DNA from: Methylotenera sp.
Lineage (GTDB): Bacteria; Pseudomonadota; Gammaproteobacteria; Burkholderiales; Methylophilaceae
Assembly (NCBI GenBank): GCA_002928535.1
Contig: PERG01000001.1
Location: 62,001 to 126,000, forward strand
Direction: 5' to 3'
DNA length: 64,000 nt
Positions 1 through 64,000 of the stretch are shown here, one piece after another. The stretch's first letter is position 1; every line of letters begins with the position of its first letter. Below the pieces are notes generated by a model, which did no database searches, was not told the origin of the DNA, and saw only the letters and a list, made by a program, of their open reading frames with translations. Both the position numbers and the translations under genes were made by a program.

Positions 1-129
1 GAATACCTGGAGATTCTGTTAACCCAGCGGGAAGCGCTGGAGGCGAAAAGTGAGCTCATCGAAACCAAGCAGAAGCAGATGAGTGCCATGGTGAATCTCT
101 ATCGTGCATTAGGTGGCGGCTGGCATTGA
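1..129 (+). CDS. C-terminal end of an outer-membrane efflux protein (TolC/NodT-like), truncated by window edge
   Basis: The frame is open from base 1 and ends in TGA at 127-129, giving 42 residues that finish with YRALGGGW-H. A helical stretch (LLTQREALEAKSELIETKQKQ) followed by a short region ending in YRALGGGW is what the end of RND-type outer-membrane channel proteins (OprM/NodT family) looks like. Family members form the trimeric outer-membrane duct of tripartite efflux pumps. Only the tail is visible, so the substrate and the partner pump cannot be told. The adjacent lipid A modification genes may or may not be related. Confidence 0.7.
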   Translation, partial: EYLEILLTQREALEAKSELIETKQKQMSAMVNLYRALGGGWH

Positions 130-207
130 TGCTTACGTCAAAATGATTCTGTAATTACATGGTGCGTAACCTAAGGAGATGAAGATATAGGGTGGATTCA
201 ATCATTG

Positions 208-224
208 CTTAATAACTCGTTAAG
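208..224 (+). promoter_or_regulatory. PmrA-box-like direct repeat upstream of the phosphoethanolamine transferase
   Basis: CTTAAT-N5-GTTAAG lies about 85 bases before the chosen start of the first transferase gene. The PmrA (BasR) box of enterobacteria is YTTAAK-N5-YTTAAK, so this differs at one position. eptA is a classical PmrA target, which gives the context some weight. No pmrAB genes are in the window, and AT-rich half-sites arise easily by chance. Confidence 0.35.
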
Positions 225-308
225 TGTGGCGATCTATCCCTATTTTTAATCTTGCCTTGTAACGCCTAACTCTTGTGCTCTTTTGTTTTATTTAAAAGAA
301 ATATAACG

Positions 309-1967
309 ATGAAACCTATCACTTTAAGCCAACAATTTATTGATAACCCCTTCAGCAAATGGTCGCAGACACAGATCATATGGTTGGTCGCGGTATTTAT
401 TATGTTGACCGGAAATGCTTCCCTTTGGCATGGCATTTTGAGCGTCTATCCGCTTAACTTTTGTAACATACCTTTCCTAATTTCTTTAGCCTTATTCTTT
501 ACGGCTTTAACAGCGATGTTTCTGCTATTGCTGTCTTTCGGAAATGCAACACGCTGGGTATTAGCATTCTTTCTAATTCTATCCTCCCAATCCGCTTATT
601 ACATGGATCACCTAGGGATTCTCATCGATACGGTCATGATAGATAACGTCATGCAAACGAATCTGAGCGAATCTGAAAGCCTGATCACCATAAACCTGAT
701 CATCAGAACGATTTTTTTCGGGGTGATTCCAGCGTGGCTGGTCCTTAGATATTGCCCTGCATCGACAAGCTTTAAAAAAGAGTTAGTATCAAGATTAAGG
801 GCATTTGGTTTGTGTGTGATTGCGATCGTGCTATTGGTCCTGCCATTTACGGCTGATTACAGTTCCTTCATACGTGAGCACAGAATCGTCCGCTTTTACG
901 CAAATCCCACCTATCCGGTTTACTCCATGATCAAGTATGTACACCAGCAGATGGGCATTTCCGCCAGCGGCCCCTTACATCACATTGATGACCAGGCAAA
1001 TTTATTAGATCCGCCAACGAGTAAAAAAGAATTGGTCATCATGGTGGTCGGTGAAACTGCGAGAGCAGATCGTTTTTCCCTGAACGGTTATAAAAAACTC
1101 ACCAATCCCTTACTGGCTAAAGAAAATTTAGTCAGCTTTAGCGATGTGGCTTCTTGTGGAACCTCTACCGGCGTATCGGTGCCCTGTATGTTTTCATCAT
1201 TGGGCCGCAAAAATTACGATAAAGAAAAAGCGCTGGAACAAGAGAATGTCTTAGACATATTGAAAAGAAATGATATTGAAGTGTTATGGCGGGATAACAA
1301 TTCCGATTCCAAAGGAGTAGCGACCCGAATTCAATACGAAGACTTCAAAACCCCAACACTCAATCCGGTTTGCGACAGTGAATGCAGGGATGTTGGCATG
1401 TTGAGTGGGCTGGATCAATTTATCCAAAGCCATTCAGAGAAAGACATCCTTATCGTATTGCATCAAATGGGCAATCATGGCCCTGAATATTACCGGCGCT
1501 ATCCGAAAGCCTTCGAGCGATTCACGCCTGCCTGCCAAACCGGGGAGTTAAGGGATTGTTCTCAGGAAGAAATCGACAATGCTTACGATAATGCCATCCT
1601 GTATACGGATTATTTTTTATCTGAAGTGATCCGTTTCCTGAAAAAGTACGATGCAAACCACGAAACGGCCATGCTATATGTGGCTGATCATGGGGAATCG
1701 CTGGGCGAGCATGGCATTTACTTGCATGCCGCGCCATACCTGATTGCCCCTGCAGAACAAACCCATATTCCGGTCATTACTTGGTTTGGCAAAAACTTTG
1801 ATTATCAGCTGACTGATATCAAGCCTTATGCGCATGCACCGCTCAGCCACGATGATTTATTTTGTACCTTGCTTGCGACCTATGAAATCGATTCCCATCT
1901 TTGCAAGAACGAGCATCAGTTATTGGCCAAAAATAAAAACCTTAAATTGTCCCTTTTAAACAATTGA
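309..1967 (+). CDS. eptA: lipid A phosphoethanolamine transferase (EptA/MCR family)
   Basis: The protein likely transfers phosphoethanolamine from phosphatidylethanolamine to lipid A on the periplasmic face of the inner membrane, which lowers surface charge and polymyxin binding. The first ~200 residues hold about five membrane segments. A sulfatase-fold periplasmic domain follows. Its nucleophile motif GETARADRF is at about residue 248 (Thr250, Glu249), a Cys-rich segment CGTSTGVSVPC matches EptA, and metal-binding ADHGESLGEHG lies near the end. I chose the ATG at 309 (552 aa). An upstream TTG at 273 would add 12 residues that are not needed. A second, different transferase follows 37 bases downstream, probably in one operon. 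A PmrA-box-like sequence lies upstream. Confidence 0.88.
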   Translation: MKPITLSQQFIDNPFSKWSQTQIIWLVAVFIMLTGNASLWHGILSVYPLNFCNIPFLISLALFFTALTAMFLLLLSFGNATRWVLAFFLILSSQSAYYMDHLGILIDTVMIDNVMQTNLSESESLITINLIIRTIFFGVIPAWLVLRYCPASTSFKKELVSRLRAFGLCVIAIVLLVLPFTADYSSFIREHRIVRFYANPTYPVYSMIKYVHQQMGISASGPLHHIDDQANLLDPPTSKKELVIMVVGETARADRFSLNGYKKLTNPLLAKENLVSFSDVASCGTSTGVSVPCMFSSLGRKNYDKEKALEQENVLDILKRNDIEVLWRDNNSDSKGVATRIQYEDFKTPTLNPVCDSECRDVGMLSGLDQFIQSHSEKDILIVLHQMGNHGPEYYRRYPKAFERFTPACQTGELRDCSQEEIDNAYDNAILYTDYFLSEVIRFLKKYDANHETAMLYVADHGESLGEHGIYLHAAPYLIAPAEQTHIPVITWFGKNFDYQLTDIKPYAHAPLSHDDLFCTLLATYEIDSHLCKNEHQLLAKNKNLKLSLLNN

Positions 1968-2004
1968 TTTTCTACTTAACACTACATTTTCTGGAAAACC
2001 ATCT

Positions 2005-3717
2005 ATGACCTCATTATTTGAATCCAAGGCTGAAAAGCCAGTGCTCTGGTCTTATCTGTTGTTTTGGTATCTCACCAGCATTACCCAGTTGCTTCTAGCC
2101 GTTATGGGCTACGTAAGCTTTGAAGGTTTTAAGGACACGACGATTACAGCAGGTTTATGGTTAATACCGCTGCTATTGTTTCCGCGCTACGCCAAACCGA
2201 TATCAGGCATGCTTGCTACCCTCATCTGGTTGTTTGCCTTACCTGGGGTCGGCTATTTCCTGATTTACCGGCAAGAGTTGACGCATAGTTTGATGTTCAT
2301 CATTTTTGAATCCAATAAGTCTGAGTCTGCTGAATATTTCCAGAATTATGTCTCGTGGTCAGTACTGGCCGGGTTTATTATTTTTACTGCCATACCGATA
2401 TTCATCTGGACAAAAATAAAACCGCTTACCATTTCACGGCGATATGCTTATGCGGCCAGCCTCACCTTGTTTCTCATCATATTTTTATCGCCTATGTACA
2501 AAGCGCTGGTAAAGCAAGATTTGCATGCAGCGCAAAAAAGCATAGACCGTCATTTGAGTGTCGCACCGCCATGGCAACTGGTCCTGGGTTACAGAGATTA
2601 CCGGAAGGAGCTTGCAGAAGTGGAGCGGAATCTCCTTAACTTCAAAAAGATTCCTCCCCTTCAGCATTTGACCGAAACGCAGAAAAAGCTACCGACCACT
2701 GTCGTTATCGTCATTGGCGAATCGACCACGCGTGTGCATATGGGACTGTACGGTTATCCCCGGGATACGAATCCGCAGCTCGGCAGCATCAAAGATGAGT
2801 TAACGGTATTCAGTAATGTGTTCTCGTCGCGTCCTAATACCATCGAAAGTTTGGAGCAGGTCCTGACGTTTGCCGATCAGGAACATCCTGACTGGTACAA
2901 GACCAAGCCTTCGGTGATTGCCATGCTTAAACAAGCAGGATACCAGTCTTACTGGATCAGTAATCAGCAGACACTCACGGCCAGAAATACTATGCTCACC
3001 ACTTTTGCCAAACAAGCTAATGTGCAAATCTTTCTTAATAATGCACGAAGCCAAAATGCATATAGCTTTGATGAAAAAGTGCTAGAGCCTTATTTACGGC
3101 AGCTTAATCAGCCTGATGAAAAGAAACTGATCGTGGTGCATTTACTTGGCACACATATGAAATATTCCCACCGTTACCCGGAAAGTTTTGCCCATTTCAA
3201 AGATGCTAGCCATCTTATCCAAGGTTTATCGCCAGAAAAAATTCAGACCATTAATGAATACGATAATGCCATTCGCTATAACGACCACATCGTGTATAAA
3301 TTAATTGATCGCCTTAAAAAAACCAATCAAAACAGTTTGCTAGTTTATTTTTCAGATCATGGTGAAGATGTCTATGACTCCAAAAGTCATGACTTCAAAG
3401 GCAGGAATGAAGGCCGGCCTACTTATCCCATGTACGCAGTGCCTTTTATAGTCTGGCATTCTAGCCACTGGCCGCTTGCGGATAAACTCAAGGATCCTGA
3501 CATATTGAACCGCCAATATGACAATGCCGACTTTATCTATACGATTTCCGATCTATTGGGCTTGCGTTATGACGGCTACCTGGATGACGAAAGCCTAGTA
3601 AGCAAAAGTTTTATAGAGGACAGTATCGTTGTTGGCGATCCCTACGGTAAAGCGATGCATTTACTGGAAGGCACCCAGGATTTTGAAATGAAACAGAAAT
3701 CGGGCATGCATTATTAA
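2005..3717 (+). CDS. phosphoethanolamine transferase, CptA/EptC-like subfamily
   Basis: This 570-residue protein has about five N-terminal membrane segments (to ~residue 165) and a periplasmic sulfatase domain. The nucleophile motif is IGESTTRVHMGLYGYPRDTNP at about 238 (Thr241), and SDHGEDVYDS with a later His-containing segment supplies metal ligands. The GEST..R..LYGYPR.T.P form is typical of the CptA/EptC branch, which modifies LPS core heptose or other glycans rather than the lipid A 4'-phosphate. The preceding gene is of the EptA branch, so the pair probably decorates different LPS positions. The acceptor cannot be read from sequence; OpgE-like activity on periplasmic glucans is an alternative. 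Confidence 0.82.
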   Translation: MTSLFESKAEKPVLWSYLLFWYLTSITQLLLAVMGYVSFEGFKDTTITAGLWLIPLLLFPRYAKPISGMLATLIWLFALPGVGYFLIYRQELTHSLMFIIFESNKSESAEYFQNYVSWSVLAGFIIFTAIPIFIWTKIKPLTISRRYAYAASLTLFLIIFLSPMYKALVKQDLHAAQKSIDRHLSVAPPWQLVLGYRDYRKELAEVERNLLNFKKIPPLQHLTETQKKLPTTVVIVIGESTTRVHMGLYGYPRDTNPQLGSIKDELTVFSNVFSSRPNTIESLEQVLTFADQEHPDWYKTKPSVIAMLKQAGYQSYWISNQQTLTARNTMLTTFAKQANVQIFLNNARSQNAYSFDEKVLEPYLRQLNQPDEKKLIVVHLLGTHMKYSHRYPESFAHFKDASHLIQGLSPEKIQTINEYDNAIRYNDHIVYKLIDRLKKTNQNSLLVYFSDHGEDVYDSKSHDFKGRNEGRPTYPMYAVPFIVWHSSHWPLADKLKDPDILNRQYDNADFIYTISDLLGLRYDGYLDDESLVSKSFIEDSIVVGDPYGKAMHLLEGTQDFEMKQKSGMHY

Positions 3718-4049
3718 CACGATGATGGATCACCTGAAGCATTAACTTCACTTGGCTAAAGGATATGCAATAAACATAATTAATTTCAAGAATCTCCAAA
3801 ACTTACTCACTAAAGTTGGTAGCAATACAAATTGAGGTCTATATTGTATTTGTCTAAATAGTTTTCTTATTAAAGGAAGCTTTCAAGTTAGTAATGGGAA
3901 CTGCTCTCAATTCTAGTGCAACCAACTTGCTTATTGTTCCTCTAATCTGAAAATTAAAAAGATTTCCTCAGTATCTTGAAAATTAAGGGAATTTAATAAA
4001 TTTAAATCACAATGACTTAATACTTTCAATTTACATTTTCAGGCTACGT
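3718..4049. other. intergenic region, 332 bases
   Basis: This AT-rich gap separates the transferase pair from the large GGDEF/EAL gene. It has no open frame of interest and no clear intrinsic terminator. The only structured element I see is the RsaL-operator-like 15-mer at 3764-3778, reported separately. Confidence 0.6.
3764..3778 (+). promoter_or_regulatory. RsaL-operator-like 15-mer
   Basis: TATGCAATAAACATA matches 14 of 15 bases of the element in the luxI promoter read on the luxI strand (TATGCAATAAGCATA). It also fits the RsaL consensus I recall (TATGnAATTnnCATA) with one mismatch. It lies 272-286 bases before the start of the GGDEF/EAL gene, which is far for a repressor site unless transcription starts well upstream. 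It is the weakest member of the four-site set. Confidence 0.35.
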
Positions 4050-7000
4050 ATGAAGACAAATAAAGCTGAGCAAGCTAGGTTAGAAGAGTTGCAATCGTAT
4101 TCTATTTTGAACAAAGCGACTGAAAGTGATTTCGATAACATTACCCAGCTAATAGCGAATATTTGTGAAACACCCATCGCAACGGTGACTTTAATCAACA
4201 GCGATCGGGCATGGTGTAAATCCTCAGTTGGTTTGAAAGAGGAACATAAGCAACAGATTGCTTTTTGTATAAAAGCGATGGATGCAAAAGATATTTGCAC
4301 CGTTCCAGATACTTTATTAGATTCCCATTTCTCTTCAAACCCGATGGTGATAGGGGAGCCGTATATTCGGTTTTATGCAGGCATTCCTTTAATCTCTCCT
4401 AACGGACAGGCCTTGGGTGCATTAGCCGTTAAGGATTATCGCCCGCGCGAATTAACCAACATCCAGTTTGAGGCGCTTAAAACTTTGGCTGCGCAAGTGG
4501 TGATGTTGCTTGAGACCCGACGTCAAAGACATGTTCTGGAGCAATTGTCGCAAGAGCGTGATCTCATCAATCAGAAGCTCACTTTACAATCAGAACGGCT
4601 AGAAAAAGAACGGGAATTTTTACGTGCGCTATTAGAAAATTTAAATGAAGGGATTGTGGCCTGTGATGAAAACGGAAAGTTATCGCTGTTTAACCGCACT
4701 ACAAGAGAGATTCATGGCTTAATCGAAGAAAAATTGCCGCCTGAAGAGTGGGCGGAACACTATGACTTGTATCTAGCAGATGGGAAGACGCGGATGCCCA
4801 TTGAGCAGATCCCTTTATTTCGGGCTTACCGTGGTGAAAAAGTCGTAGATGAAGAATTGGTCATTTATCCTAGAAATAAACCTCCACGCGTTGTGAAGTG
4901 CAACGGGCAGCCTATTCTTAAAGCAGATGGTAAAAAGCTTGGTGCAGTAGTGGCGATGCGGGATGTGACGGAACAAAAAGCCAAAGATGTTGCATTGGCC
5001 AAAAGTGAAACCAAATTAGCTGCAATCTTTAATCAATCGTATATATTTCAAGGTTTGGCTGAAGCGGATGGCACGGTGATTGACATTAATGACCTCGCTT
5101 TGAATGCTAGCGGTTATCAGCGTGAAGAAGAAGTGGGTAAGAAACTGTGGGAAACCAGTTGGTGGAATAAGGACCCTAAAGTTGTTGCAGAGATGCACGC
5201 TATCGTACAAAAAGGTTTAAGTGGTGAAATCACTCATGGCGCGTCTGATTACTTTATAGCAAGCGGAGAGCGTCGACAAACCGAATTCGTGCTATCCCCC
5301 ATTCGCGATGAACATGGAGCGCTCGCTTACTTGCTCATCTCCGGTCAGGATGTCACTGATCGTAAAAAATCTGAAATTGAACTGGCAAAAGTAAATCGTG
5401 CCTTGCGCCTATTGAGCTCATCAGTGGAGCTGTTAATCCGCGCAGAAAGTGAATCTCAGTTATTAAAAGATGTTTGTGACTTGATTGTAAAAGTGGGTGG
5501 TTATGACTTGGCGTGGGTGGGCTATTCCTTTGAGGACGCTGAAAAAACCATTAAACCCATAGCCCATTCCGGCAACGCTTCTTATCTTAAAAAAATCAAA
5601 TTGTCTTGGGCAGATAATGTGGATGTCGGTAGAGGACCGGCAGCGCGGGCTATACGTGAGGGGAAAGCCATTGTCATTGAAGATGCCTTGACCGATGCTA
5701 GCTTTGCTCCTTGGGCTGCAGCTGCGCTTAAGAGTGGCTACAAAGGGGTGATATGTCTGCCCCTCCTGCACGATGATAGTGTGTTTGGTGTCATTGCCAT
5801 GTATGCAAAAACGCAGATAGAAATAATGGATAGTGAAATCAAGTTATTGCAAGAATTAGCTGATGATTTAGCTTTTGGCATAATGAATATCCGCGCGCAG
5901 GAAGAAAACCAGCGATTTCATGTGGCGCTATATAAAATGGCTGCCAGTGTATCTGCTTCAATGGATCAACAGTTTTTCCTGCAACTTACTAAGAATATGT
6001 GTGAAGCTACGAGTGCGGATCTAGGCTTTGTGGCTAAGTTACAATACACGGATACACCTTTGCTTCAAACACTTGCTACGGTTAAAGACGGAGCTGCATT
6101 TGAAGAGTTGAGTATGGTGCTAGACCCGGAGTCTTATGCGCAACTTAGTGATAAAGACAGTTTAGTTTTAACCGATCTAGGGTTTTTAAAGCGCCTACCG
6201 GCGCTAAGCAGATTAGGCATTCAAAGCTGTATCGGACACCGCTTAACAGACCCCAGCGGGATGGTTATAGGTCTGATCGTGGTGATGTTCAATACACTTA
6301 ATCATGAATCCAGTTTCGTGAGTTCATTAATAAAAATATTTGCTGCCAGAGCAGGTGCAGAGTTAAACCGCTTGTATTCCGACCGGCATATGCGGGAGCA
6401 AGCTTCATTATTGGATAAAGCCCAGGATGCAATTATTGTGCGTGATTTAGATAATCGGGTGCATTTCTGGAATTTGGGCGCGGAGCGCTTATATGGCTGG
6501 ACTAAAGAAGAGGCGATTGGAACACCTATTGAGTCGTTGTTGTACCCCGACCCCACCCATTTTAATATTGCCATGGAAAAGCTTTTGAAAAACGGTGAAT
6601 GGAATGGTGAAATTGAACAACATACCAAATTTATCGAGAAGTTGATGGTAGAGAGCCATTGGACCCTGGTTTATGATGATGAGGGGTTAATGCAATCCGT
6701 CTTTACCATTAACACCAATATCACAGAGCGGAAAGCCGCTGCCGATAAAATCCAGCACCTTGCGTTTTATGATCCACTCACCAAATTACCGAATCGGACT
6801 TTGTTGCTGGATCGATTGAAGCACGCATTGAACTCATGTGCGCGGAATCACTTATATGGCGCATTGCTCTTTATTGATTTGGATAATTTCAAATCGTTAA
6901 ATGATACTTTGGGTCACGATATTGGCGATTTATTGTTAATTAGAATTGGCGAACGTTTAAAAACTTGTGTGCGAGCTACCGATAGCGTGGCCAGATTTGG

Positions 7001-8069
7001 AGGGGATGAATTCGTGATCATGCTGGAGAATCTCAGTCCATCCCTCACGGATGCCGCATTGATTACCAAAACAATTGCCGAGAAAGTTTTGAATAGTTTG
7101 AACCAGCCGCTTTCCCTGGGTGAATATGAGCATCAAAGCTCTGCAAGTATCGGCATTACTTTATTTTCTGACCATGAAAGAACTGTGAGTGAATTGCTTA
7201 AACATGCAGATTTGGCAATGTACCAAGCCAAGGCGATGGGCCGTAACGCATTGCGCTTTTTTGATCCAACCATGCAGTCGGAAGTGACTTCAAAAGTATC
7301 TTTGGAAACGGATTTACGTCAAAGCCTGATCAAAAATCAACTTTCATTACATTACCAACCGCAAGTAAACGATGAAGGCGTTATTGTTGGGGCAGAAGCG
7401 CTATTGCGTTGGCATCATCCAGATCGCGGCATGGTGTCGCCCGCAATGTTTATCCCGATTGCGGAAGAAACCAGGATGATCTTGCCCATTGGTTATTGGG
7501 TCTTAGAAACCGCTTGTACTAAATTAGCCGAGTGGGCAAAGCAGGATAAGACAGCTAAATTGACCCTGGCTGTAAACGTCAGTGTGCGTCAGTTCCGCCA
7601 AACTGATTTTGTTGACCAGGTGTTCGGTATATTGGATCGAACAGACGTTAACCCTAATAAGCTTAAATTAGAGCTGACAGAAAGCCTATTTGCAGAGAAT
7701 TTGGATGACATTATCCAAAAAATGCACAGGCTTAAAGAAAAAGAGATTTGTTTTTCACTGGATGATTTTGGCACGGGCTACTCATCTTTGTCTTATTTAA
7801 AACTGATGCCTTTAGACCAGCTGAAAATTGACCGATCGTTTGTGAGAGATATTTTAGAAGATGCGAATGATGCGACGATTGCATTTAGTATCATTGGCTT
7901 AGCCCAAAGCTTAGGGCTTGAAGTCATTGCCGAAGGGGTAGAAACTGAAAGTCAGAGAGAGTTTTTGTATAAGAGCGGATGCAATCTGTTCCAAGGGTAT
8001 TTATTCAGTCAGCCTTTAGCAAGCGAACCTTTTGAAGCCTATTTGATGGGAGAGAATCTTTTAAAATAA
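4050..8069 (+). CDS. GAF-PAS-PAS-GAF-GAF-PAS-GGDEF-EAL c-di-GMP turnover protein
   Basis: At 1339 residues this is an unusually long, apparently cytoplasmic sensor with no membrane segment. In order I see an N-terminal GAF (~20-160), a short coiled coil (~160-195), two PAS domains (~195-310 and 325-445), two GAF-like regions (~450-625 and 640-800), a PAS with a PAC tail (~805-925), GGDEF (~930-1085) and EAL (~1095-1339). The GGDEF motif is intact (RFGGDEF) with an allosteric I-site RATD five residues before it. EAL is intact (EALLRW), as are the DDFGTGYSSL loop and the KIDRSF lysine. Both cyclase and phosphodiesterase activities are therefore possible. It is convergent with the broken EAL-CBS-GGDEF gene. 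The ligand of the GAF/PAS array is unknown. Confidence 0.9.
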   Translation: MKTNKAEQARLEELQSYSILNKATESDFDNITQLIANICETPIATVTLINSDRAWCKSSVGLKEEHKQQIAFCIKAMDAKDICTVPDTLLDSHFSSNPMVIGEPYIRFYAGIPLISPNGQALGALAVKDYRPRELTNIQFEALKTLAAQVVMLLETRRQRHVLEQLSQERDLINQKLTLQSERLEKEREFLRALLENLNEGIVACDENGKLSLFNRTTREIHGLIEEKLPPEEWAEHYDLYLADGKTRMPIEQIPLFRAYRGEKVVDEELVIYPRNKPPRVVKCNGQPILKADGKKLGAVVAMRDVTEQKAKDVALAKSETKLAAIFNQSYIFQGLAEADGTVIDINDLALNASGYQREEEVGKKLWETSWWNKDPKVVAEMHAIVQKGLSGEITHGASDYFIASGERRQTEFVLSPIRDEHGALAYLLISGQDVTDRKKSEIELAKVNRALRLLSSSVELLIRAESESQLLKDVCDLIVKVGGYDLAWVGYSFEDAEKTIKPIAHSGNASYLKKIKLSWADNVDVGRGPAARAIREGKAIVIEDALTDASFAPWAAAALKSGYKGVICLPLLHDDSVFGVIAMYAKTQIEIMDSEIKLLQELADDLAFGIMNIRAQEENQRFHVALYKMAASVSASMDQQFFLQLTKNMCEATSADLGFVAKLQYTDTPLLQTLATVKDGAAFEELSMVLDPESYAQLSDKDSLVLTDLGFLKRLPALSRLGIQSCIGHRLTDPSGMVIGLIVVMFNTLNHESSFVSSLIKIFAARAGAELNRLYSDRHMREQASLLDKAQDAIIVRDLDNRVHFWNLGAERLYGWTKEEAIGTPIESLLYPDPTHFNIAMEKLLKNGEWNGEIEQHTKFIEKLMVESHWTLVYDDEGLMQSVFTINTNITERKAAADKIQHLAFYDPLTKLPNRTLLLDRLKHALNSCARNHLYGALLFIDLDNFKSLNDTLGHDIGDLLLIRIGERLKTCVRATDSVARFGGDEFVIMLENLSPSLTDAALITKTIAEKVLNSLNQPLSLGEYEHQSSASIGITLFSDHERTVSELLKHADLAMYQAKAMGRNALRFFDPTMQSEVTSKVSLETDLRQSLIKNQLSLHYQPQVNDEGVIVGAEALLRWHHPDRGMVSPAMFIPIAEETRMILPIGYWVLETACTKLAEWAKQDKTAKLTLAVNVSVRQFRQTDFVDQVFGILDRTDVNPNKLKLELTESLFAENLDDIIQKMHRLKEKEICFSLDDFGTGYSSLSYLKLMPLDQLKIDRSFVRDILEDANDATIAFSIIGLAQSLGLEVIAEGVETESQREFLYKSGCNLFQGYLFSQPLASEPFEAYLMGENLLK

Positions 8070-8108
8070 TGGGCTAAGAAGCATGTTTTAGCTTGAGTTA
8101 AGCAATGT

Positions 8109-9978
8109 TTAAGCAGCATTCCTGGTATCTACTTTTCTGCGCTCAACAAATAGACTATTGCCCGCGATTGCTTTTGCTTGTTTCTTTGCTTTGCAAATAC
8201 TCGCTGAAATGTTGTGATGGGTCATCATGGGGGCGTTATCAATTCTAACTACGCCAATCGACATGGTTATAAATGGATTAAATACTTTGTTACCTTGGCG
8301 GTCTTTGGATTGAATGCCACCATTTAATCGATCTTTTTTATCATAAAATTTAGGCAATTCAACAGCTAGTGCGTCCAAGATTGCACGACAGCGTGTTTCC
8401 CAGTCTTCACTTTGAAACAAAATAATAAAATCATCTCCGCCGACATGGCCGACAAAATCGATGGCCGGCTGTGCACTTTCTTGCAATAGCTTTCCAGTGT
8501 ATTGAATGATTTCATCTCCACGCCTGAAACCGTACTTATCATTAAATGGTTTGAAGTTATCCAAGTCGCAGTAGCAGGCCCAGAATGTGATGCCGTTATC
8601 GATCAGGCGATCCATGTGCTCATTGATAGGCACATTGCCCGGAAGCAGGGTCAATGGGTTGGCGTATCGCGCGGCAATAATCTGCATTTCGGTAATTTCA
8701 CGCAATAAAGCATGACCGCTACTCACGCCGATATAACGTCCCTGATCGGTAACGATAAAGCCGGTCGTTAAATGATGCGGTTCCATGCCGGTAATCAAGT
8801 TACTGATGGCCTGCAGGCTCATACATTTCTCTACAATCAAGGCTTTTTTATCGGTAAACACCATGCAGGATTTTTTACCGTAAATCTCGCGTGCGTACTG
8901 ACGGGATAACTGATGGGAAATATTGTATCGACTGATAAGACCTAGTGGTGTGTCATCATCAACCACTGGAATAAGTACAAATGCGGCGTTTCTTCAAATA
9001 GCTTGTAGATGTCATCTACAGTGGTTTTAGATGAGGCGGGTGTGATATGCACAGTAAGCTTTTCCAAGCCATTGTTTTTTTGAATTGAAGTGAACTAGCA
9101 AGGTTGTACGGTAATACTCTTCTTATCAAGAATCCGCTTTAAGTCAGGGTCAAGGTACTTTAAAGGCGCAGCTTGGGGTTTACCCAGAAAGAAGCCTTGG
9201 CCATAAGTAATATCCAAGTCTTTAAGAATGGTTAACTGTGCTTGCGTTTCAATCCCTTCTGCAATGACCTTGGAGCCACAATTTTTGGCAATTTGCGCGA
9301 TGGAGCGGACGAATTCCAGCTTAACCGGGCTTTGGTCAATACCTGTGATGAAGTGTTTATCTATCTTGACATACTCAGGCGACAGCTCAGACCATAAACG
9401 CAGGCTGGAAAAGCCTTCGCCTAAGTCATCAATGGCGATTTCAAATCCGAGGCTACGATAATGGTCCGTCGCTTTGCGTAGCAAATCATAATCATAAGTG
9501 GGTGAGCTTTCAGTAAGTTCTATGATGACATTGGTAGGGTTCAAGCCCAACTTCTGAATATATGCCAAGGTAGCACCCTTACAGGAGCGCGGCTCAATCA
9601 GACTTTCCGGACTGACATTGATAAAAAGTTTAAAAGGATTATTGCTGGCGGCAAATGATTCGAGCACGATCTGCCTACTTAAATGTCCATCTCAAATCCC
9701 AGATTATGCTTTCTGGCTGATTCAAATAAGGCTAAAGGGGAATGCAGGCTGGTATTTTCTGGGCCGCGGATTAAACCTTCATGAGAGTAGATTTCATTTT
9801 TTGCTATATGCACGATGGGCTGGAATACAGCCTTTAGTTGTCGTTGTTCTAATATTTTGAGGAGGAGTTGCTGCGTTTGGCTTGGCAGTTGGACCACTGA
9901 AGATGCCAATCTGGTCATGGTAGAACCCCAATTGATTTGGAGTTCTTGAAGGTCGTGAATATATGGCTGCATTTTCAT
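8109..9978 (-). pseudogene. broken EAL-CBS-GGDEF c-di-GMP gene (two frameshifts and one stop)
   Basis: Read on the minus strand from ATG 9978, the pieces make one protein in three frames. The EAL start (9978-9679) ends at a premature stop after FEMDI. The rest of EAL (to 9095) is in the next frame and ends at an in-frame TAG (9095-9097) after KSITVQPC. The CBS start then continues in that frame, and the CBS-GGDEF part (8966-8109) is in the third frame. Adding one base near 9682 (a T run) restores LSRQIVLESF after FEMD. Adding one base near 8974 restores IPVVDDDTPLG. EAL residues (EGL, NVSPESL, IDDLGEG, KIDKHF, AEGIET) and a GGDDF motif remain readable. Three independent lesions suggest real decay, though both shifts are single-base losses that could be sequencing errors. 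Separate short proteins might still be made. Confidence 0.82.
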
Positions 9979-10084
9979 CTACCTGGTAATTTGTAGTGAA
10001 TGTACAGCCTGCAGATGACAAAATTGTTAAATTTTTAAATCAATTGAACTTAATTCATTCTAATGTTTGCTTGCAATTGCGGCA

Positions 10085-10861
10085 TTACGTTGGCGTGTGC
10101 GCTAAATCTACCTTAACTTTATCGAGAATCTTTTCCAATTCCAAAGGCATGGTTTTACTTAAATGAAAGAGTGAAGCCTGAGCCGCTGGCATCAGTGTGG
10201 TGGGGTGCCCTAACTTGCTATTGCTATAAATCATGCTGGACATATCGACACTAGTCACTTCTTTACTGGCATCTAAAATGACTTTTTCAAATTGATTCGA
10301 TTCTTGCGGAGACAGCAAATGGGTGTGAGTCGTACATATGCAATCTAATGCTTCAGTGTAATTTGCATGATTCAAGTTATCAATTTCATACGCACACAAG
10401 AGCGAAAAGTTATAGTCTTTTAAAAGCGCATTCCATAGCATTTCAAGCTGGATGGCGGATTCTTTTTCTTCATTCTTCCATAGAATATTCACCATCTCGC
10501 CGTAAACTCTGGCGCTTGAGAATCGGCTGAAGACTTTTCGGAATATTGGGCTTACTGCGTCCAAGAACAGTTGTGCGTTGGGCATACCGTTCACCATAAA
10601 TGAAGCTAACAGGGTATGAGCATCTAAAAGGGTTAACTGTCCTTTTTTTATGAGCTCGTTAGGATCGTAACCTCTAAAAGTAAGTGAGGTACAGAAAATA
10701 TCGGTATGGAGGGACGTTGCAACAATGATTATGCCCTCTTGATCCGTGAGCCTATCTGCGATGAAATGACAGACAGCATCTGACAACTGCGTAGCTTCTT
10801 GGTAGAGTTGTACGTAATGGTTGCCTACAGTAGGTAATTCAAGCATTTCTTTAGAAGACAT
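10085..10861 (-). CDS. MEDS-domain (DcmR-type sensory) protein
   Basis: This 258-residue soluble protein resembles the MEDS domain, a RecA/KaiC-derived sensory fold first noted in the dichloromethane regulator DcmR of methylotrophs. The features are an N-terminal HYVQLYQ with ADRL/EGIIIVATSLH, a central GQLTLLDAHTLLASFMVNGMP and FSSARVYGEMVNILW, and a C-terminal LLCAYEID. No DNA-binding domain is visible, so it probably acts through a partner. It lies between c-di-GMP genes. Its start (ATG 10861) has no clear ribosome-binding site. An RsaL-operator-like palindrome sits 28-42 bases upstream, where it would overlap a promoter. Confidence 0.78.
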   Translation of the reverse strand: MSSKEMLELPTVGNHYVQLYQEATQLSDAVCHFIADRLTDQEGIIIVATSLHTDIFCTSLTFRGYDPNELIKKGQLTLLDAHTLLASFMVNGMPNAQLFLDAVSPIFRKVFSRFSSARVYGEMVNILWKNEEKESAIQLEMLWNALLKDYNFSLLCAYEIDNLNHANYTEALDCICTTHTHLLSPQESNQFEKVILDASKEVTSVDMSSMIYSNSKLGHPTTLMPAAQASLFHLSKTMPLELEKILDKVKVDLAHTPT

Positions 10862-10888
10862 GGTTTGGGAAGTACCTATACATCGAGT

Positions 10889-10903
10889 TATGCATTACGC
10901 ATA
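10889..10903. promoter_or_regulatory. TATGC-N5-GCATA palindrome upstream of the MEDS gene
   Basis: TATGCATTACGCATA has perfect 5-base arms around 5 bases. Its reverse complement differs from the site before the cyclase operon (18014) by one base. The position, 28-42 bases before the MEDS start codon, fits a repressor operator over the core promoter. Confidence 0.5.
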
Positions 10904-10949
10904 GTACCCCTTAGCGATGTTATAAGATATCGGTCAATCGCCTACAAAG

Positions 10950-10969
10950 ACTGACCTAGAAATGTCAGT
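10950..10969 (-). terminator. hairpin downstream of the small Cys/His protein gene
   Basis: ACTGAC and GTCAGT flank 8 bases. On the minus strand the stem is followed by CTTTG, a weak U-tract, 18 bases after the stop of the 73-residue gene. It may be a weak terminator that separates that gene from the MEDS gene, or alternatively an operator. Confidence 0.35.
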
Positions 10970-10986
10970 GGGGGCTTAGATTACGT

Positions 10987-11208
10987 TCAATCGAAGTCGT
11001 CTGCATTGGTCAGTGTGGTGGTTGCACAGTCACCTTGGGCTTCGTGCCCGATTTTTTCTAACTGGATACGATATTCGCAGCTAGGTAAATGACCTTCCAG
11101 CCTGCCATTAATAGTGGTTGTTTCCACTTTGCAGTGGGCGCAACGATAACGGTGCATTTGACCCTCGAAAGATTCCTGGGGGTAATCAATATAAAAAAGC
11201 TTCTTCAT
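10987..11208 (-). CDS. small putative zinc-ribbon-like protein coupled to a diguanylate cyclase
   Basis: The protein has 73 residues with C23-x2-C26, H40-x3-C44 and a later C61, which could bind one zinc ion. I do not recognise the family. The start ATG 11208 has a good ribosome-binding site (AGGAGT, 5-base spacing) that overlaps the stop codon of the diguanylate cyclase gene, which ends 8 bases upstream. The two are therefore almost certainly co-transcribed and possibly translationally coupled. The acidic tail (NADDFD) and lack of membrane segments suggest a soluble accessory protein. Function is unknown. Confidence 0.7.
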   Translation of the reverse strand: MKKLFYIDYPQESFEGQMHRYRCAHCKVETTTINGRLEGHLPSCEYRIQLEKIGHEAQGDCATTTLTNADDFD

Positions 11209-11216
11209 AAGTACTC

Positions 11217-13739
11217 CTAACGATTTTTCGCTTCATAAATCTGGAAATTATTCCTGCCTGCTGCCTTAGCGTTATACATAGCTTCATCAGCATGCCGTAT
11301 TAATACATTCAAGTCTGTGCCATCCTTTGGATAAGCCGCGATACCGACACTTATGCCAACCTGTAATTTATAGCCAGTTGCCTGGATAGGTGATTGCAGC
11401 ACCTTAAACAACTTCATCAAGACAATACTTGATTCTTTCGGATGGTCTGTATTTGGCAATATAAGTGCAAATTCATCGCCTCCCAAGCGGGCTAGTGTGT
11501 CCGACGGCCGAATGTTTACACTAATGCGGGCAGCAAACTCTTTTAGTAATGCATCACCTACGTGATGACCAAAAGTATCATTTACTTTCTTAAAGTAATC
11601 GATATCGATCAATGCAATCGCCATTTGCGTATTGTCGCGCTTTGCTTGTTTCATGGCAGTGTTGATGCGGTCATCAAATAGGGCGCGGTTTGGCAGGTTA
11701 GTGAGCACATCATGCATGGCAACATGGTGCATATGGCTTTCATTTTTTTTCTGCTCGCTGATATCGCGTAAGGTCACAGCCACCCCATCGCCCAGTTTGA
11801 CGATTTGGCGCGCAATCCATGAGGCAGCAATCGATGCCTTATCTAATTTCAGTTCGTCGTTAATCGAAATCCCGGTATCGATTACCTGTTTAAATCGATC
11901 AAAGTACATAGGCCCCCGTGTAAAGGGAAGTTCTTGAAGCAATAGCGTATTGATAAATTCTTCTGGTTTCCTGGAAATTAAATCGCCACCACGTTGGTTG
12001 ATATAACTACACCGGAAATCAATGATTTGATGATTTTCATCCCGTACAGAATCGAAAATATAGAAGCTATCAAAACTACCTTCCGTTGCGGCCACGAACC
12101 TTATTTTTTCTCGTTCCGCTTGCCGGCGTGCACTGTCAATATTCCTGATCAGGGGCACCAGGTTACGATGGATAAACCACAATCCTAGACCTAGTAACCC
12201 AAAAATGAACCATGCGGCTCTATGAAATTGCTCTTTAATCGGGCTATAAATTTCGGCGATATCCATCTTAATGACCATGCCCAGGCCGGTGTTTCCAATG
12301 GGTCCGTAGGCTGCTAGCACACGGTCACCTTTGTAATCTATCGTATTGATGAGACCGGTTTCCTTTAAATCTAAAGCACGGCTCATGGGAATTCTGTGCT
12401 TTTGGTAAAACTTTTGTATGCGGAAAGGTTTTTCTACAATGCTGGATGGAAAGCAATTCAAGACTGTGCCTTCAGCACTGCACACCACCATGTCGCGGCT
12501 ACTGTTTTGGATGATGGTGCTTTCACGCAAGGCATTGATGGATTGGAGCCGTTGCTCAATCCAGATATAGCCGACCAATACCCCATTCAAATGCATGGCA
12601 ATGCGTGAGCGCAGCTTGTAGCCAGAGTCCCATAACAGCACGCCTTTATGGTCGCCATGAAACATCACTTCAAAAGCGTCATAATTGGAAAGCTGGCCGG
12701 AGCCTGGCCATAATTCGCCGCTTATACCCTCATATGCGATCGCCGTCACTTCATCAGAACGTAAGTTGTGGCTTAATGAAATCAGCCTGTTTTTGAGGCG
12801 CAAGTTTTTTGGCATTTTATTCAACTCACTCACAACAGCGGAAAGTTGAGGCGAAGTGCTCAGTAAATGCGCATACTCGGTACGGGAGCGTAGGCTTTTC
12901 TGAAAGAAAAACAAACGATCGTTTGCCATCTGTTTTAAATGGCCGGAAATTATGTCGTTGGTCCGCTGGGCAAATATGGCAAAGGTAGATACCCCGGTGA
13001 GAGTACATATAATGGTTAACGCGAGTGCGGCAGTGATATATACCTTGCGAACATTACTGGAAAGCGGATTATTTTCCTCTTCGTCATTTTCAAGCTTGGA
13101 CATATTGAACAAGCCAAAGCCAAGCAGAATGATTGAAATCGATGCCGGGATGGCCATCCTGACGTTGCCGGTCCAGTTGTAAAGGTATTCCATATTAATC
13201 CAGTAATCGAAAAACCCCATCCAGCCTAAGAGGCCGGCAATCGTGGCGAAGATCTGGATGATTTGTTTGCGATGTTGGATTCGATTGGTTTTGAAGCTGT
13301 ATACCAGCAAGCCTAAGCCGAATGAGAGTAGGGCTGCGGATGTCAGGGGTGGCATACGGCCTGGATAGATATGTTCCGCTTGCAGTGATCGGTGCATATC
13401 TGCAAGGTCCAGTTTTAGATCCAGACCAGATATGACTTCTAATAAGCTAAGTGAACTGATCAATAAAATGATAGCTGCAATCAGCCGCAGCCCCTTAGAG
13501 GCTTGCTGTACAGGCAGGAGGAACGTAAGGAGGATAGCAAAACCGCCTAAGAAACAGCAGACTGCAGTATTAAATACGGTGGGTACCCAATTGGACTTGC
13601 CCCTAGTGAGTACTGGCAGGTCAAATATCCAGCCTAACAGGGCAGCAGAAGAGAGAAGTAATACAAGCGTCCCGCAAATGAGTATGAACAAGCCATTGTC
13701 ATTTGCAATTGATTGCTTATTGTTCTGAGCAAGCTTCAT
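11217..13739 (-). CDS. membrane-bound diguanylate cyclase with extracytoplasmic sensor and PAS
   Basis: This 840-residue protein makes c-di-GMP from two GTP. About seven membrane segments lie in residues ~15-255 (a MASE-like block), followed by an extracytoplasmic region of ~240 residues that resembles CHASE/dCache-type sensors. Another membrane segment (~505-525) precedes a PAS-like region and a C-terminal GGDEF domain (~675-835). The active site RLGGDEF is intact and the I-site RPSD lies five residues before it, so product inhibition is expected. There is no EAL domain. A nest of inverted repeats lies directly before its start (13741-13807). A 73-residue Cys/His protein follows in the same operon. 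Confidence 0.9.
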   Translation of the reverse strand: MKLAQNNKQSIANDNGLFILICGTLVLLLSSAALLGWIFDLPVLTRGKSNWVPTVFNTAVCCFLGGFAILLTFLLPVQQASKGLRLIAAIILLISSLSLLEVISGLDLKLDLADMHRSLQAEHIYPGRMPPLTSAALLSFGLGLLVYSFKTNRIQHRKQIIQIFATIAGLLGWMGFFDYWINMEYLYNWTGNVRMAIPASISIILLGFGLFNMSKLENDEEENNPLSSNVRKVYITAALALTIICTLTGVSTFAIFAQRTNDIISGHLKQMANDRLFFFQKSLRSRTEYAHLLSTSPQLSAVVSELNKMPKNLRLKNRLISLSHNLRSDEVTAIAYEGISGELWPGSGQLSNYDAFEVMFHGDHKGVLLWDSGYKLRSRIAMHLNGVLVGYIWIEQRLQSINALRESTIIQNSSRDMVVCSAEGTVLNCFPSSIVEKPFRIQKFYQKHRIPMSRALDLKETGLINTIDYKGDRVLAAYGPIGNTGLGMVIKMDIAEIYSPIKEQFHRAAWFIFGLLGLGLWFIHRNLVPLIRNIDSARRQAEREKIRFVAATEGSFDSFYIFDSVRDENHQIIDFRCSYINQRGGDLISRKPEEFINTLLLQELPFTRGPMYFDRFKQVIDTGISINDELKLDKASIAASWIARQIVKLGDGVAVTLRDISEQKKNESHMHHVAMHDVLTNLPNRALFDDRINTAMKQAKRDNTQMAIALIDIDYFKKVNDTFGHHVGDALLKEFAARISVNIRPSDTLARLGGDEFALILPNTDHPKESSIVLMKLFKVLQSPIQATGYKLQVGISVGIAAYPKDGTDLNVLIRHADEAMYNAKAAGRNNFQIYEAKNR

Positions 13740-13740
13740 A

Positions 13741-13807
13741 ATTAACTCATTATTACTGAGTAAGTATGCAAGTTAGTAATATTGTTCCATAAATATAATG
13801 AGTTAAT
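13741..13807. repeat. nested inverted repeats upstream of the diguanylate cyclase
   Basis: ATTAACTCATTAT (13741-13753) and ATAATGAGTTAAT (13795-13807) are perfect 13-base inverted repeats. Inside them, TATTACT/AGTAATA (13751-13757 and 13775-13781) form a second pair, and TTACTGAGTAA (13753-13763) is itself palindromic. The outer left arm begins just before the ATG at 13739. This may be an operator array or an mRNA leader hairpin. Confidence 0.55.
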
Positions 13808-13829
13808 CACCTTCTGTGGGGTTGGTGTC

Positions 13830-15755
13830 CTATGTTTTTTTAGATTCTAGCATTTCCCAGCGGGCTAATAACACTTCTAATGCAATGTCGATTTCTTGTA
13901 ATCTAGCTTGTAGTTTACTCGCCGTTTCTGTTTTGTGCTTGTAAAGCGCTCCATCGGCTAATTGTGTATGAATACTTTGCTGTTCAACTTCGTAAGCATC
14001 AATTTCAGCAGGAATTGACTCTAGCTCTTTTTGTTCTTTAAAACTTAACTTTGCGACAGGCTTACTCGTACTGGTCTCTTTACTGTTAGTCCCATTGGTA
14101 CTCATGTTAGTTTTAGACTTAACGGTTTCTTTCTGATTGTTTTCCAAAGTACGCTGTTGAGTAAAGCGTTGCCAATCGTCGTAACCACCACCAAATTCCG
14201 TGAGTACGCCATTGCCTTCAAAGGCAATGACTTGGGTCACGGTGTTTTCCAGAAAAGCCCGGTCATGGCTCACAAGGAATAAAGTCCCATTGAATTCCTG
14301 TAGCAGGCTTTCCAAGAGTTCCAACGTATCAATGTCCAGATCATTAGTTGGCTCGTCCAATACCAGTACGTTGGCCGGGCGGGCAAACAGGCGGGCAAGC
14401 AATAAACGGTTACGCTCGCCACCCGAGAGCGATTTCACAGGTGAGCGTGAACGTTGCGGCGGAAACAGGAAATCTTCCAAATAGCTGATGACGTGCTTGC
14501 GTTCATTGCCAATCTCAACAAAATCTGACCCTGGGCTAATGGTGTCGGCAAGCGTGGCTTCTTCATTCAACTGTTCGCGCATCTGGTCAAAATAAGCAAC
14601 ATTGATTTTGGTGCCACGTTGAATGTCACCGCTGTCTGCTTCGATCTCGCCTAAAATCAATTTGAGCAGGGTGGTTTTACCGACACCATTCGGGCCCAGC
14701 AAACCAATTTTATCGCCGCGTAGTATGCGTGTACTAAATCCGTTAATTAATGTTCGACCGCCATAGGCCTTCGTCACATTGTCGAGTTCTGCTACTAATT
14801 TACCGCTACGCTCACCGGCATCTAGATTCAGTTTTACATTGCCTTGGCGCTCACGACGGGCGGCACGTTCCAAGCGTAATGACTCAAGCCGACGTACTCG
14901 GCCTTCATTGCGGGTGCGGCGCGCTTTAATGCCTTGCCTGATCCAAACTTCTTCTTGTGCGAGGATTTTGTCAAATTTGGCTGAGTGCGTTTCTTCAACC
15001 GCCAGCAGTTCTTCTTTCTTGATTTGGTATTGGGTAAAGTTGCCGACAAAGTCTGTGAGTTTGCCTCTGTCTAATTCAGTGATGCGCGTAGCTAACCTAT
15101 CCAAAAAGCGGCGATCATGGGTAATAAACAACACACTACCGTTAAAGCTCAAAAGCAAGTCTTCCAGCCATTCGATGGCTTCCAGATCCAGGTGGTTGGT
15201 AGGTTCGTCCAGTAATAACACTTCAGGTTCAGCCACCAGTGCTCGCCCCAAAGCCACGCGTTTTCGCCAACCGCCAGACAAGGTCGAAACCAAAGCATCA
15301 GCATCCAGTTTCAAACGGCTTAGTACCGTTTCTACACGGGATTGTGCCGCCCAACCATTCTGCGCATCCAGGTCATGTTGCAATTCCTGCATTTTGGTCA
15401 TCAGCGCATCAATGTCTGCATCTGGCATACCCATATCATGCGTTACGGCGTGATAATCGATGATGGTCTGCTGCAAACTGCCCAGACCTTCTGCCACGGC
15501 TTCAAATACCGTATGCGTGGCATCCAGTTCAGGTTCTTGTGGCACGTACACCACACGCGCACTAGGCGCACGCCAGACCACGCCTTCATCGAGCTTGATA
15601 GTGCCGGCAATGGCCTTGAGCAAGCTCGATTTGCCAGCCCCGTTACGTCCGATCAAACCTACGCGTTCGCCTGCATCCAGCTGAAAAGCTGTGTGATCGA
15701 GCAGGGCATGATGACCGAAAGCCAAACTGGCGTTATCTAAGGTGATGTAAGGCAT
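13830..15755 (-). CDS. uup: ABC-F family ATPase Uup
   Basis: The protein has 641 residues with two ABC ATPase domains and no membrane segments, as in ABC-F proteins. Domain 1 has Walker A GRNGAGKSS, signature LSGGWRKR and DEPTNHLD. Domain 2 has GPNGVGKTT, LSGGERNR and DEPTNDLD. Between them lies the charged linker typical of ABC-F factors, and the last ~70 residues form the coiled-coil C-terminal domain that marks Uup rather than EttA or YheS. Uup acts on DNA (precise excision of transposons, branched intermediates) and on ribosomes. The start ATG 15755 gives the usual N-terminus. It is followed by rep in the same orientation, about 90 bases away in gene order. Confidence 0.9.
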   Translation of the reverse strand: MPYITLDNASLAFGHHALLDHTAFQLDAGERVGLIGRNGAGKSSLLKAIAGTIKLDEGVVWRAPSARVVYVPQEPELDATHTVFEAVAEGLGSLQQTIIDYHAVTHDMGMPDADIDALMTKMQELQHDLDAQNGWAAQSRVETVLSRLKLDADALVSTLSGGWRKRVALGRALVAEPEVLLLDEPTNHLDLEAIEWLEDLLLSFNGSVLFITHDRRFLDRLATRITELDRGKLTDFVGNFTQYQIKKEELLAVEETHSAKFDKILAQEEVWIRQGIKARRTRNEGRVRRLESLRLERAARRERQGNVKLNLDAGERSGKLVAELDNVTKAYGGRTLINGFSTRILRGDKIGLLGPNGVGKTTLLKLILGEIEADSGDIQRGTKINVAYFDQMREQLNEEATLADTISPGSDFVEIGNERKHVISYLEDFLFPPQRSRSPVKSLSGGERNRLLLARLFARPANVLVLDEPTNDLDIDTLELLESLLQEFNGTLFLVSHDRAFLENTVTQVIAFEGNGVLTEFGGGYDDWQRFTQQRTLENNQKETVKSKTNMSTNGTNSKETSTSKPVAKLSFKEQKELESIPAEIDAYEVEQQSIHTQLADGALYKHKTETASKLQARLQEIDIALEVLLARWEMLESKKT

Positions 15756-15844
15756 GCATTACTTTCTGTTTCGTTTTAAAGTTAGCTGGTTTTCAGTTAA
15801 ACCAATTCAAATATTGGGTGAGCGTTACTAGTTTCTTAAGGGCG

Positions 15845-17878
15845 TCATTCAGCTATATTTTTACTCAGCATGGCGCGGATATTGGCCATGCGCGCTTTCC
15901 CGTGCTCTTTACTGGCGAGTGCCTGATCCGGATCGTTGAACGGGTTGCCAAAGTGACGCACATCATCACCCGGAAGCTCATTAATAAAGCGGCTAGGTTC
16001 ACACATTTGGACCTCGCCGGCGCGCTTACGTTTTTTGCACCAGGAGATGTTAAGCGATTTCTGCGCCCGCGTAATGCCCACATACATGAGGCGCCGCTCT
16101 TCTTCGATCTGATCATTATCGATGCTCTCGCGATGCGGCAAGATACCTTCTTCACAACCAATCAGGAATACATGGCCGAACTCCAACCCTTTTGCGGCAT
16201 GTAGTGTAGAAAGCTTGACCGCATCCGGTTCGCCATCTTCGCGGCCTTCCAGCATGCTCATGAGGGACACCATTTGCGTGAGTTCCAGCAGGTTCTTGTT
16301 TTCGGTTTCGTTGCCGAACTCAGTGCTACCTTCGCCTTTTTTGGTGAGCCAGCCAATGAAATCCATCACATTGGTCCATTTACTTTCCGCGGCACGCGGT
16401 TCTTCAGAGTCATATAAAAAGGCTTCGTACTGAATCGTGGTCAATAGGTCGTTCAACACTTCCCCGGCTGGATCGCGCACAGCACGTGCCTGCAACTTGT
16501 TGATGTATTGGCAGAAGTTTAATAAGTCTTCTAGCTGCCGGTGGCCAACGTCACTTTGAAAACCGCTTTCAAAGGCTGCGGCAAATAGCGATATCTTATG
16601 CGCACTGGCAAACTCACCAAGACGCTCTAAAGTAGTGTTGCCGATACCGCGTTTTGGCGTGGTTGCTGCGCGGATAAATGCCGGATCATCGTCTTCATTC
16701 GCAATCAGTCGCAGATAACTGACAATGTCTTTAATCTCGGCTTTATCGAAAAAAGATTGGCCGCCGGAGATGGTATAGGGGATTTTGTGGTTACGTAACT
16801 GCTGCTCGAAAATGCGTGCCTGGTGATTGCCGCGATATAGGATGGCGTAATCTTTATGGTAGGTGCGATGCTCAAATTTATGCGCCTGCAACTTCATGAT
16901 CACTGATTCTGCTTCGTGTTCTTCGCTGAGTGCTGCTGACACCTGAATCAAATCACCCGTACCTAGTTCACTCCAGAGTTTCTTCTCGAACAATTTAGGA
17001 TTGTTGCTGATGACTTGGTTGGCAGCACGCAAAATGCGCACAGTGGAGCGGTAGTTTTGTTCCAGCTTGATTACTTTGAGTTTGCTGAAATCTGTCGTCA
17101 GCTGACGCAGGTTTTCCACATCAGCCCCACGCCAGCCATAAATTGCCTGGTCGTCATCCCCTACAGCGGTAAATTGTCCCCGAACACCGGTGAGCATTTT
17201 CACCAGTTTATATTGGCAGGCATTGGTATCCTGATATTCATCGATGAGCAAATATTGCAGCTTGCGCTGCCAGCGATTGAGCGCTTCGTCATGCTGCTCA
17301 AATAACTCCACCGGTAACTTGATCAGGTCATCAAAATCCACGGCTTGGTAAGCCTTGAGCGTTTGCTGGTATAGCTGGTACACCTTGGCTGCGGCATGAG
17401 TGAGCTCTTCATCCGCTTGCGCCTTGGCCTGGTCGGCATTGATAAAAGCGTTCTTCCAGGCCGAAATCTGCCATTGGGTTTTGCGCAGTAATTGTTTATC
17501 GGTAGTCGCTAGGATGTCGGCAACAATCTTGAAACTATCGGAGGAATCCAGAATGGAGAATTGCGGTTTGTATCCTAACAAGGCTGCTTCAGCTCGCAGC
17601 ATTTGCAGGCCTAAGGAGTGAAATGTAGCAATTGTCAGCCCTTTGGTACTTTTGCCCTGCATCAACTTCGCCACACGCTCACGCATTTCCAGCGCAGCTT
17701 TATTGGTAAAAGTGATCGCAGCAATTTCTTTTGGCGCATAGCCTGCTTCATCGATCAGGTAATTGATCTTCTGCGTGATCACGCGTGTTTTGCCACTACC
17801 GGCGCCGGCTAAAACGAGTAAGGGACCATCCAGGTATTTTACGGCCTCGCGTTGCGGCGAGTTAAGGGTATTCAACAT
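15845..17878 (-). CDS. rep: ATP-dependent DNA helicase Rep
   Basis: This is a UvrD/Rep-type superfamily 1A 3'-5' helicase of 677 residues, the normal length for Rep. It starts with LNSPQREAV (Q motif) and has Walker A AGAGSGKT (~25), DEYQDTNACQY (motif II), GDDDQAIYGWRGA (motif III), LEQNYRST (motif IV), KLSTLHAAKGLEFGHVF (motif V) and EEERRLMYVGITRA (motif VI). Rep helps replication forks pass bound proteins and restarts stalled forks. It lies upstream of uup in the direction of transcription. Confidence 0.93.
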   Translation of the reverse strand: MLNTLNSPQREAVKYLDGPLLVLAGAGSGKTRVITQKINYLIDEAGYAPKEIAAITFTNKAALEMRERVAKLMQGKSTKGLTIATFHSLGLQMLRAEAALLGYKPQFSILDSSDSFKIVADILATTDKQLLRKTQWQISAWKNAFINADQAKAQADEELTHAAAKVYQLYQQTLKAYQAVDFDDLIKLPVELFEQHDEALNRWQRKLQYLLIDEYQDTNACQYKLVKMLTGVRGQFTAVGDDDQAIYGWRGADVENLRQLTTDFSKLKVIKLEQNYRSTVRILRAANQVISNNPKLFEKKLWSELGTGDLIQVSAALSEEHEAESVIMKLQAHKFEHRTYHKDYAILYRGNHQARIFEQQLRNHKIPYTISGGQSFFDKAEIKDIVSYLRLIANEDDDPAFIRAATTPKRGIGNTTLERLGEFASAHKISLFAAAFESGFQSDVGHRQLEDLLNFCQYINKLQARAVRDPAGEVLNDLLTTIQYEAFLYDSEEPRAAESKWTNVMDFIGWLTKKGEGSTEFGNETENKNLLELTQMVSLMSMLEGREDGEPDAVKLSTLHAAKGLEFGHVFLIGCEEGILPHRESIDNDQIEEERRLMYVGITRAQKSLNISWCKKRKRAGEVQMCEPSRFINELPGDDVRHFGNPFNDPDQALASKEHGKARMANIRAMLSKNIAE

Positions 17879-18013
17879 GCTCGGCTAACAAAAGATTGGA
17901 CTAACAAAAGATAGGCTGAGCAAAAAGACTTGCTCAGTAACGCAAGGCAGGATTTTAGCGTTTTAACTTCAAACTAGCTAATACATTTATTTGTAAATAT
18001 TATCTTACAAAAA

Positions 18014-18028
18014 TATGCTTAATGCATA
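18014..18028. promoter_or_regulatory. TATGC-N5-GCATA palindrome upstream of the cyclase operon
   Basis: TATGCTTAATGCATA has perfect 5-base arms and differs from the luxI promoter copy (TATGCTTATTGCATA) at one base. It lies 74-88 bases before the cyclase start and about 136 bases before rep on the other side, so the cyclase is the more likely target. Confidence 0.5.
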
Positions 18029-18101
18029 AACTAAGGTTATGATATCGATAGATTTTTTCTTTCAATATAATAATAAAAATCAATAATTTCCCTCCATTTC
18101 C

Positions 18102-19304
18102 ATGACAGATAGACTTAATAAAACGTCCATTTGCAGCATCGTTTTTTTGGATATTATCGACCATTCAAAAAAGCCCGTTTCTGAACAAATTGATGACAAA
18201 AATTTATTTAACGGTTTAATTAATGAGGCCATTCAGAACGTGGCGCAGACTGACCGCATTATTTTAGACACAGGCGATGGTGCGGCGATTACGTTGATGG
18301 GATCGCCGGAAGAAGCGCTTTTTGTAGCGCTGACAATACGAGATGGGATTTTAGAATTTAATAAAACCAATAACCGTAATATCCGGCTAAGAATTGGCAT
18401 CAACTTGGGTTCGGTCCGAGTGGTAAATGACATTAATGACCGACCCAATATTATTGGCGACGGGATTAATGTAGCCCAGCGGATAATGAGCTTTGCCGAT
18501 GAGAACCAAATTTTAGTTTCCCGCTCTTATTTTGAAGTGACTTCGCGTTTAACCCATGAAATTACCGATATGTTTACTTATTCGGGAATTAAACAAGATA
18601 AACATGTCCGCGAACACGAAGTGTATTCAATTAAGTCAAAAGCAGGAGATGAGAGTATGCCGGAAGGCTTATTTAGCACCCCAGAAAATGAAACCGAAGC
18701 GGCTGGGTTACTTAAAAATATTGTAAAGCCATCACATCTTGTGATTGCGTTGATAACTTGTGTATTATTGTTTTTGGGAGGTTGGTATGTATTAATACTT
18801 AAACCTGCATTCAATGAAAACAATAATATTGATATATCTTTAGGAACATCCAAACAATCCTCATCCTATGTACCGAAATCATATGTACCAAGCGTTGATG
18901 CTGAGACTGAAAAAAAGATGGTGATTACATCATCTGGAGATACTCCATTGCCTAAAGCTGCAACCAATACTGCAACGAAAGAGCAAGCCACCCCGATAAA
19001 GAATACAGTCGTTAATTCAGAAAAGCAGACTCGCGAACAAGCGCAGTTTTCTTCATCAGAAGTGGTACGTGAGCCAGCACCTAAATCACCGGGAAGTGAA
19101 AAGAGTGCTATTAAAAAGTATAATCCGCCCGCTGCTCAACGAGATGAAAGTATGAGTGCTGCTGTCCAACAAGATCAGAGTAGAAATACTGCTGAAAAAG
19201 TGAAAGCCTTTGCTAGCCATTGGAAAAAAAGCTTTTTAACACCTGCAACAAAGCCAAGCTGTACGCAAGTGCAAATTTCGATGAACCAATGCCAGAACAA
19301 TTAA
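18102..19304 (+). CDS. class III nucleotide cyclase-like protein with one membrane anchor
   Basis: Residues ~8-190 form a class III cyclase homology domain. Metal-binding Asp residues are present (FLDIID and TGDGAA), as is the transition-state pair in GDGINVAQR. The positions that normally select the purine are unusual: Leu where adenylate cyclases have Lys (RIILDTGDG) and Asn in RPNIIGDG. I recall the same pattern in other betaproteobacterial members, so it looks like a subfamily feature. A single membrane segment (~207-227) is followed by a ~170-residue Ser/Thr/Lys-rich, low-complexity extracytoplasmic tail. No Shine-Dalgarno is evident before ATG 18102. An 86-residue gene follows after 9 bases. 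An RsaL-operator-like palindrome lies upstream. Confidence 0.78.
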   Translation: MTDRLNKTSICSIVFLDIIDHSKKPVSEQIDDKNLFNGLINEAIQNVAQTDRIILDTGDGAAITLMGSPEEALFVALTIRDGILEFNKTNNRNIRLRIGINLGSVRVVNDINDRPNIIGDGINVAQRIMSFADENQILVSRSYFEVTSRLTHEITDMFTYSGIKQDKHVREHEVYSIKSKAGDESMPEGLFSTPENETEAAGLLKNIVKPSHLVIALITCVLLFLGGWYVLILKPAFNENNNIDISLGTSKQSSSYVPKSYVPSVDAETEKKMVITSSGDTPLPKAATNTATKEQATPIKNTVVNSEKQTREQAQFSSSEVVREPAPKSPGSEKSAIKKYNPPAAQRDESMSAAVQQDQSRNTAEKVKAFASHWKKSFLTPATKPSCTQVQISMNQCQNN

Positions 19305-19313
19305 GGTGATTAT

Positions 19314-19574
19314 TTGAGATCTACTAAAGCCAGCGGGGCTGTTGAACGCCTGAAACGACGGTCTGAGAATGCTTATTACTCATTGGTAATCAGTGGTAAT
19401 GGCCTTTTCTCTTTAGCCTTGATGAAAGGTAATGGAGAGTCTGAGCGCTTATGTTCGCCTATGCAACTTGATGATTTTGTTACGTTTACGAATGGTTATG
19501 GTGCCCAGACGCCTAAGAAGTTAAGCAAATTAGATATTGAATTCAGCAAGCAACTTAAGAAATCTACCGGTTAA
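19314..19574 (+). CDS. small protein of unknown function, cyclase operon
   Basis: This frame of 86 residues starts at TTG 19314 with AAGGTGAT at a suitable distance, 9 bases after the cyclase stop. It is basic, lacks a signal peptide and membrane segments, and has no motif I recognise; YYSLVISGNGLFSLALMKG is the only hydrophobic patch. Tight spacing to the cyclase argues for co-transcription and a related role. It could be an effector or modulator of the cyclase, but that is inference. Confidence 0.6.
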   Translation: MRSTKASGAVERLKRRSENAYYSLVISGNGLFSLALMKGNGESERLCSPMQLDDFVTFTNGYGAQTPKKLSKLDIEFSKQLKKSTG

Positions 19575-19595
19575 GTTTATTGGCAATACTCACCG

Positions 19596-19638
19596 TAATG
19601 GATATAAGCAAACTTATATTTCACGCTTATATCCATTA
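19596..19638. terminator. 14-bp perfect inverted repeat between converging genes
   Basis: TAATGGATATAAGC (19596-19609) and GCTTATATCCATTA (19625-19638) are exact inverted repeats with a 15-base loop. They sit between the cyclase operon (plus strand) and luxI (minus strand), where a shared transcription stop is expected. No U-tract follows the stem on either strand, so it is not a standard intrinsic terminator. Confidence 0.5.
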
Positions 19639-19665
19639 TCTGTGATTAATGCCAGACCACACATA

Positions 19666-20244
19666 TTAAGCAGCGATATCCATAGACAGTGCAGCATAAG
19701 TCTTATCTACATCCATATACAATGCAACGGCAGTTTCTACCCCAATCACCAAAGGCGGAGCGAGGCGAGTGACCACACAGCCTGCGCGTTTTAACAAACG
19801 CTCTACTGCCGTAGTCGTAACGGTGACATACTGCTGTATGGCATTTTTTTGCCCAAACGCCATCATTTCCCGAATACATTCAACCGTTAAATGCGTGAAG
19901 CCAAAGCCTGTATTACCGTCGGTTTCAATCGCAAATCGACTTAATTCCCAAATACTTTTATCTTCCGGTGCGGCTTCACCATTCAATAACTCCGGAAATG
20001 AATCTTTAAGCATGTATGGTCCTTCAGTCGGTAAAATTCTCCAACAGCCTTTGACCTCACCAGTGCGTTCTTTCACCAGCATGTAGGTCGGATCAATCGC
20101 ATCGTAACCATCAATTTCCATACCGCTTAACACTGGCACTTCCCAACCCATGCGTTCTTTAAATACCCGAGCTCTTAATTTATGCATCGCCCATAAATCT
20201 TCACTTTTGAAATGTTTTCTTTTCGCAATTCTAATCTTTAACAT
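19666..20244 (-). CDS. acyl-homoserine lactone synthase (LuxI family)
   Basis: The enzyme makes an N-acyl-homoserine lactone from S-adenosylmethionine and an acyl carrier protein thioester. Nearly all conserved LuxI residues are seen: R24, F28, W34, D45, D48, R69, F83, E100 and R103, several with LuxI numbering. Length (192 aa) is normal. The start ATG 20244 has AAAGGGG about 8 bases upstream. The gene is divergent from an RsaL-like repressor, with a candidate LuxR box (20311-20330) and a candidate RsaL operator (20289-20303) between them, in that order toward luxI. The acyl chain cannot be predicted reliably. Confidence 0.95.
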   Translation of the reverse strand: MLKIRIAKRKHFKSEDLWAMHKLRARVFKERMGWEVPVLSGMEIDGYDAIDPTYMLVKERTGEVKGCWRILPTEGPYMLKDSFPELLNGEAAPEDKSIWELSRFAIETDGNTGFGFTHLTVECIREMMAFGQKNAIQQYVTVTTTAVERLLKRAGCVVTRLAPPLVIGVETAVALYMDVDKTYAALSMDIAA

Positions 20245-20288
20245 GGTTTATACCCCTTTAGATTGATTACCCAGGAGGCATAAATAAT

Positions 20289-20303
20289 TATGCTTATTGC
20301 ATA
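20289..20303 (-). promoter_or_regulatory. candidate RsaL operator in the luxI promoter
   Basis: On the luxI strand the sequence is TATGCAATAAGCATA. The RsaL consensus I recall from Pseudomonas lasI is TATGnAATTnnCATA, so 10 of the 11 defined positions match. It lies 45-59 bases before the luxI start, just downstream of the candidate lux box, as expected for a repressor that competes with LuxR activation. It is also 102-116 bases from the rsaL-like start, allowing autoregulation. Confidence 0.6.
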
Positions 20304-20310
20304 TTTTTGT

Positions 20311-20330
20311 AACTGTAAGAGTTGCTAGGT
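20311..20330. promoter_or_regulatory. candidate lux/las box in the luxI promoter
   Basis: AACTGTAAGAGTTGCTAGGT has the NNCT-N12-AGNN layout of LuxR-family operators such as LasR boxes. It is centred about 76 bases before the luxI start. With a transcription start near 20278 it would be at about -42, the usual activator position. The dyad is weak beyond CT/AG. Confidence 0.42.
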
Positions 20331-20404
20331 TGTTCAATGAATCGTGGATGATAAAAAATGATGAACTCAAAAAAATATTATTTTTTATTGTTAAGGATGC
20401 AAAT

Positions 20405-20665
20405 ATGAGCAAAGATAATTCACAGAATGTATCGTTAAGTCCGGAAGCTTTACGTGGACTAAGGAAGATACGTCGTGAGAGTCAGACTAGGTTTTGGAAG
20501 CGCTTTGGCGTAACGCAATCCAGGGGTAGTAGGTTCGAACAGGGTATGGAAATTCCATCGCCCGTCAAGATTCTAATTAGGCTTTATATGGAGGGCGTAG
20601 TGAAGGAAAGGGATCTGCTACATGCGCGCAGAAATACAATGTTTAATGTGGCTATAACTGAATAA
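20405..20665 (+). CDS. rsaL: RsaL-like helix-turn-helix repressor
   Basis: RsaL represses the AHL synthase gene to give signal homeostasis. The protein has 86 residues, the RsaL size, with RRESQTRFWKRFGVTQSRGS and RFEQGMEIPSPVKILIRLYM. This resembles, from memory, RsaL's RRESQ..FWSRFG.SQS.GSRFE and the P.P...LLRFY.EG that follows. The start is ATG 20405, with AAGGA 8 bases upstream; an in-frame ATG at 20297 would add 36 non-conserved residues. Its position matches lasR-rsaL-lasI: divergent from the synthase gene and convergent with the receptor gene, whose 3' end it overlaps by 14 bases. A matching operator lies in the luxI promoter. Confidence 0.82.
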   Translation: MSKDNSQNVSLSPEALRGLRKIRRESQTRFWKRFGVTQSRGSRFEQGMEIPSPVKILIRLYMEGVVKERDLLHARRNTMFNVAITE

Positions 20666-21368
20666 TGCCGAGCTTTAAAGCCTTGATGATTGCCTGCTGT
20701 TTGGTGTTGACATTGAATTTTTGACGAATATTGCTTAAGTGGAAATTAATTGTGGATTCTGAACAGTTAAGGATTTTGGAAATTTCCCAGGAAGATTTGC
20801 CTGCAACCGACCAGTGAATTACTTCATTCTCCCGGGGGGTTAGTGCAATTTGCGTTTCTGGTGTGTGGTAATTTAAAAATTTCTTGGAGGATTCAAAAAC
20901 ATAATCCCGAATAATCGCTAAAGCAGGCATGGATTGCACCATATCTTTTTGTGTCGCTGGATTATCTAGGTGCTCCGATACAAAACTCATCATGCCGAAC
21001 TCGCCATTCGGCCCGTGAATCGGAAATATGATGCCAGTCTTTAGACCATAGCTGGTCGCTTCTTCATACATGTTCTGTTGATCTGGTTTCTTAAAGCAAT
21101 CGGGTGTCCATAGCAATGGGATATTACTTTTAAGACAATGGGTTACGGTAGGATCTACGTAACCTAACCCTTGATTATCGTAAGTGCTGCGCCAATCTTT
21201 AGAGTAGTTGCTTCGCAAAAAAGCATTTTCGATGGGTTCATCTTTAGATTTTAATACTGCAAATAATGTTTGCTCGAAGCCAATGTTTTTTGCCATTGAA
21301 AAAACAGTGTCTGACCAATTTTGCTCATTAGTTGCCTCTAAAAGGCCAGTAAATTGATCATATTTCAA
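20652..21368 (-). CDS. LuxR-family AHL receptor/transcription factor
   Basis: The protein has 238 residues. The N-terminal autoinducer-binding domain has the conserved W59, Y63, D72, P73, W87 and a Gly in GLKTGIIFP. The C-terminal LuxR HTH (~175-235) has LTPRENEVIHW, AGKSSWEIS and INFHLSNIRQKF. It should bind the lactone made by the adjacent synthase and activate luxI. The start codon is TTG (21368), supported by GAGG 8 bases upstream; no in-frame ATG fits. Its 3' end overlaps the rsaL-like gene by 14 bases, so antisense effects between the two transcripts are possible. Confidence 0.93.
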   Translation of the reverse strand: MKYDQFTGLLEATNEQNWSDTVFSMAKNIGFEQTLFAVLKSKDEPIENAFLRSNYSKDWRSTYDNQGLGYVDPTVTHCLKSNIPLLWTPDCFKKPDQQNMYEEATSYGLKTGIIFPIHGPNGEFGMMSFVSEHLDNPATQKDMVQSMPALAIIRDYVFESSKKFLNYHTPETQIALTPRENEVIHWSVAGKSSWEISKILNCSESTINFHLSNIRQKFNVNTKQQAIIKALKLGIIQL

Positions 21369-21430
21369 ACGGATACCTCATTCTTAATTTTCTATATGAA
21401 AAATAAGTACATTACACCGATTTAATATTA

Positions 21431-21442
21431 ACCCGAATGGGT
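21431..21442. promoter_or_regulatory. ACCCGAATGGGT palindrome upstream of luxR
   Basis: ACCC-GAAT-GGGT lies 63-74 bases before the luxR start and is followed by AG. The identical 12-mer occurs at 46872-46883 preceded by CT. The merged form CT-ACCCGAATGGGT-AG has the CT-N12-AG spacing of LuxR boxes, but it could equally belong to another regulator. Confidence 0.4.
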
Positions 21443-21629
21443 AGGCAATCACTATCCCCACCTAGTATAAATACTAGTCTTATAAATAATAATGATATGA
21501 CATAGTTTGCCTAAATACTAACTTAATTAAAAGGAGCTTTAAGGGGAAACTTGAATATAGCAGTAAGTAAATAACAAGAATACGAAAAAACAAGAAGAAG
21601 AGAATGGCTTTGGTTTAAATCAATGCACG

Positions 21630-22553
21630 CTACAAGTGGTCTGATTCATTATCGGTAATGTTATCTGCAGGTGGGGATTGCTCATGTTCAATCATGATAT
21701 TTCTACTGTCAGGCGTTTCCAGGCTGATTCTACCGATTGCCCCGCTGCGATAGTCTGTTAAAAAGGCTATCGCAGTTTTTTCTGTGTCCCACAAGCCATC
21801 ATGGCGTTTATAGGAACGACGTTTTGCAATCGCTTCTAATAAATCTACACCATCCATTTGCAACACATCTAGTTTCATTGCATCCAGCTTATAGCGAGTA
21901 TTAATTAAAGCAGGATAATTTTTCAATAAATTATCTGCTAAAAATAATGCAACATCTTCATCGATCACTGCATTCCGACCAATCGCATGGCTAGCTGCAA
22001 GCATATATCCATCTGATTCATATTGGATTTTTGGCCACATCATGCCCGGCGTGTCGATAATGCTCATGGTTTCAGATAAATCAAACCGTTGCTGGCTTTT
22101 GGTCACAGCAGGTTCATCTCCGACTTTTGCCACGCGACGATTCAGTAGTGCGTTCATCAGTGTTGATTTGCCCACATTGGGAATGCCCATGATGAGCATA
22201 CGGAGCGGTTTTAAATGTGTGCCACGGTGTGGAGTAAGGCCTAAACACAGTTTAGGAATTTTATTCGCCTCACCGGGTTTTTTGCAGGAAAGGGCAACTG
22301 CCTTGGTATTGGGCTGGCGATTAAAGTAATTCAGCCAGTCTTGTGTCGCTTTCGGGTCTGCAAGATCTGCCTTATTTAAAATTTTCAATTGTGGGCGCTG
22401 GCGGAATAAGCGCATCTCGTCAATCATGGGATTATGGCTGGCAGCCGGAACGCGCGCATCTAGTACCTCGATCACGATGTCGACGAACTCCATCGTCTCT
22501 TCAGCTTTTTTGCGTGCTTGGGTCATATGACCCGGATACCATTGAATCGCCAT
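21630..22553 (-). CDS. ylqF: ribosome biogenesis GTPase, circularly permuted (YlqF/RbgA)
   Basis: YlqF/RbgA aids late assembly of the 50S ribosomal subunit. Using ATG 22553 (GGAG 6 bases upstream) the product is 307 residues and begins MAIQWYPGHMTQAR, the typical N-terminus. The longer frame from 22721 adds a repeat-like leader and is rejected. The G motifs come in permuted order: NKADLAD (G4) first, then GIPNVGKSTLMNAL (G1) and DTPGMMWP (G3). Confidence 0.92.
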   Translation of the reverse strand: MAIQWYPGHMTQARKKAEETMEFVDIVIEVLDARVPAASHNPMIDEMRLFRQRPQLKILNKADLADPKATQDWLNYFNRQPNTKAVALSCKKPGEANKIPKLCLGLTPHRGTHLKPLRMLIMGIPNVGKSTLMNALLNRRVAKVGDEPAVTKSQQRFDLSETMSIIDTPGMMWPKIQYESDGYMLAASHAIGRNAVIDEDVALFLADNLLKNYPALINTRYKLDAMKLDVLQMDGVDLLEAIAKRRSYKRHDGLWDTEKTAIAFLTDYRSGAIGRISLETPDSRNIMIEHEQSPPADNITDNESDHL

Positions 22554-22601
22554 CTTTACTCCGTTTGAAAATACAAAAAATACTTTGTTGCTGCGCCTTG
22601 G

Positions 22602-22637
22602 CGTGTGAATAATGCGCTTTAGCGCATATATTCCACG
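22602..22637. repeat. long near-palindromic hairpin upstream of ylqF
   Basis: CGTGTGAATAATGCGCT (22602-22618) and AGCGCATATATTCCACG (22621-22637) pair almost fully around a 2-base loop; the inner 7 bases are exact. A second small hairpin (GCCA...TGGC) follows. The surrounding ~150 bases have no gene and look like a dispersed repeat rather than a promoter. Genome copies cannot be checked here. Confidence 0.5.
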
Positions 22638-22829
22638 GAAAAGCCAATTTCTGGCTCGCCGTATATAGCGTACTGTCTTCGACTCACCTTCTCGTCTTTT
22701 TTGATTTTGAAACGGGATCAAGTCGTAATTACTATCAGCATTTTAACATCCTGAAGCTTTCCCTAAGTTTTTATCTGTAACACGGGAGGAATCCAAGGTT
22801 AACTAATATTTTTGCCTTAAAATACCATT

Positions 22830-23648
22830 ATGCAAATTCCAGAAATTAACCCAAACCAGTCTGTTGACCTCTTAAAAGCGCTGCATATCCTCACACGTGA
22901 TGGCAAGCTTAATCAGGATAGTCGCCGCAAGCTTAAACAGGTCTATCACCTTTACCAGTTCATCGAGCCACTGTTAAAAGATGTCATGGCTAAAAATCCA
23001 GCGCCATTGCTAGTAGATCATGGGGCTGGCAAGTCCTACTTAGGGTTTATTTTGTATGATTTATTTGTAAAGCAGCATGCTGCTGGCAGTGTAATAGGCA
23101 TCGAGACGCGTGCGGACTTGGTGGTGAAATCCAAACAGTTAGCAGTGGATTTGCATTTTGAGCGTATGGCGTTTGAACATCTTTCGGTAGAAGAGTCAAT
23201 GCAGTCGGCAGCACTTCCTGCGCACGTGGATATTGTGACGGCTTTGCATGCTTGTAATACGGCAACAGATGACGCAATCCGGTTTGGCTTGAAGAAAGAG
23301 GCCGATTACATGGTTTTGGTGCCTTGCTGTCAGGCCGAAGTCGCAGAAGTACTACGCAAGCATAAGAATGAGAGTTTTGGTAAAACCCCATTATCTGAAA
23401 TTTGGCGTCATCCCATCCATACACGCGAGTTCGGTAGCCAGATCACTAATGTGTTGCGCTGTTTGCAGCTTGAAGCGGCAGGCTATCAAGTCACAGTGAC
23501 CGAGCTGGTCGGTTGGGAACATTCCATGAAAAACGAACTGATTATCGCAAAACGTACCGGTCAGAAACGCAAAAATGCTGCGGAACGTATCGCCCATATT
23601 TTGCATGAATTTAACTTGGAAGACATGCGCTCTCGTTTTGCTGTTTGA
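22830..23648 (+). CDS. SAM-dependent methyltransferase (Methyltransf_32-like)
   Basis: The protein has 272 residues. A Rossmann-type methyltransferase core starts with LLVDHGAGKSYLGFILYD (SAM-binding loop, ~residue 60), then GIETRADLV, VTALHACNTATDDAI and VPCCQAEV. The combination of an HACN...D.A motif with a PCCQ motif resembles the Methyltransf_32/TRM13-like group, whose members often act on RNA. The last ~60 residues are basic. The substrate is not known. The start ATG 22830 is the first residue of a natural-looking N-terminus; ribosome-binding site is weak. Confidence 0.72.
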   Translation: MQIPEINPNQSVDLLKALHILTRDGKLNQDSRRKLKQVYHLYQFIEPLLKDVMAKNPAPLLVDHGAGKSYLGFILYDLFVKQHAAGSVIGIETRADLVVKSKQLAVDLHFERMAFEHLSVEESMQSAALPAHVDIVTALHACNTATDDAIRFGLKKEADYMVLVPCCQAEVAEVLRKHKNESFGKTPLSEIWRHPIHTREFGSQITNVLRCLQLEAAGYQVTVTELVGWEHSMKNELIIAKRTGQKRKNAAERIAHILHEFNLEDMRSRFAV

Positions 23649-23687
23649 TCTACATTTTACAAAATGAATAATCTTGAAAGGAAGTCA

Positions 23688-24122
23688 ATGAAGTACGCAA
23701 TATTCGCTTTTCTGGCCATTACAGCATTTACTATCAATACAGCCTCTGCTGCTAAGACCTCGCCTGTAGCGTATAAAGATTACAGTGGCGTATATACCTG
23801 TACAGGTGACGATGCCCATGAAGGCAAATACACCGGTACAGTCACCATGACTTTGAAACCTGAACATAGTAATGAGAGTTATGCCAGCTACGATTTCAAA
23901 CTCGAAGTACCAGGCTATGGCACATATTTAGGCCATGCTGCAGCAAATGGTAATCATGTGGCCATGCATTTTGCGTTAACCGATCAATCCACTAAAGACT
24001 ATGGCACGGGTATTGCCAAAATGACCAAAAATGCCAAAGGCCAATGGACCTTCCATAAATTTTATTTTGAACCGGAGTTCAAAGGCGGCAATACCGGCGT
24101 TGAAGACTGCACAAGAAATTGA
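23688..24122 (+). CDS. secreted protein of unknown function
   Basis: I chose ATG 23688, preceded by AAAGGAAG, giving 144 residues starting MKYAIFAFLAITAF, a signal peptide with probable cleavage after ASA (~residue 21). The upstream ATG 23664 would put a charged stretch before the signal. The mature protein is about 120 residues, rich in Gly/Tyr/Thr, with two Cys (SGVYTCTG and VEDCTRN) that could form a disulfide joining the two ends. The pattern suggests a small periplasmic beta-barrel or sandwich. I do not recognise the family. Confidence 0.75.
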   Translation: MKYAIFAFLAITAFTINTASAAKTSPVAYKDYSGVYTCTGDDAHEGKYTGTVTMTLKPEHSNESYASYDFKLEVPGYGTYLGHAAANGNHVAMHFALTDQSTKDYGTGIAKMTKNAKGQWTFHKFYFEPEFKGGNTGVEDCTRN

Positions 24123-24194
24123 TGAGTCTTTAGGTGCACGCACCTCATCAGTAAGCGAATGCCTAGCGGCGTGGCGTGATAAAATTCCCACCAT

Positions 24195-27100
24195 ATGAAT
24201 TCCACGCAAAATCCTGAAAAAAATCCGGCCAAGAGTCTGGAAAAAAATCCAGAGAGAAATCCAGAAAAAGAACCAGCGCAGCAAATACCGCTGCTATTAA
24301 AGCAGCTGCCTACTTGCATGCTGGCAGACCGCTTTTCCCTAAGAAATCGCTTGAATCAGGCAAGAGCATTAGCTGAACAAAGCAAACCCGTTGAAAAGTC
24401 ATTAAACGAGATTGCGCAAAAAATACGCAGTTCCCAGACCAAATATGCTGCGAGACTTGCCAATTTACCAAAGCCGGAATATCCCTTAGAACTACCCGTA
24501 AGCGGTAAAAAAGACGATATCGCAAAGGCGATAGCACATAATCAGGTTGTTATTGTCTGCGGTGAAACCGGCTCTGGTAAAACCACGCAGCTACCGAAAA
24601 TCTGCCTTGAATTAGGCCGAGGTGTTTCCGGTTTGATCGGCCATACGCAGCCTAGGCGTATTGCGGCACGTTCAGTGGCTTCTCGCATTGCACAAGAGTT
24701 GAACAGCCCTCTTGGTGAAGTGGTAGGTTACAAAGTCCGTTTCAACGATAAGCTGTCCGAGTCCAGTTATATCAAGCTCATGACAGACGGTATCTTGCTT
24801 GCAGAAACACAGGGCGACAAATTTCTTAATGCCTATGACACTATCATTATTGACGAGGCACATGAACGAAGCCTGAATATTGATTTCCTGCTGGGCTATC
24901 TCAAGCAATTATTACCTAAGCGTCCAGATCTGAAAATCATCGTCACCTCAGCCACCATTGATGCAGACCGGTTCTCACAGCATTTTAACGGTGCCCCCGT
25001 GATTGAAGTTTCCGGCCGTACTTATCCGGTTGAGATTCGTTATCGTCCCTTAGGTAAAGCGGGCTTTCGTGCTAAAGAAATCGCTGAAACTGACAATGCG
25101 CAATTTGATGTAGATGACGAGACCATTTTTGGCATTGCGCGCAAAGCCAAAACAGAAGCGCGTTGGTTGGAAGAAGATGATGAAGAAGAAGCCATAGAGG
25201 AAGCCATTATGGATGCGGCAGATGACCTGCTACGTCAAGGCGATGGCGATATCCTGGTGTTCTTGCCAGGCGAGCGCGAAATTCGCGATGTGGCAGACCA
25301 CTTACGCAAATATCAGGGGCGTTCAGCCAAGCTCAAGCATATCGAAGTGCTACCTTTGTTCGCACGCTTAAGCATTGAAGACCAGCAGAAAATTTTCAAA
25401 AGTCACAGCTCGCGTCGGATTGTATTAGCGACTAACGTTGCGGAAACTTCGCTGACTGTGCCAGGCATTAAGTATGTGATTGATGCAGGCCTGGCCAGGG
25501 TAAACCGCTATAGCCCGCGTGCCAAAGTTGAACAACTGCAAATCGAGAAGATCAGTCAAGCCGCCGCCAAGCAGCGCGCAGGGCGTTGTGGACGAGTCTC
25601 GAACGGAATATGCGTACGCTTGTATTCTGAACTGGATTTTGAAGGCCGTCCGGAATTTACCGAACCTGAGATATTACGTAGTTCACTGGCCAGTGTGATT
25701 TTGCGCATGGCAGCTTTGCGTTTGGGTGATGTGGTCGACTTCCCATTTATTGAAGCGCCCAGTTCCAGGTTGGTGGCGGATGGTTATTTACTCCTGCAAG
25801 AACTAGGCGCTGTAGATGCGCAGCGCCGCATCACTGAAACGGGTTTGCAGCTTGCTAGATTGCCATTAGATCCGCGTGTGGGACGCATGATTCTGGCGGC
25901 CAAGCGTGAAAGCTGCCTGAATGAGATTTTGATCATCGCGAGTGTGTTAAGTATTCAAGACCCGCGCGAACGGCCGATGGATAAACGTGAAGCGGCAGAT
26001 CAGGCGCATGCCAAGTTCGCAGGTGAGGGCTCAGATTTTATGAGTTACCTCAAGCTATGGGATTTCTTCGATAACGCGTTAAAAACTAAAAAATCTAATA
26101 AAGATTTGCTCAACCAATGCCACAGCAATTTCCTGTCATTTTTACGTCTGAAAGAATGGCGCGAGTTGCATGGGCAGATCAAGCAGATTACTGATGAAAT
26201 GGAATTCAAGCTTAATGAAAAAGAAGCCAGCTATGAGCAGATTCATAAAGCTTTGCTAGCCGGCTTGTTAGGTAATATCGGCTTTAAAGATGGCGATAGT
26301 GACTCTTACGCCGGTGCGCGCGGTATCCGTTTTCACATTGCACCCGGTTCTACACTCAAGAAAACTAGACCTAAATGGGTAATAGCAGCTGAGCTGGTGG
26401 ATACCACCAAGCTCTATGCACGCTGCGTGGCGAAGATAGAACCGGACTGGATTGAACCGCTGGCAAGAGGACTAACAGAAAGCCATTACTCTGACCCGCG
26501 CTGGGATCGCAAGATGGGTATGGTCAATGCTTGGGAGCGTGTCAGTTTGTATGGTTTAACTATCATCCCTAAGCGACGCGTCCATTACGGGCCCATTAAC
26601 CCTGTGGAATCGCGTGAAATATTCATTCGCGAAGCGCTGGCCAATGGAGAATTTGATACACGAGCGCCATTTTTCATTGCAAATGAGCGACTGATTGCGG
26701 AAGTGGAAGAGTTGGAGCATAAAGCGCGCCGGCAGGATGTGCTGGTTGATGAACACCAGTTATTCGCTTTTTATGATAGCAAGGTTCCAGCGGATATTTT
26801 TAATGCTGCCAGCTTTGAAAAATGGCGTGAAGAGGCTGAAAAGACGCAGCCTAAACTCTTATATCTCACCCGTAATGATTTGATGCGACATGGCGCAGAT
26901 GCCATCACTGAAGTGCAGTTCCCCGAAAAGATGGTGCTGGATGGCGTGGAGATACCGCTTAAATACCGTTTTGAGCCTGGTCATGCTTTGGATGGCGTGA
27001 CGGCTACCATCCCATTGGCATTATTAAACCAGCTTAACCCTGTGCAAACCGAATGGCTGGTGCCGGGGATGTTGCGTGAGAAATTGACGTATCTCATCAA

Positions 27101-28271
27101 AGCGCTGCCTAAAGCCTTCCGCCGAGTATGTGTCCCGGTGCCGGAATTCGTAACGCAATTTCTACATGATAATGCAATAGGAGTTGGCAGCCTCAAAGAA
27201 ATACTAGCCGCGCATATCCAACGTGTGACGACCCTTAAAATCGACATGGATGATTGGAGTGAAGTATCACCACCACACCTGTTAATGAATTTTAGCGTGG
27301 TAGATGATGCGGGTCGCGAGCTTGCCATGGGGCGAGACTGGAACGCATTGAAAAAACAACTGGGTTCGGCGGCCCAGCTCACGTTCCGCAACACCTCTCC
27401 AGATATTGAAAAGACGGGGTTGAAACAATGGGACTTTGGCGACTTGCCCCAGACCTTGAGTTTTGAGCGCGATGGTTTGAAAGTTACCGGTTATCCGGCA
27501 CTGGAAGACAATATCGACAATGTCGCTGTGCGTTTATTTGATACTGAGAACGAAGCCCAGATCAACCATCGCAAAGGTGTCAGCCGGTTGATGCGGCTGG
27601 AACTTAAAGAGCAGATGAAGCAACTGGAAAAGAGTTTGCCCAACTTTAACCAGTATGCGCTACAGCTCAGAAGTATCATGTCGCCGGATGATCTGCGAGA
27701 AGACATGTTAACCGCGATCGCCGACCGTGCATTTATTGGTGAGGATGATTTGCCATATACCAACGCAGATTTCATGAAACTTAAACAACGCGCCAGGACC
27801 CGACTGCCAGCCGTGACGCAAGCCTTGGTCAGGATAGTGCAAGCCATTGCAGCTGAGTATCAGCTTTTAACTGCTCAGCAAGCCAAGATGCCTGCTACTG
27901 TAAACCGATTGAAACGAGATGTTGAACAGCAAATTCAATTATTGGTACATCCGCATACTTTCAGCCAAACGCCATGGGAATACTTACAACATATTCCACG
28001 CTATTTAAAAGCTTTGCGCTTAAGAATCGAGAAGCAGCCGGCCAATCCAGATCGGGATGGTAAAAATGCCGCCAGTGTTGGGCTGCTATGGAAAAATTGG
28101 ACTGATGAAATGGAAAAGCAACGCCAGCTGGATAAGCTAACACCAGAACTGCTTAACTTTAGATGGCTTGTTGAAGAACTGCGGGTGTCTTTATTTGCCC
28201 AAGAACTTAAGACGCCTTTTCCAGTCTCGATTAAGCGTCTGGAAAAAATCTGGCATGATATCAAGCGTTAG
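24195..28271 (+). CDS. hrpA: ATP-dependent RNA helicase HrpA
   Basis: HrpA is a DEAH-box helicase that in E. coli acts on mRNA and stalled ribosomes. The protein has 1358 residues against ~1300 in E. coli. Motifs: GETGSGKTTQLPK (I), TQPRRIAARSVA (Ia), DEAHERSLN (II), TSATIDADRFS (III), NVAETSLTVPG (V) and QRAGRCGR (VI), then the HA2/OB-fold region and a long C-terminal DUF3418-type segment. The N-terminus is unusual: about 30 residues of an NPEK/NPER-type imperfect repeat precede the conserved LLKQLPTCMLADR. The E. coli protein aligns around MLADR, so the start cannot be much further downstream. A TonB-like gene follows after 19 bases. Confidence 0.92.
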   Translation: MNSTQNPEKNPAKSLEKNPERNPEKEPAQQIPLLLKQLPTCMLADRFSLRNRLNQARALAEQSKPVEKSLNEIAQKIRSSQTKYAARLANLPKPEYPLELPVSGKKDDIAKAIAHNQVVIVCGETGSGKTTQLPKICLELGRGVSGLIGHTQPRRIAARSVASRIAQELNSPLGEVVGYKVRFNDKLSESSYIKLMTDGILLAETQGDKFLNAYDTIIIDEAHERSLNIDFLLGYLKQLLPKRPDLKIIVTSATIDADRFSQHFNGAPVIEVSGRTYPVEIRYRPLGKAGFRAKEIAETDNAQFDVDDETIFGIARKAKTEARWLEEDDEEEAIEEAIMDAADDLLRQGDGDILVFLPGEREIRDVADHLRKYQGRSAKLKHIEVLPLFARLSIEDQQKIFKSHSSRRIVLATNVAETSLTVPGIKYVIDAGLARVNRYSPRAKVEQLQIEKISQAAAKQRAGRCGRVSNGICVRLYSELDFEGRPEFTEPEILRSSLASVILRMAALRLGDVVDFPFIEAPSSRLVADGYLLLQELGAVDAQRRITETGLQLARLPLDPRVGRMILAAKRESCLNEILIIASVLSIQDPRERPMDKREAADQAHAKFAGEGSDFMSYLKLWDFFDNALKTKKSNKDLLNQCHSNFLSFLRLKEWRELHGQIKQITDEMEFKLNEKEASYEQIHKALLAGLLGNIGFKDGDSDSYAGARGIRFHIAPGSTLKKTRPKWVIAAELVDTTKLYARCVAKIEPDWIEPLARGLTESHYSDPRWDRKMGMVNAWERVSLYGLTIIPKRRVHYGPINPVESREIFIREALANGEFDTRAPFFIANERLIAEVEELEHKARRQDVLVDEHQLFAFYDSKVPADIFNAASFEKWREEAEKTQPKLLYLTRNDLMRHGADAITEVQFPEKMVLDGVEIPLKYRFEPGHALDGVTATIPLALLNQLNPVQTEWLVPGMLREKLTYLIKALPKAFRRVCVPVPEFVTQFLHDNAIGVGSLKEILAAHIQRVTTLKIDMDDWSEVSPPHLLMNFSVVDDAGRELAMGRDWNALKKQLGSAAQLTFRNTSPDIEKTGLKQWDFGDLPQTLSFERDGLKVTGYPALEDNIDNVAVRLFDTENEAQINHRKGVSRLMRLELKEQMKQLEKSLPNFNQYALQLRSIMSPDDLREDMLTAIADRAFIGEDDLPYTNADFMKLKQRARTRLPAVTQALVRIVQAIAAEYQLLTAQQAKMPATVNRLKRDVEQQIQLLVHPHTFSQTPWEYLQHIPRYLKALRLRIEKQPANPDRDGKNAASVGLLWKNWTDEMEKQRQLDKLTPELLNFRWLVEELRVSLFAQELKTPFPVSIKRLEKIWHDIKR

Positions 28272-28290
28272 TGATTAGCCATTTGCGGCA

Positions 28291-29217
28291 ATGAAACTCG
28301 ATCCTATTAAACCTTCCGAAATCAAAATATTTCCCGAAACTGAAATATCCATACCGCCTGCCGTCCGTGGCGACCGGCTGATCCGTATCAATATCAGCCG
28401 CAATACATTATTGGCTTTTGTATTTTCAATATTGCTGCATGCCATTTTGTTCATGCTGGTAATCCCTAAGATCGAGTTTGATGCACCTGAAACGACCGCC
28501 CCTACAACGATTGAGGTAAGCCTTGCGCCGCCCACGCCACCTACACCAGAACCAACGCCAGAGGTGGTTACTGAAGTCGCTCCTGAGCCTGTGAAAGAAC
28601 CGCCTAAAGCGAAACCGCAGCCGGTTAAACCACCTAGAGTCATGACACAACCTAAATCCATCGAGAAACCGCCAGTATTTTCTGTGCCGGAAGTGGCAGA
28701 GTCGCCAAAGCCTACGCCGCCTAAACCTCAAGATAGTCCTGCACCGCCGACCGATATGCTGGCTTATGTCAAAGCCCGGCAAGCCGCCCGGCAAACACCT
28801 GAGTCCGAAGCAGCGCGCCAAAATGCTGAAGCGGTGGCACGCGAAAATGGCCCGAGCGAAGAGGAGCTGCGCGATCAGCGCATTGCTAAAAACCTCACAG
28901 GCGGAGCAGGGGGCACGTTTACACTGACCAGTTTGGATAACCGCCGCGCTACATTTTCATTTAATGGCTGGGTGAATAACTTAAGCAATACCAAAAGGCA
29001 GTATTTTGAAGTGGAAGCAACTTCCGGACAGGACGTTAGGTTGCTCATGGTTAAACGCATCATCGGCTTCATTCGCGAAAGCTATCAAGGCGATTTTCCA
29101 TGGGATTCACATCGTTTAGGTAAGGTCATCACTTTATCTGCACGGCCTGAGGATAATAGCGCTTTAGAAGAGTTTCTGATGGTGGAGTTTTTTGGAACCA
29201 ATTACCGGCTTTCTTAA
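28291..29217 (+). CDS. proline-rich single-span membrane protein (TonB-like architecture)
   Basis: The protein has 308 residues. A cytoplasmic start of ~37 residues precedes one membrane segment (TLLAFVFSILLHAILFMLV, with the SxxxH-type sequence of TonB/TolA proteins). A Pro/Glu/Lys/Val-rich periplasmic spacer (~residues 65-155) follows, then a globular end of ~90 residues. That end does not look like the TonB C-terminal domain (no YP..A...G.V pattern). It may be an energy-transducing or envelope-spanning protein of another type. It sits 19 bases after hrpA, probably by chance linkage. Confidence 0.65.
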   Translation: MKLDPIKPSEIKIFPETEISIPPAVRGDRLIRINISRNTLLAFVFSILLHAILFMLVIPKIEFDAPETTAPTTIEVSLAPPTPPTPEPTPEVVTEVAPEPVKEPPKAKPQPVKPPRVMTQPKSIEKPPVFSVPEVAESPKPTPPKPQDSPAPPTDMLAYVKARQAARQTPESEAARQNAEAVARENGPSEEELRDQRIAKNLTGGAGGTFTLTSLDNRRATFSFNGWVNNLSNTKRQYFEVEATSGQDVRLLMVKRIIGFIRESYQGDFPWDSHRLGKVITLSARPEDNSALEEFLMVEFFGTNYRLS

Positions 29218-29268
29218 GGCTGAATTAAAAGGCCTAAAAATGTAATGCTGCATTGTAAGTTCTACGGT

Positions 29269-29892
29269 TTAACTGCAGCCTTCCACGTAATAAACTTGCG
29301 GCGGCACACCTACGCGCCATTCGATTACTTTATCATTTGCATCGGTTTCAAAAATGAGGCGTGCCTGGGTATCCTGCGGTGGTGTGACAATCAAGGTATG
29401 GGCACCTTCAATATATTTATGCGGCTGATTGTGCACATGCCCGGCATAAGCTTGCATGATGGCGGAAGTAGAGTCGCCGACGACGATATTACCAGGTGCA
29501 GTTTGTCGTGGGTCATGTACATCGTAACGTACAAAACGGCCATCTTCCAGCATGAAACTCACGCCTCGCTGCTGCGGCATGGTATCGCTATAAAGATAAT
29601 AGCAACTCATGCCCTTGGCGGGTTTACTGGCTTTAAGCGGTCGGCCCCACGATATGCGGATATCTTCTTCGTTACCGCCAAATCTTGCTGGTCCAAAACC
29701 GTTGAATCCTGCCGGATTCACTTTGGATTGTTTGTCTTTAGAGGAAGAGTCGCTTATTTCGGCTGGGATTGATTGCGTAGTCGGAAGTGGTGGTTCAGTA
29801 GGTAATTCCTCTTTTTTGTCACAAGCCAATAATGTGACTAAGGTGATTGCCAGGAAAATTGAAGAGCTTATGAATGAGGGGCGCATATCCAT
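29269..29892 (-). CDS. lipoprotein of unknown function
   Basis: The protein has 207 residues with a lipoprotein signal: hydrophobic segment then LLAC, lipidated Cys at about residue 24. A Ser/Pro-rich linker leads to a domain starting at GFGPARFGGNEEDIRISWG, a pattern seen in a family of bacterial lipoproteins of unknown function (G.GP...G....I...G). Asp residues after the Cys (CDKK) would favour inner-membrane retention by the E. coli +2 rule. It is separate from metR, which ends 15 bases before its start in gene order. Confidence 0.7.
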   Translation of the reverse strand: MDMRPSFISSSIFLAITLVTLLACDKKEELPTEPPLPTTQSIPAEISDSSSKDKQSKVNPAGFNGFGPARFGGNEEDIRISWGRPLKASKPAKGMSCYYLYSDTMPQQRGVSFMLEDGRFVRYDVHDPRQTAPGNIVVGDSTSAIMQAYAGHVHNQPHKYIEGAHTLIVTPPQDTQARLIFETDANDKVIEWRVGVPPQVYYVEGCS

Positions 29893-29906
29893 TAGTACGT
29901 AAGCTT

Positions 29907-30830
29907 TTACAATAGTTTTATGCCTTTTAATTTATCTGCACATACGTCCCGCACGATGCGTGCTAAATCCTTGGCGTAAGGTTTTGTCATCATATCTTCG
30001 CTGCCTATCGCATATAGTTTCGACCACAGTCCCTTGCTGCCAATAGGTTTTGCCAAAACATAATTATGCTCTACATAACTTTGTATGCCCCAGCTCGGTA
30101 GAGCCGCCAACCCCCGGCGGCTGGCCACCAGTTGCATGATGGCAATGGTGAGTTCAGCGGTTCGGCGAGTGAATTCGATATGGGCCGGTTTTAGTATTTG
30201 CCTAATCAGGTCGATACGCTCTTCCGGAACCGGGTAGGTGATCAGCGTTTTCTGGCTAAAATCCTCTGCGTTCAAACGCGCCTGATTTTTGAGCGCGTGG
30301 TCCACCGGCAACACACCCATGATCTCAAATTTGAATAAGGGTATATGGCTCAGGGGCTCGCGTTTTTCAAAGCCATCCCCCGGCAAGCCGCCAATCACCA
30401 CATCAGCTTTGCCTTCATTGATCAGGTGCCAAGGATCACTATGAAAACCCGCCACCAGATCAATCTCCACTTCGGGCCAAGCACGCCTAAAAGCATCCAT
30501 TACTGGTGTCAGCCAGTCAAAGCAAGTGTGGCATTCCAATACGATACGTAGCTCACCGGATTGGTCGCTTTTCATGCGGATCAAATCGCGTTCAGCTTTC
30601 TCTAATTGCGGCAGAAGTACATTGGCAAGCTCCAATAATCGTTGGCCAGCAGGAGTAAACCGCAAGCCTTGGTTGCCGCGCTTAAATAACGTGATGTCAT
30701 AGTGCTGCTCAATCGCGCGTATTTGATGGGAGAGCGCAGACTGCGTTAAGAATACACGCTCTGCGGCTAATCCTAACTTACCGGTTTCGGCGATGGCTTT
30801 GAGAGATCTAAGGTGGCGGATTTCTAACAT
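29907..30830 (-). CDS. metR: LysR-type regulator MetR
   Basis: MetR activates methionine genes, with homocysteine as coregulator. The protein has 307 residues: an N-terminal LysR HTH (IRHLRSLKAIAETGKLGLAAERVFLTQSALS) and a substrate domain with ECHTCFDWL and ADVVIGG, both characteristic of MetR. It is divergent from metE, and a perfect MetR box lies between them, 16-28 bases before its own start, so autoregulation is likely. Confidence 0.93.
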   Translation of the reverse strand: MLEIRHLRSLKAIAETGKLGLAAERVFLTQSALSHQIRAIEQHYDITLFKRGNQGLRFTPAGQRLLELANVLLPQLEKAERDLIRMKSDQSGELRIVLECHTCFDWLTPVMDAFRRAWPEVEIDLVAGFHSDPWHLINEGKADVVIGGLPGDGFEKREPLSHIPLFKFEIMGVLPVDHALKNQARLNAEDFSQKTLITYPVPEERIDLIRQILKPAHIEFTRRTAELTIAIMQLVASRRGLAALPSWGIQSYVEHNYVLAKPIGSKGLWSKLYAIGSEDMMTKPYAKDLARIVRDVCADKLKGIKLL

Positions 30831-30845
30831 GTGTTTTAACCAATA

Positions 30846-30858
30846 TGAATTAAATTCA
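30846..30858. promoter_or_regulatory. MetR box between metR and metE
   Basis: TGAATTAAATTCA is an exact TGAA-N5-TTCA, the MetR consensus. It lies in the divergent intergenic region, 81-93 bases before the metE start. Confidence 0.85.
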
Positions 30859-30938
30859 AATCTATCATAAAAACTTTCGCTTTATTAAAATTTTTCAACA
30901 AAGGAAAATGCGCATCTTGATTGAGTAAAGAGATAAGT

Positions 30939-33248
30939 ATGACTATTAAAAGTAACATCACTACAAAAATAAAAGCCCATGTTTTAGGTTATCCACGCGT
31001 GGGCGCCAATCGCGAGCTTAAGTTCGCATTAGAATCTTTCTGGCGCAAAGAAATATCAGGAGATGCTTTACACAGCACTGCCCGCGCTTTGCGTAAAACC
31101 CATTGGCAAAAACAATTAGATGCAGAACTGGCCTTTATTACCACGCATGATTTTTCACTGTATGACCATGTGTTGGATCACAGCGTGTTATTCAATGCCA
31201 CGCCCAAACGGTTTAATAAAAATCCGTTTGGTGAACAAAACGTCATCCCGGAAAACAAGTATTTTGCATTTGCACGCGGCAACCTTGAGCAACCCGCGAT
31301 GGAAATGACCAAATGGCTGGATACAAACTATCATTATTTAGTGCCAGAATTGGATGCTGAAACGGCATTTACTATTAATGCACATGACTTTTTATTGCAG
31401 GTTGAGGAAGCGCAGAAGCTTTCTCCTAATATCAAGCCTGTGTTGCTCGGACCAGTGAGCTTTTTATACCTTAGTAAAGCCCGAGGGGTGGATAAACTCG
31501 CGCTATTAGCACCGTTGGCCGAGCAATATGCCTATTTATTACAGGAGCTTACCGCCAAAAATGTGGAGTGGGTGCAAATAGATGAGCCTATTCTTGCTTT
31601 GGATCTGGACGATGCCTGGCTGAAAGCGTTTGATCATGCCTATGCCTACTTCAGGATACAGCGGCCTAAATTGCTGCTTACTACTTACTTTGCCAATGTG
31701 TCGCGTTATCAGGCATTCATTACCGGTCTGCCGGTAGACGGCATTCACATCGATTTAGTGCGGGCGCCGGAACAGCTTGGCCCATGGGTAAATGCAATTC
31801 CTAGCCATTGGGTTTTATCTGCCGGCGTGATCGATGGGCGGAATGTGTGGCGCAATGACCTTGATAACACTCTGGCGCTGTTGTCACCCTGGACTCATAG
31901 GTTAGGGGAGCGTTTGTGGATCGCGCCTAGCTGTTCTTTACTGCACACGCCGGTAACGTTGGCTTTTGAAAATGGGCTTGATCCTGAGGTTAAATCCTGG
32001 TTGGCCTTTGCGGATGAAAAACTGATTGAGCTTAAAATTTTAGCCAAAGCTTTAAACCAGGGCTTAGCGTCTGTCTCAGATGCATTGGCTGAATCGCGTG
32101 CTGCAATAACTTCAAGGCGTAGCAATTTGAAGGTGCATGATGCCGCAGTCAAAGAGCGGCTTGCCAAGCTTAATGCTGTTAACGATGAAAGAGCTTCAGC
32201 TTTTAAAGTGCGGCAAGCTAAACAAAAGACAAAATTAAACCTGCCTTTGCTACCAACCACCACGATAGGCTCGTTTCCACAAACCCCGGACATCCGGGCC
32301 AGCCGAGCTGCTTATAAGAAAGGTAGTATAGATCAACGACAATATGACGAAGACATGGCGACCCACATCGCATATGCCATCAAGGCGCAAGAGGACTTAG
32401 GTCTGGATGTGCTGGTACATGGGGAAGCGGAACGCAATGACATGGTTGAATTTTTTGGGGAACAGCTCGCAGGCTATGCATTCACCCAAAATGGCTGGGT
32501 ACAAAGCTATGGTTCACGTTGTGTTAAACCGCCTATCATTTACGGTGATGTGTACCGTCCGGCAGCCATGACAGTGGCAACGGCTAAGTTTGCACAATCA
32601 CTATCAACACGGCCGGTAAAGGGCATGTTGACCGGCCCTATCACAATGTTGCAATGGTCATTTGTTCGCGATGACCAGCTGCGTGAAACTACTGCTTTGC
32701 AGCTTGCGCTAGCCATTCGAGATGAAGTGGATGACCTGCAACAAGCGGGCATCGGCATCATCCAGATTGACGAGCCGGCGCTACGTGAAGGCTTGCCTTT
32801 ACAGAAAGCCGCCTGGGCCCATTACCTGGCCTGGGCCGTACGTGCCTTTAAACTTTCCGCCAGTGTGGCGCACGATGATACGCAGGTCCACACCCATATG
32901 TGCTACGCCGAATTCAATGACATTTTGCCGGCAATCGCTGCCATGGATGCTGACGTGATCACCATTGAAACATCCCGGTCTGCAATGGAATTGTTAGAGG
33001 GATTTGGTAGCTTTAACTACCCAAACGACATAGGGCCAGGCGTCTATGATATTCATTCGCCACGTGTGCCGGCTGAAGAATCGATGGAAAAGCTGTTGAA
33101 GCGCGCTTTCTCAGTGATTCCGCCTGAGCGCATCTGGGTAAATCCGGATTGCGGCCTTAAAACCCGTGGATGGGAAGAAACCAGGCTAGCACTGCAAAAT
33201 ATGGTGAATGTAGCCAAGCGATTGCGGGGTGAATTGCAGGCCGCTTAG
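30939..33248 (+). CDS. metE: cobalamin-independent methionine synthase MetE
   Basis: MetE transfers methyl from methyltetrahydropteroyl-triglutamate to homocysteine. I chose ATG 30939 over TTG 30921; the product is 769 residues, close to E. coli (753). The N-terminal half starts HVLGYPRVGANRELK. The catalytic half has TTTIGSFPQTP and the zinc ligands in THMCYAEF (His, Cys), ITIETSRS (Glu) and NPDCGLKTR (Cys). It is controlled by MetR. I see no cobalamin riboswitch in its leader, unlike nrdA downstream. Confidence 0.95.
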   Translation: MTIKSNITTKIKAHVLGYPRVGANRELKFALESFWRKEISGDALHSTARALRKTHWQKQLDAELAFITTHDFSLYDHVLDHSVLFNATPKRFNKNPFGEQNVIPENKYFAFARGNLEQPAMEMTKWLDTNYHYLVPELDAETAFTINAHDFLLQVEEAQKLSPNIKPVLLGPVSFLYLSKARGVDKLALLAPLAEQYAYLLQELTAKNVEWVQIDEPILALDLDDAWLKAFDHAYAYFRIQRPKLLLTTYFANVSRYQAFITGLPVDGIHIDLVRAPEQLGPWVNAIPSHWVLSAGVIDGRNVWRNDLDNTLALLSPWTHRLGERLWIAPSCSLLHTPVTLAFENGLDPEVKSWLAFADEKLIELKILAKALNQGLASVSDALAESRAAITSRRSNLKVHDAAVKERLAKLNAVNDERASAFKVRQAKQKTKLNLPLLPTTTIGSFPQTPDIRASRAAYKKGSIDQRQYDEDMATHIAYAIKAQEDLGLDVLVHGEAERNDMVEFFGEQLAGYAFTQNGWVQSYGSRCVKPPIIYGDVYRPAAMTVATAKFAQSLSTRPVKGMLTGPITMLQWSFVRDDQLRETTALQLALAIRDEVDDLQQAGIGIIQIDEPALREGLPLQKAAWAHYLAWAVRAFKLSASVAHDDTQVHTHMCYAEFNDILPAIAAMDADVITIETSRSAMELLEGFGSFNYPNDIGPGVYDIHSPRVPAEESMEKLLKRAFSVIPPERIWVNPDCGLKTRGWEETRLALQNMVNVAKRLRGELQAA

Positions 33249-33264
33249 TTAATAAGGATAATCA

Positions 33265-33297
33265 AAAAACGGTGCGAAATCATTTGCACCGTTTTTC
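33265..33297. terminator. intrinsic terminator between metE and the SdiA-regulated-family gene
   Basis: AAAAAACGGTGC...GCACCGTTTTT: a 7-base stem (ACGGTGC/GCACCGT) with a 10-base loop, flanked by A-run and T-run, so it can stop transcription from both converging genes. Confidence 0.88.
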
Positions 33298-33327
33298 GTT
33301 CTAGCACTAAAGTTTTTGGGTTTAAGA

Positions 33328-34263
33328 CTAAAGATTTTTGGGTTTAAACACGTACAGCAGGTTAGGCTCACTCATAATATAAATGCGCCCATCTGGTCCT
33401 ACGGCAATACCTTCTGCTTGCGGTACATGGTGTTTCAAGCCATGAAAGCCGCGCCATAAAGCCAAGGCACCGATAGCTTTGCCTGCTTCATCGTATTCTT
33501 TAATGAGGCGCGATTCGTCACTTAACAGTAATAAGTGACCGGTTTCGCTATGGTAGGTCACCGAAGACAGATCGCGTAGTGACCAGCGTATAGCAGCATC
33601 AAAGGCTTCTACTTGTTTGATTTGGATATCAAGTGGCAGCCCTTCCGGTGCATTGAAAAAGCCTGTAACAGATAGGATATATTTGGGGTCTCGTTCTTTA
33701 GCGACCAAAAGGCGATTATTGTTATCGTCCCAAGAAACGCCTTCAAAGTTTTTATTGCCGGATGGATTAATACCCAATCTTAATTTCTTCGAGTGTGTAG
33801 CATTAAGTTGAGTTGCATCGTCATCAATCGTCACTTCAAGCAAGCGGTTATCGCGCTCATCGGCAATCACATAACGATTATCTGAGAGATGGGTAATGCC
33901 TTCCATATCATCTACGCCCGTCACGTTGATTTTGCGCAAGACCTTGCCGTTCACATCAACTTCTATAATTTGAGATTCTTTATTAAGCACGGTAAATAGC
34001 GTATTGCGCTCTGTGTTAAATGTTAGGCCTGACGCATTCTCCAAACCTATGATGGGTAAGCCATCCATCTCAACTTGGTAGTTTTTTAACTCCAAGCCAT
34101 CCGCAGGCTTATTTGCATGCCAGAAATACCAGCCTAATGCCTCCAGGCGAAAATAGTAAATTGCAGTGATAAGGATAAGAACAATAGTCAAAATCCATAG
34201 CGATATAGTTTTAGTTTTAATAATGGTGTCCTTTACAACTTTAAGTCTTGGCTGATATTTCAT
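33328..34263 (-). CDS. SdiA-regulated domain protein (YjiK-like beta-propeller)
   Basis: The protein has 311 residues. One N-terminal membrane anchor (~22-42) is followed by an extracytoplasmic domain with repeated propeller-type strands such as LENASGLTFNTERNTLF, GVDDMEGITHLSDNRYVIADER, GNKNFEGVSWDDNNNRLLVA and AEGIAVGPDGRIYIMSEP. This is the SdiA-regulated (YjiK) family, whose name comes from regulation in E. coli and does not prove a quorum-sensing link. The biochemical role is unknown. It is convergent with metE. Confidence 0.82.
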   Translation of the reverse strand: MKYQPRLKVVKDTIIKTKTISLWILTIVLILITAIYYFRLEALGWYFWHANKPADGLELKNYQVEMDGLPIIGLENASGLTFNTERNTLFTVLNKESQIIEVDVNGKVLRKINVTGVDDMEGITHLSDNRYVIADERDNRLLEVTIDDDATQLNATHSKKLRLGINPSGNKNFEGVSWDDNNNRLLVAKERDPKYILSVTGFFNAPEGLPLDIQIKQVEAFDAAIRWSLRDLSSVTYHSETGHLLLLSDESRLIKEYDEAGKAIGALALWRGFHGLKHHVPQAEGIAVGPDGRIYIMSEPNLLYVFKPKNL

Positions 34264-34414
34264 CTAAATTTTAACTCAGTTGTTGACTGGCTTAATTTTT
34301 AATAATTCAAATTATGCTTAATAAACATATAGGTAGATTTTTAATGTGAATAATTATCTATATATTGTGTTTTTTATGCTTGAAATTATGTTTTGAAGTG
34401 CGTTATAGTACCTG

Positions 34415-34620
34415 CATACGGTTCTTAACTTTCAATCGGAAGTTAAGATAAAAGGGAATCCGGTGCGAGGTTGTTACTCAATAAACTTCAATTCCGGGGC
34501 TGCCCCCGCAGCTGTAATCAGCGAGTCATTTTGTGACTAATTGCCACTGAACATAATGTCCGGGAAGGCTAACAAAATGATGAGGACCTGAAAGCCAGAA
34601 GACCTGCCGTAGCATTTTCT
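34415..34620 (+). ncRNA. cobalamin (B12) riboswitch upstream of nrdA
   Basis: The aptamer landmarks occur in order: GGGAATCCGGTGCGAGG (34454-34470), the core GCTGCCCCCGCAGCTGTAA (34499-34517), GCCACTG (34543-34549), CCGGGAAGGC (34560-34569) and the B12 box AAGCCAGAAGACCTGCC (34592-34608). The distal arm around GAGTCA/TGACTA (34523-34538) can pair. It ends about 210 bases before the nrdA start. It should lower nrdAB expression when adenosylcobalamin is present. No intrinsic terminator with U-tract is visible downstream. Confidence 0.95.
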
Positions 34621-34678
34621 GTGTGCTTTAACTTTGCATGCAAAAGTAATTTTTATAACGTTTGAGGCGGGGTGTCCT

Positions 34679-34710
34679 CGGCAGATGGAGTGGCTATGTA
34701 AAATCACTCC
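34679..34710 (+). promoter_or_regulatory. possible expression platform of the B12 riboswitch
   Basis: CGGCAG (34679-34684) is complementary to CTGCCG at the end of the B12 box (34604-34609). A GGAGTG/CACTCC hairpin with a 12-base loop follows (34687-34710). The two structures could exchange with the aptamer. The chain from ligand binding to nrdA is inference. Confidence 0.35.
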
Positions 34711-34830
34711 GCAATGCTGGTCTTTACTAAGCAGGCTTTGATTTAAGTTACTTGAATTTATTTAAGTTTCTTTAATTGAAAGCATTTGCGACATAAAGCG
34801 TACCTGCCCTTTATTAAAAGGGAAAACCAA

Positions 34831-37650
34831 ATGGATGACGCAAGAGTACTATCCAACAATGCATTAAATGCTGATTCAGCACAATCTACACTCTCTCCTA
34901 TGTTGCAGGTGATTCGCCGGAACGGCGCTGCAGTCGCATTCAATCTCGACAAAATTTCGGTGGCCATCACCAAGGCGTTCCTGGCCGTGGAAGGTCAGCA
35001 GAGTGCTGCTTCACAGCGCGTGCGTGATCAAGTGAATACCTTAAGCCAGCTCGTGAATAACGCCTTGATGCGCCGCCTGCCGGCCGGTGGTTCGATCCAT
35101 ATCGAAGATATCCAGGACCAGGTTGAACTCGCGCTGATGCGTAACGGCAACCACGATGTCGCAAGGGCTTATGTACTTTACCGTGAAAAACGCAATGCTG
35201 AGCGCGCCGCAGAAAAAGCCACGACCATTGAACCTAGCCATACTTTGAATGTGAATATCGATGGCAAATTATTCCCGCTCAATATCAATCAACTGAATGA
35301 CATGGTGGCTGAGGCATGCCTGAATTTGGGTAATGAGGTCAATGTAAACCTTGTGGTTGAGCAAGCAGTACGCGATTTATATGACGGGATTCCATTCAGT
35401 GAAGTGTACAAGGCGCTGATTCTATCTGCACGTAGCCTGATTGAAACGGAGCCAGCTTACAACTACGTCACTGCGCGTTTGCAGTTGGATCTGGTGCGTG
35501 CCGAAGTGCTTGGCGAGCGTGTAAGCCATGCGGAAATGGATGCACATTATGTAGAATACTTCCCACGTTATATCAAAATTGGTATCGCCGCTGATCTGCT
35601 AGATCCACGTTTAGCACAATTTGACTTAGATAAGTTGGCTGCGGCTTTGGTTAAAGAGCGCGATTTCCAATTTGGTTATTTAGGTATTCAAACTTTGTAT
35701 GACCGCTACTTCCTGCATATTGAAGAACGCCGTATCGAGTTGCCGCAAATCTTCTTTATGCGTGTGGCGATGGGCTTGGCGATTAATGAGATTGACCGGG
35801 AAACCCGTGCAATCGAGTTCTATAACGTATTGAGCACATTCGATTTTATGAGCTCAACGCCGACTTTATTCAATGCTGGGACATTGCATTCACAGCTTTC
35901 ATCCTGCTACCTCACTACCGTGAGTGACGACTTAGACGGCATCTACCAAGGCATTAAAGAAAATGCTTTGCTGCAAAAATACGCAGGTGGTTTGGGTAAC
36001 GATTGGACGCCGGTGCGTTCATTGGGTGCGCGCATCAAAGGTACTAATGGTAAAAGCCAGGGCGTCATCCCATTCCTGAAAGTAGTCAATGACACTGCAG
36101 TAGCAGTGAACCAGGGCGGCAAGCGTAAAGGTGCTGTATGCGGCTACCTTGAAACCTGGCATCTTGATATTGAAGAGTTTTTAGACCTGCGTAAAAACAC
36201 CGGTGATGACCGTCGCCGTACGCATGACATGAACACCGCACATTGGATTCCAGATTTATTCATGCGCCGCGTGACTGAAGCTGGCGACTGGACATTATTT
36301 TCGCCATCAGACGTGCCAGACTTGCATGACAAATACGGTAAAGCCTTTGAAGCGGCATATGTGGAATATGAGCGCCGTGCTGATAGCGGTGATATCAAGC
36401 TGTTCAAGCGTGTACCTGCTATGCAGATGTGGCGCAAGATGCTTTCCATGCTGTTCGAAACTGGCCATCCGTGGATTACCTTCAAAGACCCATGCAACAT
36501 TCGCTCACCGCAGCAGCATGTGGGTGTAGTACACAGTTCCAATTTGTGTACAGAAATTACACTGAATACATCTGATACTGAAATCGCTGTATGTAACTTA
36601 GGTTCTGTGAATTTGTTACAACATTTAACAGAAGTGAACGGCAATTTAGTATTGGATAACGCCAAGTTGCAAGCCACAATCAAAGTCGGCATGCGCATGC
36701 TGGACAACGTGGTGGATATCAATTTCTATCCGGTAGGTAAGGCGCGTAACTCTAATACCCGCCACCGGCCGGTGGGGATGGGCATTATGGGCTTCCAGAA
36801 TTGCTTACATGCAATGCGCATTCCTTATGCAAGTATGGAAGCGGTTGAGTTCGCCGACCGTGCCATGGAAATGGTTTGCTACAACGCTTATTGGGCTTCA
36901 ACCGTGTTGGCAGAGGAACGCGGTCCTTACTCAAGCTTTAAAGGCAGTCTATGGGATCAGGGCATTTTGCCATTAGATACGCTAGATTTGTTGCTAAGCG
37001 AGCGGGGCGGCCATGTGGAAGTGGATAGAAGCCAAACGCTGGATTGGGATGCTTTGCGTAACCGTATTCAAAAGGTCGGCATGCGTAACTCTAACTGCGT
37101 AGCGATTGCACCGACAGCAACTATTTCCAACATCGTGGGTGTATCAGCCAGTATTGAGCCGGAATATCAGAACCTCTATGTGAAGTCTAATTTATCTGGT
37201 GAATTCACAATTGTGAATGAACAACTCGTAAATGACCTGAAAGCGCGAGGCTTATGGGATACCGTGATGGTATCCGACCTCAAATATTTCGATGGCTCTT
37301 TAGCGCCAATCGAACGTGTACCGGCGGACCTGAAAGCACTGTACGCGACGGCGTTTGACGTTGATCCAAGCTGGTTGATTGAAGCAGCAGCGCGTCGCCA
37401 GAAATGGATCGACCAGGCGCAATCGCTCAACCTATATTTTGCGGTGCCATCGGGTAAAAAACTGAACGATACCTACCTATTGGCTTGGCAACGCGGCTTG
37501 AAAACGACGTACTACCTGCGTTCATTAGGGGCAACTGCGGCTGAGAAATCGACAGGTAGCGGTGGTGAGTTAAATGCGGTTTCAGCAGCACCAGAACCGG
37601 CACCGAAGATGTGTTCAATTGACAACCCTGAATGCGAATCTTGCCAATAA
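34831..37650 (+). CDS. nrdA: class Ia ribonucleoside-diphosphate reductase, alpha subunit
   Basis: NrdA reduces ribonucleoside diphosphates using a radical delivered by NrdB, under aerobic conditions. I chose ATG 34831 (AAGGGA upstream) rather than TTG 34786, giving 939 residues. An ATP-cone (~residues 15-110) with VIRRNGAAVAFNLDKI begins the protein. Catalytic features include SSCYLTT (redox Cys), NLCTEI (radical Cys and Glu) and a C-terminal redox pair CSIDNPECESC. It is the first gene after a B12 riboswitch. nrdB follows after 182 bases that hold a hairpin repeat. Confidence 0.95.
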   Translation: MDDARVLSNNALNADSAQSTLSPMLQVIRRNGAAVAFNLDKISVAITKAFLAVEGQQSAASQRVRDQVNTLSQLVNNALMRRLPAGGSIHIEDIQDQVELALMRNGNHDVARAYVLYREKRNAERAAEKATTIEPSHTLNVNIDGKLFPLNINQLNDMVAEACLNLGNEVNVNLVVEQAVRDLYDGIPFSEVYKALILSARSLIETEPAYNYVTARLQLDLVRAEVLGERVSHAEMDAHYVEYFPRYIKIGIAADLLDPRLAQFDLDKLAAALVKERDFQFGYLGIQTLYDRYFLHIEERRIELPQIFFMRVAMGLAINEIDRETRAIEFYNVLSTFDFMSSTPTLFNAGTLHSQLSSCYLTTVSDDLDGIYQGIKENALLQKYAGGLGNDWTPVRSLGARIKGTNGKSQGVIPFLKVVNDTAVAVNQGGKRKGAVCGYLETWHLDIEEFLDLRKNTGDDRRRTHDMNTAHWIPDLFMRRVTEAGDWTLFSPSDVPDLHDKYGKAFEAAYVEYERRADSGDIKLFKRVPAMQMWRKMLSMLFETGHPWITFKDPCNIRSPQQHVGVVHSSNLCTEITLNTSDTEIAVCNLGSVNLLQHLTEVNGNLVLDNAKLQATIKVGMRMLDNVVDINFYPVGKARNSNTRHRPVGMGIMGFQNCLHAMRIPYASMEAVEFADRAMEMVCYNAYWASTVLAEERGPYSSFKGSLWDQGILPLDTLDLLLSERGGHVEVDRSQTLDWDALRNRIQKVGMRNSNCVAIAPTATISNIVGVSASIEPEYQNLYVKSNLSGEFTIVNEQLVNDLKARGLWDTVMVSDLKYFDGSLAPIERVPADLKALYATAFDVDPSWLIEAAARRQKWIDQAQSLNLYFAVPSGKKLNDTYLLAWQRGLKTTYYLRSLGATAAEKSTGSGGELNAVSAAPEPAPKMCSIDNPECESCQ

Positions 37651-37690
37651 GCAAGCGTCTGCGAGCTTACTAACTTAAGGAAAAATAAAA

Positions 37691-37788
37691 CTTCGTTGCG
37701 ATACGGCGTTGTGATCAAAATTTTACCGCTTACATACTTAATGTATGCCGCGCTCTAAAATTTTTCTCACGCCTGGTCTCGCTTAGAA
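37691..37788. repeat. long imperfect hairpin element between nrdA and nrdB
   Basis: A ~98-base region folds back on itself. Left arm GCGATACGGCGTTGTG...AAAATTTTACCGC pairs imperfectly with GCGCTCTAAAATTTTTCTCACGCCTGGTCTCGC, and the tip CATAC-TTAAT-GTATG is exact. It looks like a palindromic dispersed repeat. It separates two genes that must be expressed together and may stabilise mRNA or adjust the subunit ratio. Confidence 0.6.
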
Positions 37789-37832
37789 CTTTTAATTTTC
37801 TAAAAATGATAACAAAGAATTAAGGAAAAAAC

Positions 37833-38969
37833 ATGCTTTCATTTGAAGATGAAGTTTATACAGAGCCAGCTGCCCCCAAACTGGCGCCGGTAGCAACAGC
37901 TTCTCCAACACCCACAGCCGCAACAGCAGCCGCTAATCAACCATCCATCTCAGGCCGTGTAAACGCCTCAGACAAGCGCATGATTAACGGCCAGACGGAT
38001 GTGAATCAACTGGTTCCCTTCAAATACCACTGGGCATGGGATAAATATCTGGCGGGCTGTGCCAACCACTGGATGCCGCAGGAAGTGTCCATGAGTCGCG
38101 ACATTGCCCAATGGAAAGACAGTACCGCGCTGACAGATGATGAGCGCCTGATCGTCAAGCGCAATTTGGGGTTTTTCACGACCGCCGATTCTCTGGCGGC
38201 GAATAATATCGTGCTGGGTACGTACCGCCATATCACCGCCCCGGAGGCACGCCAGTATTTGCTGCGTCAGGGTTTTGAAGAAGCCATCCATACCCATGCG
38301 TATCAATATATTGTTGAAAGCCTGGGGCTGGATGAAAGCGAAGTATTTAATGCCTATCAAGAGGTGGCGAGCATCAAGGATAAGGATGATTTCTTGATCC
38401 CATTCATTAACACCTTAACCGACCCGGCATTCAAAACTGGTACGCCGGAAGCAGACCAGCAATTATTACGTTCACTCATTGTGTTCGCCTGCATCATGGA
38501 AGGCTTATTTTTCTATGTCGGCTTTGTGCAGATTCTTGCATTAGGTCGCCAGAACAAGATGCAAGGCGCGGCGGAACAGTATCAATACATCCTGCGCGAT
38601 GAATCCATGCATTGCAATTTCGGTATCGATGTCATTAACACCATCAAACTGGAGAATCCGCATCTGTGGACAGCCGCTTTCCGTGAAGAGATCAAAGGCT
38701 TGATACAGCAAGGCGTTGAGCTGGAATACCGCTACGCCGAAGCCACCATGCCGCGCGGTGTATTGGGTTTGAATGCCACAATGTTCAAGGAATACCTACG
38801 TTTTATTGCCAACCGCCGTTGCCAGCAAATCGGTTTAGATGTCTTGTATCCCGGTGCGACCAACCCATTCCCATGGATGAGCGAGATGATCGATTTGAAG
38901 AAAGAGAAAAACTTCTTTGAAACGCGCGTCACCGAATACCAGACCGGTGGGGCTCTAAGCTGGGATTAA
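37833..38969 (+). CDS. nrdB: class Ia ribonucleotide reductase, beta subunit
   Basis: NrdB holds the diiron-tyrosyl radical cofactor. The protein has 378 residues. Iron ligands and the radical Tyr are visible in [11 protein letters not shown] (Glu, His, Tyr four after His, as E. coli E115/H118/Y122), IMEGLFFY (Glu) and [10 protein letters not shown] (Glu, His). The first ~45 residues are an Ala/Pro/Thr-rich extension before the conserved fold. The start ATG 37833 is preceded by AAGGAAAA. The retained Tyr argues for a normal tyrosyl-radical class Ia enzyme rather than a Tyr-less Ic type. Confidence 0.95.
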
Positions 38970-39034
38970 GGTCTCAAAGTTATATACTAGGATGGAAGTT
39001 ATTAAAGTTTGGCTGTGTAAAAAGAAAAGAGATT

Positions 39035-39418
39035 CTAAAGCGGCACAGAAGTGCAATTTTCCGCAGCCATTCTACCTACTGACCAGCTAGCTTCACTGTC
39101 CTTACCCCTCAGGGTATATTTGCCGTTGCTCATTGAAAATCCGGAAGTTACTTTTTGCGCGGGAAGTTCAAGCGAAGTACCATCAGCCAAGGTCACCGAA
39201 GCGCCGGTAGTTCTTTTTTCAACGCGATGCATGCTGTTTCTGCCGCCTCTTACCACGGAAACATAAGTGTGATTAAACACAACACTAAGTTGCGTGCCAC
39301 GCTCACATTGATACTGTACTACTGGGTTGGCTTTAGGGGTTGTAGCACATGCACTGATGAGTAATGGCATGGCCATCGCTAATATCAATATCCCGAACCG
39401 CTTTAGCTGTGTTGTCAT
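39035..39418 (-). CDS. MliC-type lysozyme inhibitor lipoprotein
   Basis: The protein has 127 residues with a lipoprotein signal ending LISAC (Cys at ~24). The mature part has YQCERGTQLSVVFN, a variable centre and TSGFSMSNGKYTLRGKDSEASW, the pattern of the MliC/PliC family, which inhibits c-type lysozyme. Two Cys (in YQCE and ENCTS) likely form the fold's disulfide. It is convergent with nrdB. Confidence 0.78.
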   Translation of the reverse strand: MTTQLKRFGILILAMAMPLLISACATTPKANPVVQYQCERGTQLSVVFNHTYVSVVRGGRNSMHRVEKRTTGASVTLADGTSLELPAQKVTSGFSMSNGKYTLRGKDSEASWSVGRMAAENCTSVPL

Positions 39419-39452
39419 TAATTAAGTCAGTTCTGTATGTGGGTAAATAAGT

Positions 39453-40484
39453 CTAAAGCCGTATGAGTGCTTTCCTGACTTCAAGTTCGTCCAGGCCTTT
39501 GCCGATAATGACGATCCGCGAAACCGGTTCATCTTCTTGCCAGCCTTCCAGCAAGGTGGGCGGGTAGGGTGTGAAGTGCACGGCATGGATCGCTAGCGGT
39601 GCAGACTGGTCTTCTGCGTAAATGATGCCTTTCAGGCGCAACAGGTTCTTGCCATGCGTCTGGCAGAATTTCAGTAGATGCGGTTTTAAATCCGCCCATT
39701 TAAGTGGTTGCGGCATGGTCACGGTAAAGCTGACAATATCATCCGCATGCGCTTTTTGCGGCAAAGTGCCTTTAGGCAGGGCCGGCTTGTAAGGCGCGCG
39801 CAGCCAGCGCTGTGGTTCCGGAGCCTTGGTTGCGATGTCAAACAGACCGACATCGATGACAAAAGCCGGGTCCAGTTCGCCATTAAGCACTTTGTGCTGT
39901 GTTGCACCGGGATTGATGCTAATGAGTTTCTCTTTCAGGGCATTAATTTGTTCGCTGGTAGCTAGATCTGTTTTCGTGAGCAACAATACATCCGCGACCG
40001 CGGCTTGTTTCAATGCCTCAGGGTTCTCATTGAGTTGTTGTAACCCATAAACGCTATCCACAGTGACCACGACAGCATCCAGCCGATAGGTCGATTCAAT
40101 GACAGGCTCATTCATGAGGTTTGCCAAGATCGGGCCAGGATCTGCCATGCCGGTTGTTTCAATCACCAGCCGCTTAAATTCCGGAATCGCCTTCAGCGCG
40201 CGTTTGAAGAACAGGTCGCGCATGGTGTCTGCCAGCTCATTTTTAAGCGTACAGCACAAGCAGCCGGAACTCAGCAATACCGTGTTGTCGGCGATATGTT
40301 CATTCTCGATATTCTGCGCCAAGGACGTATTGGCAAACACCTGATCCAGTCCTGCATCGCCCAGCTCATTAATGATGACGGCGGTATCTTTCATGGATGG
40401 ATGATGCAGCAGCTTGTTCAGCAATGTAGTTTTACCGCTTCCTAAAAAGCCGGTGAGTAATGTGACAGGAATACGTTTATCCAT
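39453..40484 (-). CDS. COG0523 (CobW/YjiA-family) GTP-binding metallochaperone-like protein
   Basis: The protein has 343 residues. N-terminal G domain: Walker A GFLGSGKTTLLNK, zinc-binding GCLCC motif (~residue 75), ETTGMADP and TKTDLA. C-terminal CobW_C-like region contains PHLLKFCQTHGKNLLRLKGIIY and AVHFTPYP. Members insert or deliver metals (cobalt for cobalamin, zinc, nickel). With a B12 riboswitch 5 kb away a cobalt role is tempting, but there are no cobalamin genes adjacent; a YjiA-like zinc role is equally likely. Confidence 0.85.
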   Translation of the reverse strand: MDKRIPVTLLTGFLGSGKTTLLNKLLHHPSMKDTAVIINELGDAGLDQVFANTSLAQNIENEHIADNTVLLSSGCLCCTLKNELADTMRDLFFKRALKAIPEFKRLVIETTGMADPGPILANLMNEPVIESTYRLDAVVVTVDSVYGLQQLNENPEALKQAAVADVLLLTKTDLATSEQINALKEKLISINPGATQHKVLNGELDPAFVIDVGLFDIATKAPEPQRWLRAPYKPALPKGTLPQKAHADDIVSFTVTMPQPLKWADLKPHLLKFCQTHGKNLLRLKGIIYAEDQSAPLAIHAVHFTPYPPTLLEGWQEDEPVSRIVIIGKGLDELEVRKALIRL

Positions 40485-40627
40485 TTTTTTCTGAATCTAT
40501 TTAGGGTTTGTTTTTAGCAAGCTTTTGCCATTTATATTGAGTTAAGGTAATTCAAGGTAAAATGCCGGATTACTGCTCGTCAATTTTGGATGACTGGCTG
40601 CTGTGGGGGTTAGTCAACAAGAATCTC

Positions 40628-40683
40628 TTGCAATTGACACCATGCAATTAACATCATGCAGCTACATCCATGCAATTATAAGT
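40628..40683 (+). repeat. four tandem 14-bp repeats in the leader of the RNase II-family gene
   Basis: Units: TTGCAATTGACACC, ATGCAATTAACATC, ATGCAGCTACATCC and ATGCAATTATAAGT, in register at 14-base spacing. The array ends 5 bases before the ATG at 40689, where a ribosome-binding site would be expected; none is visible. Confidence 0.75.
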
Positions 40684-40688
40684 GAATA

Positions 40689-42596
40689 ATGAACGTATTT
40701 TTTGAAGAAGATGGCGCTTTTAAGGTTGCCTCTATCATGAGCGAATCGCCAAGCTCCTTGCAGGTAGAATCCGCGAGTGGCAAGCGCAGCAAGATCAAGA
40801 GCAGCAATGTACTGATGCGATTTGAAGTGCCGCTTGCAGGATTTCTCGAAGCTGCCAATGCCGAAGCTGCAACCTTAGAGCTTGATTTTCTATGGGAATG
40901 CTGTGGCGAATCTGAATTTGGTTTCGAAGAATTTGCAGCGGATTACTACGGACGCAAACCTACCCCCGTAGAAGCAGCAGCGATTGCTACAAAGCTTCAT
41001 AGTGCGCCTGTTTACTTTAACCGCAAAGGTAAAGGCCGCTATAAAGCAGCGCCAGCCGAAATCCTGAAAGCCGCATTGGCCGGCTTGGAGAAAAAACGCT
41101 TACTCGCAGAAAAAATGGCGAGCTATGTTGAGCAGCTCAAAGCGCATCAAATGCCGGAAGAGCTTATGCAGAAGCTCGATATGCTGTTATATGAGCCGGA
41201 TAAAAATTCGTTTGAATATAAAACGCTGGACACAGCCGCAAATGAGCTACATATAAGTCACCTTAAGTTGTTACAAGCTTGTGGGGCGATTCCCTCCACA
41301 CATGATTTCCACCTGGGTGCGTTTTTACGTGAATATTTTGCCAAAGGCACTGACTTTCCATCGATCGATCTTGCAGTTAGCCCAGCGGATTTAGTGTTGG
41401 CTGATGTAGAAGCGTTCAGCATTGATGACAGCACCACCACGGAAATAGATGATGCTTTTTCCATTAAAACAATGACGGATGGCACCACGCAAGTCGGCAT
41501 TCATATTGCTGCGCCTGCCTTGGGTATTCCGGTGGATAGTGTTTTAGATGCCGAAGTCATGAAGCGCCTATCTACCGTTTATATGCCTGGTAACAAGATT
41601 ACCATGTTGCCAGAGACAGCTATCAGGCCTTACAGCCTGGATGCTGGTGAGATCAAGCCGGTACTTTCACTGTATTTAACTGTGCAAGCTGACTTGACCA
41701 TCACGCAGCGTGACACCAAAGTCGAGTTGATTAAGATTGCAGATAATCTGCGCCACGATGAGTTAGAGCCGTTCTTTAATGAACATACATTGGAATCAGA
41801 TAGCGGCCATCCTTACTGGGCAAGATTATTATTTCTTTTTCAGCTGGCAGAATCACTGGAAAAAGCCCGCGGCAAATACGACCCGAATAAACCCATCCAG
41901 GTCGATTACAACTTTTATGTGAATGACGGAAAAGTTAGTATCACCGGCCGCCGTCGCGGTGCCCCGATGGATAAGCTGGTAGCCGAGCTTATGATTGAAG
42001 CCAATAACCAATGGGGTGCACTGCTTGCGGCGCATGAGGTGCCTGGCTTATACCGCGCCCAGACCGGTGGCAAAGTATTCATGACCACTAAGGCGGAACC
42101 ACATCAAGGCTTGGGCGTGGCGCAGTATGCTTGGAGTACTTCGCCTCTACGCCGTGCGGTAGACCTGATCAATCAGCGTCAGCTTATTAGTGTAGTGCAA
42201 GGCACATTACCCGCCTATGCCCAGAATAGTGATGTGTTGGTTGGGCATATGCGTAACTTTGAGCAAGCGTATATTGCATACAATGAGTTTCAAACGCGTA
42301 TGGAACGCTTTTGGTGTTTGCAATACCTGATACAAGAAGCCGTTGAAACGGTACATGGCTTTGTCTGGCGTGATAACTTGGTTCGTTTGGATGATGTGCC
42401 ATACATCACCAAAGTCTATGGCTTGCCTGAACTTAAAGCGGGAACCCGTGTAAGCTTGCAAGTCCAAGAGGTTGATACGTTGTTGATGGAGCTGCGCACT
42501 AAATATATCGGTGTGCTAGAGGAACCTGCAGTATCGGTGCTAGTGGAGACTCTGGAAGAAGCGTTGGTAGATAATGAGCAGCAGGAAGCTGTCTGA
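40689..42596 (+). CDS. RNase II-family (RNB domain) exoribonuclease
   Basis: The protein has 635 residues. The RNB catalytic core begins at ~residue 235 with FSIDDSTTTEIDDAFSI, where E. coli RNase II has IDSEDTKDMDDA. The first and last Asp residues are kept and one Asp is Glu, as in the variant RNB subfamily found in bacteria and organelles. VGIHIAAP, MPGNKITMLPE, RRGAPMDKLVAELMIEAN and SPLRRAVDLINQRQL follow, so the fold is complete. N-terminal ~230 residues do not show standard cold-shock domains. Expected activity is 3'-5' RNA degradation. A methyltransferase-like gene overlaps its stop codon. Confidence 0.85.
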   Translation: MNVFFEEDGAFKVASIMSESPSSLQVESASGKRSKIKSSNVLMRFEVPLAGFLEAANAEAATLELDFLWECCGESEFGFEEFAADYYGRKPTPVEAAAIATKLHSAPVYFNRKGKGRYKAAPAEILKAALAGLEKKRLLAEKMASYVEQLKAHQMPEELMQKLDMLLYEPDKNSFEYKTLDTAANELHISHLKLLQACGAIPSTHDFHLGAFLREYFAKGTDFPSIDLAVSPADLVLADVEAFSIDDSTTTEIDDAFSIKTMTDGTTQVGIHIAAPALGIPVDSVLDAEVMKRLSTVYMPGNKITMLPETAIRPYSLDAGEIKPVLSLYLTVQADLTITQRDTKVELIKIADNLRHDELEPFFNEHTLESDSGHPYWARLLFLFQLAESLEKARGKYDPNKPIQVDYNFYVNDGKVSITGRRRGAPMDKLVAELMIEANNQWGALLAAHEVPGLYRAQTGGKVFMTTKAEPHQGLGVAQYAWSTSPLRRAVDLINQRQLISVVQGTLPAYAQNSDVLVGHMRNFEQAYIAYNEFQTRMERFWCLQYLIQEAVETVHGFVWRDNLVRLDDVPYITKVYGLPELKAGTRVSLQVQEVDTLLMELRTKYIGVLEEPAVSVLVETLEEALVDNEQQEAV

Positions 42597-43402
42597 TGTT
42601 TCGCGTTGCCAAGCACCTTATGAAAGCATTTAACACTGAAGCCATCGAAGTCAGTGAGGCCGATGGCATCCGTTCTTTGCACCTAGGTTCTGTAACCGTC
42701 CAAAGTGCTATGCGTATTCGCGACCCAAATGCCTTGGAGCTTGCTTACACGCGTGGCATGATGTGTTTTTTGTTGTTCAATGCCCAAGTTAAAAAAGTGC
42801 TGGCGATAGGCCTGGGTGGCGGTTCTCTGCCGAAATATATCCATGCTTACTGCCCGGAGGTCACGACTAAGGTCATCGAGATCAATACCAGGATTATCCA
42901 GATAGCACGCAGCCAGTTTCATGTGCCTGAAAACGATCACCGGCTGGAAGTAATTGAGGGGGATGGCTTGCAGTATCTGGCTGAGCATAGCCATGATGCA
43001 GATGTGTTGTTGATTGATGCGTTTGATAGCAACGGCATACCGCCTGATTTTTGCAGCCAAGCCTTTTTCGATCAGTGTGCCAATGTACTCAAGGGCGATG
43101 GCTTATTAGCGATTAACCTGTGGGGTAGTGACAAGAACTTTGACATTTACCTGCAACGTATCGAACATAGCTTCGCAGGCAGGGTATTGATACTGCCTAC
43201 GGGTAAGCCAGGTAACATCGCCGTATTTGGCTTTAACCGTGCGCCGGCAGATCTACGGATTGCAAGCTTGCGTGAGCGTGCCAAACTGCTGGAAAAAAGC
43301 CATAAAATAGAGTTTCTACAATTTGTAGAACGATTGACTGAACATAATCACAGTACCCAAAACCGAATTTTCCTGTCTTCTGACAAGACGATTAATCATT
43401 AA
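42596..43402 (+). CDS. spermidine synthase-like protein (polyamine aminopropyltransferase fold)
   Basis: The protein has 268 residues. SpeE-like fold: SVTVQSAMRIRDPNALELAYTRGMM, VLAIGLGGGSLPKYIHAYCP (nucleotide-binding loop), KVIEINTRIIQIAR, EVIEGDGLQYL and VLLIDAFDSNGIP. The aminopropyltransferase catalytic Asp region (DAFD) is present. Many short SpeE-like proteins lack confirmed polyamine activity, so I do not name it. ATG 42596 overlaps the RNB stop (TGATG), which suggests translational coupling. Confidence 0.75.
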   Translation: MFRVAKHLMKAFNTEAIEVSEADGIRSLHLGSVTVQSAMRIRDPNALELAYTRGMMCFLLFNAQVKKVLAIGLGGGSLPKYIHAYCPEVTTKVIEINTRIIQIARSQFHVPENDHRLEVIEGDGLQYLAEHSHDADVLLIDAFDSNGIPPDFCSQAFFDQCANVLKGDGLLAINLWGSDKNFDIYLQRIEHSFAGRVLILPTGKPGNIAVFGFNRAPADLRIASLRERAKLLEKSHKIEFLQFVERLTEHNHSTQNRIFLSSDKTINH

Positions 43403-43419
43403 GTAAAGCGACATAAGCC

Positions 43420-44565
43420 ATGGCCCCAAACAGATATTTTGCAACCTGCCCACGAGGCCTAGAACTTTTACTGACGGATGAACTGGAACAAGTCGGTGCA
43501 AAGTCTGTTAAGGCAACGGATGGCGGTGTAAGCTTTGATGGCGATTGGAGTATTTGCTATGCCGCGAACCTGCATTCCCGTATTGCAACACGCATTATGT
43601 GGCAAGTCGCGCGGGGCAAATACCTTAATGAGGAAGATTTGTTTAATGCCGCCTACAAGCTTAACTGGTCGCAGTGGTTTGATGTGAAGCATGATTTTAT
43701 GGTGAAAGTTACAGGCGTGAAATGTCCATTGAAAAGCCTGGAGTTTGCGACTTTAAAAATCAAGGATGCGGTGTGTGATAAATTCCGCCAAGCCGTAGGC
43801 AGCCGCCCTTATATTGATACCAAAAACCCGGCGGTGCGCATTCATGCCTACTTAACGGCAGATGAATATCAATATTACCTGGATACTTCTGGCGCCGCGT
43901 TATACCAGCGCGGCAATCGCGGTGCCAGCATTGAAGCCCCTTTACGGGAGAACCTGGCCGCAGGTATCTTGAAGTTAACCGGCTGGCAACCTGGTCAGCC
44001 CTTGCTTGACCCGATGTGCGGCAGCGGCACATTTTTACTGGAAGCTGCAATGGTGGCATTGAATATAGCACCGGGTCTTAAGCGTAGTTTTGGCTTTGAA
44101 AAACTGCGCACGTTTGAATCTGATACCTGGAAGAAAATCCGAAGCAAGGCTGAAAAAGAAGTTAAGCCGACTTCATTCCAGAAAATCTACGGCTCTGACG
44201 TGGATTTGCGCGCCGTGCGCGTGAGCAAACAGAATCTGGAAGCGGCAGGATTGCTTGAAGCCGTTCAATTAGCACAGGTAGATATGACTAACGCGATACC
44301 GCCAGCGGACCATGGCGTGCTGGTAGCAAATCCACCTTATGGCGTGCGTATTGGCGAAGACGAAGAGCTTGCTATGCTGTATCCGAAAATGGGCGAGGCT
44401 TTGAAGAAGAAGTTTGCTGGCTGGAATACCTATTTCTTGACTAATGATTTACGTATGCCAAAACTTATGCGTCTCACTCCTAGCAAGCGCACGCCTTTAT
44501 TCAACGGTCCGCTGGAATGCCGGTTGTTCGAAATCAAAATGGTAGCGGGCAGTAACCGAAAATAG
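43420..44565 (+). CDS. THUMP-domain rRNA methyltransferase, RlmL-like (no RlmK half)
   Basis: The protein has 381 residues. It starts YFATCPRGLELLLTDEL, then a THUMP domain (~residues 45-155) and a class I methyltransferase with LDPMCGSGTFLLEAA (SAM loop) and VANPPYGVRIG (NPPY catalytic motif). This matches the N-terminal half of E. coli RlmL, which makes m2G2445 in 23S rRNA. The C-terminal RlmK half (m7G2069) is absent, as in many non-enteric bacteria. Third gene of a run with the RNB and SpeE-like genes; a MazG-like gene follows. Confidence 0.87.
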   Translation: MAPNRYFATCPRGLELLLTDELEQVGAKSVKATDGGVSFDGDWSICYAANLHSRIATRIMWQVARGKYLNEEDLFNAAYKLNWSQWFDVKHDFMVKVTGVKCPLKSLEFATLKIKDAVCDKFRQAVGSRPYIDTKNPAVRIHAYLTADEYQYYLDTSGAALYQRGNRGASIEAPLRENLAAGILKLTGWQPGQPLLDPMCGSGTFLLEAAMVALNIAPGLKRSFGFEKLRTFESDTWKKIRSKAEKEVKPTSFQKIYGSDVDLRAVRVSKQNLEAAGLLEAVQLAQVDMTNAIPPADHGVLVANPPYGVRIGEDEELAMLYPKMGEALKKKFAGWNTYFLTNDLRMPKLMRLTPSKRTPLFNGPLECRLFEIKMVAGSNRK

Positions 44566-44578
44566 TTAAGAGGTGATC

Positions 44579-44932
44579 ATGACCGATTCTTTGGATGCAT
44601 TGAAAGCAAAGCTTCAGCAATTTGTGGATGACCGCGATTGGTCACGATTCCACTCACCCAAAAACCTGGCGATGGCGATGATTGTGGAAGCGGCTGAGCT
44701 AGTGGAACACTTTCAGTGGGATACGGAAGTTGAAAGTCGGCAGTTAACCGCAGAGAAACGCCTGCAGGTGAGTCATGAGCTTGCGGATACTTTTGTTTAT
44801 TTGCTGAGGTTATCGCAAGTGTTGGATATTGACCTCATCGCGGCGGCCAATGAAAAGATTGCGCTAAATGGCGAGAAATATCCGGTAGAAAAAGCGCGCG
44901 GCAAAAATAATAAATACACAGATTACCAGTAA
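44579..44932 (+). CDS. MazG-like nucleotide pyrophosphohydrolase
   Basis: The start ATG 44579 is set by AGAGG 6 bases upstream; GTG 44573 falls on the ribosome-binding site. 117 residues. EAAELVEHFQW (~residue 38) and HELADTFVYLLRL form the ExxE...ExxD metal site of the MazG/dCTP-pyrophosphatase all-alpha fold, and the end YPVEKARGKNNKYTDY is typical of the RS21-C6 group. It probably hydrolyses non-canonical dNTPs to monophosphate. The terminator at 44968 closes the operon. Confidence 0.88.
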   Translation: MTDSLDALKAKLQQFVDDRDWSRFHSPKNLAMAMIVEAAELVEHFQWDTEVESRQLTAEKRLQVSHELADTFVYLLRLSQVLDIDLIAAANEKIALNGEKYPVEKARGKNNKYTDYQ

Positions 44933-44967
44933 GAATATTTCATTCGCATTATTTATCGTTACCAATT

Positions 44968-44995
44968 AAAAAAGCCCGGAATGCCGGGCTTTTTT
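44968..44995. terminator. bidirectional intrinsic terminator
   Basis: AAAAAAGCCCGG-AATG-CCGGGCTTTTTT: 6-base GC stem, 4-base loop, A-run before and T-run after. It serves both the MazG-like gene and tpx, which converge here. Confidence 0.95.
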
Positions 44996-45009
44996 ATCAC
45001 CATTAACTG

Positions 45010-45513
45010 TTATTTCAAAGCTGCTAAAGCGGCTTCATAGTTAGGTTCGTTAGCGATTTCACTGACCACTTCAATATACTTGATGATGTTATTCTCATCC
45101 AGCACAATCACGGCACGTGCAGCCAAACCGGCCAATTTGCTTGTGTGGATCAATAAACCGTAAGTTTTCAGGAAATCACGACCACGCATAACGGATAGAT
45201 TTTGTACGTTTTCCAGGCCTTCAGCAGCACAGAAGCGTGTTTGTGCAAATGGCAGGTCAGCAGAAATATTCAATACAACAGTGTTTTCCAGGCTACTGGC
45301 GTGCTTATTAAAAGCCCGGACAGACATGGCACAGGTTGGTGTATCCACGCTAGGGAAAATGTTAAGCACTTTACGCTTGCCATCAAATGAATCTAATGAT
45401 ACGTCTTGCAACGCTTTATCCACTAATGTGAAATCCGGGGCTTTTTCTCCCACATTTGGAAGAATGCCTGAGAGTTCGACTGGATTGCCTTTTAAAGTGA
45501 CTGAGTTGGTCAT
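45010..45513 (-). CDS. tpx: thiol peroxidase Tpx
   Basis: Tpx is a periredoxin that reduces hydrogen and lipid peroxides using thioredoxin. 167 residues, as in E. coli. The peroxidatic Cys is in [12 protein letters not shown] (~61) and the resolving Cys in RFCAAEG (~95). The start ATG 45513 has AAGGAAA upstream. Single-gene unit ending at the bidirectional terminator. Confidence 0.95.
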
Positions 45514-45570
45514 GATTGTTTCCTTTTTTCGTGTGGTTCAGTATTGATGTCTAACTAAGCTATCATAAAA

Positions 45571-45600
45571 CAAAAACGCCCGATTTGCATCGGGCGTCTT
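45571..45600 (-). terminator. intrinsic terminator of the FIST gene
   Basis: On the minus strand GACGCCCGAT-GCAA-ATCGGGCGTTTTTG: a 9-base stem followed by five T, 24 bases after the FIST stop codon. Confidence 0.9.
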
Positions 45601-45624
45601 ATAGTCCGTATGGGCTTTTTATGC

Positions 45625-46776
45625 TTAAGCGAGTAAGTTTTCGCTCAAATAGCCAATGGTCATGGTTTGGTTGTGCAATACGCTATCGTTAGTGTCTGGG
45701 CGCGGTGCAAACTCACCGTAGGAGTAGAACCCAGTCAATGCCGTTTGCGCACCTAAAATTTGTTGTACCAGTTTAACTTCATCCACGACTTGCTCTGCCA
45801 TGACGCCTTTGCGGCCCACACAGCTTACGCAGACGGCTAAACCAGTTTGGTTAGTGCTGGCATGATCAGCCACCAAGTGCGCAGCATCGCCCGCACCTTC
45901 AACCAGACGATCATGTGTCGATTGGCAGAAACGTACGGTTTCACCTTCGGCTACGTTACCGGCGAACGTCAGGCTATTGGTATCGTTGTTAATAGCTAAT
46001 AGGGTGCGAATTTTTTCAATATCGCGTTTACCTTCTTCAATGATGGCGAACGGGAATTTTAGTCCGCTACCGGGTAACCCTTTGGAAGAGTGGTCGCCAA
46101 TATACATTTTGTATAAAGGCAGGGCAGGTTTGCCATCTAACTCTAGCACCACGTTTTTCTCGGACTTAGTCACTTTACGTGGCGGACCATAAGGTTTCCA
46201 TCCTCGGCCTACGCCCGTTGCTGCAATCAAACTATTCCCATATAAACCTACGGCAATAACTAATCCATCGGAAATGGTGTCGTTAAAAAGCTGTACGGTT
46301 TTACTGAATCCAAAACCGTCTCCCGCCATACCGCCCATGACTGGGATTTCACCCAGTACGCTTTTGAAACCCTCCAATAGTTCGGAGCCATTCACATTTA
46401 AGCCGTCTGAATAAACTAAAACCGCTTTCAAAGTATCGGATTTAAGTTGCTTAGCTAAACCGGCTGCAGTTTCAAAAGAATTTTGCATGCCAGACATCTT
46501 GGTGTGCGTCACTCGCTGAACCGTTTTTTCCCACAGAATTGCGGTAATTTGCAAACTATCATCAAAAACGCCAGCAGCGGTGATCTCCCCCGATGTGGAA
46601 CAGCCAATAATTTGTGCGGTAGGGTAGCGGCCTTTTAATACGCTTTGTAGCTTGGCTTCACCAAAGCGCTTAACCGAACCAAATACCAACACCAAACTAG
46701 CTGTAGGAAGAGGAGATGCGGCTGGCAGGTCCTTCAATGTCATCTTAGCCGTTAATGACTCTTGTCTAACTATCAT
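45625..46776 (-). CDS. FIST-domain sensory protein
   Basis: The protein has 383 residues and no membrane segment or output domain. FIST_N: LVLVFGSVKRF, IIGCSTSGEI, VLVYSDGLNVNG and VMGGMAGDGFGF. FIST_C: PLYKMYIGD, FCQSTHDRLVEGA, AVCVSCVGRKGVMAEQVVDEV and GFYSYGEFAP. FIST domains are predicted small-ligand (amino-acid-like) sensors and often pair with chemotaxis proteins. AAAGGA lies 6 bases before ATG 46776. It is divergent from pilG, so it may feed signals to the Pil-Chp system; this is inference from position. Confidence 0.9.
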   Translation of the reverse strand: MIVRQESLTAKMTLKDLPAASPLPTASLVLVFGSVKRFGEAKLQSVLKGRYPTAQIIGCSTSGEITAAGVFDDSLQITAILWEKTVQRVTHTKMSGMQNSFETAAGLAKQLKSDTLKAVLVYSDGLNVNGSELLEGFKSVLGEIPVMGGMAGDGFGFSKTVQLFNDTISDGLVIAVGLYGNSLIAATGVGRGWKPYGPPRKVTKSEKNVVLELDGKPALPLYKMYIGDHSSKGLPGSGLKFPFAIIEEGKRDIEKIRTLLAINNDTNSLTFAGNVAEGETVRFCQSTHDRLVEGAGDAAHLVADHASTNQTGLAVCVSCVGRKGVMAEQVVDEVKLVQQILGAQTALTGFYSYGEFAPRPDTNDSVLHNQTMTIGYLSENLLA

Positions 46777-46871
46777 ACAAATCCTTTGGGTTAGGGCTGG
46801 GTTTACAGCTAGTTAATGTTTTTTTAGGAATATAACGATTTTTCTTATAATTGTGAAATTTATTATAGACT

Positions 46872-46883
46872 ACCCGAATGGGT
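46872..46883. promoter_or_regulatory. ACCCGAATGGGT palindrome between the FIST gene and pilG
   Basis: This is the same 12-mer as upstream of luxR (21431). It lies 96-107 bases before the FIST start and ~153 bases before pilG, and is preceded by CT and followed by GA. It is a candidate shared operator for the divergent pair. Confidence 0.4.
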
Positions 46884-47035
46884 GATTGAAATAAATAATA
46901 TTCATTTTTCTCTAATTTTTAATATTATTTTAAATAGTATTGCTTATTCACCAAGTCTGTAGATAAAATGAGCCTTAATAAATGCTACAAAATGTAAAAA
47001 ATATTTGTTGCATATAAATATAAAGGAGCTTGCTG

Positions 47036-47479
47036 GTGAGCCAAGAACAGCTAAATCCGGGTAAATTGAGTTTGGAGCAGCTAGCCTCAGTGAAGGTAAT
47101 GGTCATTGATGACAGCAATACGATACGTCGTAGTGCGGAGATTTTCTTGAAAAACTCAGGCTGTGAAGTCATCTTGGCTGAAGATGGCTTTGATGCGCTA
47201 GCCAAGATATCCAATGAACACCCTGACGTCATTTTTGTGGATATTATGATGCCGAGATTAGATGGTTATCAGACTTGCTCACTCATTAAACGCAATGCGC
47301 GTTATAAATCCACTCCTGTCATCATGCTGTCAAGTAAGGATGGCTTATTTGATCGCGCTCGCGGTCGTATGGTAGGCTCAGATCAATACCTAACTAAACC
47401 TTTTACCCAAGAAACCTTATTAGACGCGGTGCAAACTTACGCCGCTGCGGGTAAAGCTAATCAACAAGAGGCAGAATAA
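47036..47479 (+). CDS. pilG: twitching motility response regulator PilG
   Basis: A single receiver domain, 147 residues. VMVIDDSNTIRRSA (acidic pair), VIFVDIMMPRLDGYQ (phospho-Asp), MLSSKDG and TKPF (Lys) are all present. An N-terminal ~20-residue extension is typical of PilG. The start GTG 47036 is fixed by AAAGGAG 7 bases upstream; the in-frame TTG at 47030 is too close to it. PilG drives pilus extension (PilB) after ChpA phosphorylation. First gene of pilGHIJ-chpA. Confidence 0.92.
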   Translation: MSQEQLNPGKLSLEQLASVKVMVIDDSNTIRRSAEIFLKNSGCEVILAEDGFDALAKISNEHPDVIFVDIMMPRLDGYQTCSLIKRNARYKSTPVIMLSSKDGLFDRARGRMVGSDQYLTKPFTQETLLDAVQTYAAAGKANQQEAE

Positions 47480-47480
47480 T

Positions 47481-47846
47481 ATGGCAATACAAAATATTTT
47501 AGTGGTAGATGATTCAGCAACGGATCGATTCTTTTTAACCGAATTATTAGAAACAGCTGGTTTTACTGTAACTGGAGCGGAAAGTGGGGAAGAGTGCCTC
47601 GCTAAAGTAGCCTCTAATCCTCCGGATCTGGTGTTAATGGATGTAGTAATGCCTGGCCTTACTGGGTTTCAAGTAACACGCACATTGACTAAAGATGCAG
47701 CCACCTCACATATTCCGGTCATTTTGTGTACAGGTAAATCTCAAGCAACAGACTTGGCATGGGCAATGAAAATGGGCGCTAAGGCGTGCGTGACCAAGCC
47801 GGTAGTGGGCGCTGATCTTCTAGCTTTGATCAAAACGCTAGGCTAG
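47481..47846 (+). CDS. pilH: twitching motility response regulator PilH
   Basis: A 121-residue CheY-like receiver with LVVDDSATDRFF, LVLMDVVMPGLTGF (phospho-Asp) and CTGKSQ...TKPV. Starts 1 base after the pilG stop. PilH acts as the second output or phosphate sink of the Pil-Chp system and favours pilus retraction. Confidence 0.92.
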   Translation: MAIQNILVVDDSATDRFFLTELLETAGFTVTGAESGEECLAKVASNPPDLVLMDVVMPGLTGFQVTRTLTKDAATSHIPVILCTGKSQATDLAWAMKMGAKACVTKPVVGADLLALIKTLG

Positions 47847-47876
47847 CATTACCATAATATTAAAGATTGAATAATC

Positions 47877-48401
47877 GTGGCTAAGAACTCCAACTTACGT
47901 GAATTCCAAGAAGCAATCCTGTTAAGGCTGAAAGAGGTTGCAACTCAAGGTGATACTGTTTCCGCTTCAAGGCTGGGGATTTTAGTCGGCGGTAAGCGCA
48001 TGCTGGTTAATCTAAATGAGGTGCGTGAAGTGATTCCGGTACCGCCTATGCAAGTCGTGCCGTTAACCGAGCCTTGGTTCTTGGGCGTGGCGAATATTCG
48101 TGGTAATTTATATAACGTCTCCGATTTAGCCCAGTTTTTACATATGGCGCCTACACCAAGATCTACCAGTAACCGCATTTTATTATTAAATTCAGAGACC
48201 ACCACACAGGTGGCATTAATGATTGGTGGCCTAGTGGGTTTGCGTAGCGTTGACACAATGCAATTGCAAGCAAGTAACAGTGAAGCCGAGGCGCTTTATA
48301 CTAAAAATTTTTATTTGGATGCGGATAATAACGAGTGGTTAGAGATGGATTTTGAAAAGCTCTTGCACGATAAAGGGTTCATCCAACCAACACTTGGTTA
48401 A
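47877..48401 (+). CDS. pilI: CheW-like adaptor PilI
   Basis: The protein has 174 residues. CheW fold: RLGILVGGKRMLVNLNEVREVIPVPPMQVVPLTEPWFLGVANIRGNLYNVSDL matches the coupling-protein core. It links the receptor PilJ to the kinase ChpA. The start is GTG 47877 with no clear ribosome-binding site, suggesting some coupling to pilH 30 bases upstream. Confidence 0.9.
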   Translation: MAKNSNLREFQEAILLRLKEVATQGDTVSASRLGILVGGKRMLVNLNEVREVIPVPPMQVVPLTEPWFLGVANIRGNLYNVSDLAQFLHMAPTPRSTSNRILLLNSETTTQVALMIGGLVGLRSVDTMQLQASNSEAEALYTKNFYLDADNNEWLEMDFEKLLHDKGFIQPTLG

Positions 48402-48496
48402 TGAATGTTTATGTTGATAGAAGTATCAATGGTATCTAGTAAAGTAATTTTTAAAAGCATGTGTAGTAACAATAATTCTGTGAATTGGGGCTCAAA

Positions 48497-50257
48497 ATGG
48501 CATTAACTCTAGCAACTGTAAAAAGCTTGCCGTTACAAATAGGCAATTTTTTTAATAATTTGAGAAGCAAATCTGCTAGTTCGACCACGTCAGAAACCAA
48601 TAGCTTGACAGCGGGTTATCGCCAACTATTCTTGCAGATTGTGGCGTTTATTTTGTTTGCCTTGTTGAGTTTCTGGGTTATTAATCAGGTGCGGGTAAAC
48701 GGTCCAATCTACCAGACGCTCCAGGAATACCAAGATTTAACAGCAGATACTACGCCACCGCCGATGTTTCCCTTGGATGCTTTCGCTTCCTATAATGAGG
48801 CATATGTTGCTTCTACCAACTTTAATAATATCAAGCGTGACAAGGCTTTAGAGAACGCGGCTAGAAACGAGGCTGAGTTTAAAGCCCGCGCAGAATACTG
48901 GCGTAAAAATCTGGATAACGAGCGTTTGAAGGGTCCGTTAGAAGCTGTGATTAACGCTGGTGATAACTTTTTCCAGGTGGCTAATAAACGTTATATTCCT
49001 GCTTTACCACTGGGTACAGTTGCAGCTTCTGCGCCATTGTCAGATTTAACGGCAGCTTTTGAAGTTACAAAGCAGACAGGAAACGCGTTTACGACTGCAA
49101 TTGCGCAAGAAAATAAACAGTTAATTGAATCTCAAACCAGTTTTATCACATTAGTATTATTAGGGTTGCTGTTATTGGGTTTGGTGTTATTGCTGCTGAT
49201 GTATTTCTACGGTAAAAAACAAACGGTTCAATCTGTTGCTTTGACTGAACAGTTAGCCCAAGAAGGTCAAGATAACCAAGAAGCGGTTTTACAACTATTG
49301 GATGAGATGGGTGACTTGGCGGACGGTGACTTAACGGTAAAAGCGCAAGTGCGTGACAACATTACTGGCGCTATTGCCGACTCCATTAACTATACGATCG
49401 ACAGCTTGCGAGACCTGGTAGTGGAGATTAACCGGGCGACGGACCAGGTAACGTCAGCGACATCAGTCGCGCAAGGAACTTCTGAACAGTTGCTCACTGC
49501 GGCAGAAACTCAATCTGCACAGATTACCCAAACAACCGACGCGGTTACCGACATGACGCGTTCGATTCTGCAAGTTTCTAGCAATGCGGCACAGGCTTCA
49601 CAGGTTGCGCAACGCTCACTGCAAGCTGCAAACCAAGGTTCACAAGCGGTACAAAATACCATTGCGGGGATGAACGAGATTCGTACACAGATTCAGGAAA
49701 CTTCTAAACGAATCAAGCGTTTGGGTGAAAGCTCGCAAGAGATTAGTGAGATCGTGGAACTGATTTCTGACATTACCGAACAAACCAATATTCTAGCGTT
49801 GAATGCGGCGATTCAGGCAGCGTCAGCGGGTGAAGCAGGTCGAGGCTTTACGGTGGTTGCGGAGGAGGTTCAGCGCTTGGCGGAACGTTCATCTGAAGCG
49901 ACGAAACAGATTAGTGCGATTGTGAAGACGATTCAGACCGATACGCACGGCGCGGTTTCTGCGATGGAGAAATCTACAGAGGGTGTAGTTGAGGGTGCCC
50001 GTGTTGCGGATGCTGCGGGTCAGGCGCTGACCGAGATTGAAACGGTTACCACTAACCTGGCACGCTTGATTCAGTCTATTTCTGCAGCAACCAATGCACA
50101 GACCGAATCCGCCACGACGGTTTCGAAAAACATGCAGATGATTCAGGAAATTACAACGCAAACTACCCAAGGTACTAAATTGACCGCGGAATCAGTCGGT
50201 CAGCTCACTTCACTAGCGGAAGAGCTGCGCGATTCTGTTGCTGGTTTTAAACTTTAA
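48497..50257 (+). CDS. pilJ: methyl-accepting chemoreceptor PilJ
   Basis: ATG 48497 is preferred to TTG 48485 (586 residues). Membrane segment 1 (~50-72), a ~150-residue periplasmic PilJ-type sensor, membrane segment 2 (~215-238), HAMP, then a signalling domain with the hairpin tip [37 protein letters not shown] split across ~410-450. PilJ senses surface contact via pilin and controls ChpA. There is no adjacent pilK (CheR) or chpB (CheB), so methylation enzymes must be elsewhere or absent. Confidence 0.92.
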
Positions 50258-50337
50258 TCTTAGCAATCGCACACACATTGTGCGATGGGATACTAGATAC
50301 CGTATGAGAATATCGTCACACAAAATGGGAGAGCAAA

Positions 50338-53300
50338 ATGCCTGAAGCATTTGATACTGGCCCATTGTCTTGGGTAAAAGACGAAATTGATCAATCACTG
50401 AAAAAAGTATTGGCAAGTTACCAAGCTGTATTGGATAAACCGGAAGACTTTGCGTCATTACGGTTTACTGAGACACACTTATATCAAGTTAGTGGTGCAC
50501 TGGATATGGTGGGTCTGGAAGGTTGCAAACGCTTTTGTTCTGAAATCGAAAAAATCACCAGTAAGTTAGAAAAACAAATTATTCCTGTCACTGAATCCAT
50601 CATGACAGATGTGATGCATGCCGTGGAAACATTGGGCCAATATTTGCAAGAGCTTTTGAATGGCATGCCGGATGTACCCACACGTTTATACCCAAGTTTG
50701 AAGCCTTTAGTTGAAGCACAAGGCGAAACGTTGGAGGAAAGTGATCTTTTCTTCCCTGATACGTCCAATAGTGCACCTAAGAACTTACCTTCAAACCCCA
50801 TTGATGAGAGTGCCGTTCCGATTTTCATTGCAGAACAACGGGCTAATTTTCAGAAGTCTTTACTGGACTGGCTACGCACTAAGGATAGTGAAGCCCTCCA
50901 TCGCATGGGACAGGCCATTCAAAATGTACAGCAAGTGCAACAAAAAAATGCACAGAGGACCTTATGGTGGGCGGCAACAGCTTTTAATGATGCATTGGCA
51001 CAAGAGAAAATTGCCCAACACACAGGGGCTAAGAAACTATGCCGTAGACTAGACCAGCAGCTACGCAATATGTCAATTGGCGACACCAAAGCGCCATCCC
51101 AGTTATTACGAGAAGTGTTGTATTACGTAGCCATTAGTGATCGAAGTTCAGAAGCCATTTCGCATGTGAAAGATGCTTTTGAGTTGGATGAGTTATTACC
51201 CCAGGATCGCTTAAATGAAACCCATGCGGTATCTGCTGCAGTAGAGCGTGCGGCTTTAGCGCAACTTAATGCAGAGCTGCCACATTTAAAAGATTTATGG
51301 GCCAGTATTAGCCCAACCTACAGCCATGATTTGGAAGGCTTTGTCGAGAAGCTGAATAATGCGTCTTCTGTACAAACCAACCTTAATAATCAGCATGTAG
51401 TAAAACTTTTTTCTACACTCTTAGCTACAGCACAAGCGTTGCAAACGGATCATTCGAAAATCAATGACTCTGTATTGATTGAAATTGCCGCAGCCTTGAA
51501 TTTGCTGGAATATATAGGTGAGCATTATCAGCAATTAGATGCGGAAGCACATCAAAAAATTAATACACAAGTTTCCCGCTTGCAGTCCATGATGGAGGGT
51601 ACTCAATTAATGCCGGCTGTCGATGCATTCTCAACCAATAAGTTGGATGCAAGCGTAGTTGATGCTGTTGCTAAACAGATCCTGCAAGCCTTACAAATAG
51701 TTGAAAAATCTTTGGATACCTTCTTCCGTGATCAAGCAAGTGCTGCGGTATTGGATGAAGTTGCAAAACCTTTACAACAAGTAGCTGCAGCGTTTGATAT
51801 GCTTGAATTGGCCGTTCCTAAAGCGATCGCGCGGTTAAGTGCACTTTATGCAGAGCATTTCAAACAAGATGCCCAACAATTAGATAGCTCACAGTTCGAA
51901 CTCGTTGCTGAGAGCTTGAGTATGTTGGGTATTTATGCCGAAGAATTACCGAATACCCGTGTTGAGTCTGAAAAAGCCCTGACCGGTGCATTGCAACGCT
52001 TAGAACAAAATGCTGTTTTACTTGGTTTAACCCAGGACGAAACACCAGAAGCAGACGTGGTTATTGAAGCCCATGTAGCCCCGGAAGTTAACGAAATTAG
52101 CATGGATGACTTTGCTGAAATTGACATGCAGCAGAATATGGATGATGAAGTCATTGAATATGTCACGTTTAAAACTCCGACAATTGAAGAAAACGAACCA
52201 GAGGTCGCTGCAAGTATAGAGTCCGGTGCAGAAACTGTTACCGACATTGCACTTGATCCGGAATTACAAGACATTTTCTTAACCGAGGCCGAAGAAGTAT
52301 TAGCTACACTTGCCCAGTATCAACAAACATTACGGGTAAATGCGACTGACAGTGAGGCGCTTATAGAAGTACGGCGCGCCTATCACACCCTAAAAGGAAG
52401 TGGGCGTACAGTTGGCCTCTCCGGCATGGGTGAAGTAGCCTGGTCAGTAGAGAAGTTATTGAACATACTCATGGAGCGAAAATTATCTCCTACGCCTGCA
52501 CAATTGGCGTTTATTGAGAAAGTCAGTGCTGAATTTTCCGGCTGGGTAGACCGTTTGCAAAGTGACCAAATGGTGACGCTGTCTCCGGTGTTATTTCTGC
52601 AAGAAGCTGCTGCCCTTGAACAAGATACTGATGGCGTAGCGATTCCAGCTCAAAAAGAAGAAGTATTAATTGGCGGCACTCGCAAATTAAGTAAAGCCTT
52701 TTTTAATATTTTCATCAATGAGGCGCAGCAGCATTTGCAAACATTGATTGAAGCGCAGGCTTCACTCCAAGCAGGTATTGATGAGTTGCCTACAACAGAG
52801 AGTCGTCGGGCAGCACATACTTTAGGCAGTAACGCATTAGCAGCTGGATTTAAGCAAATTGGTGAATTAGCGCGCGCATTAGAACGGTGGCTGGATGAAC
52901 ACACCAGTGCCTGGACTGAGCAACACGTCACGCTATATGCCAATGTCGTGAAAGCACTGGAAGATGGCTTGGAAAAGGCCAAAGCGCTTAAAAATCCTAA
53001 ATCCGCACGTGCATTGATCATCGCTTTAAGTGAGTCAACAGAGAACATGCAAGCTGTCGCTACGCAAAAAGCCGAAGCTGCGGTTATTGATGCTAAAAAA
53101 CCAGGCCGAAGAGCAAAAGCAAAAGCTGAATCAGTAGTTGAGGCTGTAGATCAACCTAAACTATCAGACATGATATCTTCAGAAGCTGTTATTTCTGAGC
53201 CTGCGCCGATTTCACAAGCACCAGCTGAATTGCCATCATCGACCATTGAAGAGATGCCTGTCGAAAGTCCTGTCGAAGAGCGCGTTATGGACGATTCAAT

Positions 53301-55494
53301 AACTGAGCAAGCTGTAGACAGAGAGTTGCTGGGCCTTTTCCTGGAAGAAGCCCGCGAACTTGTACCGCAAGTTGGACGTGATTTGCGCGCATGGCGTTCA
53401 AGTCCCCAGGAAGCAGAATTTCCAGATTCCTTGCAACGTGCACTTCATACGCTTAAAGGTAGCGCACGGATGGCTGGGCAAACGAATATTGGCGACAGCG
53501 TCCATAATATGGAAGACCGCGTAATTCGTGCGCTTAAACATAAAGTCACGCTTGATGACTTTGATGAGATGTTTGTAGAGTTTGACCGCATTGGCTATAT
53601 GCTGGAAGACGTTTCCGGGGATGTTAAAGTCAATGCGCCGAGTATCGGTACGCCGGCTAAAGTCACTGCGCCTACGCGGTCTACAGACCGTAAAGCACAA
53701 TTCTTGCGTATGCGAGCGGACGTGCTGGACCGACTCATCAATGAAGCTGGTGAAGTGTCTATTATGCGTTCACGGATGGATCGTGAAATGCAGAACTTCA
53801 AGCAGTCCTCTTCAGATTTAACGGATAGTATTACCCGGCTTCGTAGTTATCTGCGTGAACTTGAAATTGAGGCTGAAACCCAACTTCAATCACGTATGAG
53901 CTTGCTGCAAGAAGCTAATGAAGCTTTTGACCCGCTTGAGTTCGACCGATTCACACGTTTGCAAGAGCTGACCCGTATGATGGCCGAGAGCGTAAACGAC
54001 GTGGCTACAATTCAACACGGATTGTTACTCAATTTGGACCAGACTGACGCTGCATTGCAGCAACAGAACCGCATGAACCGTGAATTGCAACAAGGCCTAA
54101 TGGGCGTACGTATGTTGCCTTTCTCTACCATCTCTGAGCGTTTGCAACGTATTGTGCGCCAGACTGCGCGTGAATTAAATAAGCGCGTGGAGATGACCGT
54201 TGAAGGTGAAGGTACGGAAATGGATCGCGGCGTTCTGGATAAAATGGGCGCACCGCTGGAACATCTGCTGCGCAATGCTGTGGCGCATGGCCTGGAATCT
54301 CCAGAAGAGCGCAAGCGTTTAGGTAAGCCTGAAGTCGGTCATATCAAGCTCAAAATTAGTACGGAAAACGATGAGATCACCTTAGTGATCACTGATGACG
54401 GGTCGGGAATTAATCTAAACAAAGTCAGGCAGAAAGCCATTGATAATGGCATGTTTACTGCGGATCAAGAGTTATCGGATCAAGCCCTCATGGCGGTAAT
54501 TTTTGAGGCTGGTTTTTCTACTGCCGATTCTGTATCGCAAATTGCTGGTCGCGGTGTAGGCCTGGATGCTGTACGAAGCGATATTGCCGCACTCGGTGGC
54601 CGTATCGATGTAAGTAACGTCGTTGGCATGGGCGCTATGTTTAATATCTACTTGCCGGTGACTTTGTCTGTGGCACAAGTGGTAATGGTGCGCATCGCTA
54701 ATAAAACTTTTGCGATCCCATCTGTGATGGTCGAACAAGTACAGAAATTGAAACAGCCTGATCTATTAAAAGCCTATCAAACACATCGTATCGATTGGGC
54801 CGAGCGTGAATATCCGCTGCATTTCCTGGCCAAGCTGATCGGAGATGTAGACCATATTGCCGAGCACCATATTTATACACCTGTGCTGTTGTTACGTAGT
54901 GGTACTTATCGGACTGCAGTTCACGTGGATGACATTATCGGTAACCAAGAGGTTGTGATGAAGGTCATCGGTACACAGTTGACACATGTGCCGGGCATGA
55001 TTGGCGCTACTGTACTAGGGGATGGTGCAATCGTATTGGTCATCAATCCGGTACAGTTGGCTAACCGCGAGGTATTGTCAATCGGCGCCGTAAAAGTGAC
55101 TACTTTTGCGCCTGTGGTTGAAGAAACTAAACGTGTGGCATTGGTGGTGGATGATTCGCTTACCATGCGTAAAGTATTATCACGTTTGCTGGAGCGGGAA
55201 GATTTTGAGGTCATTACTGCTAATGATGGAATGGACGCGATTCAGAAGCTGCAGCTACATACGCCAGATATCATTTTGACTGATATTGAAATGCCACGTA
55301 TGGATGGATTCGAGTTTTCACGACATGTACGTGATAATGTCAAAACTTCAAAAGTGCCACTCATTGTCATTAGCTCCCGTACTGCTGAAAAACACCGTAA
55401 CGTTGCTAGTCAGTTGGGCGTTAATGCTTTCTTGGGTAAACCTGTGCAAGATGATGAGCTTATTCAACAAGTTAATGCATTGCTGAATAAATAA
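50338..55494 (+). CDS. chpA: hybrid chemotaxis kinase ChpA with several Hpt domains and a receiver
   Basis: The protein has 1718 residues. The N-terminal half holds Hpt-type domains: degenerate (THLYQVSGALDMVGL, ~residue 45), then RRAYHTLKGSGRT (~690), RRAAHTLGSNALA (~825) and QRALHTLKGSARMAG (~1038). CheA core: dimerisation region, HATPase (LEHLLRNAVAHGLE, DDGSGINL, GRGVGLDAV), CheW-like domain, and a C-terminal receiver with VVDDSLTMRK, LTDIEMPRMDGFE and GKPV. It phosphorylates PilG/PilH and governs type IV pilus activity. It is shorter than Pseudomonas ChpA (about 2470 aa, as I recall), so has fewer Hpt modules. Confidence 0.93.
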   Translation: MPEAFDTGPLSWVKDEIDQSLKKVLASYQAVLDKPEDFASLRFTETHLYQVSGALDMVGLEGCKRFCSEIEKITSKLEKQIIPVTESIMTDVMHAVETLGQYLQELLNGMPDVPTRLYPSLKPLVEAQGETLEESDLFFPDTSNSAPKNLPSNPIDESAVPIFIAEQRANFQKSLLDWLRTKDSEALHRMGQAIQNVQQVQQKNAQRTLWWAATAFNDALAQEKIAQHTGAKKLCRRLDQQLRNMSIGDTKAPSQLLREVLYYVAISDRSSEAISHVKDAFELDELLPQDRLNETHAVSAAVERAALAQLNAELPHLKDLWASISPTYSHDLEGFVEKLNNASSVQTNLNNQHVVKLFSTLLATAQALQTDHSKINDSVLIEIAAALNLLEYIGEHYQQLDAEAHQKINTQVSRLQSMMEGTQLMPAVDAFSTNKLDASVVDAVAKQILQALQIVEKSLDTFFRDQASAAVLDEVAKPLQQVAAAFDMLELAVPKAIARLSALYAEHFKQDAQQLDSSQFELVAESLSMLGIYAEELPNTRVESEKALTGALQRLEQNAVLLGLTQDETPEADVVIEAHVAPEVNEISMDDFAEIDMQQNMDDEVIEYVTFKTPTIEENEPEVAASIESGAETVTDIALDPELQDIFLTEAEEVLATLAQYQQTLRVNATDSEALIEVRRAYHTLKGSGRTVGLSGMGEVAWSVEKLLNILMERKLSPTPAQLAFIEKVSAEFSGWVDRLQSDQMVTLSPVLFLQEAAALEQDTDGVAIPAQKEEVLIGGTRKLSKAFFNIFINEAQQHLQTLIEAQASLQAGIDELPTTESRRAAHTLGSNALAAGFKQIGELARALERWLDEHTSAWTEQHVTLYANVVKALEDGLEKAKALKNPKSARALIIALSESTENMQAVATQKAEAAVIDAKKPGRRAKAKAESVVEAVDQPKLSDMISSEAVISEPAPISQAPAELPSSTIEEMPVESPVEERVMDDSITEQAVDRELLGLFLEEARELVPQVGRDLRAWRSSPQEAEFPDSLQRALHTLKGSARMAGQTNIGDSVHNMEDRVIRALKHKVTLDDFDEMFVEFDRIGYMLEDVSGDVKVNAPSIGTPAKVTAPTRSTDRKAQFLRMRADVLDRLINEAGEVSIMRSRMDREMQNFKQSSSDLTDSITRLRSYLRELEIEAETQLQSRMSLLQEANEAFDPLEFDRFTRLQELTRMMAESVNDVATIQHGLLLNLDQTDAALQQQNRMNRELQQGLMGVRMLPFSTISERLQRIVRQTARELNKRVEMTVEGEGTEMDRGVLDKMGAPLEHLLRNAVAHGLESPEERKRLGKPEVGHIKLKISTENDEITLVITDDGSGINLNKVRQKAIDNGMFTADQELSDQALMAVIFEAGFSTADSVSQIAGRGVGLDAVRSDIAALGGRIDVSNVVGMGAMFNIYLPVTLSVAQVVMVRIANKTFAIPSVMVEQVQKLKQPDLLKAYQTHRIDWAEREYPLHFLAKLIGDVDHIAEHHIYTPVLLLRSGTYRTAVHVDDIIGNQEVVMKVIGTQLTHVPGMIGATVLGDGAIVLVINPVQLANREVLSIGAVKVTTFAPVVEETKRVALVVDDSLTMRKVLSRLLEREDFEVITANDGMDAIQKLQLHTPDIILTDIEMPRMDGFEFSRHVRDNVKTSKVPLIVISSRTAEKHRNVASQLGVNAFLGKPVQDDELIQQVNALLNK

Positions 55495-55499
55495 CTACT

Positions 55500-55527
55500 T
55501 TGGTAGCCGGAATGGCTACCAATTTTG
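55500..55527 (+). terminator. intrinsic terminator after chpA
   Basis: TTGGTAGCC-GGAAT-GGCTACCAATTTT: 9-base stem, 5-base loop and four T, six bases after the chpA stop. Confidence 0.85.
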
Positions 55528-55575
55528 TCTGTCAAATTTACGTATTCATTGCTTCAATAAGGTAAAATTTGCCTT

Positions 55576-58500
55576 ATGTCGTCTGCTATCACATCCCCTT
55601 TAGAATCACCTCAATTCGTTCACCTGCGTTGCCATAGCGAGTACTCGATTGTGGATGGGATTGTCCGCATTGATGATTATGTTAGTCACGCCATGAATGA
55701 TTGCATGCCAGCATTGGCGCTCACTGACCTGAGCAATCTTTTTGGGGCAATCAAGTTTTATAAATCAGCCCGGGCTAAAGGCATCAAGCCTATTATCGGT
55801 TGCGATATCTGGCTGGAAAACGCGCTTAATCGTGACCAGCCAAGCCGCCTATTGTTACTCTGTCAATCGCATGCCGGTTATTTATTGCTATGTCAGTTGT
55901 TAAGTCGCGCCTTTCTCAATAATCAATATCGCGGGCGCGCAGAATTCAAACGCGAATGGTTTGAGGAATGCGGTACAGAAGGTCTACTACTCATTTCTGG
56001 CGGTGTTGCAGGCGATGTTGGACAGGCATGTTTACAAAACAACATGGGTTTAGCCCGCAAACTGGCAAGTGCATGGCAAGTACTTTTTCCTGATCGTTAT
56101 TATTTAGAAGTGCAGCGTGTGGCGGCAGAAGGCAGTAAATCCACTGAAGAAATCTATATACAACACATACGTGCCTTAGCCAATGTACTGACGTTACCTG
56201 TGGTAGCGACACATCCTATTCAATTCACGACGCCTGATGATTTCCGGGCGCATGAAGCCCGCACCTGTATTGCAGAAGGGTATATTCTCGCCGACAGTCG
56301 TCGACCCAAGAATTTCACCACTGAACAATATTTTAAAACGCAAGCGCAAATGGCAGCGTTATTTGCAGACATGCCGGAAGCATTGCAAAACAGTGTAGAA
56401 ATTGCCAAACGCTGCAACTTAATGCTTACTTTAGGCAAAAATTACCTGCCTAATTTCCCCACGCCTAATAACGAAAGTCTCAATGACTACCTGATTGCAG
56501 CTGCAAGAAAAGGGTTAGAAGAGCGATTAACCGTTCTATATCCCGATGAAAATATACGTGCGGTCAAAAGGCCTACTTATAGTGACAGGCTAGATTTTGA
56601 AACCCAAGTCATTAACCAGATGGGGTTTGCAGGTTACTTTTTGATTGTTGCCGACTTTATCAATTGGGCCAAGAACAATGGTGTTCCCGTTGGCCCGGGT
56701 CGCGGTTCCGGTGCAGGCTCTGTCGTTGCGTACAGCCTGGGTATTACTGATCTTGATCCGCTTGAATACAATTTATTGTTTGAACGCTTCCTGAATCCGG
56801 ATCGGGTATCCATGCCCGACTTCGACATCGACTTTTGCCAGGAAGGACGCGATCGTGTTATCGATTACGTTAAGCAAAAATACGGCATGGATGCGGTAGC
56901 GCAAATCGCTACCTTCGGTACCATGGCTGCGAAAGCGGTGATCCGCGATGTGGGCCGTGTGCTGGATTTGCCATTTAATTTTGTGGATGGCATCGCTAAA
57001 TTGATTCCGCTCGAGTTGGGTATTACTTTATCCGATGCCCTGGTCAAAGAACCGCAAATGGCTGAACGCCGGGCTAACGAAGAAGAAGTGCATGAGCTGC
57101 TTGAGTTGGCGTTAAGGCTGGAAGGCTTGGTTCGAAACGTCGGTATGCATGCGGGGGGTGTGCTTATATCACCGGGCAAGATCTCAGACTTTTCACCGAT
57201 CTATTGCCAGCCAGATGGCGGCAGTCTGGTGAGTCAATACGATAAAGACGATGTTGAAGCTGTCGGCCTCGTTAAGTTCGACTTTTTAGGTTTGCGTACC
57301 CTCACGATTTTAGATATGGCGTTAGTCAACGCGAATAGACAACGTGCAGACGCAAACTTACCGCCATTGTCTTTTGACACATTGCCACTGAATGATAAAG
57401 CCACTTTCCAGCTGCTTAAAACGGCTAACACTACTGCGGTGTTCCAACTAGAGTCGCGCGGTATGAAGGACATGCTCAAACAAGCGATGCCGGATTGTTT
57501 TGAGGACATTATTGCTTTGGTGGCTTTATACCGCCCGGGTCCGATGGACCTGATCCCGGATTTCTGCCGCCGTAAGCACGGTAAACAACGCGTCGAATAT
57601 CCACACCCATTGACCGAACCTATCCTCAAAGAAACCTATGGGATTGCGGTGTACCAAGAGCAGGTAATGCAGATTGCGCAAGTCGTCGCCGGTTATAGTC
57701 TTGGTGGTGCCGATCTGTTGCGCCGCGCCATGGGTAAGAAGAAAAAAGAAGAGATGGATGCCCAGCGCAAAATCTTTACCGAGGGTGCAGTCAAGAATGA
57801 CATGACTGAACGTCAGGCCAGCGAACTATTCGATTTGCTGGAAAAATTTGCCGGGTATGGTTTCAATAAATCCCACGCGGCGGCCTATGCGCTGGTTGCC
57901 TATCATACTGCGTATCTGAAAGCGCATTACCCAGCCGCCTTTCTCGCAGCCACCATGTCGGCTGACATGAATAACACTGACAGTGTGCATATCTTTTATA
58001 ACGATTGTGCACCCAATCAAGTAGAAGTGTTACCACCGGACGTAAACTTGAGTGAGTTTAAATTTACGCCGATTAGCAATAAGCAGATTTTATATGGATT
58101 AGGTGCTGTTAAAGGCACAGGCTGGGCTGCGATTGAAGTCATCCTTCAGGCCCGCCGCCAGGATGGACCTTTTAAAGATTTATTTGATTTCTGCAATCGC
58201 CTGGATTTGCGCAAAGTTAACCGTCGCGTGATCGAATCTTTAATCCGTGCCGGTGCATTTGACCGCTTGGCCCCTAGCCGTAGCGCTTTGCTGGCAGGCG
58301 TTGCACTTGCTATAAGTGCAGCCGAACAGAAGAGCGCCAATAGTGGGCAAAATAGCCTATTTGGTGAGGCTGCTGATAGTGCGGTGCATGTGTTGCCGAA
58401 TGTACCGGCCTGGACTGAACAGCAACGTTTATTAGAAGAAAAAGCTGCTTTGGGTTTTTATTTCAGTGGACATCCTTATTGGGCCTATCAAAAAGACTTA

Positions 58501-59058
58501 AGTCCTTTTATCAACACCACACTGGCAAATCTCTCGCCCAAAGAGCAACCGCAGTTATTAGCAGGAATTGTGGCTGGCGTACGTGTGCGGATGACGGCAC
58601 GTGGCAAGATGGCAATTGTCGGGATTGATGATGGCACTACGCGCGTAGAGGTCGTGGTTGGCAGTGAGTTGCTGAATCAGTCACAGCACTTACTGAAAGA
58701 AGACCAGCTCATTATTGTGGAAGGCCGAGTGAGCCACGATGAGTTTTCCGGCGGCATACGCGTAAATGCCAGAAAGATGCACAATCTTTCCGGTTTAAGG
58801 AATAGTCGTGCCAGTTTCCTCAAGATTTCATGTAATGGCCAAGCTGACGCTGTTAAGCTCAAGTCGATTCTTAGACCTTATTGCAAGACGGCCTCGGAAG
58901 AGGAGCGAGGTTGTGCTGTGAAAGTGGAATACCATAACCAGCGAAGCAAAGTTGAATTGATGCTGGGCAATGACTGGCGTGTGGATTTACACGATGAATT
59001 GATTGCAGGCTTAACTGAATGGTTAAGCCGTGACAACGTAAAAATCCTATATAATTGA
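55576..59058 (+). CDS. dnaE: DNA polymerase III alpha subunit
   Basis: The replicative polymerase, 1160 residues (normal for DnaE1). PHP domain from [16 protein letters not shown]; polymerase active site [14 protein letters not shown] and [16 protein letters not shown] (catalytic Asp pair), with the third Asp expected near [17 protein letters not shown]. Helix-hairpin-helix ([15 protein letters not shown]) and OB fold ([16 protein letters not shown]-like) follow. The ATG 55576 fits the conserved start. Confidence 0.96.
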
Positions 59059-59107
59059 GCCAGATTTTTTAGATGATCCAGAATTTATATATGATGAAAT
59101 TAAGCGC

Positions 59108-60079
59108 ATGAAAATAAGTTACCTAGATTTTGAGCAACCTATCGCAGAACTTGAAGCCAAGATTGAAGGCCTTCAATCGGCCCATAACGACCATGATCAG
59201 TTGGACATATCCCGTGAGCTGACTGCCTTGCAAAAAAAGAATCAAAAGCTCTCTGAAGATATCTATGGCAACTTAACAGCCTGGCAAATTTCCCAATTAG
59301 CCCGCCATCCACAACGTCCTTATACTTTGGATTATATTCAAGGGATGTTCACAGAGTTTGAAGAATTGCATGGTGACCGTGCGTTCTCAGATGATCCTGC
59401 TATTGTCGGCGGTTTGGCAAGATTTGAAGGCGAACCAGTAATGGTCATAGGCCACCAAAAAGGCCGTGATGTGAAAGAGCGCCAATACCGTAATTTTGGT
59501 ATGCCACGCCCTGAAGGTTATCGTAAAGCTTTGCGACTTTATCGCTTGGCTGAGAAATTTGGTATTCCGATCATTACATTGATTGATACTCCAGGTGCAT
59601 ATCCAGGCATTGGCGCTGAAGAGCGTGGCCAGTCCGAAGCGATTGCGCGTAATCTCTATGTAATGGCAGAACTGAAAACGCCTATTATCGGGGTGATTAT
59701 CGGTGAGGGCGGTTCTGGTGGTGCCCTGGCTTTAGGCGTAGTTGATCAATTGCTGATGCTGCAATACGGTACTTACTCAGTCATTTCCCCGGAAGGCTGT
59801 GCTTCCATTCTATATAAAAGCGCAGATAAAGCGTCTGTTGCAGCAGAGTCTTTGGCAATTACAGCAGATCGTCTCAAAGTACTAGGCTTGGTTGATCGTA
59901 TTGTTACAGAACCCTTAGGTGGTGCACACCGTGCGCCTGAAGTGGTGATGGGAAGCTTACGGGCAGCATTGAAAGAAGAGCTAGCACGCCTCAAGGCTAA
60001 GTCTATTAAGTCATTGTTAGTAACGCGTCATGAACGATTAATGGGCTATGGCAAATTCAAAGAAGTCCCTGGCAAATAA
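59108..60079 (+). CDS. accA: acetyl-CoA carboxylase carboxyltransferase alpha subunit
   Basis: AccA with AccD moves CO2 from biotin to acetyl-CoA in fatty acid synthesis. 323 residues, normal length. Starts [18 protein letters not shown]; core [49 protein letters not shown] and [12 protein letters not shown]. Gene order dnaE-accA-tilS is common in proteobacteria. Confidence 0.96.
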
Positions 60080-61433
60080 TCGCTCCGGTCCAACGGCGCC
60101 TCATCCTCTCACTTTAAAACTCCATACATTCCTAGCAGACTGCTTAAAGCCGCAGCAGCGTTTGCTGCTGGCTTTGAGTGGTGGACTGGATTCCTGCGTG
60201 TTATTGCATTTACTGGCAAATGCAAAAGCAACTATCGGCTATGAATTGCAAGCCTTGCATGTGCATCACGGCTTAAGTAATAACGCAAATGCATGGGCCA
60301 ATTTCTGTGTAGAACAGTGCCGCGAACTTCAGGTGCCATGTGAAGTGGTACAAGTGCAAGTGCCTAAAGACTCGGGCTTAGGTATTGAAAGTGCGGCACG
60401 GCGACTGCGCTACGAAATTCTGTTTAATTACCATTCAAATGGTCTCAAACCGGATTTTGTATTAACGGCCCATCATCAGGATGACCAAGCAGAAACACTG
60501 CTACTGCAAATGTTGAGAGGCGCCGGTGTTAAAGGTTTGGCAGCTATGGCCGCTGAAGATGGCTCTCGCGGCTTACTCAGGCCGTTACTGGATATTTCAC
60601 GTACAGAATTACACGACTATGCGCTGCAGCATAAGTTAACTTGGTGCGAGGATGAAAGTAATAGTGACAGCAAATTCGAACGCAATTTTTTGCGTAATGA
60701 GGTGATGCCACTGTTAACCTTACACTACCCAGCGCTAACATCAAACCTGGCGCGCACGGCAGTGCACCTTGCAGAAGCGAATAAGCTACTAGATAGCCTG
60801 GCGATGTTGGATATATCGCCTTTAGAGGATGCGAATAGTCTATGCCTATTAGGGCTAAGCCAATTAACCGAAGCGCGTGCAAAAAACGGTTTGAGATGGT
60901 GGCTGGCAAAAAACGGTATCGCCATGCCGAGTGCAGATCAATTGCAGGAAATGCTTAAGCAGCTGTTGGATGCAAAGCCAGATGCAAAGATCACCATCCA
61001 GGTATATGTCCGTGATTTGACCGAAACTAAAAACATCAAACGTTATCAGCAGCGTGCCTATCTGGTTGAACCCGTGCAGGCGCTAACTTACGACGTATTG
61101 TGGCAGGGTGAGTCTGAAATTGAATTGGCAGATCGTAGCCGGTTAATTTTTAATAAAACCACTGGTACGGGCCTCGCAGTAAAGCACGGATTAGCTAAAT
61201 TACGTGTTACCAACCGTAAGGGGGGCGAGCGCTTCAAACCCAATGCCCTTAAGCCTACTCGCACCTTAAAACATTTGTTGCAAGAAGCCAATATACCGCC
61301 GTGGCAACGCGAACAATTGCCGCTGATCTATTGGCAGGATAGTCTGGCTTATGTGCCCGGCATCGGCATTGCACATGAACTCCAAGCGGCAGAAGATGAG
61401 CCTGGGCTGGAAATTATCTGGCAGCCTGCTTAA
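60048..61433 (+). CDS. tilS: tRNA(Ile)-lysidine synthase TilS
   Basis: TilS converts C34 of tRNA-Ile2 to lysidine so it reads AUA. 461 residues. PP-loop [16 protein letters not shown] (~residue 40), [34 protein letters not shown] and a C-terminal KGGERFKP...[22 protein letters not shown] domain. The start overlaps accA by 32 bases; no later ATG/GTG/TTG lies before the conserved TLKLHTFL, so I keep ATG 60048. Confidence 0.93.
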
Positions 61434-61435
61434 AG

Positions 61436-62059
61436 TTACTTTTTTAATAGCGGCTGCAAATACGGCCAGATGTTTTTTAGCATAATGACTTGCCCTTCGG
61501 CATTTGGATGTAAGCCATCTTGCAATAATAAATCTCGCTGAGCGGCCACATTATCTAAAAAGAACGGAATTAAGCTAAGTTGATAATGCTTGCTTAATTG
61601 ACGGTAGCTATTTGCGAAACCAGTTGTATATTGAGGGCCATAATTAGGTGGGATTTTCATACCAGCCAAAATAATTTTTGCACGCGTTTTTTGCATTTGC
61701 TCAATCATTGCAGTCAAGTTGTTGGTCATGGCGTTTAGCGGCAATCCGCGTAACCCGTCATTGGCGCCCAACTCCAGAATGATGATCGCGGGCTGTGTGG
61801 TTTCCAGTGTTTTCTTTAAGCGGCTAAGCCCGCCACTGGTGGTTTCACCGCTGATACTGGCATTCACGATATCATATTGATAGCCTTCATCTTTCAGCTT
61901 TTTCTGCAGTAATGCGGGCCAGCCGAATTGCTGAGGAATGCCATAAGCAGCGGAAAGACTATCGCCATAGATAAGTATTTTTGGATTTGCTGCAAAGACG
62001 GGCGTAGATAACGCAACCAAAATAAGGCCAAGCAGACTAATGAAAAATCGATTAAACAT
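61436..62059 (-). CDS. tesA: periplasmic GDSL esterase/thioesterase I (TesA-like arylesterase)
   Basis: The protein has 207 residues with a signal peptide cleaved near VFA-ANP (~23). GDSL hydrolase blocks: YGDSLSAAYG (catalytic Ser), ISGETTSGG, LGANDGLRG and DGLHPNAEG (Asp/His). It acts as a periplasmic lysophospholipase/arylesterase. Divergent from ybbA, as in E. coli; its 3' end lies 2 bases from that of tilS. Confidence 0.92.
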   Translation of the reverse strand: MFNRFFISLLGLILVALSTPVFAANPKILIYGDSLSAAYGIPQQFGWPALLQKKLKDEGYQYDIVNASISGETTSGGLSRLKKTLETTQPAIIILELGANDGLRGLPLNAMTNNLTAMIEQMQKTRAKIILAGMKIPPNYGPQYTTGFANSYRQLSKHYQLSLIPFFLDNVAAQRDLLLQDGLHPNAEGQVIMLKNIWPYLQPLLKK

Positions 62060-62109
62060 AGCATCACTATCTTGAAGTTAAATATTAAAAATAAAATGGA
62101 AAACCATTC

Positions 62110-62808
62110 ATGCAATCTTCCCTGATGATCCAAGCGCAAAACCTATATTATGAAATTAGCGGCCAGGAAAGTACGATTAAGATTTTACAGGGTTTAAACC
62201 TGAATATCGCTGCAGGAGAGCAAGTTGCCATTATTGGCAGTTCTGGTTCAGGCAAGTCTACTCTCTTGAGTCTGCTTGCAGGATTGGATGTGCCAACCTC
62301 CGGAAGCGTTCAAATCCAGCAGCAAAAGTTTAGCACGCTGGATGAAGATGGCCGTGCTGCCGTGCGAGGTCAACTCATGGGATTTGTGTTCCAGTCTTTT
62401 CAATTGCTACCATCACTCACTGCGTTAGAAAATGTGATGTTGCCGCTACAGCTGAAAAGCCAAAAAGATGCAAAAGCATTAAGCATAGAAGCATTGAACA
62501 AAGTAGGCTTATCGCATCGCGTGCAGCATTATCCTAAACAGTTATCCGGTGGCGAGCAGCAGCGTGTGGCGTTGGCCCGTGCCTTTGCGACCCAGCCCAC
62601 CATTCTTTTTGCCGATGAGCCTACGGGCAACCTGGACAATGCCACGGGTCAGATGATTATAGAGTTGCTGTTTAAGATGAATGCCGATGCTGGTACTACG
62701 CTCGTATTGGTGACCCACGATGAGCATCTGGCGAACCGCTGTCATCGTCAGCTTAAACTGGAAAACGGCGTTTTGAATGAAACTGTAAATGGATTGGCTA
62801 CAGCATGA
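62110..62808 (+). CDS. ybbA: ABC transporter ATP-binding protein YbbA (LolD/MacB type)
   Basis: The protein has 232 residues. Walker [13 protein letters not shown]-loop [22 protein letters not shown], signature [15 protein letters not shown] and Walker [13 protein letters not shown] mark the type VII (MacB/LolD/FtsE) group. The downstream permease overlaps its stop (ATGA). In E. coli the same ybbAP pair adjoins tesA; the exported or mobilised substrate is not firmly known. Confidence 0.93.
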
Positions 62809-64000
62809 AAAGCAGCGTAAAACTTTATATTAAGCTCGCTTGGATGCAGACTTTGAGCTTATGGCGGGCAGGCGCATTGAATGTACTGGTTTTTGCATTA
62901 GTACTTGCAGTCGCTGCAATTACTGCAGTGGGATTTTTTACCCAGCGCGTAGAATCTGCCTTAAATCAGCAAGGTGGCATGCTATTAGGGGGAGATCTCT
63001 CGATTCAAGCAGACCATCCAGTACCTGCTCAGTATAAATCGGCGGCTTCTGCTGCAAAGCTCAGCAGCGTGAGTACATACGAGTTTCCCAGCATGGTGGT
63101 CAATGGCGAGACTAATCAGCTGGCAGAGATTAAAGCCGTTGAAAGCGGCTTCCCTATGCGGGGAGATCTGACGATTGGATCAACGATTTCGGAAACCGGC
63201 AACGTGGTGAAAAGCATTCCGAAGTCGGGAGAGGTATGGATCGAGCCAAGGTTGGCAACGTTGCTTAATTTAAAAGTAGGGGATGTCGTTAATTTGGGGG
63301 AGCGAAGCTTCACCATTAGCGCCATTCTGCTGCGCGAACCTTCCCGCGGTGGTGATATGTTTGGCTTTGCTCCGCGAGTCATGATGAACGCCAGTGATTT
63401 GGACTCCACCAAGCTGATTCAATACGGAAGCCGTGTGAAGTACCAATTATTACTCGCCGGGGATGTGCTTGATATCCAACGTTTTTATGAAGAAACGCAG
63501 GCTAAATTAGGCCGGGGCGAAAAAATACAGGATGTGCGTAACGCACGCCCGGAAATTAAATCCGCATTAGATAAAGCGCAGCAGTTCTTGGGACTGTCGG
63601 CCATGATCAGCGTAGTGTTGGCGATGGCCGCCATGCTGTTAGCGAGCTTGCCTTACATCAAACAGAGCCTGGATACTTTTGCCTTGATGCGCTGTTTCGG
63701 CGCTTCGCAAAATACCGTGTTGCAAGTGCTCACGATTCAAACTTTGCTCATTGCTGCATTGAGTGCTTTAGTCGGTGTGACCTTGGGGTTTTTTGCGCAA
63801 CTAGGTTTGGCCCAACTTGCCAGTAGCTTGTTTTTGGAGAGTTTGCCGAACACTTCTTTCCTGCCCATTATCTCCGGCCTGGTAGCGAGTATTGCCATGA
63901 TGGCTGCTGTAGTGCTGCCGCATATGTGGCAAATGCGTACATTAACCGCCATTAATATTCTGCGGCGCGAAACTTTGATTCAACCATTGTCAGCATTAGC
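62805..64000 (+). CDS. ybbP: FtsX-like ABC permease YbbP, 3' end beyond the window
   Basis: ATG 62805 overlaps the ybbA stop (ATGA), and the frame stays open to the last base (398 codons). [15 protein letters not shown] precedes membrane segment 1 (~22-42), then a large periplasmic region with WIEPRLATLLNLKVGDVVNLG (MacB-like periplasmic core). Three membrane segments begin at ~265 with MISVVLAMAAMLLASLPY and ALMRCFGASQNTVLQ, the FtsX signature. E. coli YbbP is ~800 residues, so about half is visible. Confidence 0.92.
   Translation, partial: MKSSVKLYIKLAWMQTLSLWRAGALNVLVFALVLAVAAITAVGFFTQRVESALNQQGGMLLGGDLSIQADHPVPAQYKSAASAAKLSSVSTYEFPSMVVNGETNQLAEIKAVESGFPMRGDLTIGSTISETGNVVKSIPKSGEVWIEPRLATLLNLKVGDVVNLGERSFTISAILLREPSRGGDMFGFAPRVMMNASDLDSTKLIQYGSRVKYQLLLAGDVLDIQRFYEETQAKLGRGEKIQDVRNARPEIKSALDKAQQFLGLSAMISVVLAMAAMLLASLPYIKQSLDTFALMRCFGASQNTVLQVLTIQTLLIAALSALVGVTLGFFAQLGLAQLASSLFLESLPNTSFLPIISGLVASIAMMAAVVLPHMWQMRTLTAINILRRETLIQPLSAL

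Follow-up and report, generated by a model that had tools for sequence, protein, structure and literature searches.

A palindrome predicted to be the RsaL operator at luxI recurs before a nucleotide cyclase operon and a MEDS gene in a Methylotenera genome

The quorum-sensing locus and its palindromes

The window analyzed here is a stretch of 64,000 nucleotides from a Methylotenera genome (2,319,441 bases in 41 contigs, 87.63% complete). It contains a luxI-type synthase gene close to genes for an RsaL-like protein and a nucleotide cyclase-like protein, together with several other second-messenger genes and a recurrent 15-bp palindrome. The features relevant to this work are the following:

3764..3778, plus strand: one-mismatch site TATGCAATAAACATA, weak candidate upstream of the GGDEF-EAL gene at 4050
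10085..10861, minus strand: MEDS-domain sensor gene, 258 aa (Pfam MEDS, E=1.4e-18)
10889..10903, no strand: palindrome TATGCATTACGCATA, predicted RsaL operator before the MEDS gene
11217-13739: GGDEF gene (Pfam)
18014..18028, no strand: palindrome TATGCTTAATGCATA between rep and the cyclase gene, predicted RsaL operator
18102..19304, plus strand: class III nucleotide cyclase-like protein, 400 aa (Pfam Guanylate_cyc, E=4e-8)
19314..19574, plus strand: small gene after the cyclase, 86 aa, with a similar counterpart behind the cyclase of a related genome, G004
19666..20244, minus strand: luxI-type acyl-homoserine lactone synthase gene, 192 aa (Pfam Autoind_synth, E=2.4e-37)
20289..20303, no strand: palindrome TATGCTTATTGCATA, predicted RsaL operator overlapping the likely luxI -10
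20311..20330, minus strand: lux box ACCTAGCAACTCTTACAGTT, 7 bp upstream of the luxI operator
20405..20665, plus strand: rsaL-like gene, 86 aa (Pfam HTH_92, PF22495, E=3.4e-22)
20652..21368, minus strand: luxR-type receptor gene (Pfam Autoind_bind and GerE)

The preliminary description of this DNA had spoken of an RsaL-like protein, an identity borne out for the 86-aa product of 20405-20665 by its assignment to HTH_92, by its match to the structure of Pseudomonas aeruginosa RsaL (5j2y, E=3e-15) and by the position of its gene, which sits between luxR and luxI and is divergent from luxI in the classical luxR-rsaL-luxI layout. The ends of luxR and rsaL overlap by 14 bp, and luxR/rsaL overlaps are described for the L1 layout in the available text of an earlier report (PMC3386692). 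Residues Q38, S39, G41, S42, R43, F44 and E45 are invariant across six aligned RsaL sequences, and the protein is the sole match at E 0.001 or better in the genome, which is 87.6% complete. HTH_92 is wider than luxI-linked RsaL: all four weaker homologues from other families that were tested belong to it, and their reading as MqsA antitoxins was rejected on that basis. The pattern TATG-N7-CATA lies near the homologue's own start in 3 of 24 weaker-homologue loci (L027:1428, L032:1778, L033:1742), which, together with the four HTH_92 assignments, suggests that the family may share one operator type.

The cyclase matches PDB 3mr7 (E=8e-8) and carries the motifs FLDI, TGDG and NVAQR, with the PF00211 match covering only residues 74-154. 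When it is aligned to 3mr7, the purine-choosing positions are Leu and Asn. We take these two positions to be the substrate-choosing residues and, because both differ from the usual, we do not predict the product of the enzyme. For the product of the small gene at 19314-19574, neither Pfam nor NCBIfam gives a match at E 0.1.

A pattern scan of the whole 64 kb finds TATGC-N5-GCATA (hereafter, the strict site) three times, at 10889, 18014 and 20289, always in intergenic DNA and within a span of 9.4 kb. Shuffled windows contain a mean of 0.05 strict sites and none of 100 shuffles reaches three, in agreement with the original claim that three intergenic copies lie far above chance; under a third-order Markov model the expected density is 0.25 per Mb across the window as a whole and 2.25 per Mb in the DNA between its genes. 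The 18014 and luxI copies were correctly said to differ by one base. The sites lie 73 bases from the cyclase ATG (18102, plus strand), 27 bases from the start of the MEDS gene (10861, minus strand) and 44 bases from the start of luxI (20244, minus strand). The coding mask covers seven bases of the luxI site because the mechanical rsaL frame opens at a TTG (20297); we place the rsaL start at the ATG at 20405.

At luxI, the end of the palindrome overlaps CATAAT (20292-20287, minus strand), a likely -10 element, and the adjacent lux box has the top lux-box score in the window (18.6, with a training set that included this box). In its sequence, its location and its neighbors the site fits RsaL. 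A consensus promoter scan found no promoter at luxI or at the MEDS gene. Upstream of luxR there is a near-perfect dyad, ACCTAGTATAAATACTAGTC, at 21460-21479, which scores weakly as a lux box (7.8).

The one-mismatch site at 3764 lies 271 bases before the GGDEF-EAL gene at 4050, whose domains were assigned by our own reading. The stretch TATGCAATAAACATAATTA in the 3764-3778 region matches 18 of 19 bases of the luxI operator stretch. Elsewhere in the window, EAL and apparent GGDEF pieces occupy consecutive separate frames on the minus strand at 8109-9978 (9679-9978, 9095-9667 and 8109-8966), as if one gene had been broken by frameshifts or sequence errors.

Association of the palindrome with rsaL at luxI promoters

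To ask whether the palindrome belongs to RsaL, we scored ten arm positions upstream of luxI in 80 luxI loci, the best 80 of 174 relatives retrieved with a single-protein query; these loci are not independent, and many belong to Massilia. An adjacent, divergent rsaL was detected at 67 of the 80 loci, with arm scores of 10 in 23, 9 in 34, 8 in nine and 7 in one. Five more loci have an rsaL match at the equivalent position, excluded by the span filter (scores 10, 10, 10, 9 and 9), and one more rsaL-luxI locus ends at a contig edge (score 10). Nine or ten of the ten arm bases are hence present in the luxI promoter at 63 of 73 loci with an adjacent divergent rsaL (one of them cut by a contig end), versus none of the seven loci with rsaL elsewhere or not found, where scores are 7 or 8; in five of these seven rsaL lies on the far side of luxI, and in two none was found. 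Among random 303-bp windows of the same loci, 26 of 3464 score 9 or 10, a conservative background because loci whose luxI stands at a different offset may contribute to it. The 940,579 bases of the 80 loci hold 32 strict sites, 27 of them within 250 bp upstream of luxI, compared to no copies of the reversed pattern, none with N4 spacing and one with N6 spacing.

Across the 63 luxI operators, A2, C5, C12, A13 and T14 are invariant, G11 occurs in 62 and the five central bases vary; since the 63 were picked by arm score, only the contrast between arms and center is informative. A fully free center was rejected, with a purine at position 6 in 55 of 63 and a pyrimidine at position 10 in 53 of 63; in the window, the sites at the cyclase and at luxI each break this rule on one side and the MEDS site obeys it. 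The preliminary description had read the palindrome as an operator for the RsaL-like protein, and sequence comparison supports this prediction well.

Many Massilia luxI promoters (L155-L213) have a near-perfect operator 48-50 bp after the start of the lux box and, 21-22 bp ahead of that operator, a degenerate copy where the -10 would be, suggesting tandem sites. As a general feature of luxI promoters, tandem operators at this distance were discarded, given a modest average signal (about 3.1 versus about 2.4) that other offsets equal, and no tandem operator accompanies the cyclase and MEDS sites of the window. In two Massilia genomes a strict site, TATGCGTCTTGCATA (L273:2001) and TATGCAAGTCGCATA (L282:2001), lies near the same gene, which we read as that of a putative ribosomal protein L17.

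An operator matrix built from 61 luxI operators, with the window and G004 left out, ranks the three strict sites as the top three of the window (MEDS, 20.8; cyclase, 18.1; luxI, 18.0; maximum possible, 21.1). The next-best site scores 14.2, the 3764 site scores 11.0 (rank 7), and 1 of 40 simulated windows contains a site scoring at least 18.0. Control of the cyclase and MEDS genes by LuxR was assessed with a lux-box matrix whose 31 training boxes, the window's own included, score from 18.8 to 30.0, and was rejected, with best scores of -1.5 and -2.7. With no lux box at either gene, control there would be exerted by RsaL alone.

Frequency and conservation of sites outside luxI

A genome-wide scan, which the preliminary description had proposed, yields five strict sites, the two beyond the window lying on contigs C10 and C38, and no copies of the reversed control pattern. 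Both additional copies are intergenic by ORF reading. With no copy inside a gene, the motif is not common in coding sequence in this genome; its being common there had been named beforehand as the outcome adverse to the operator reading. The sites had also been said to precede signalling genes, which holds for the three in the window and fails for the other two: the C10 copy precedes a gene without an assigned family, and the gene after the C38 copy is read as a putative bactofilin.

The number of copies is in itself only slightly above the genus norm. The 51 other genomes of the genus label contain 90 strict sites in about 113 Mb, versus 92 reversed controls, so most strict sites in such genomes are due to chance; at this rate 1.8 would be expected here, and the probability of at least five is 0.04. 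Genome-wide over-representation was therefore rejected as proof, and the looser TATG-N7-CATA is useless at this scale (23 copies versus 22 of the reversed control). What is notable is the occurrence of three copies within 9.4 kb and of all five outside genes. Against a background of mostly chance sites, a lone extra site would carry little weight, but a pair of intergenic sites less than 10 kb from rsaL carries more: the genus rate predicts 0.016 strict sites in 20 kb, and two more would arise about once in 8,000 cases.

Conservation was examined across the 187 genomes of the family, five of which contain an RsaL match that reaches E 1e-10 or better. In four of the five rsaL adjoins luxI; in G004, the only other genome of the genus label with such a match, rsaL and luxI end two contigs. 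Two further genomes of the label, G027 and G036, have weak matches. A single contig of G004 carries luxI (85%), the cyclase (51%) and the small gene in the same order as the window. Its luxI promoter combines a lux box, 7 bp and TATGC-ATTTA-GCATA, versus TATGC-AATAA-GCATA in the window, with all ten arm bases kept, two of the five central bases changed and one change in the lux box; the spacing between lux box and operator is the same in G004 and others. Because most flanking bases are conserved too, apart from changes in the lux box and the 7-bp linker, this promoter alone is modest evidence, and the weight for operator identity is carried by the broad luxI survey, not by G004 alone. The bases TTACAAAAATATGC that precede the center in both the luxI and cyclase sites of the window differ from the corresponding G004 luxI flank, TTACATCAATATGC.

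Outside luxI, G004 has no strict site in front of its intact cyclase or of its MEDS gene, and the upstream region of the MEDS orthologue has a half site at best. The rep-side region is homologous (CAAAAATATGCTTAATGCATA in the window, CAAAAATGTGCTAAACATATG in G004) with the palindrome broken, and the intact cyclase copy has a different upstream region. On contig C180 (L116) of G004, positions 2325-2978 hold a truncated second cyclase copy beside rep, with a degenerate palindrome upstream. The broken palindrome beside this remnant implies that the operator was either lost with its gene in G004 or gained in the lineage of the window.

The other genomes scanned do not extend the cyclase site. In three further RsaL-bearing genomes of the family (G061, G062 and G068), the 400 bp preceding the scanned cyclase homologue hold no site with nine or ten arm bases, and these cyclases lie on a contig other than that of luxI or 134 kb away. 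Among 14 cyclase upstream regions of 400 bp, from the window and from 13 genomes drawn from the 29 others with a cyclase match, only that of the window reaches at least nine arm bases, and cyclase-site conservation consequently failed as proof. Five genomes of the genus label without RsaL (G009, G010, G013, G021 and G030) have no site at their cyclase homologues, which is compatible with both a functional and a chance origin of the site.

Strict sites not associated with luxI were also compared according to their position relative to ORFs. Where a luxI-linked RsaL is present in the genome, 14 of 38 such sites fall outside ORFs of at least 100 aa, versus 3 of 29 in genomes where no luxI-linked RsaL was found (p=0.003 in a rank test of ORF length; p=0.02 for local G+C). 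The 38 sites come from 16 genomes hand-picked among the matches listed (14 of 32 searched, plus G061 and G068, which also count among the 32 as G287 and G266), and those 32 genomes hold 117 strict sites, luxI ones included. This contrast favors operators outside luxI and is indicative only.

Predicted regulation, alternatives and known systems

On balance, we consider it reasonably probable from these comparisons that the palindrome is an RsaL operator at luxI and also at the cyclase (18014) and MEDS genes. The lux box at 20330-20311 would allow LuxR with its lactone to recruit RNA polymerase to luxI, and an RsaL dimer on 20289-20303 would cover the -10 element, shut luxI down and keep the signal in bounds. 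The 18014 site is probably a lineage-specific RsaL operator placed over the core promoter of the cyclase: if TATGAT (18038-18043) is the -10 element, the palindrome would cover the -35 element and spacer. The consensus promoter scan at the cyclase gave no predicted promoter overlapping the palindrome. Directly upstream, at 17991-18010, there is a dyad, TTGTAA-N8-TTACAA, possibly the site of a second regulator. At the MEDS promoter RsaL would likewise exclude RNA polymerase, 27 bases before the gene. Rising RsaL, presumably following cell density, would then turn down the cyclase operon and the MEDS gene without LuxR, with the sign of regulation inferred from the lasI case. The control of the cyclase operon by RsaL put forward in the preliminary description is plausible, and better supported than a chance match, judged solely by the similarity and position of the site, and we regard it as probable but unproved.

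Three other readings were considered. Only the luxI copy might work, with the cyclase and MEDS copies being chance matches; this would agree with the lack of intact counterparts of both sites in G004 and with a genus average of about 1.8 strict sites per genome, equal to the reversed control. We consider it rather unlikely, since it has to accommodate the roughly 1-in-8,000 coincidence of two extra sites in 20 kb, the intergenic location of both, scores equal to or above that of the luxI site under a matrix blind to the window, and the flanking bases common to the cyclase and luxI sites. Alternatively, RsaL at 18014 could act on the divergently oriented rep helicase gene, alone or together with the cyclase gene, given that the site lies between the two. 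It is, however, 135 bases from the rep start, compared with 73 for the cyclase, and is separated from rep by a terminator-like hairpin on the rep strand; a block with the possible -10 TATGAT follows the site directly on the cyclase side and recurs before the intact G004 cyclase, making a role at rep improbable.

Least credible is the control of the cyclase and MEDS genes by a different regulator with the same palindrome. The breadth of HTH_92 beyond luxI-linked RsaL, seen in all four weaker homologues tested, and the TATG-N7-CATA patterns near the own start in 3 of 24 weaker-homologue loci would allow for such a protein, but the single RsaL-like match at E 0.001 or better in this genome (87.6% complete) makes it very improbable. 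Beyond the operator assignment, we put forward only tentatively a wider model in which RsaL stands at the center of a small local regulon that has no lux box except the one at luxI. Quorum sensing would then reach the cyclase, the MEDS gene and perhaps the GGDEF-EAL gene at 4050 only via the repressor, switching them off as the population grows, and the regulon might have been gained recently by few operator mutations around rsaL.

These results provide a sharper candidate operator for betaproteobacterial RsaL, for which dozens of genomes can be scanned. They also identify, in a methylotroph relative, a candidate link by which acyl-homoserine lactone quorum sensing would reach a nucleotide cyclase. 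The RsaL literature we found is mostly on Pseudomonas. A literature search directed at text rather than motif-logo figures found neither an RsaL-cyclase link nor a TATGC-N5-GCATA consensus in the available text of five sources (PMC11139201, PMC3386692, PMC8041468, PMC9927353, PMC3742214); the operator may already be in print.

In plant-associated Burkholderia (Paraburkholderia), the BraI/BraR-RsaL system has the luxR-rsaL-luxI layout and reported repression by RsaL (PMC3742214). The Paraburkholderia luxI promoters retrieved here often carry operators with nine of the ten arm bases, such as TATCCGAAATGCATA. A cyclase-linked site such as that predicted at the Methylotenera locus goes unmentioned in the available text on BraI/BraR-RsaL (PMC3742214). 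In P. aeruginosa, according to the available text of one report, RsaL recognizes a site with the consensus TATGnAAnTTnCATA that overlaps the lasI -10, activates rhlI and protects sites that do not fit the palindrome (PMC11139201), so that neither the sign nor the targets of regulation can be read from sequence alone. The window encodes a homologous helix-turn-helix protein with the conserved stretch FW-RFG--QS-GSRFE-G, and its gene is likewise located between luxR and luxI. As at lasI, the operator predicted here is a 15-bp dyad with TATG and CATA ends that would lie over the predicted -10 of the synthase gene. The length and outer TATG and CATA of TATGnAAnTTnCATA are present at all three window sites and its inner AA/TT is at most half matched, the window form being TATGC-N5-GCATA with a variable center. 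The system further differs from P. aeruginosa RsaL in its extra candidate targets, the cyclase and the MEDS sensor gene, which, if true, would show a quorum-sensing repressor gathering new local targets without its receptor.
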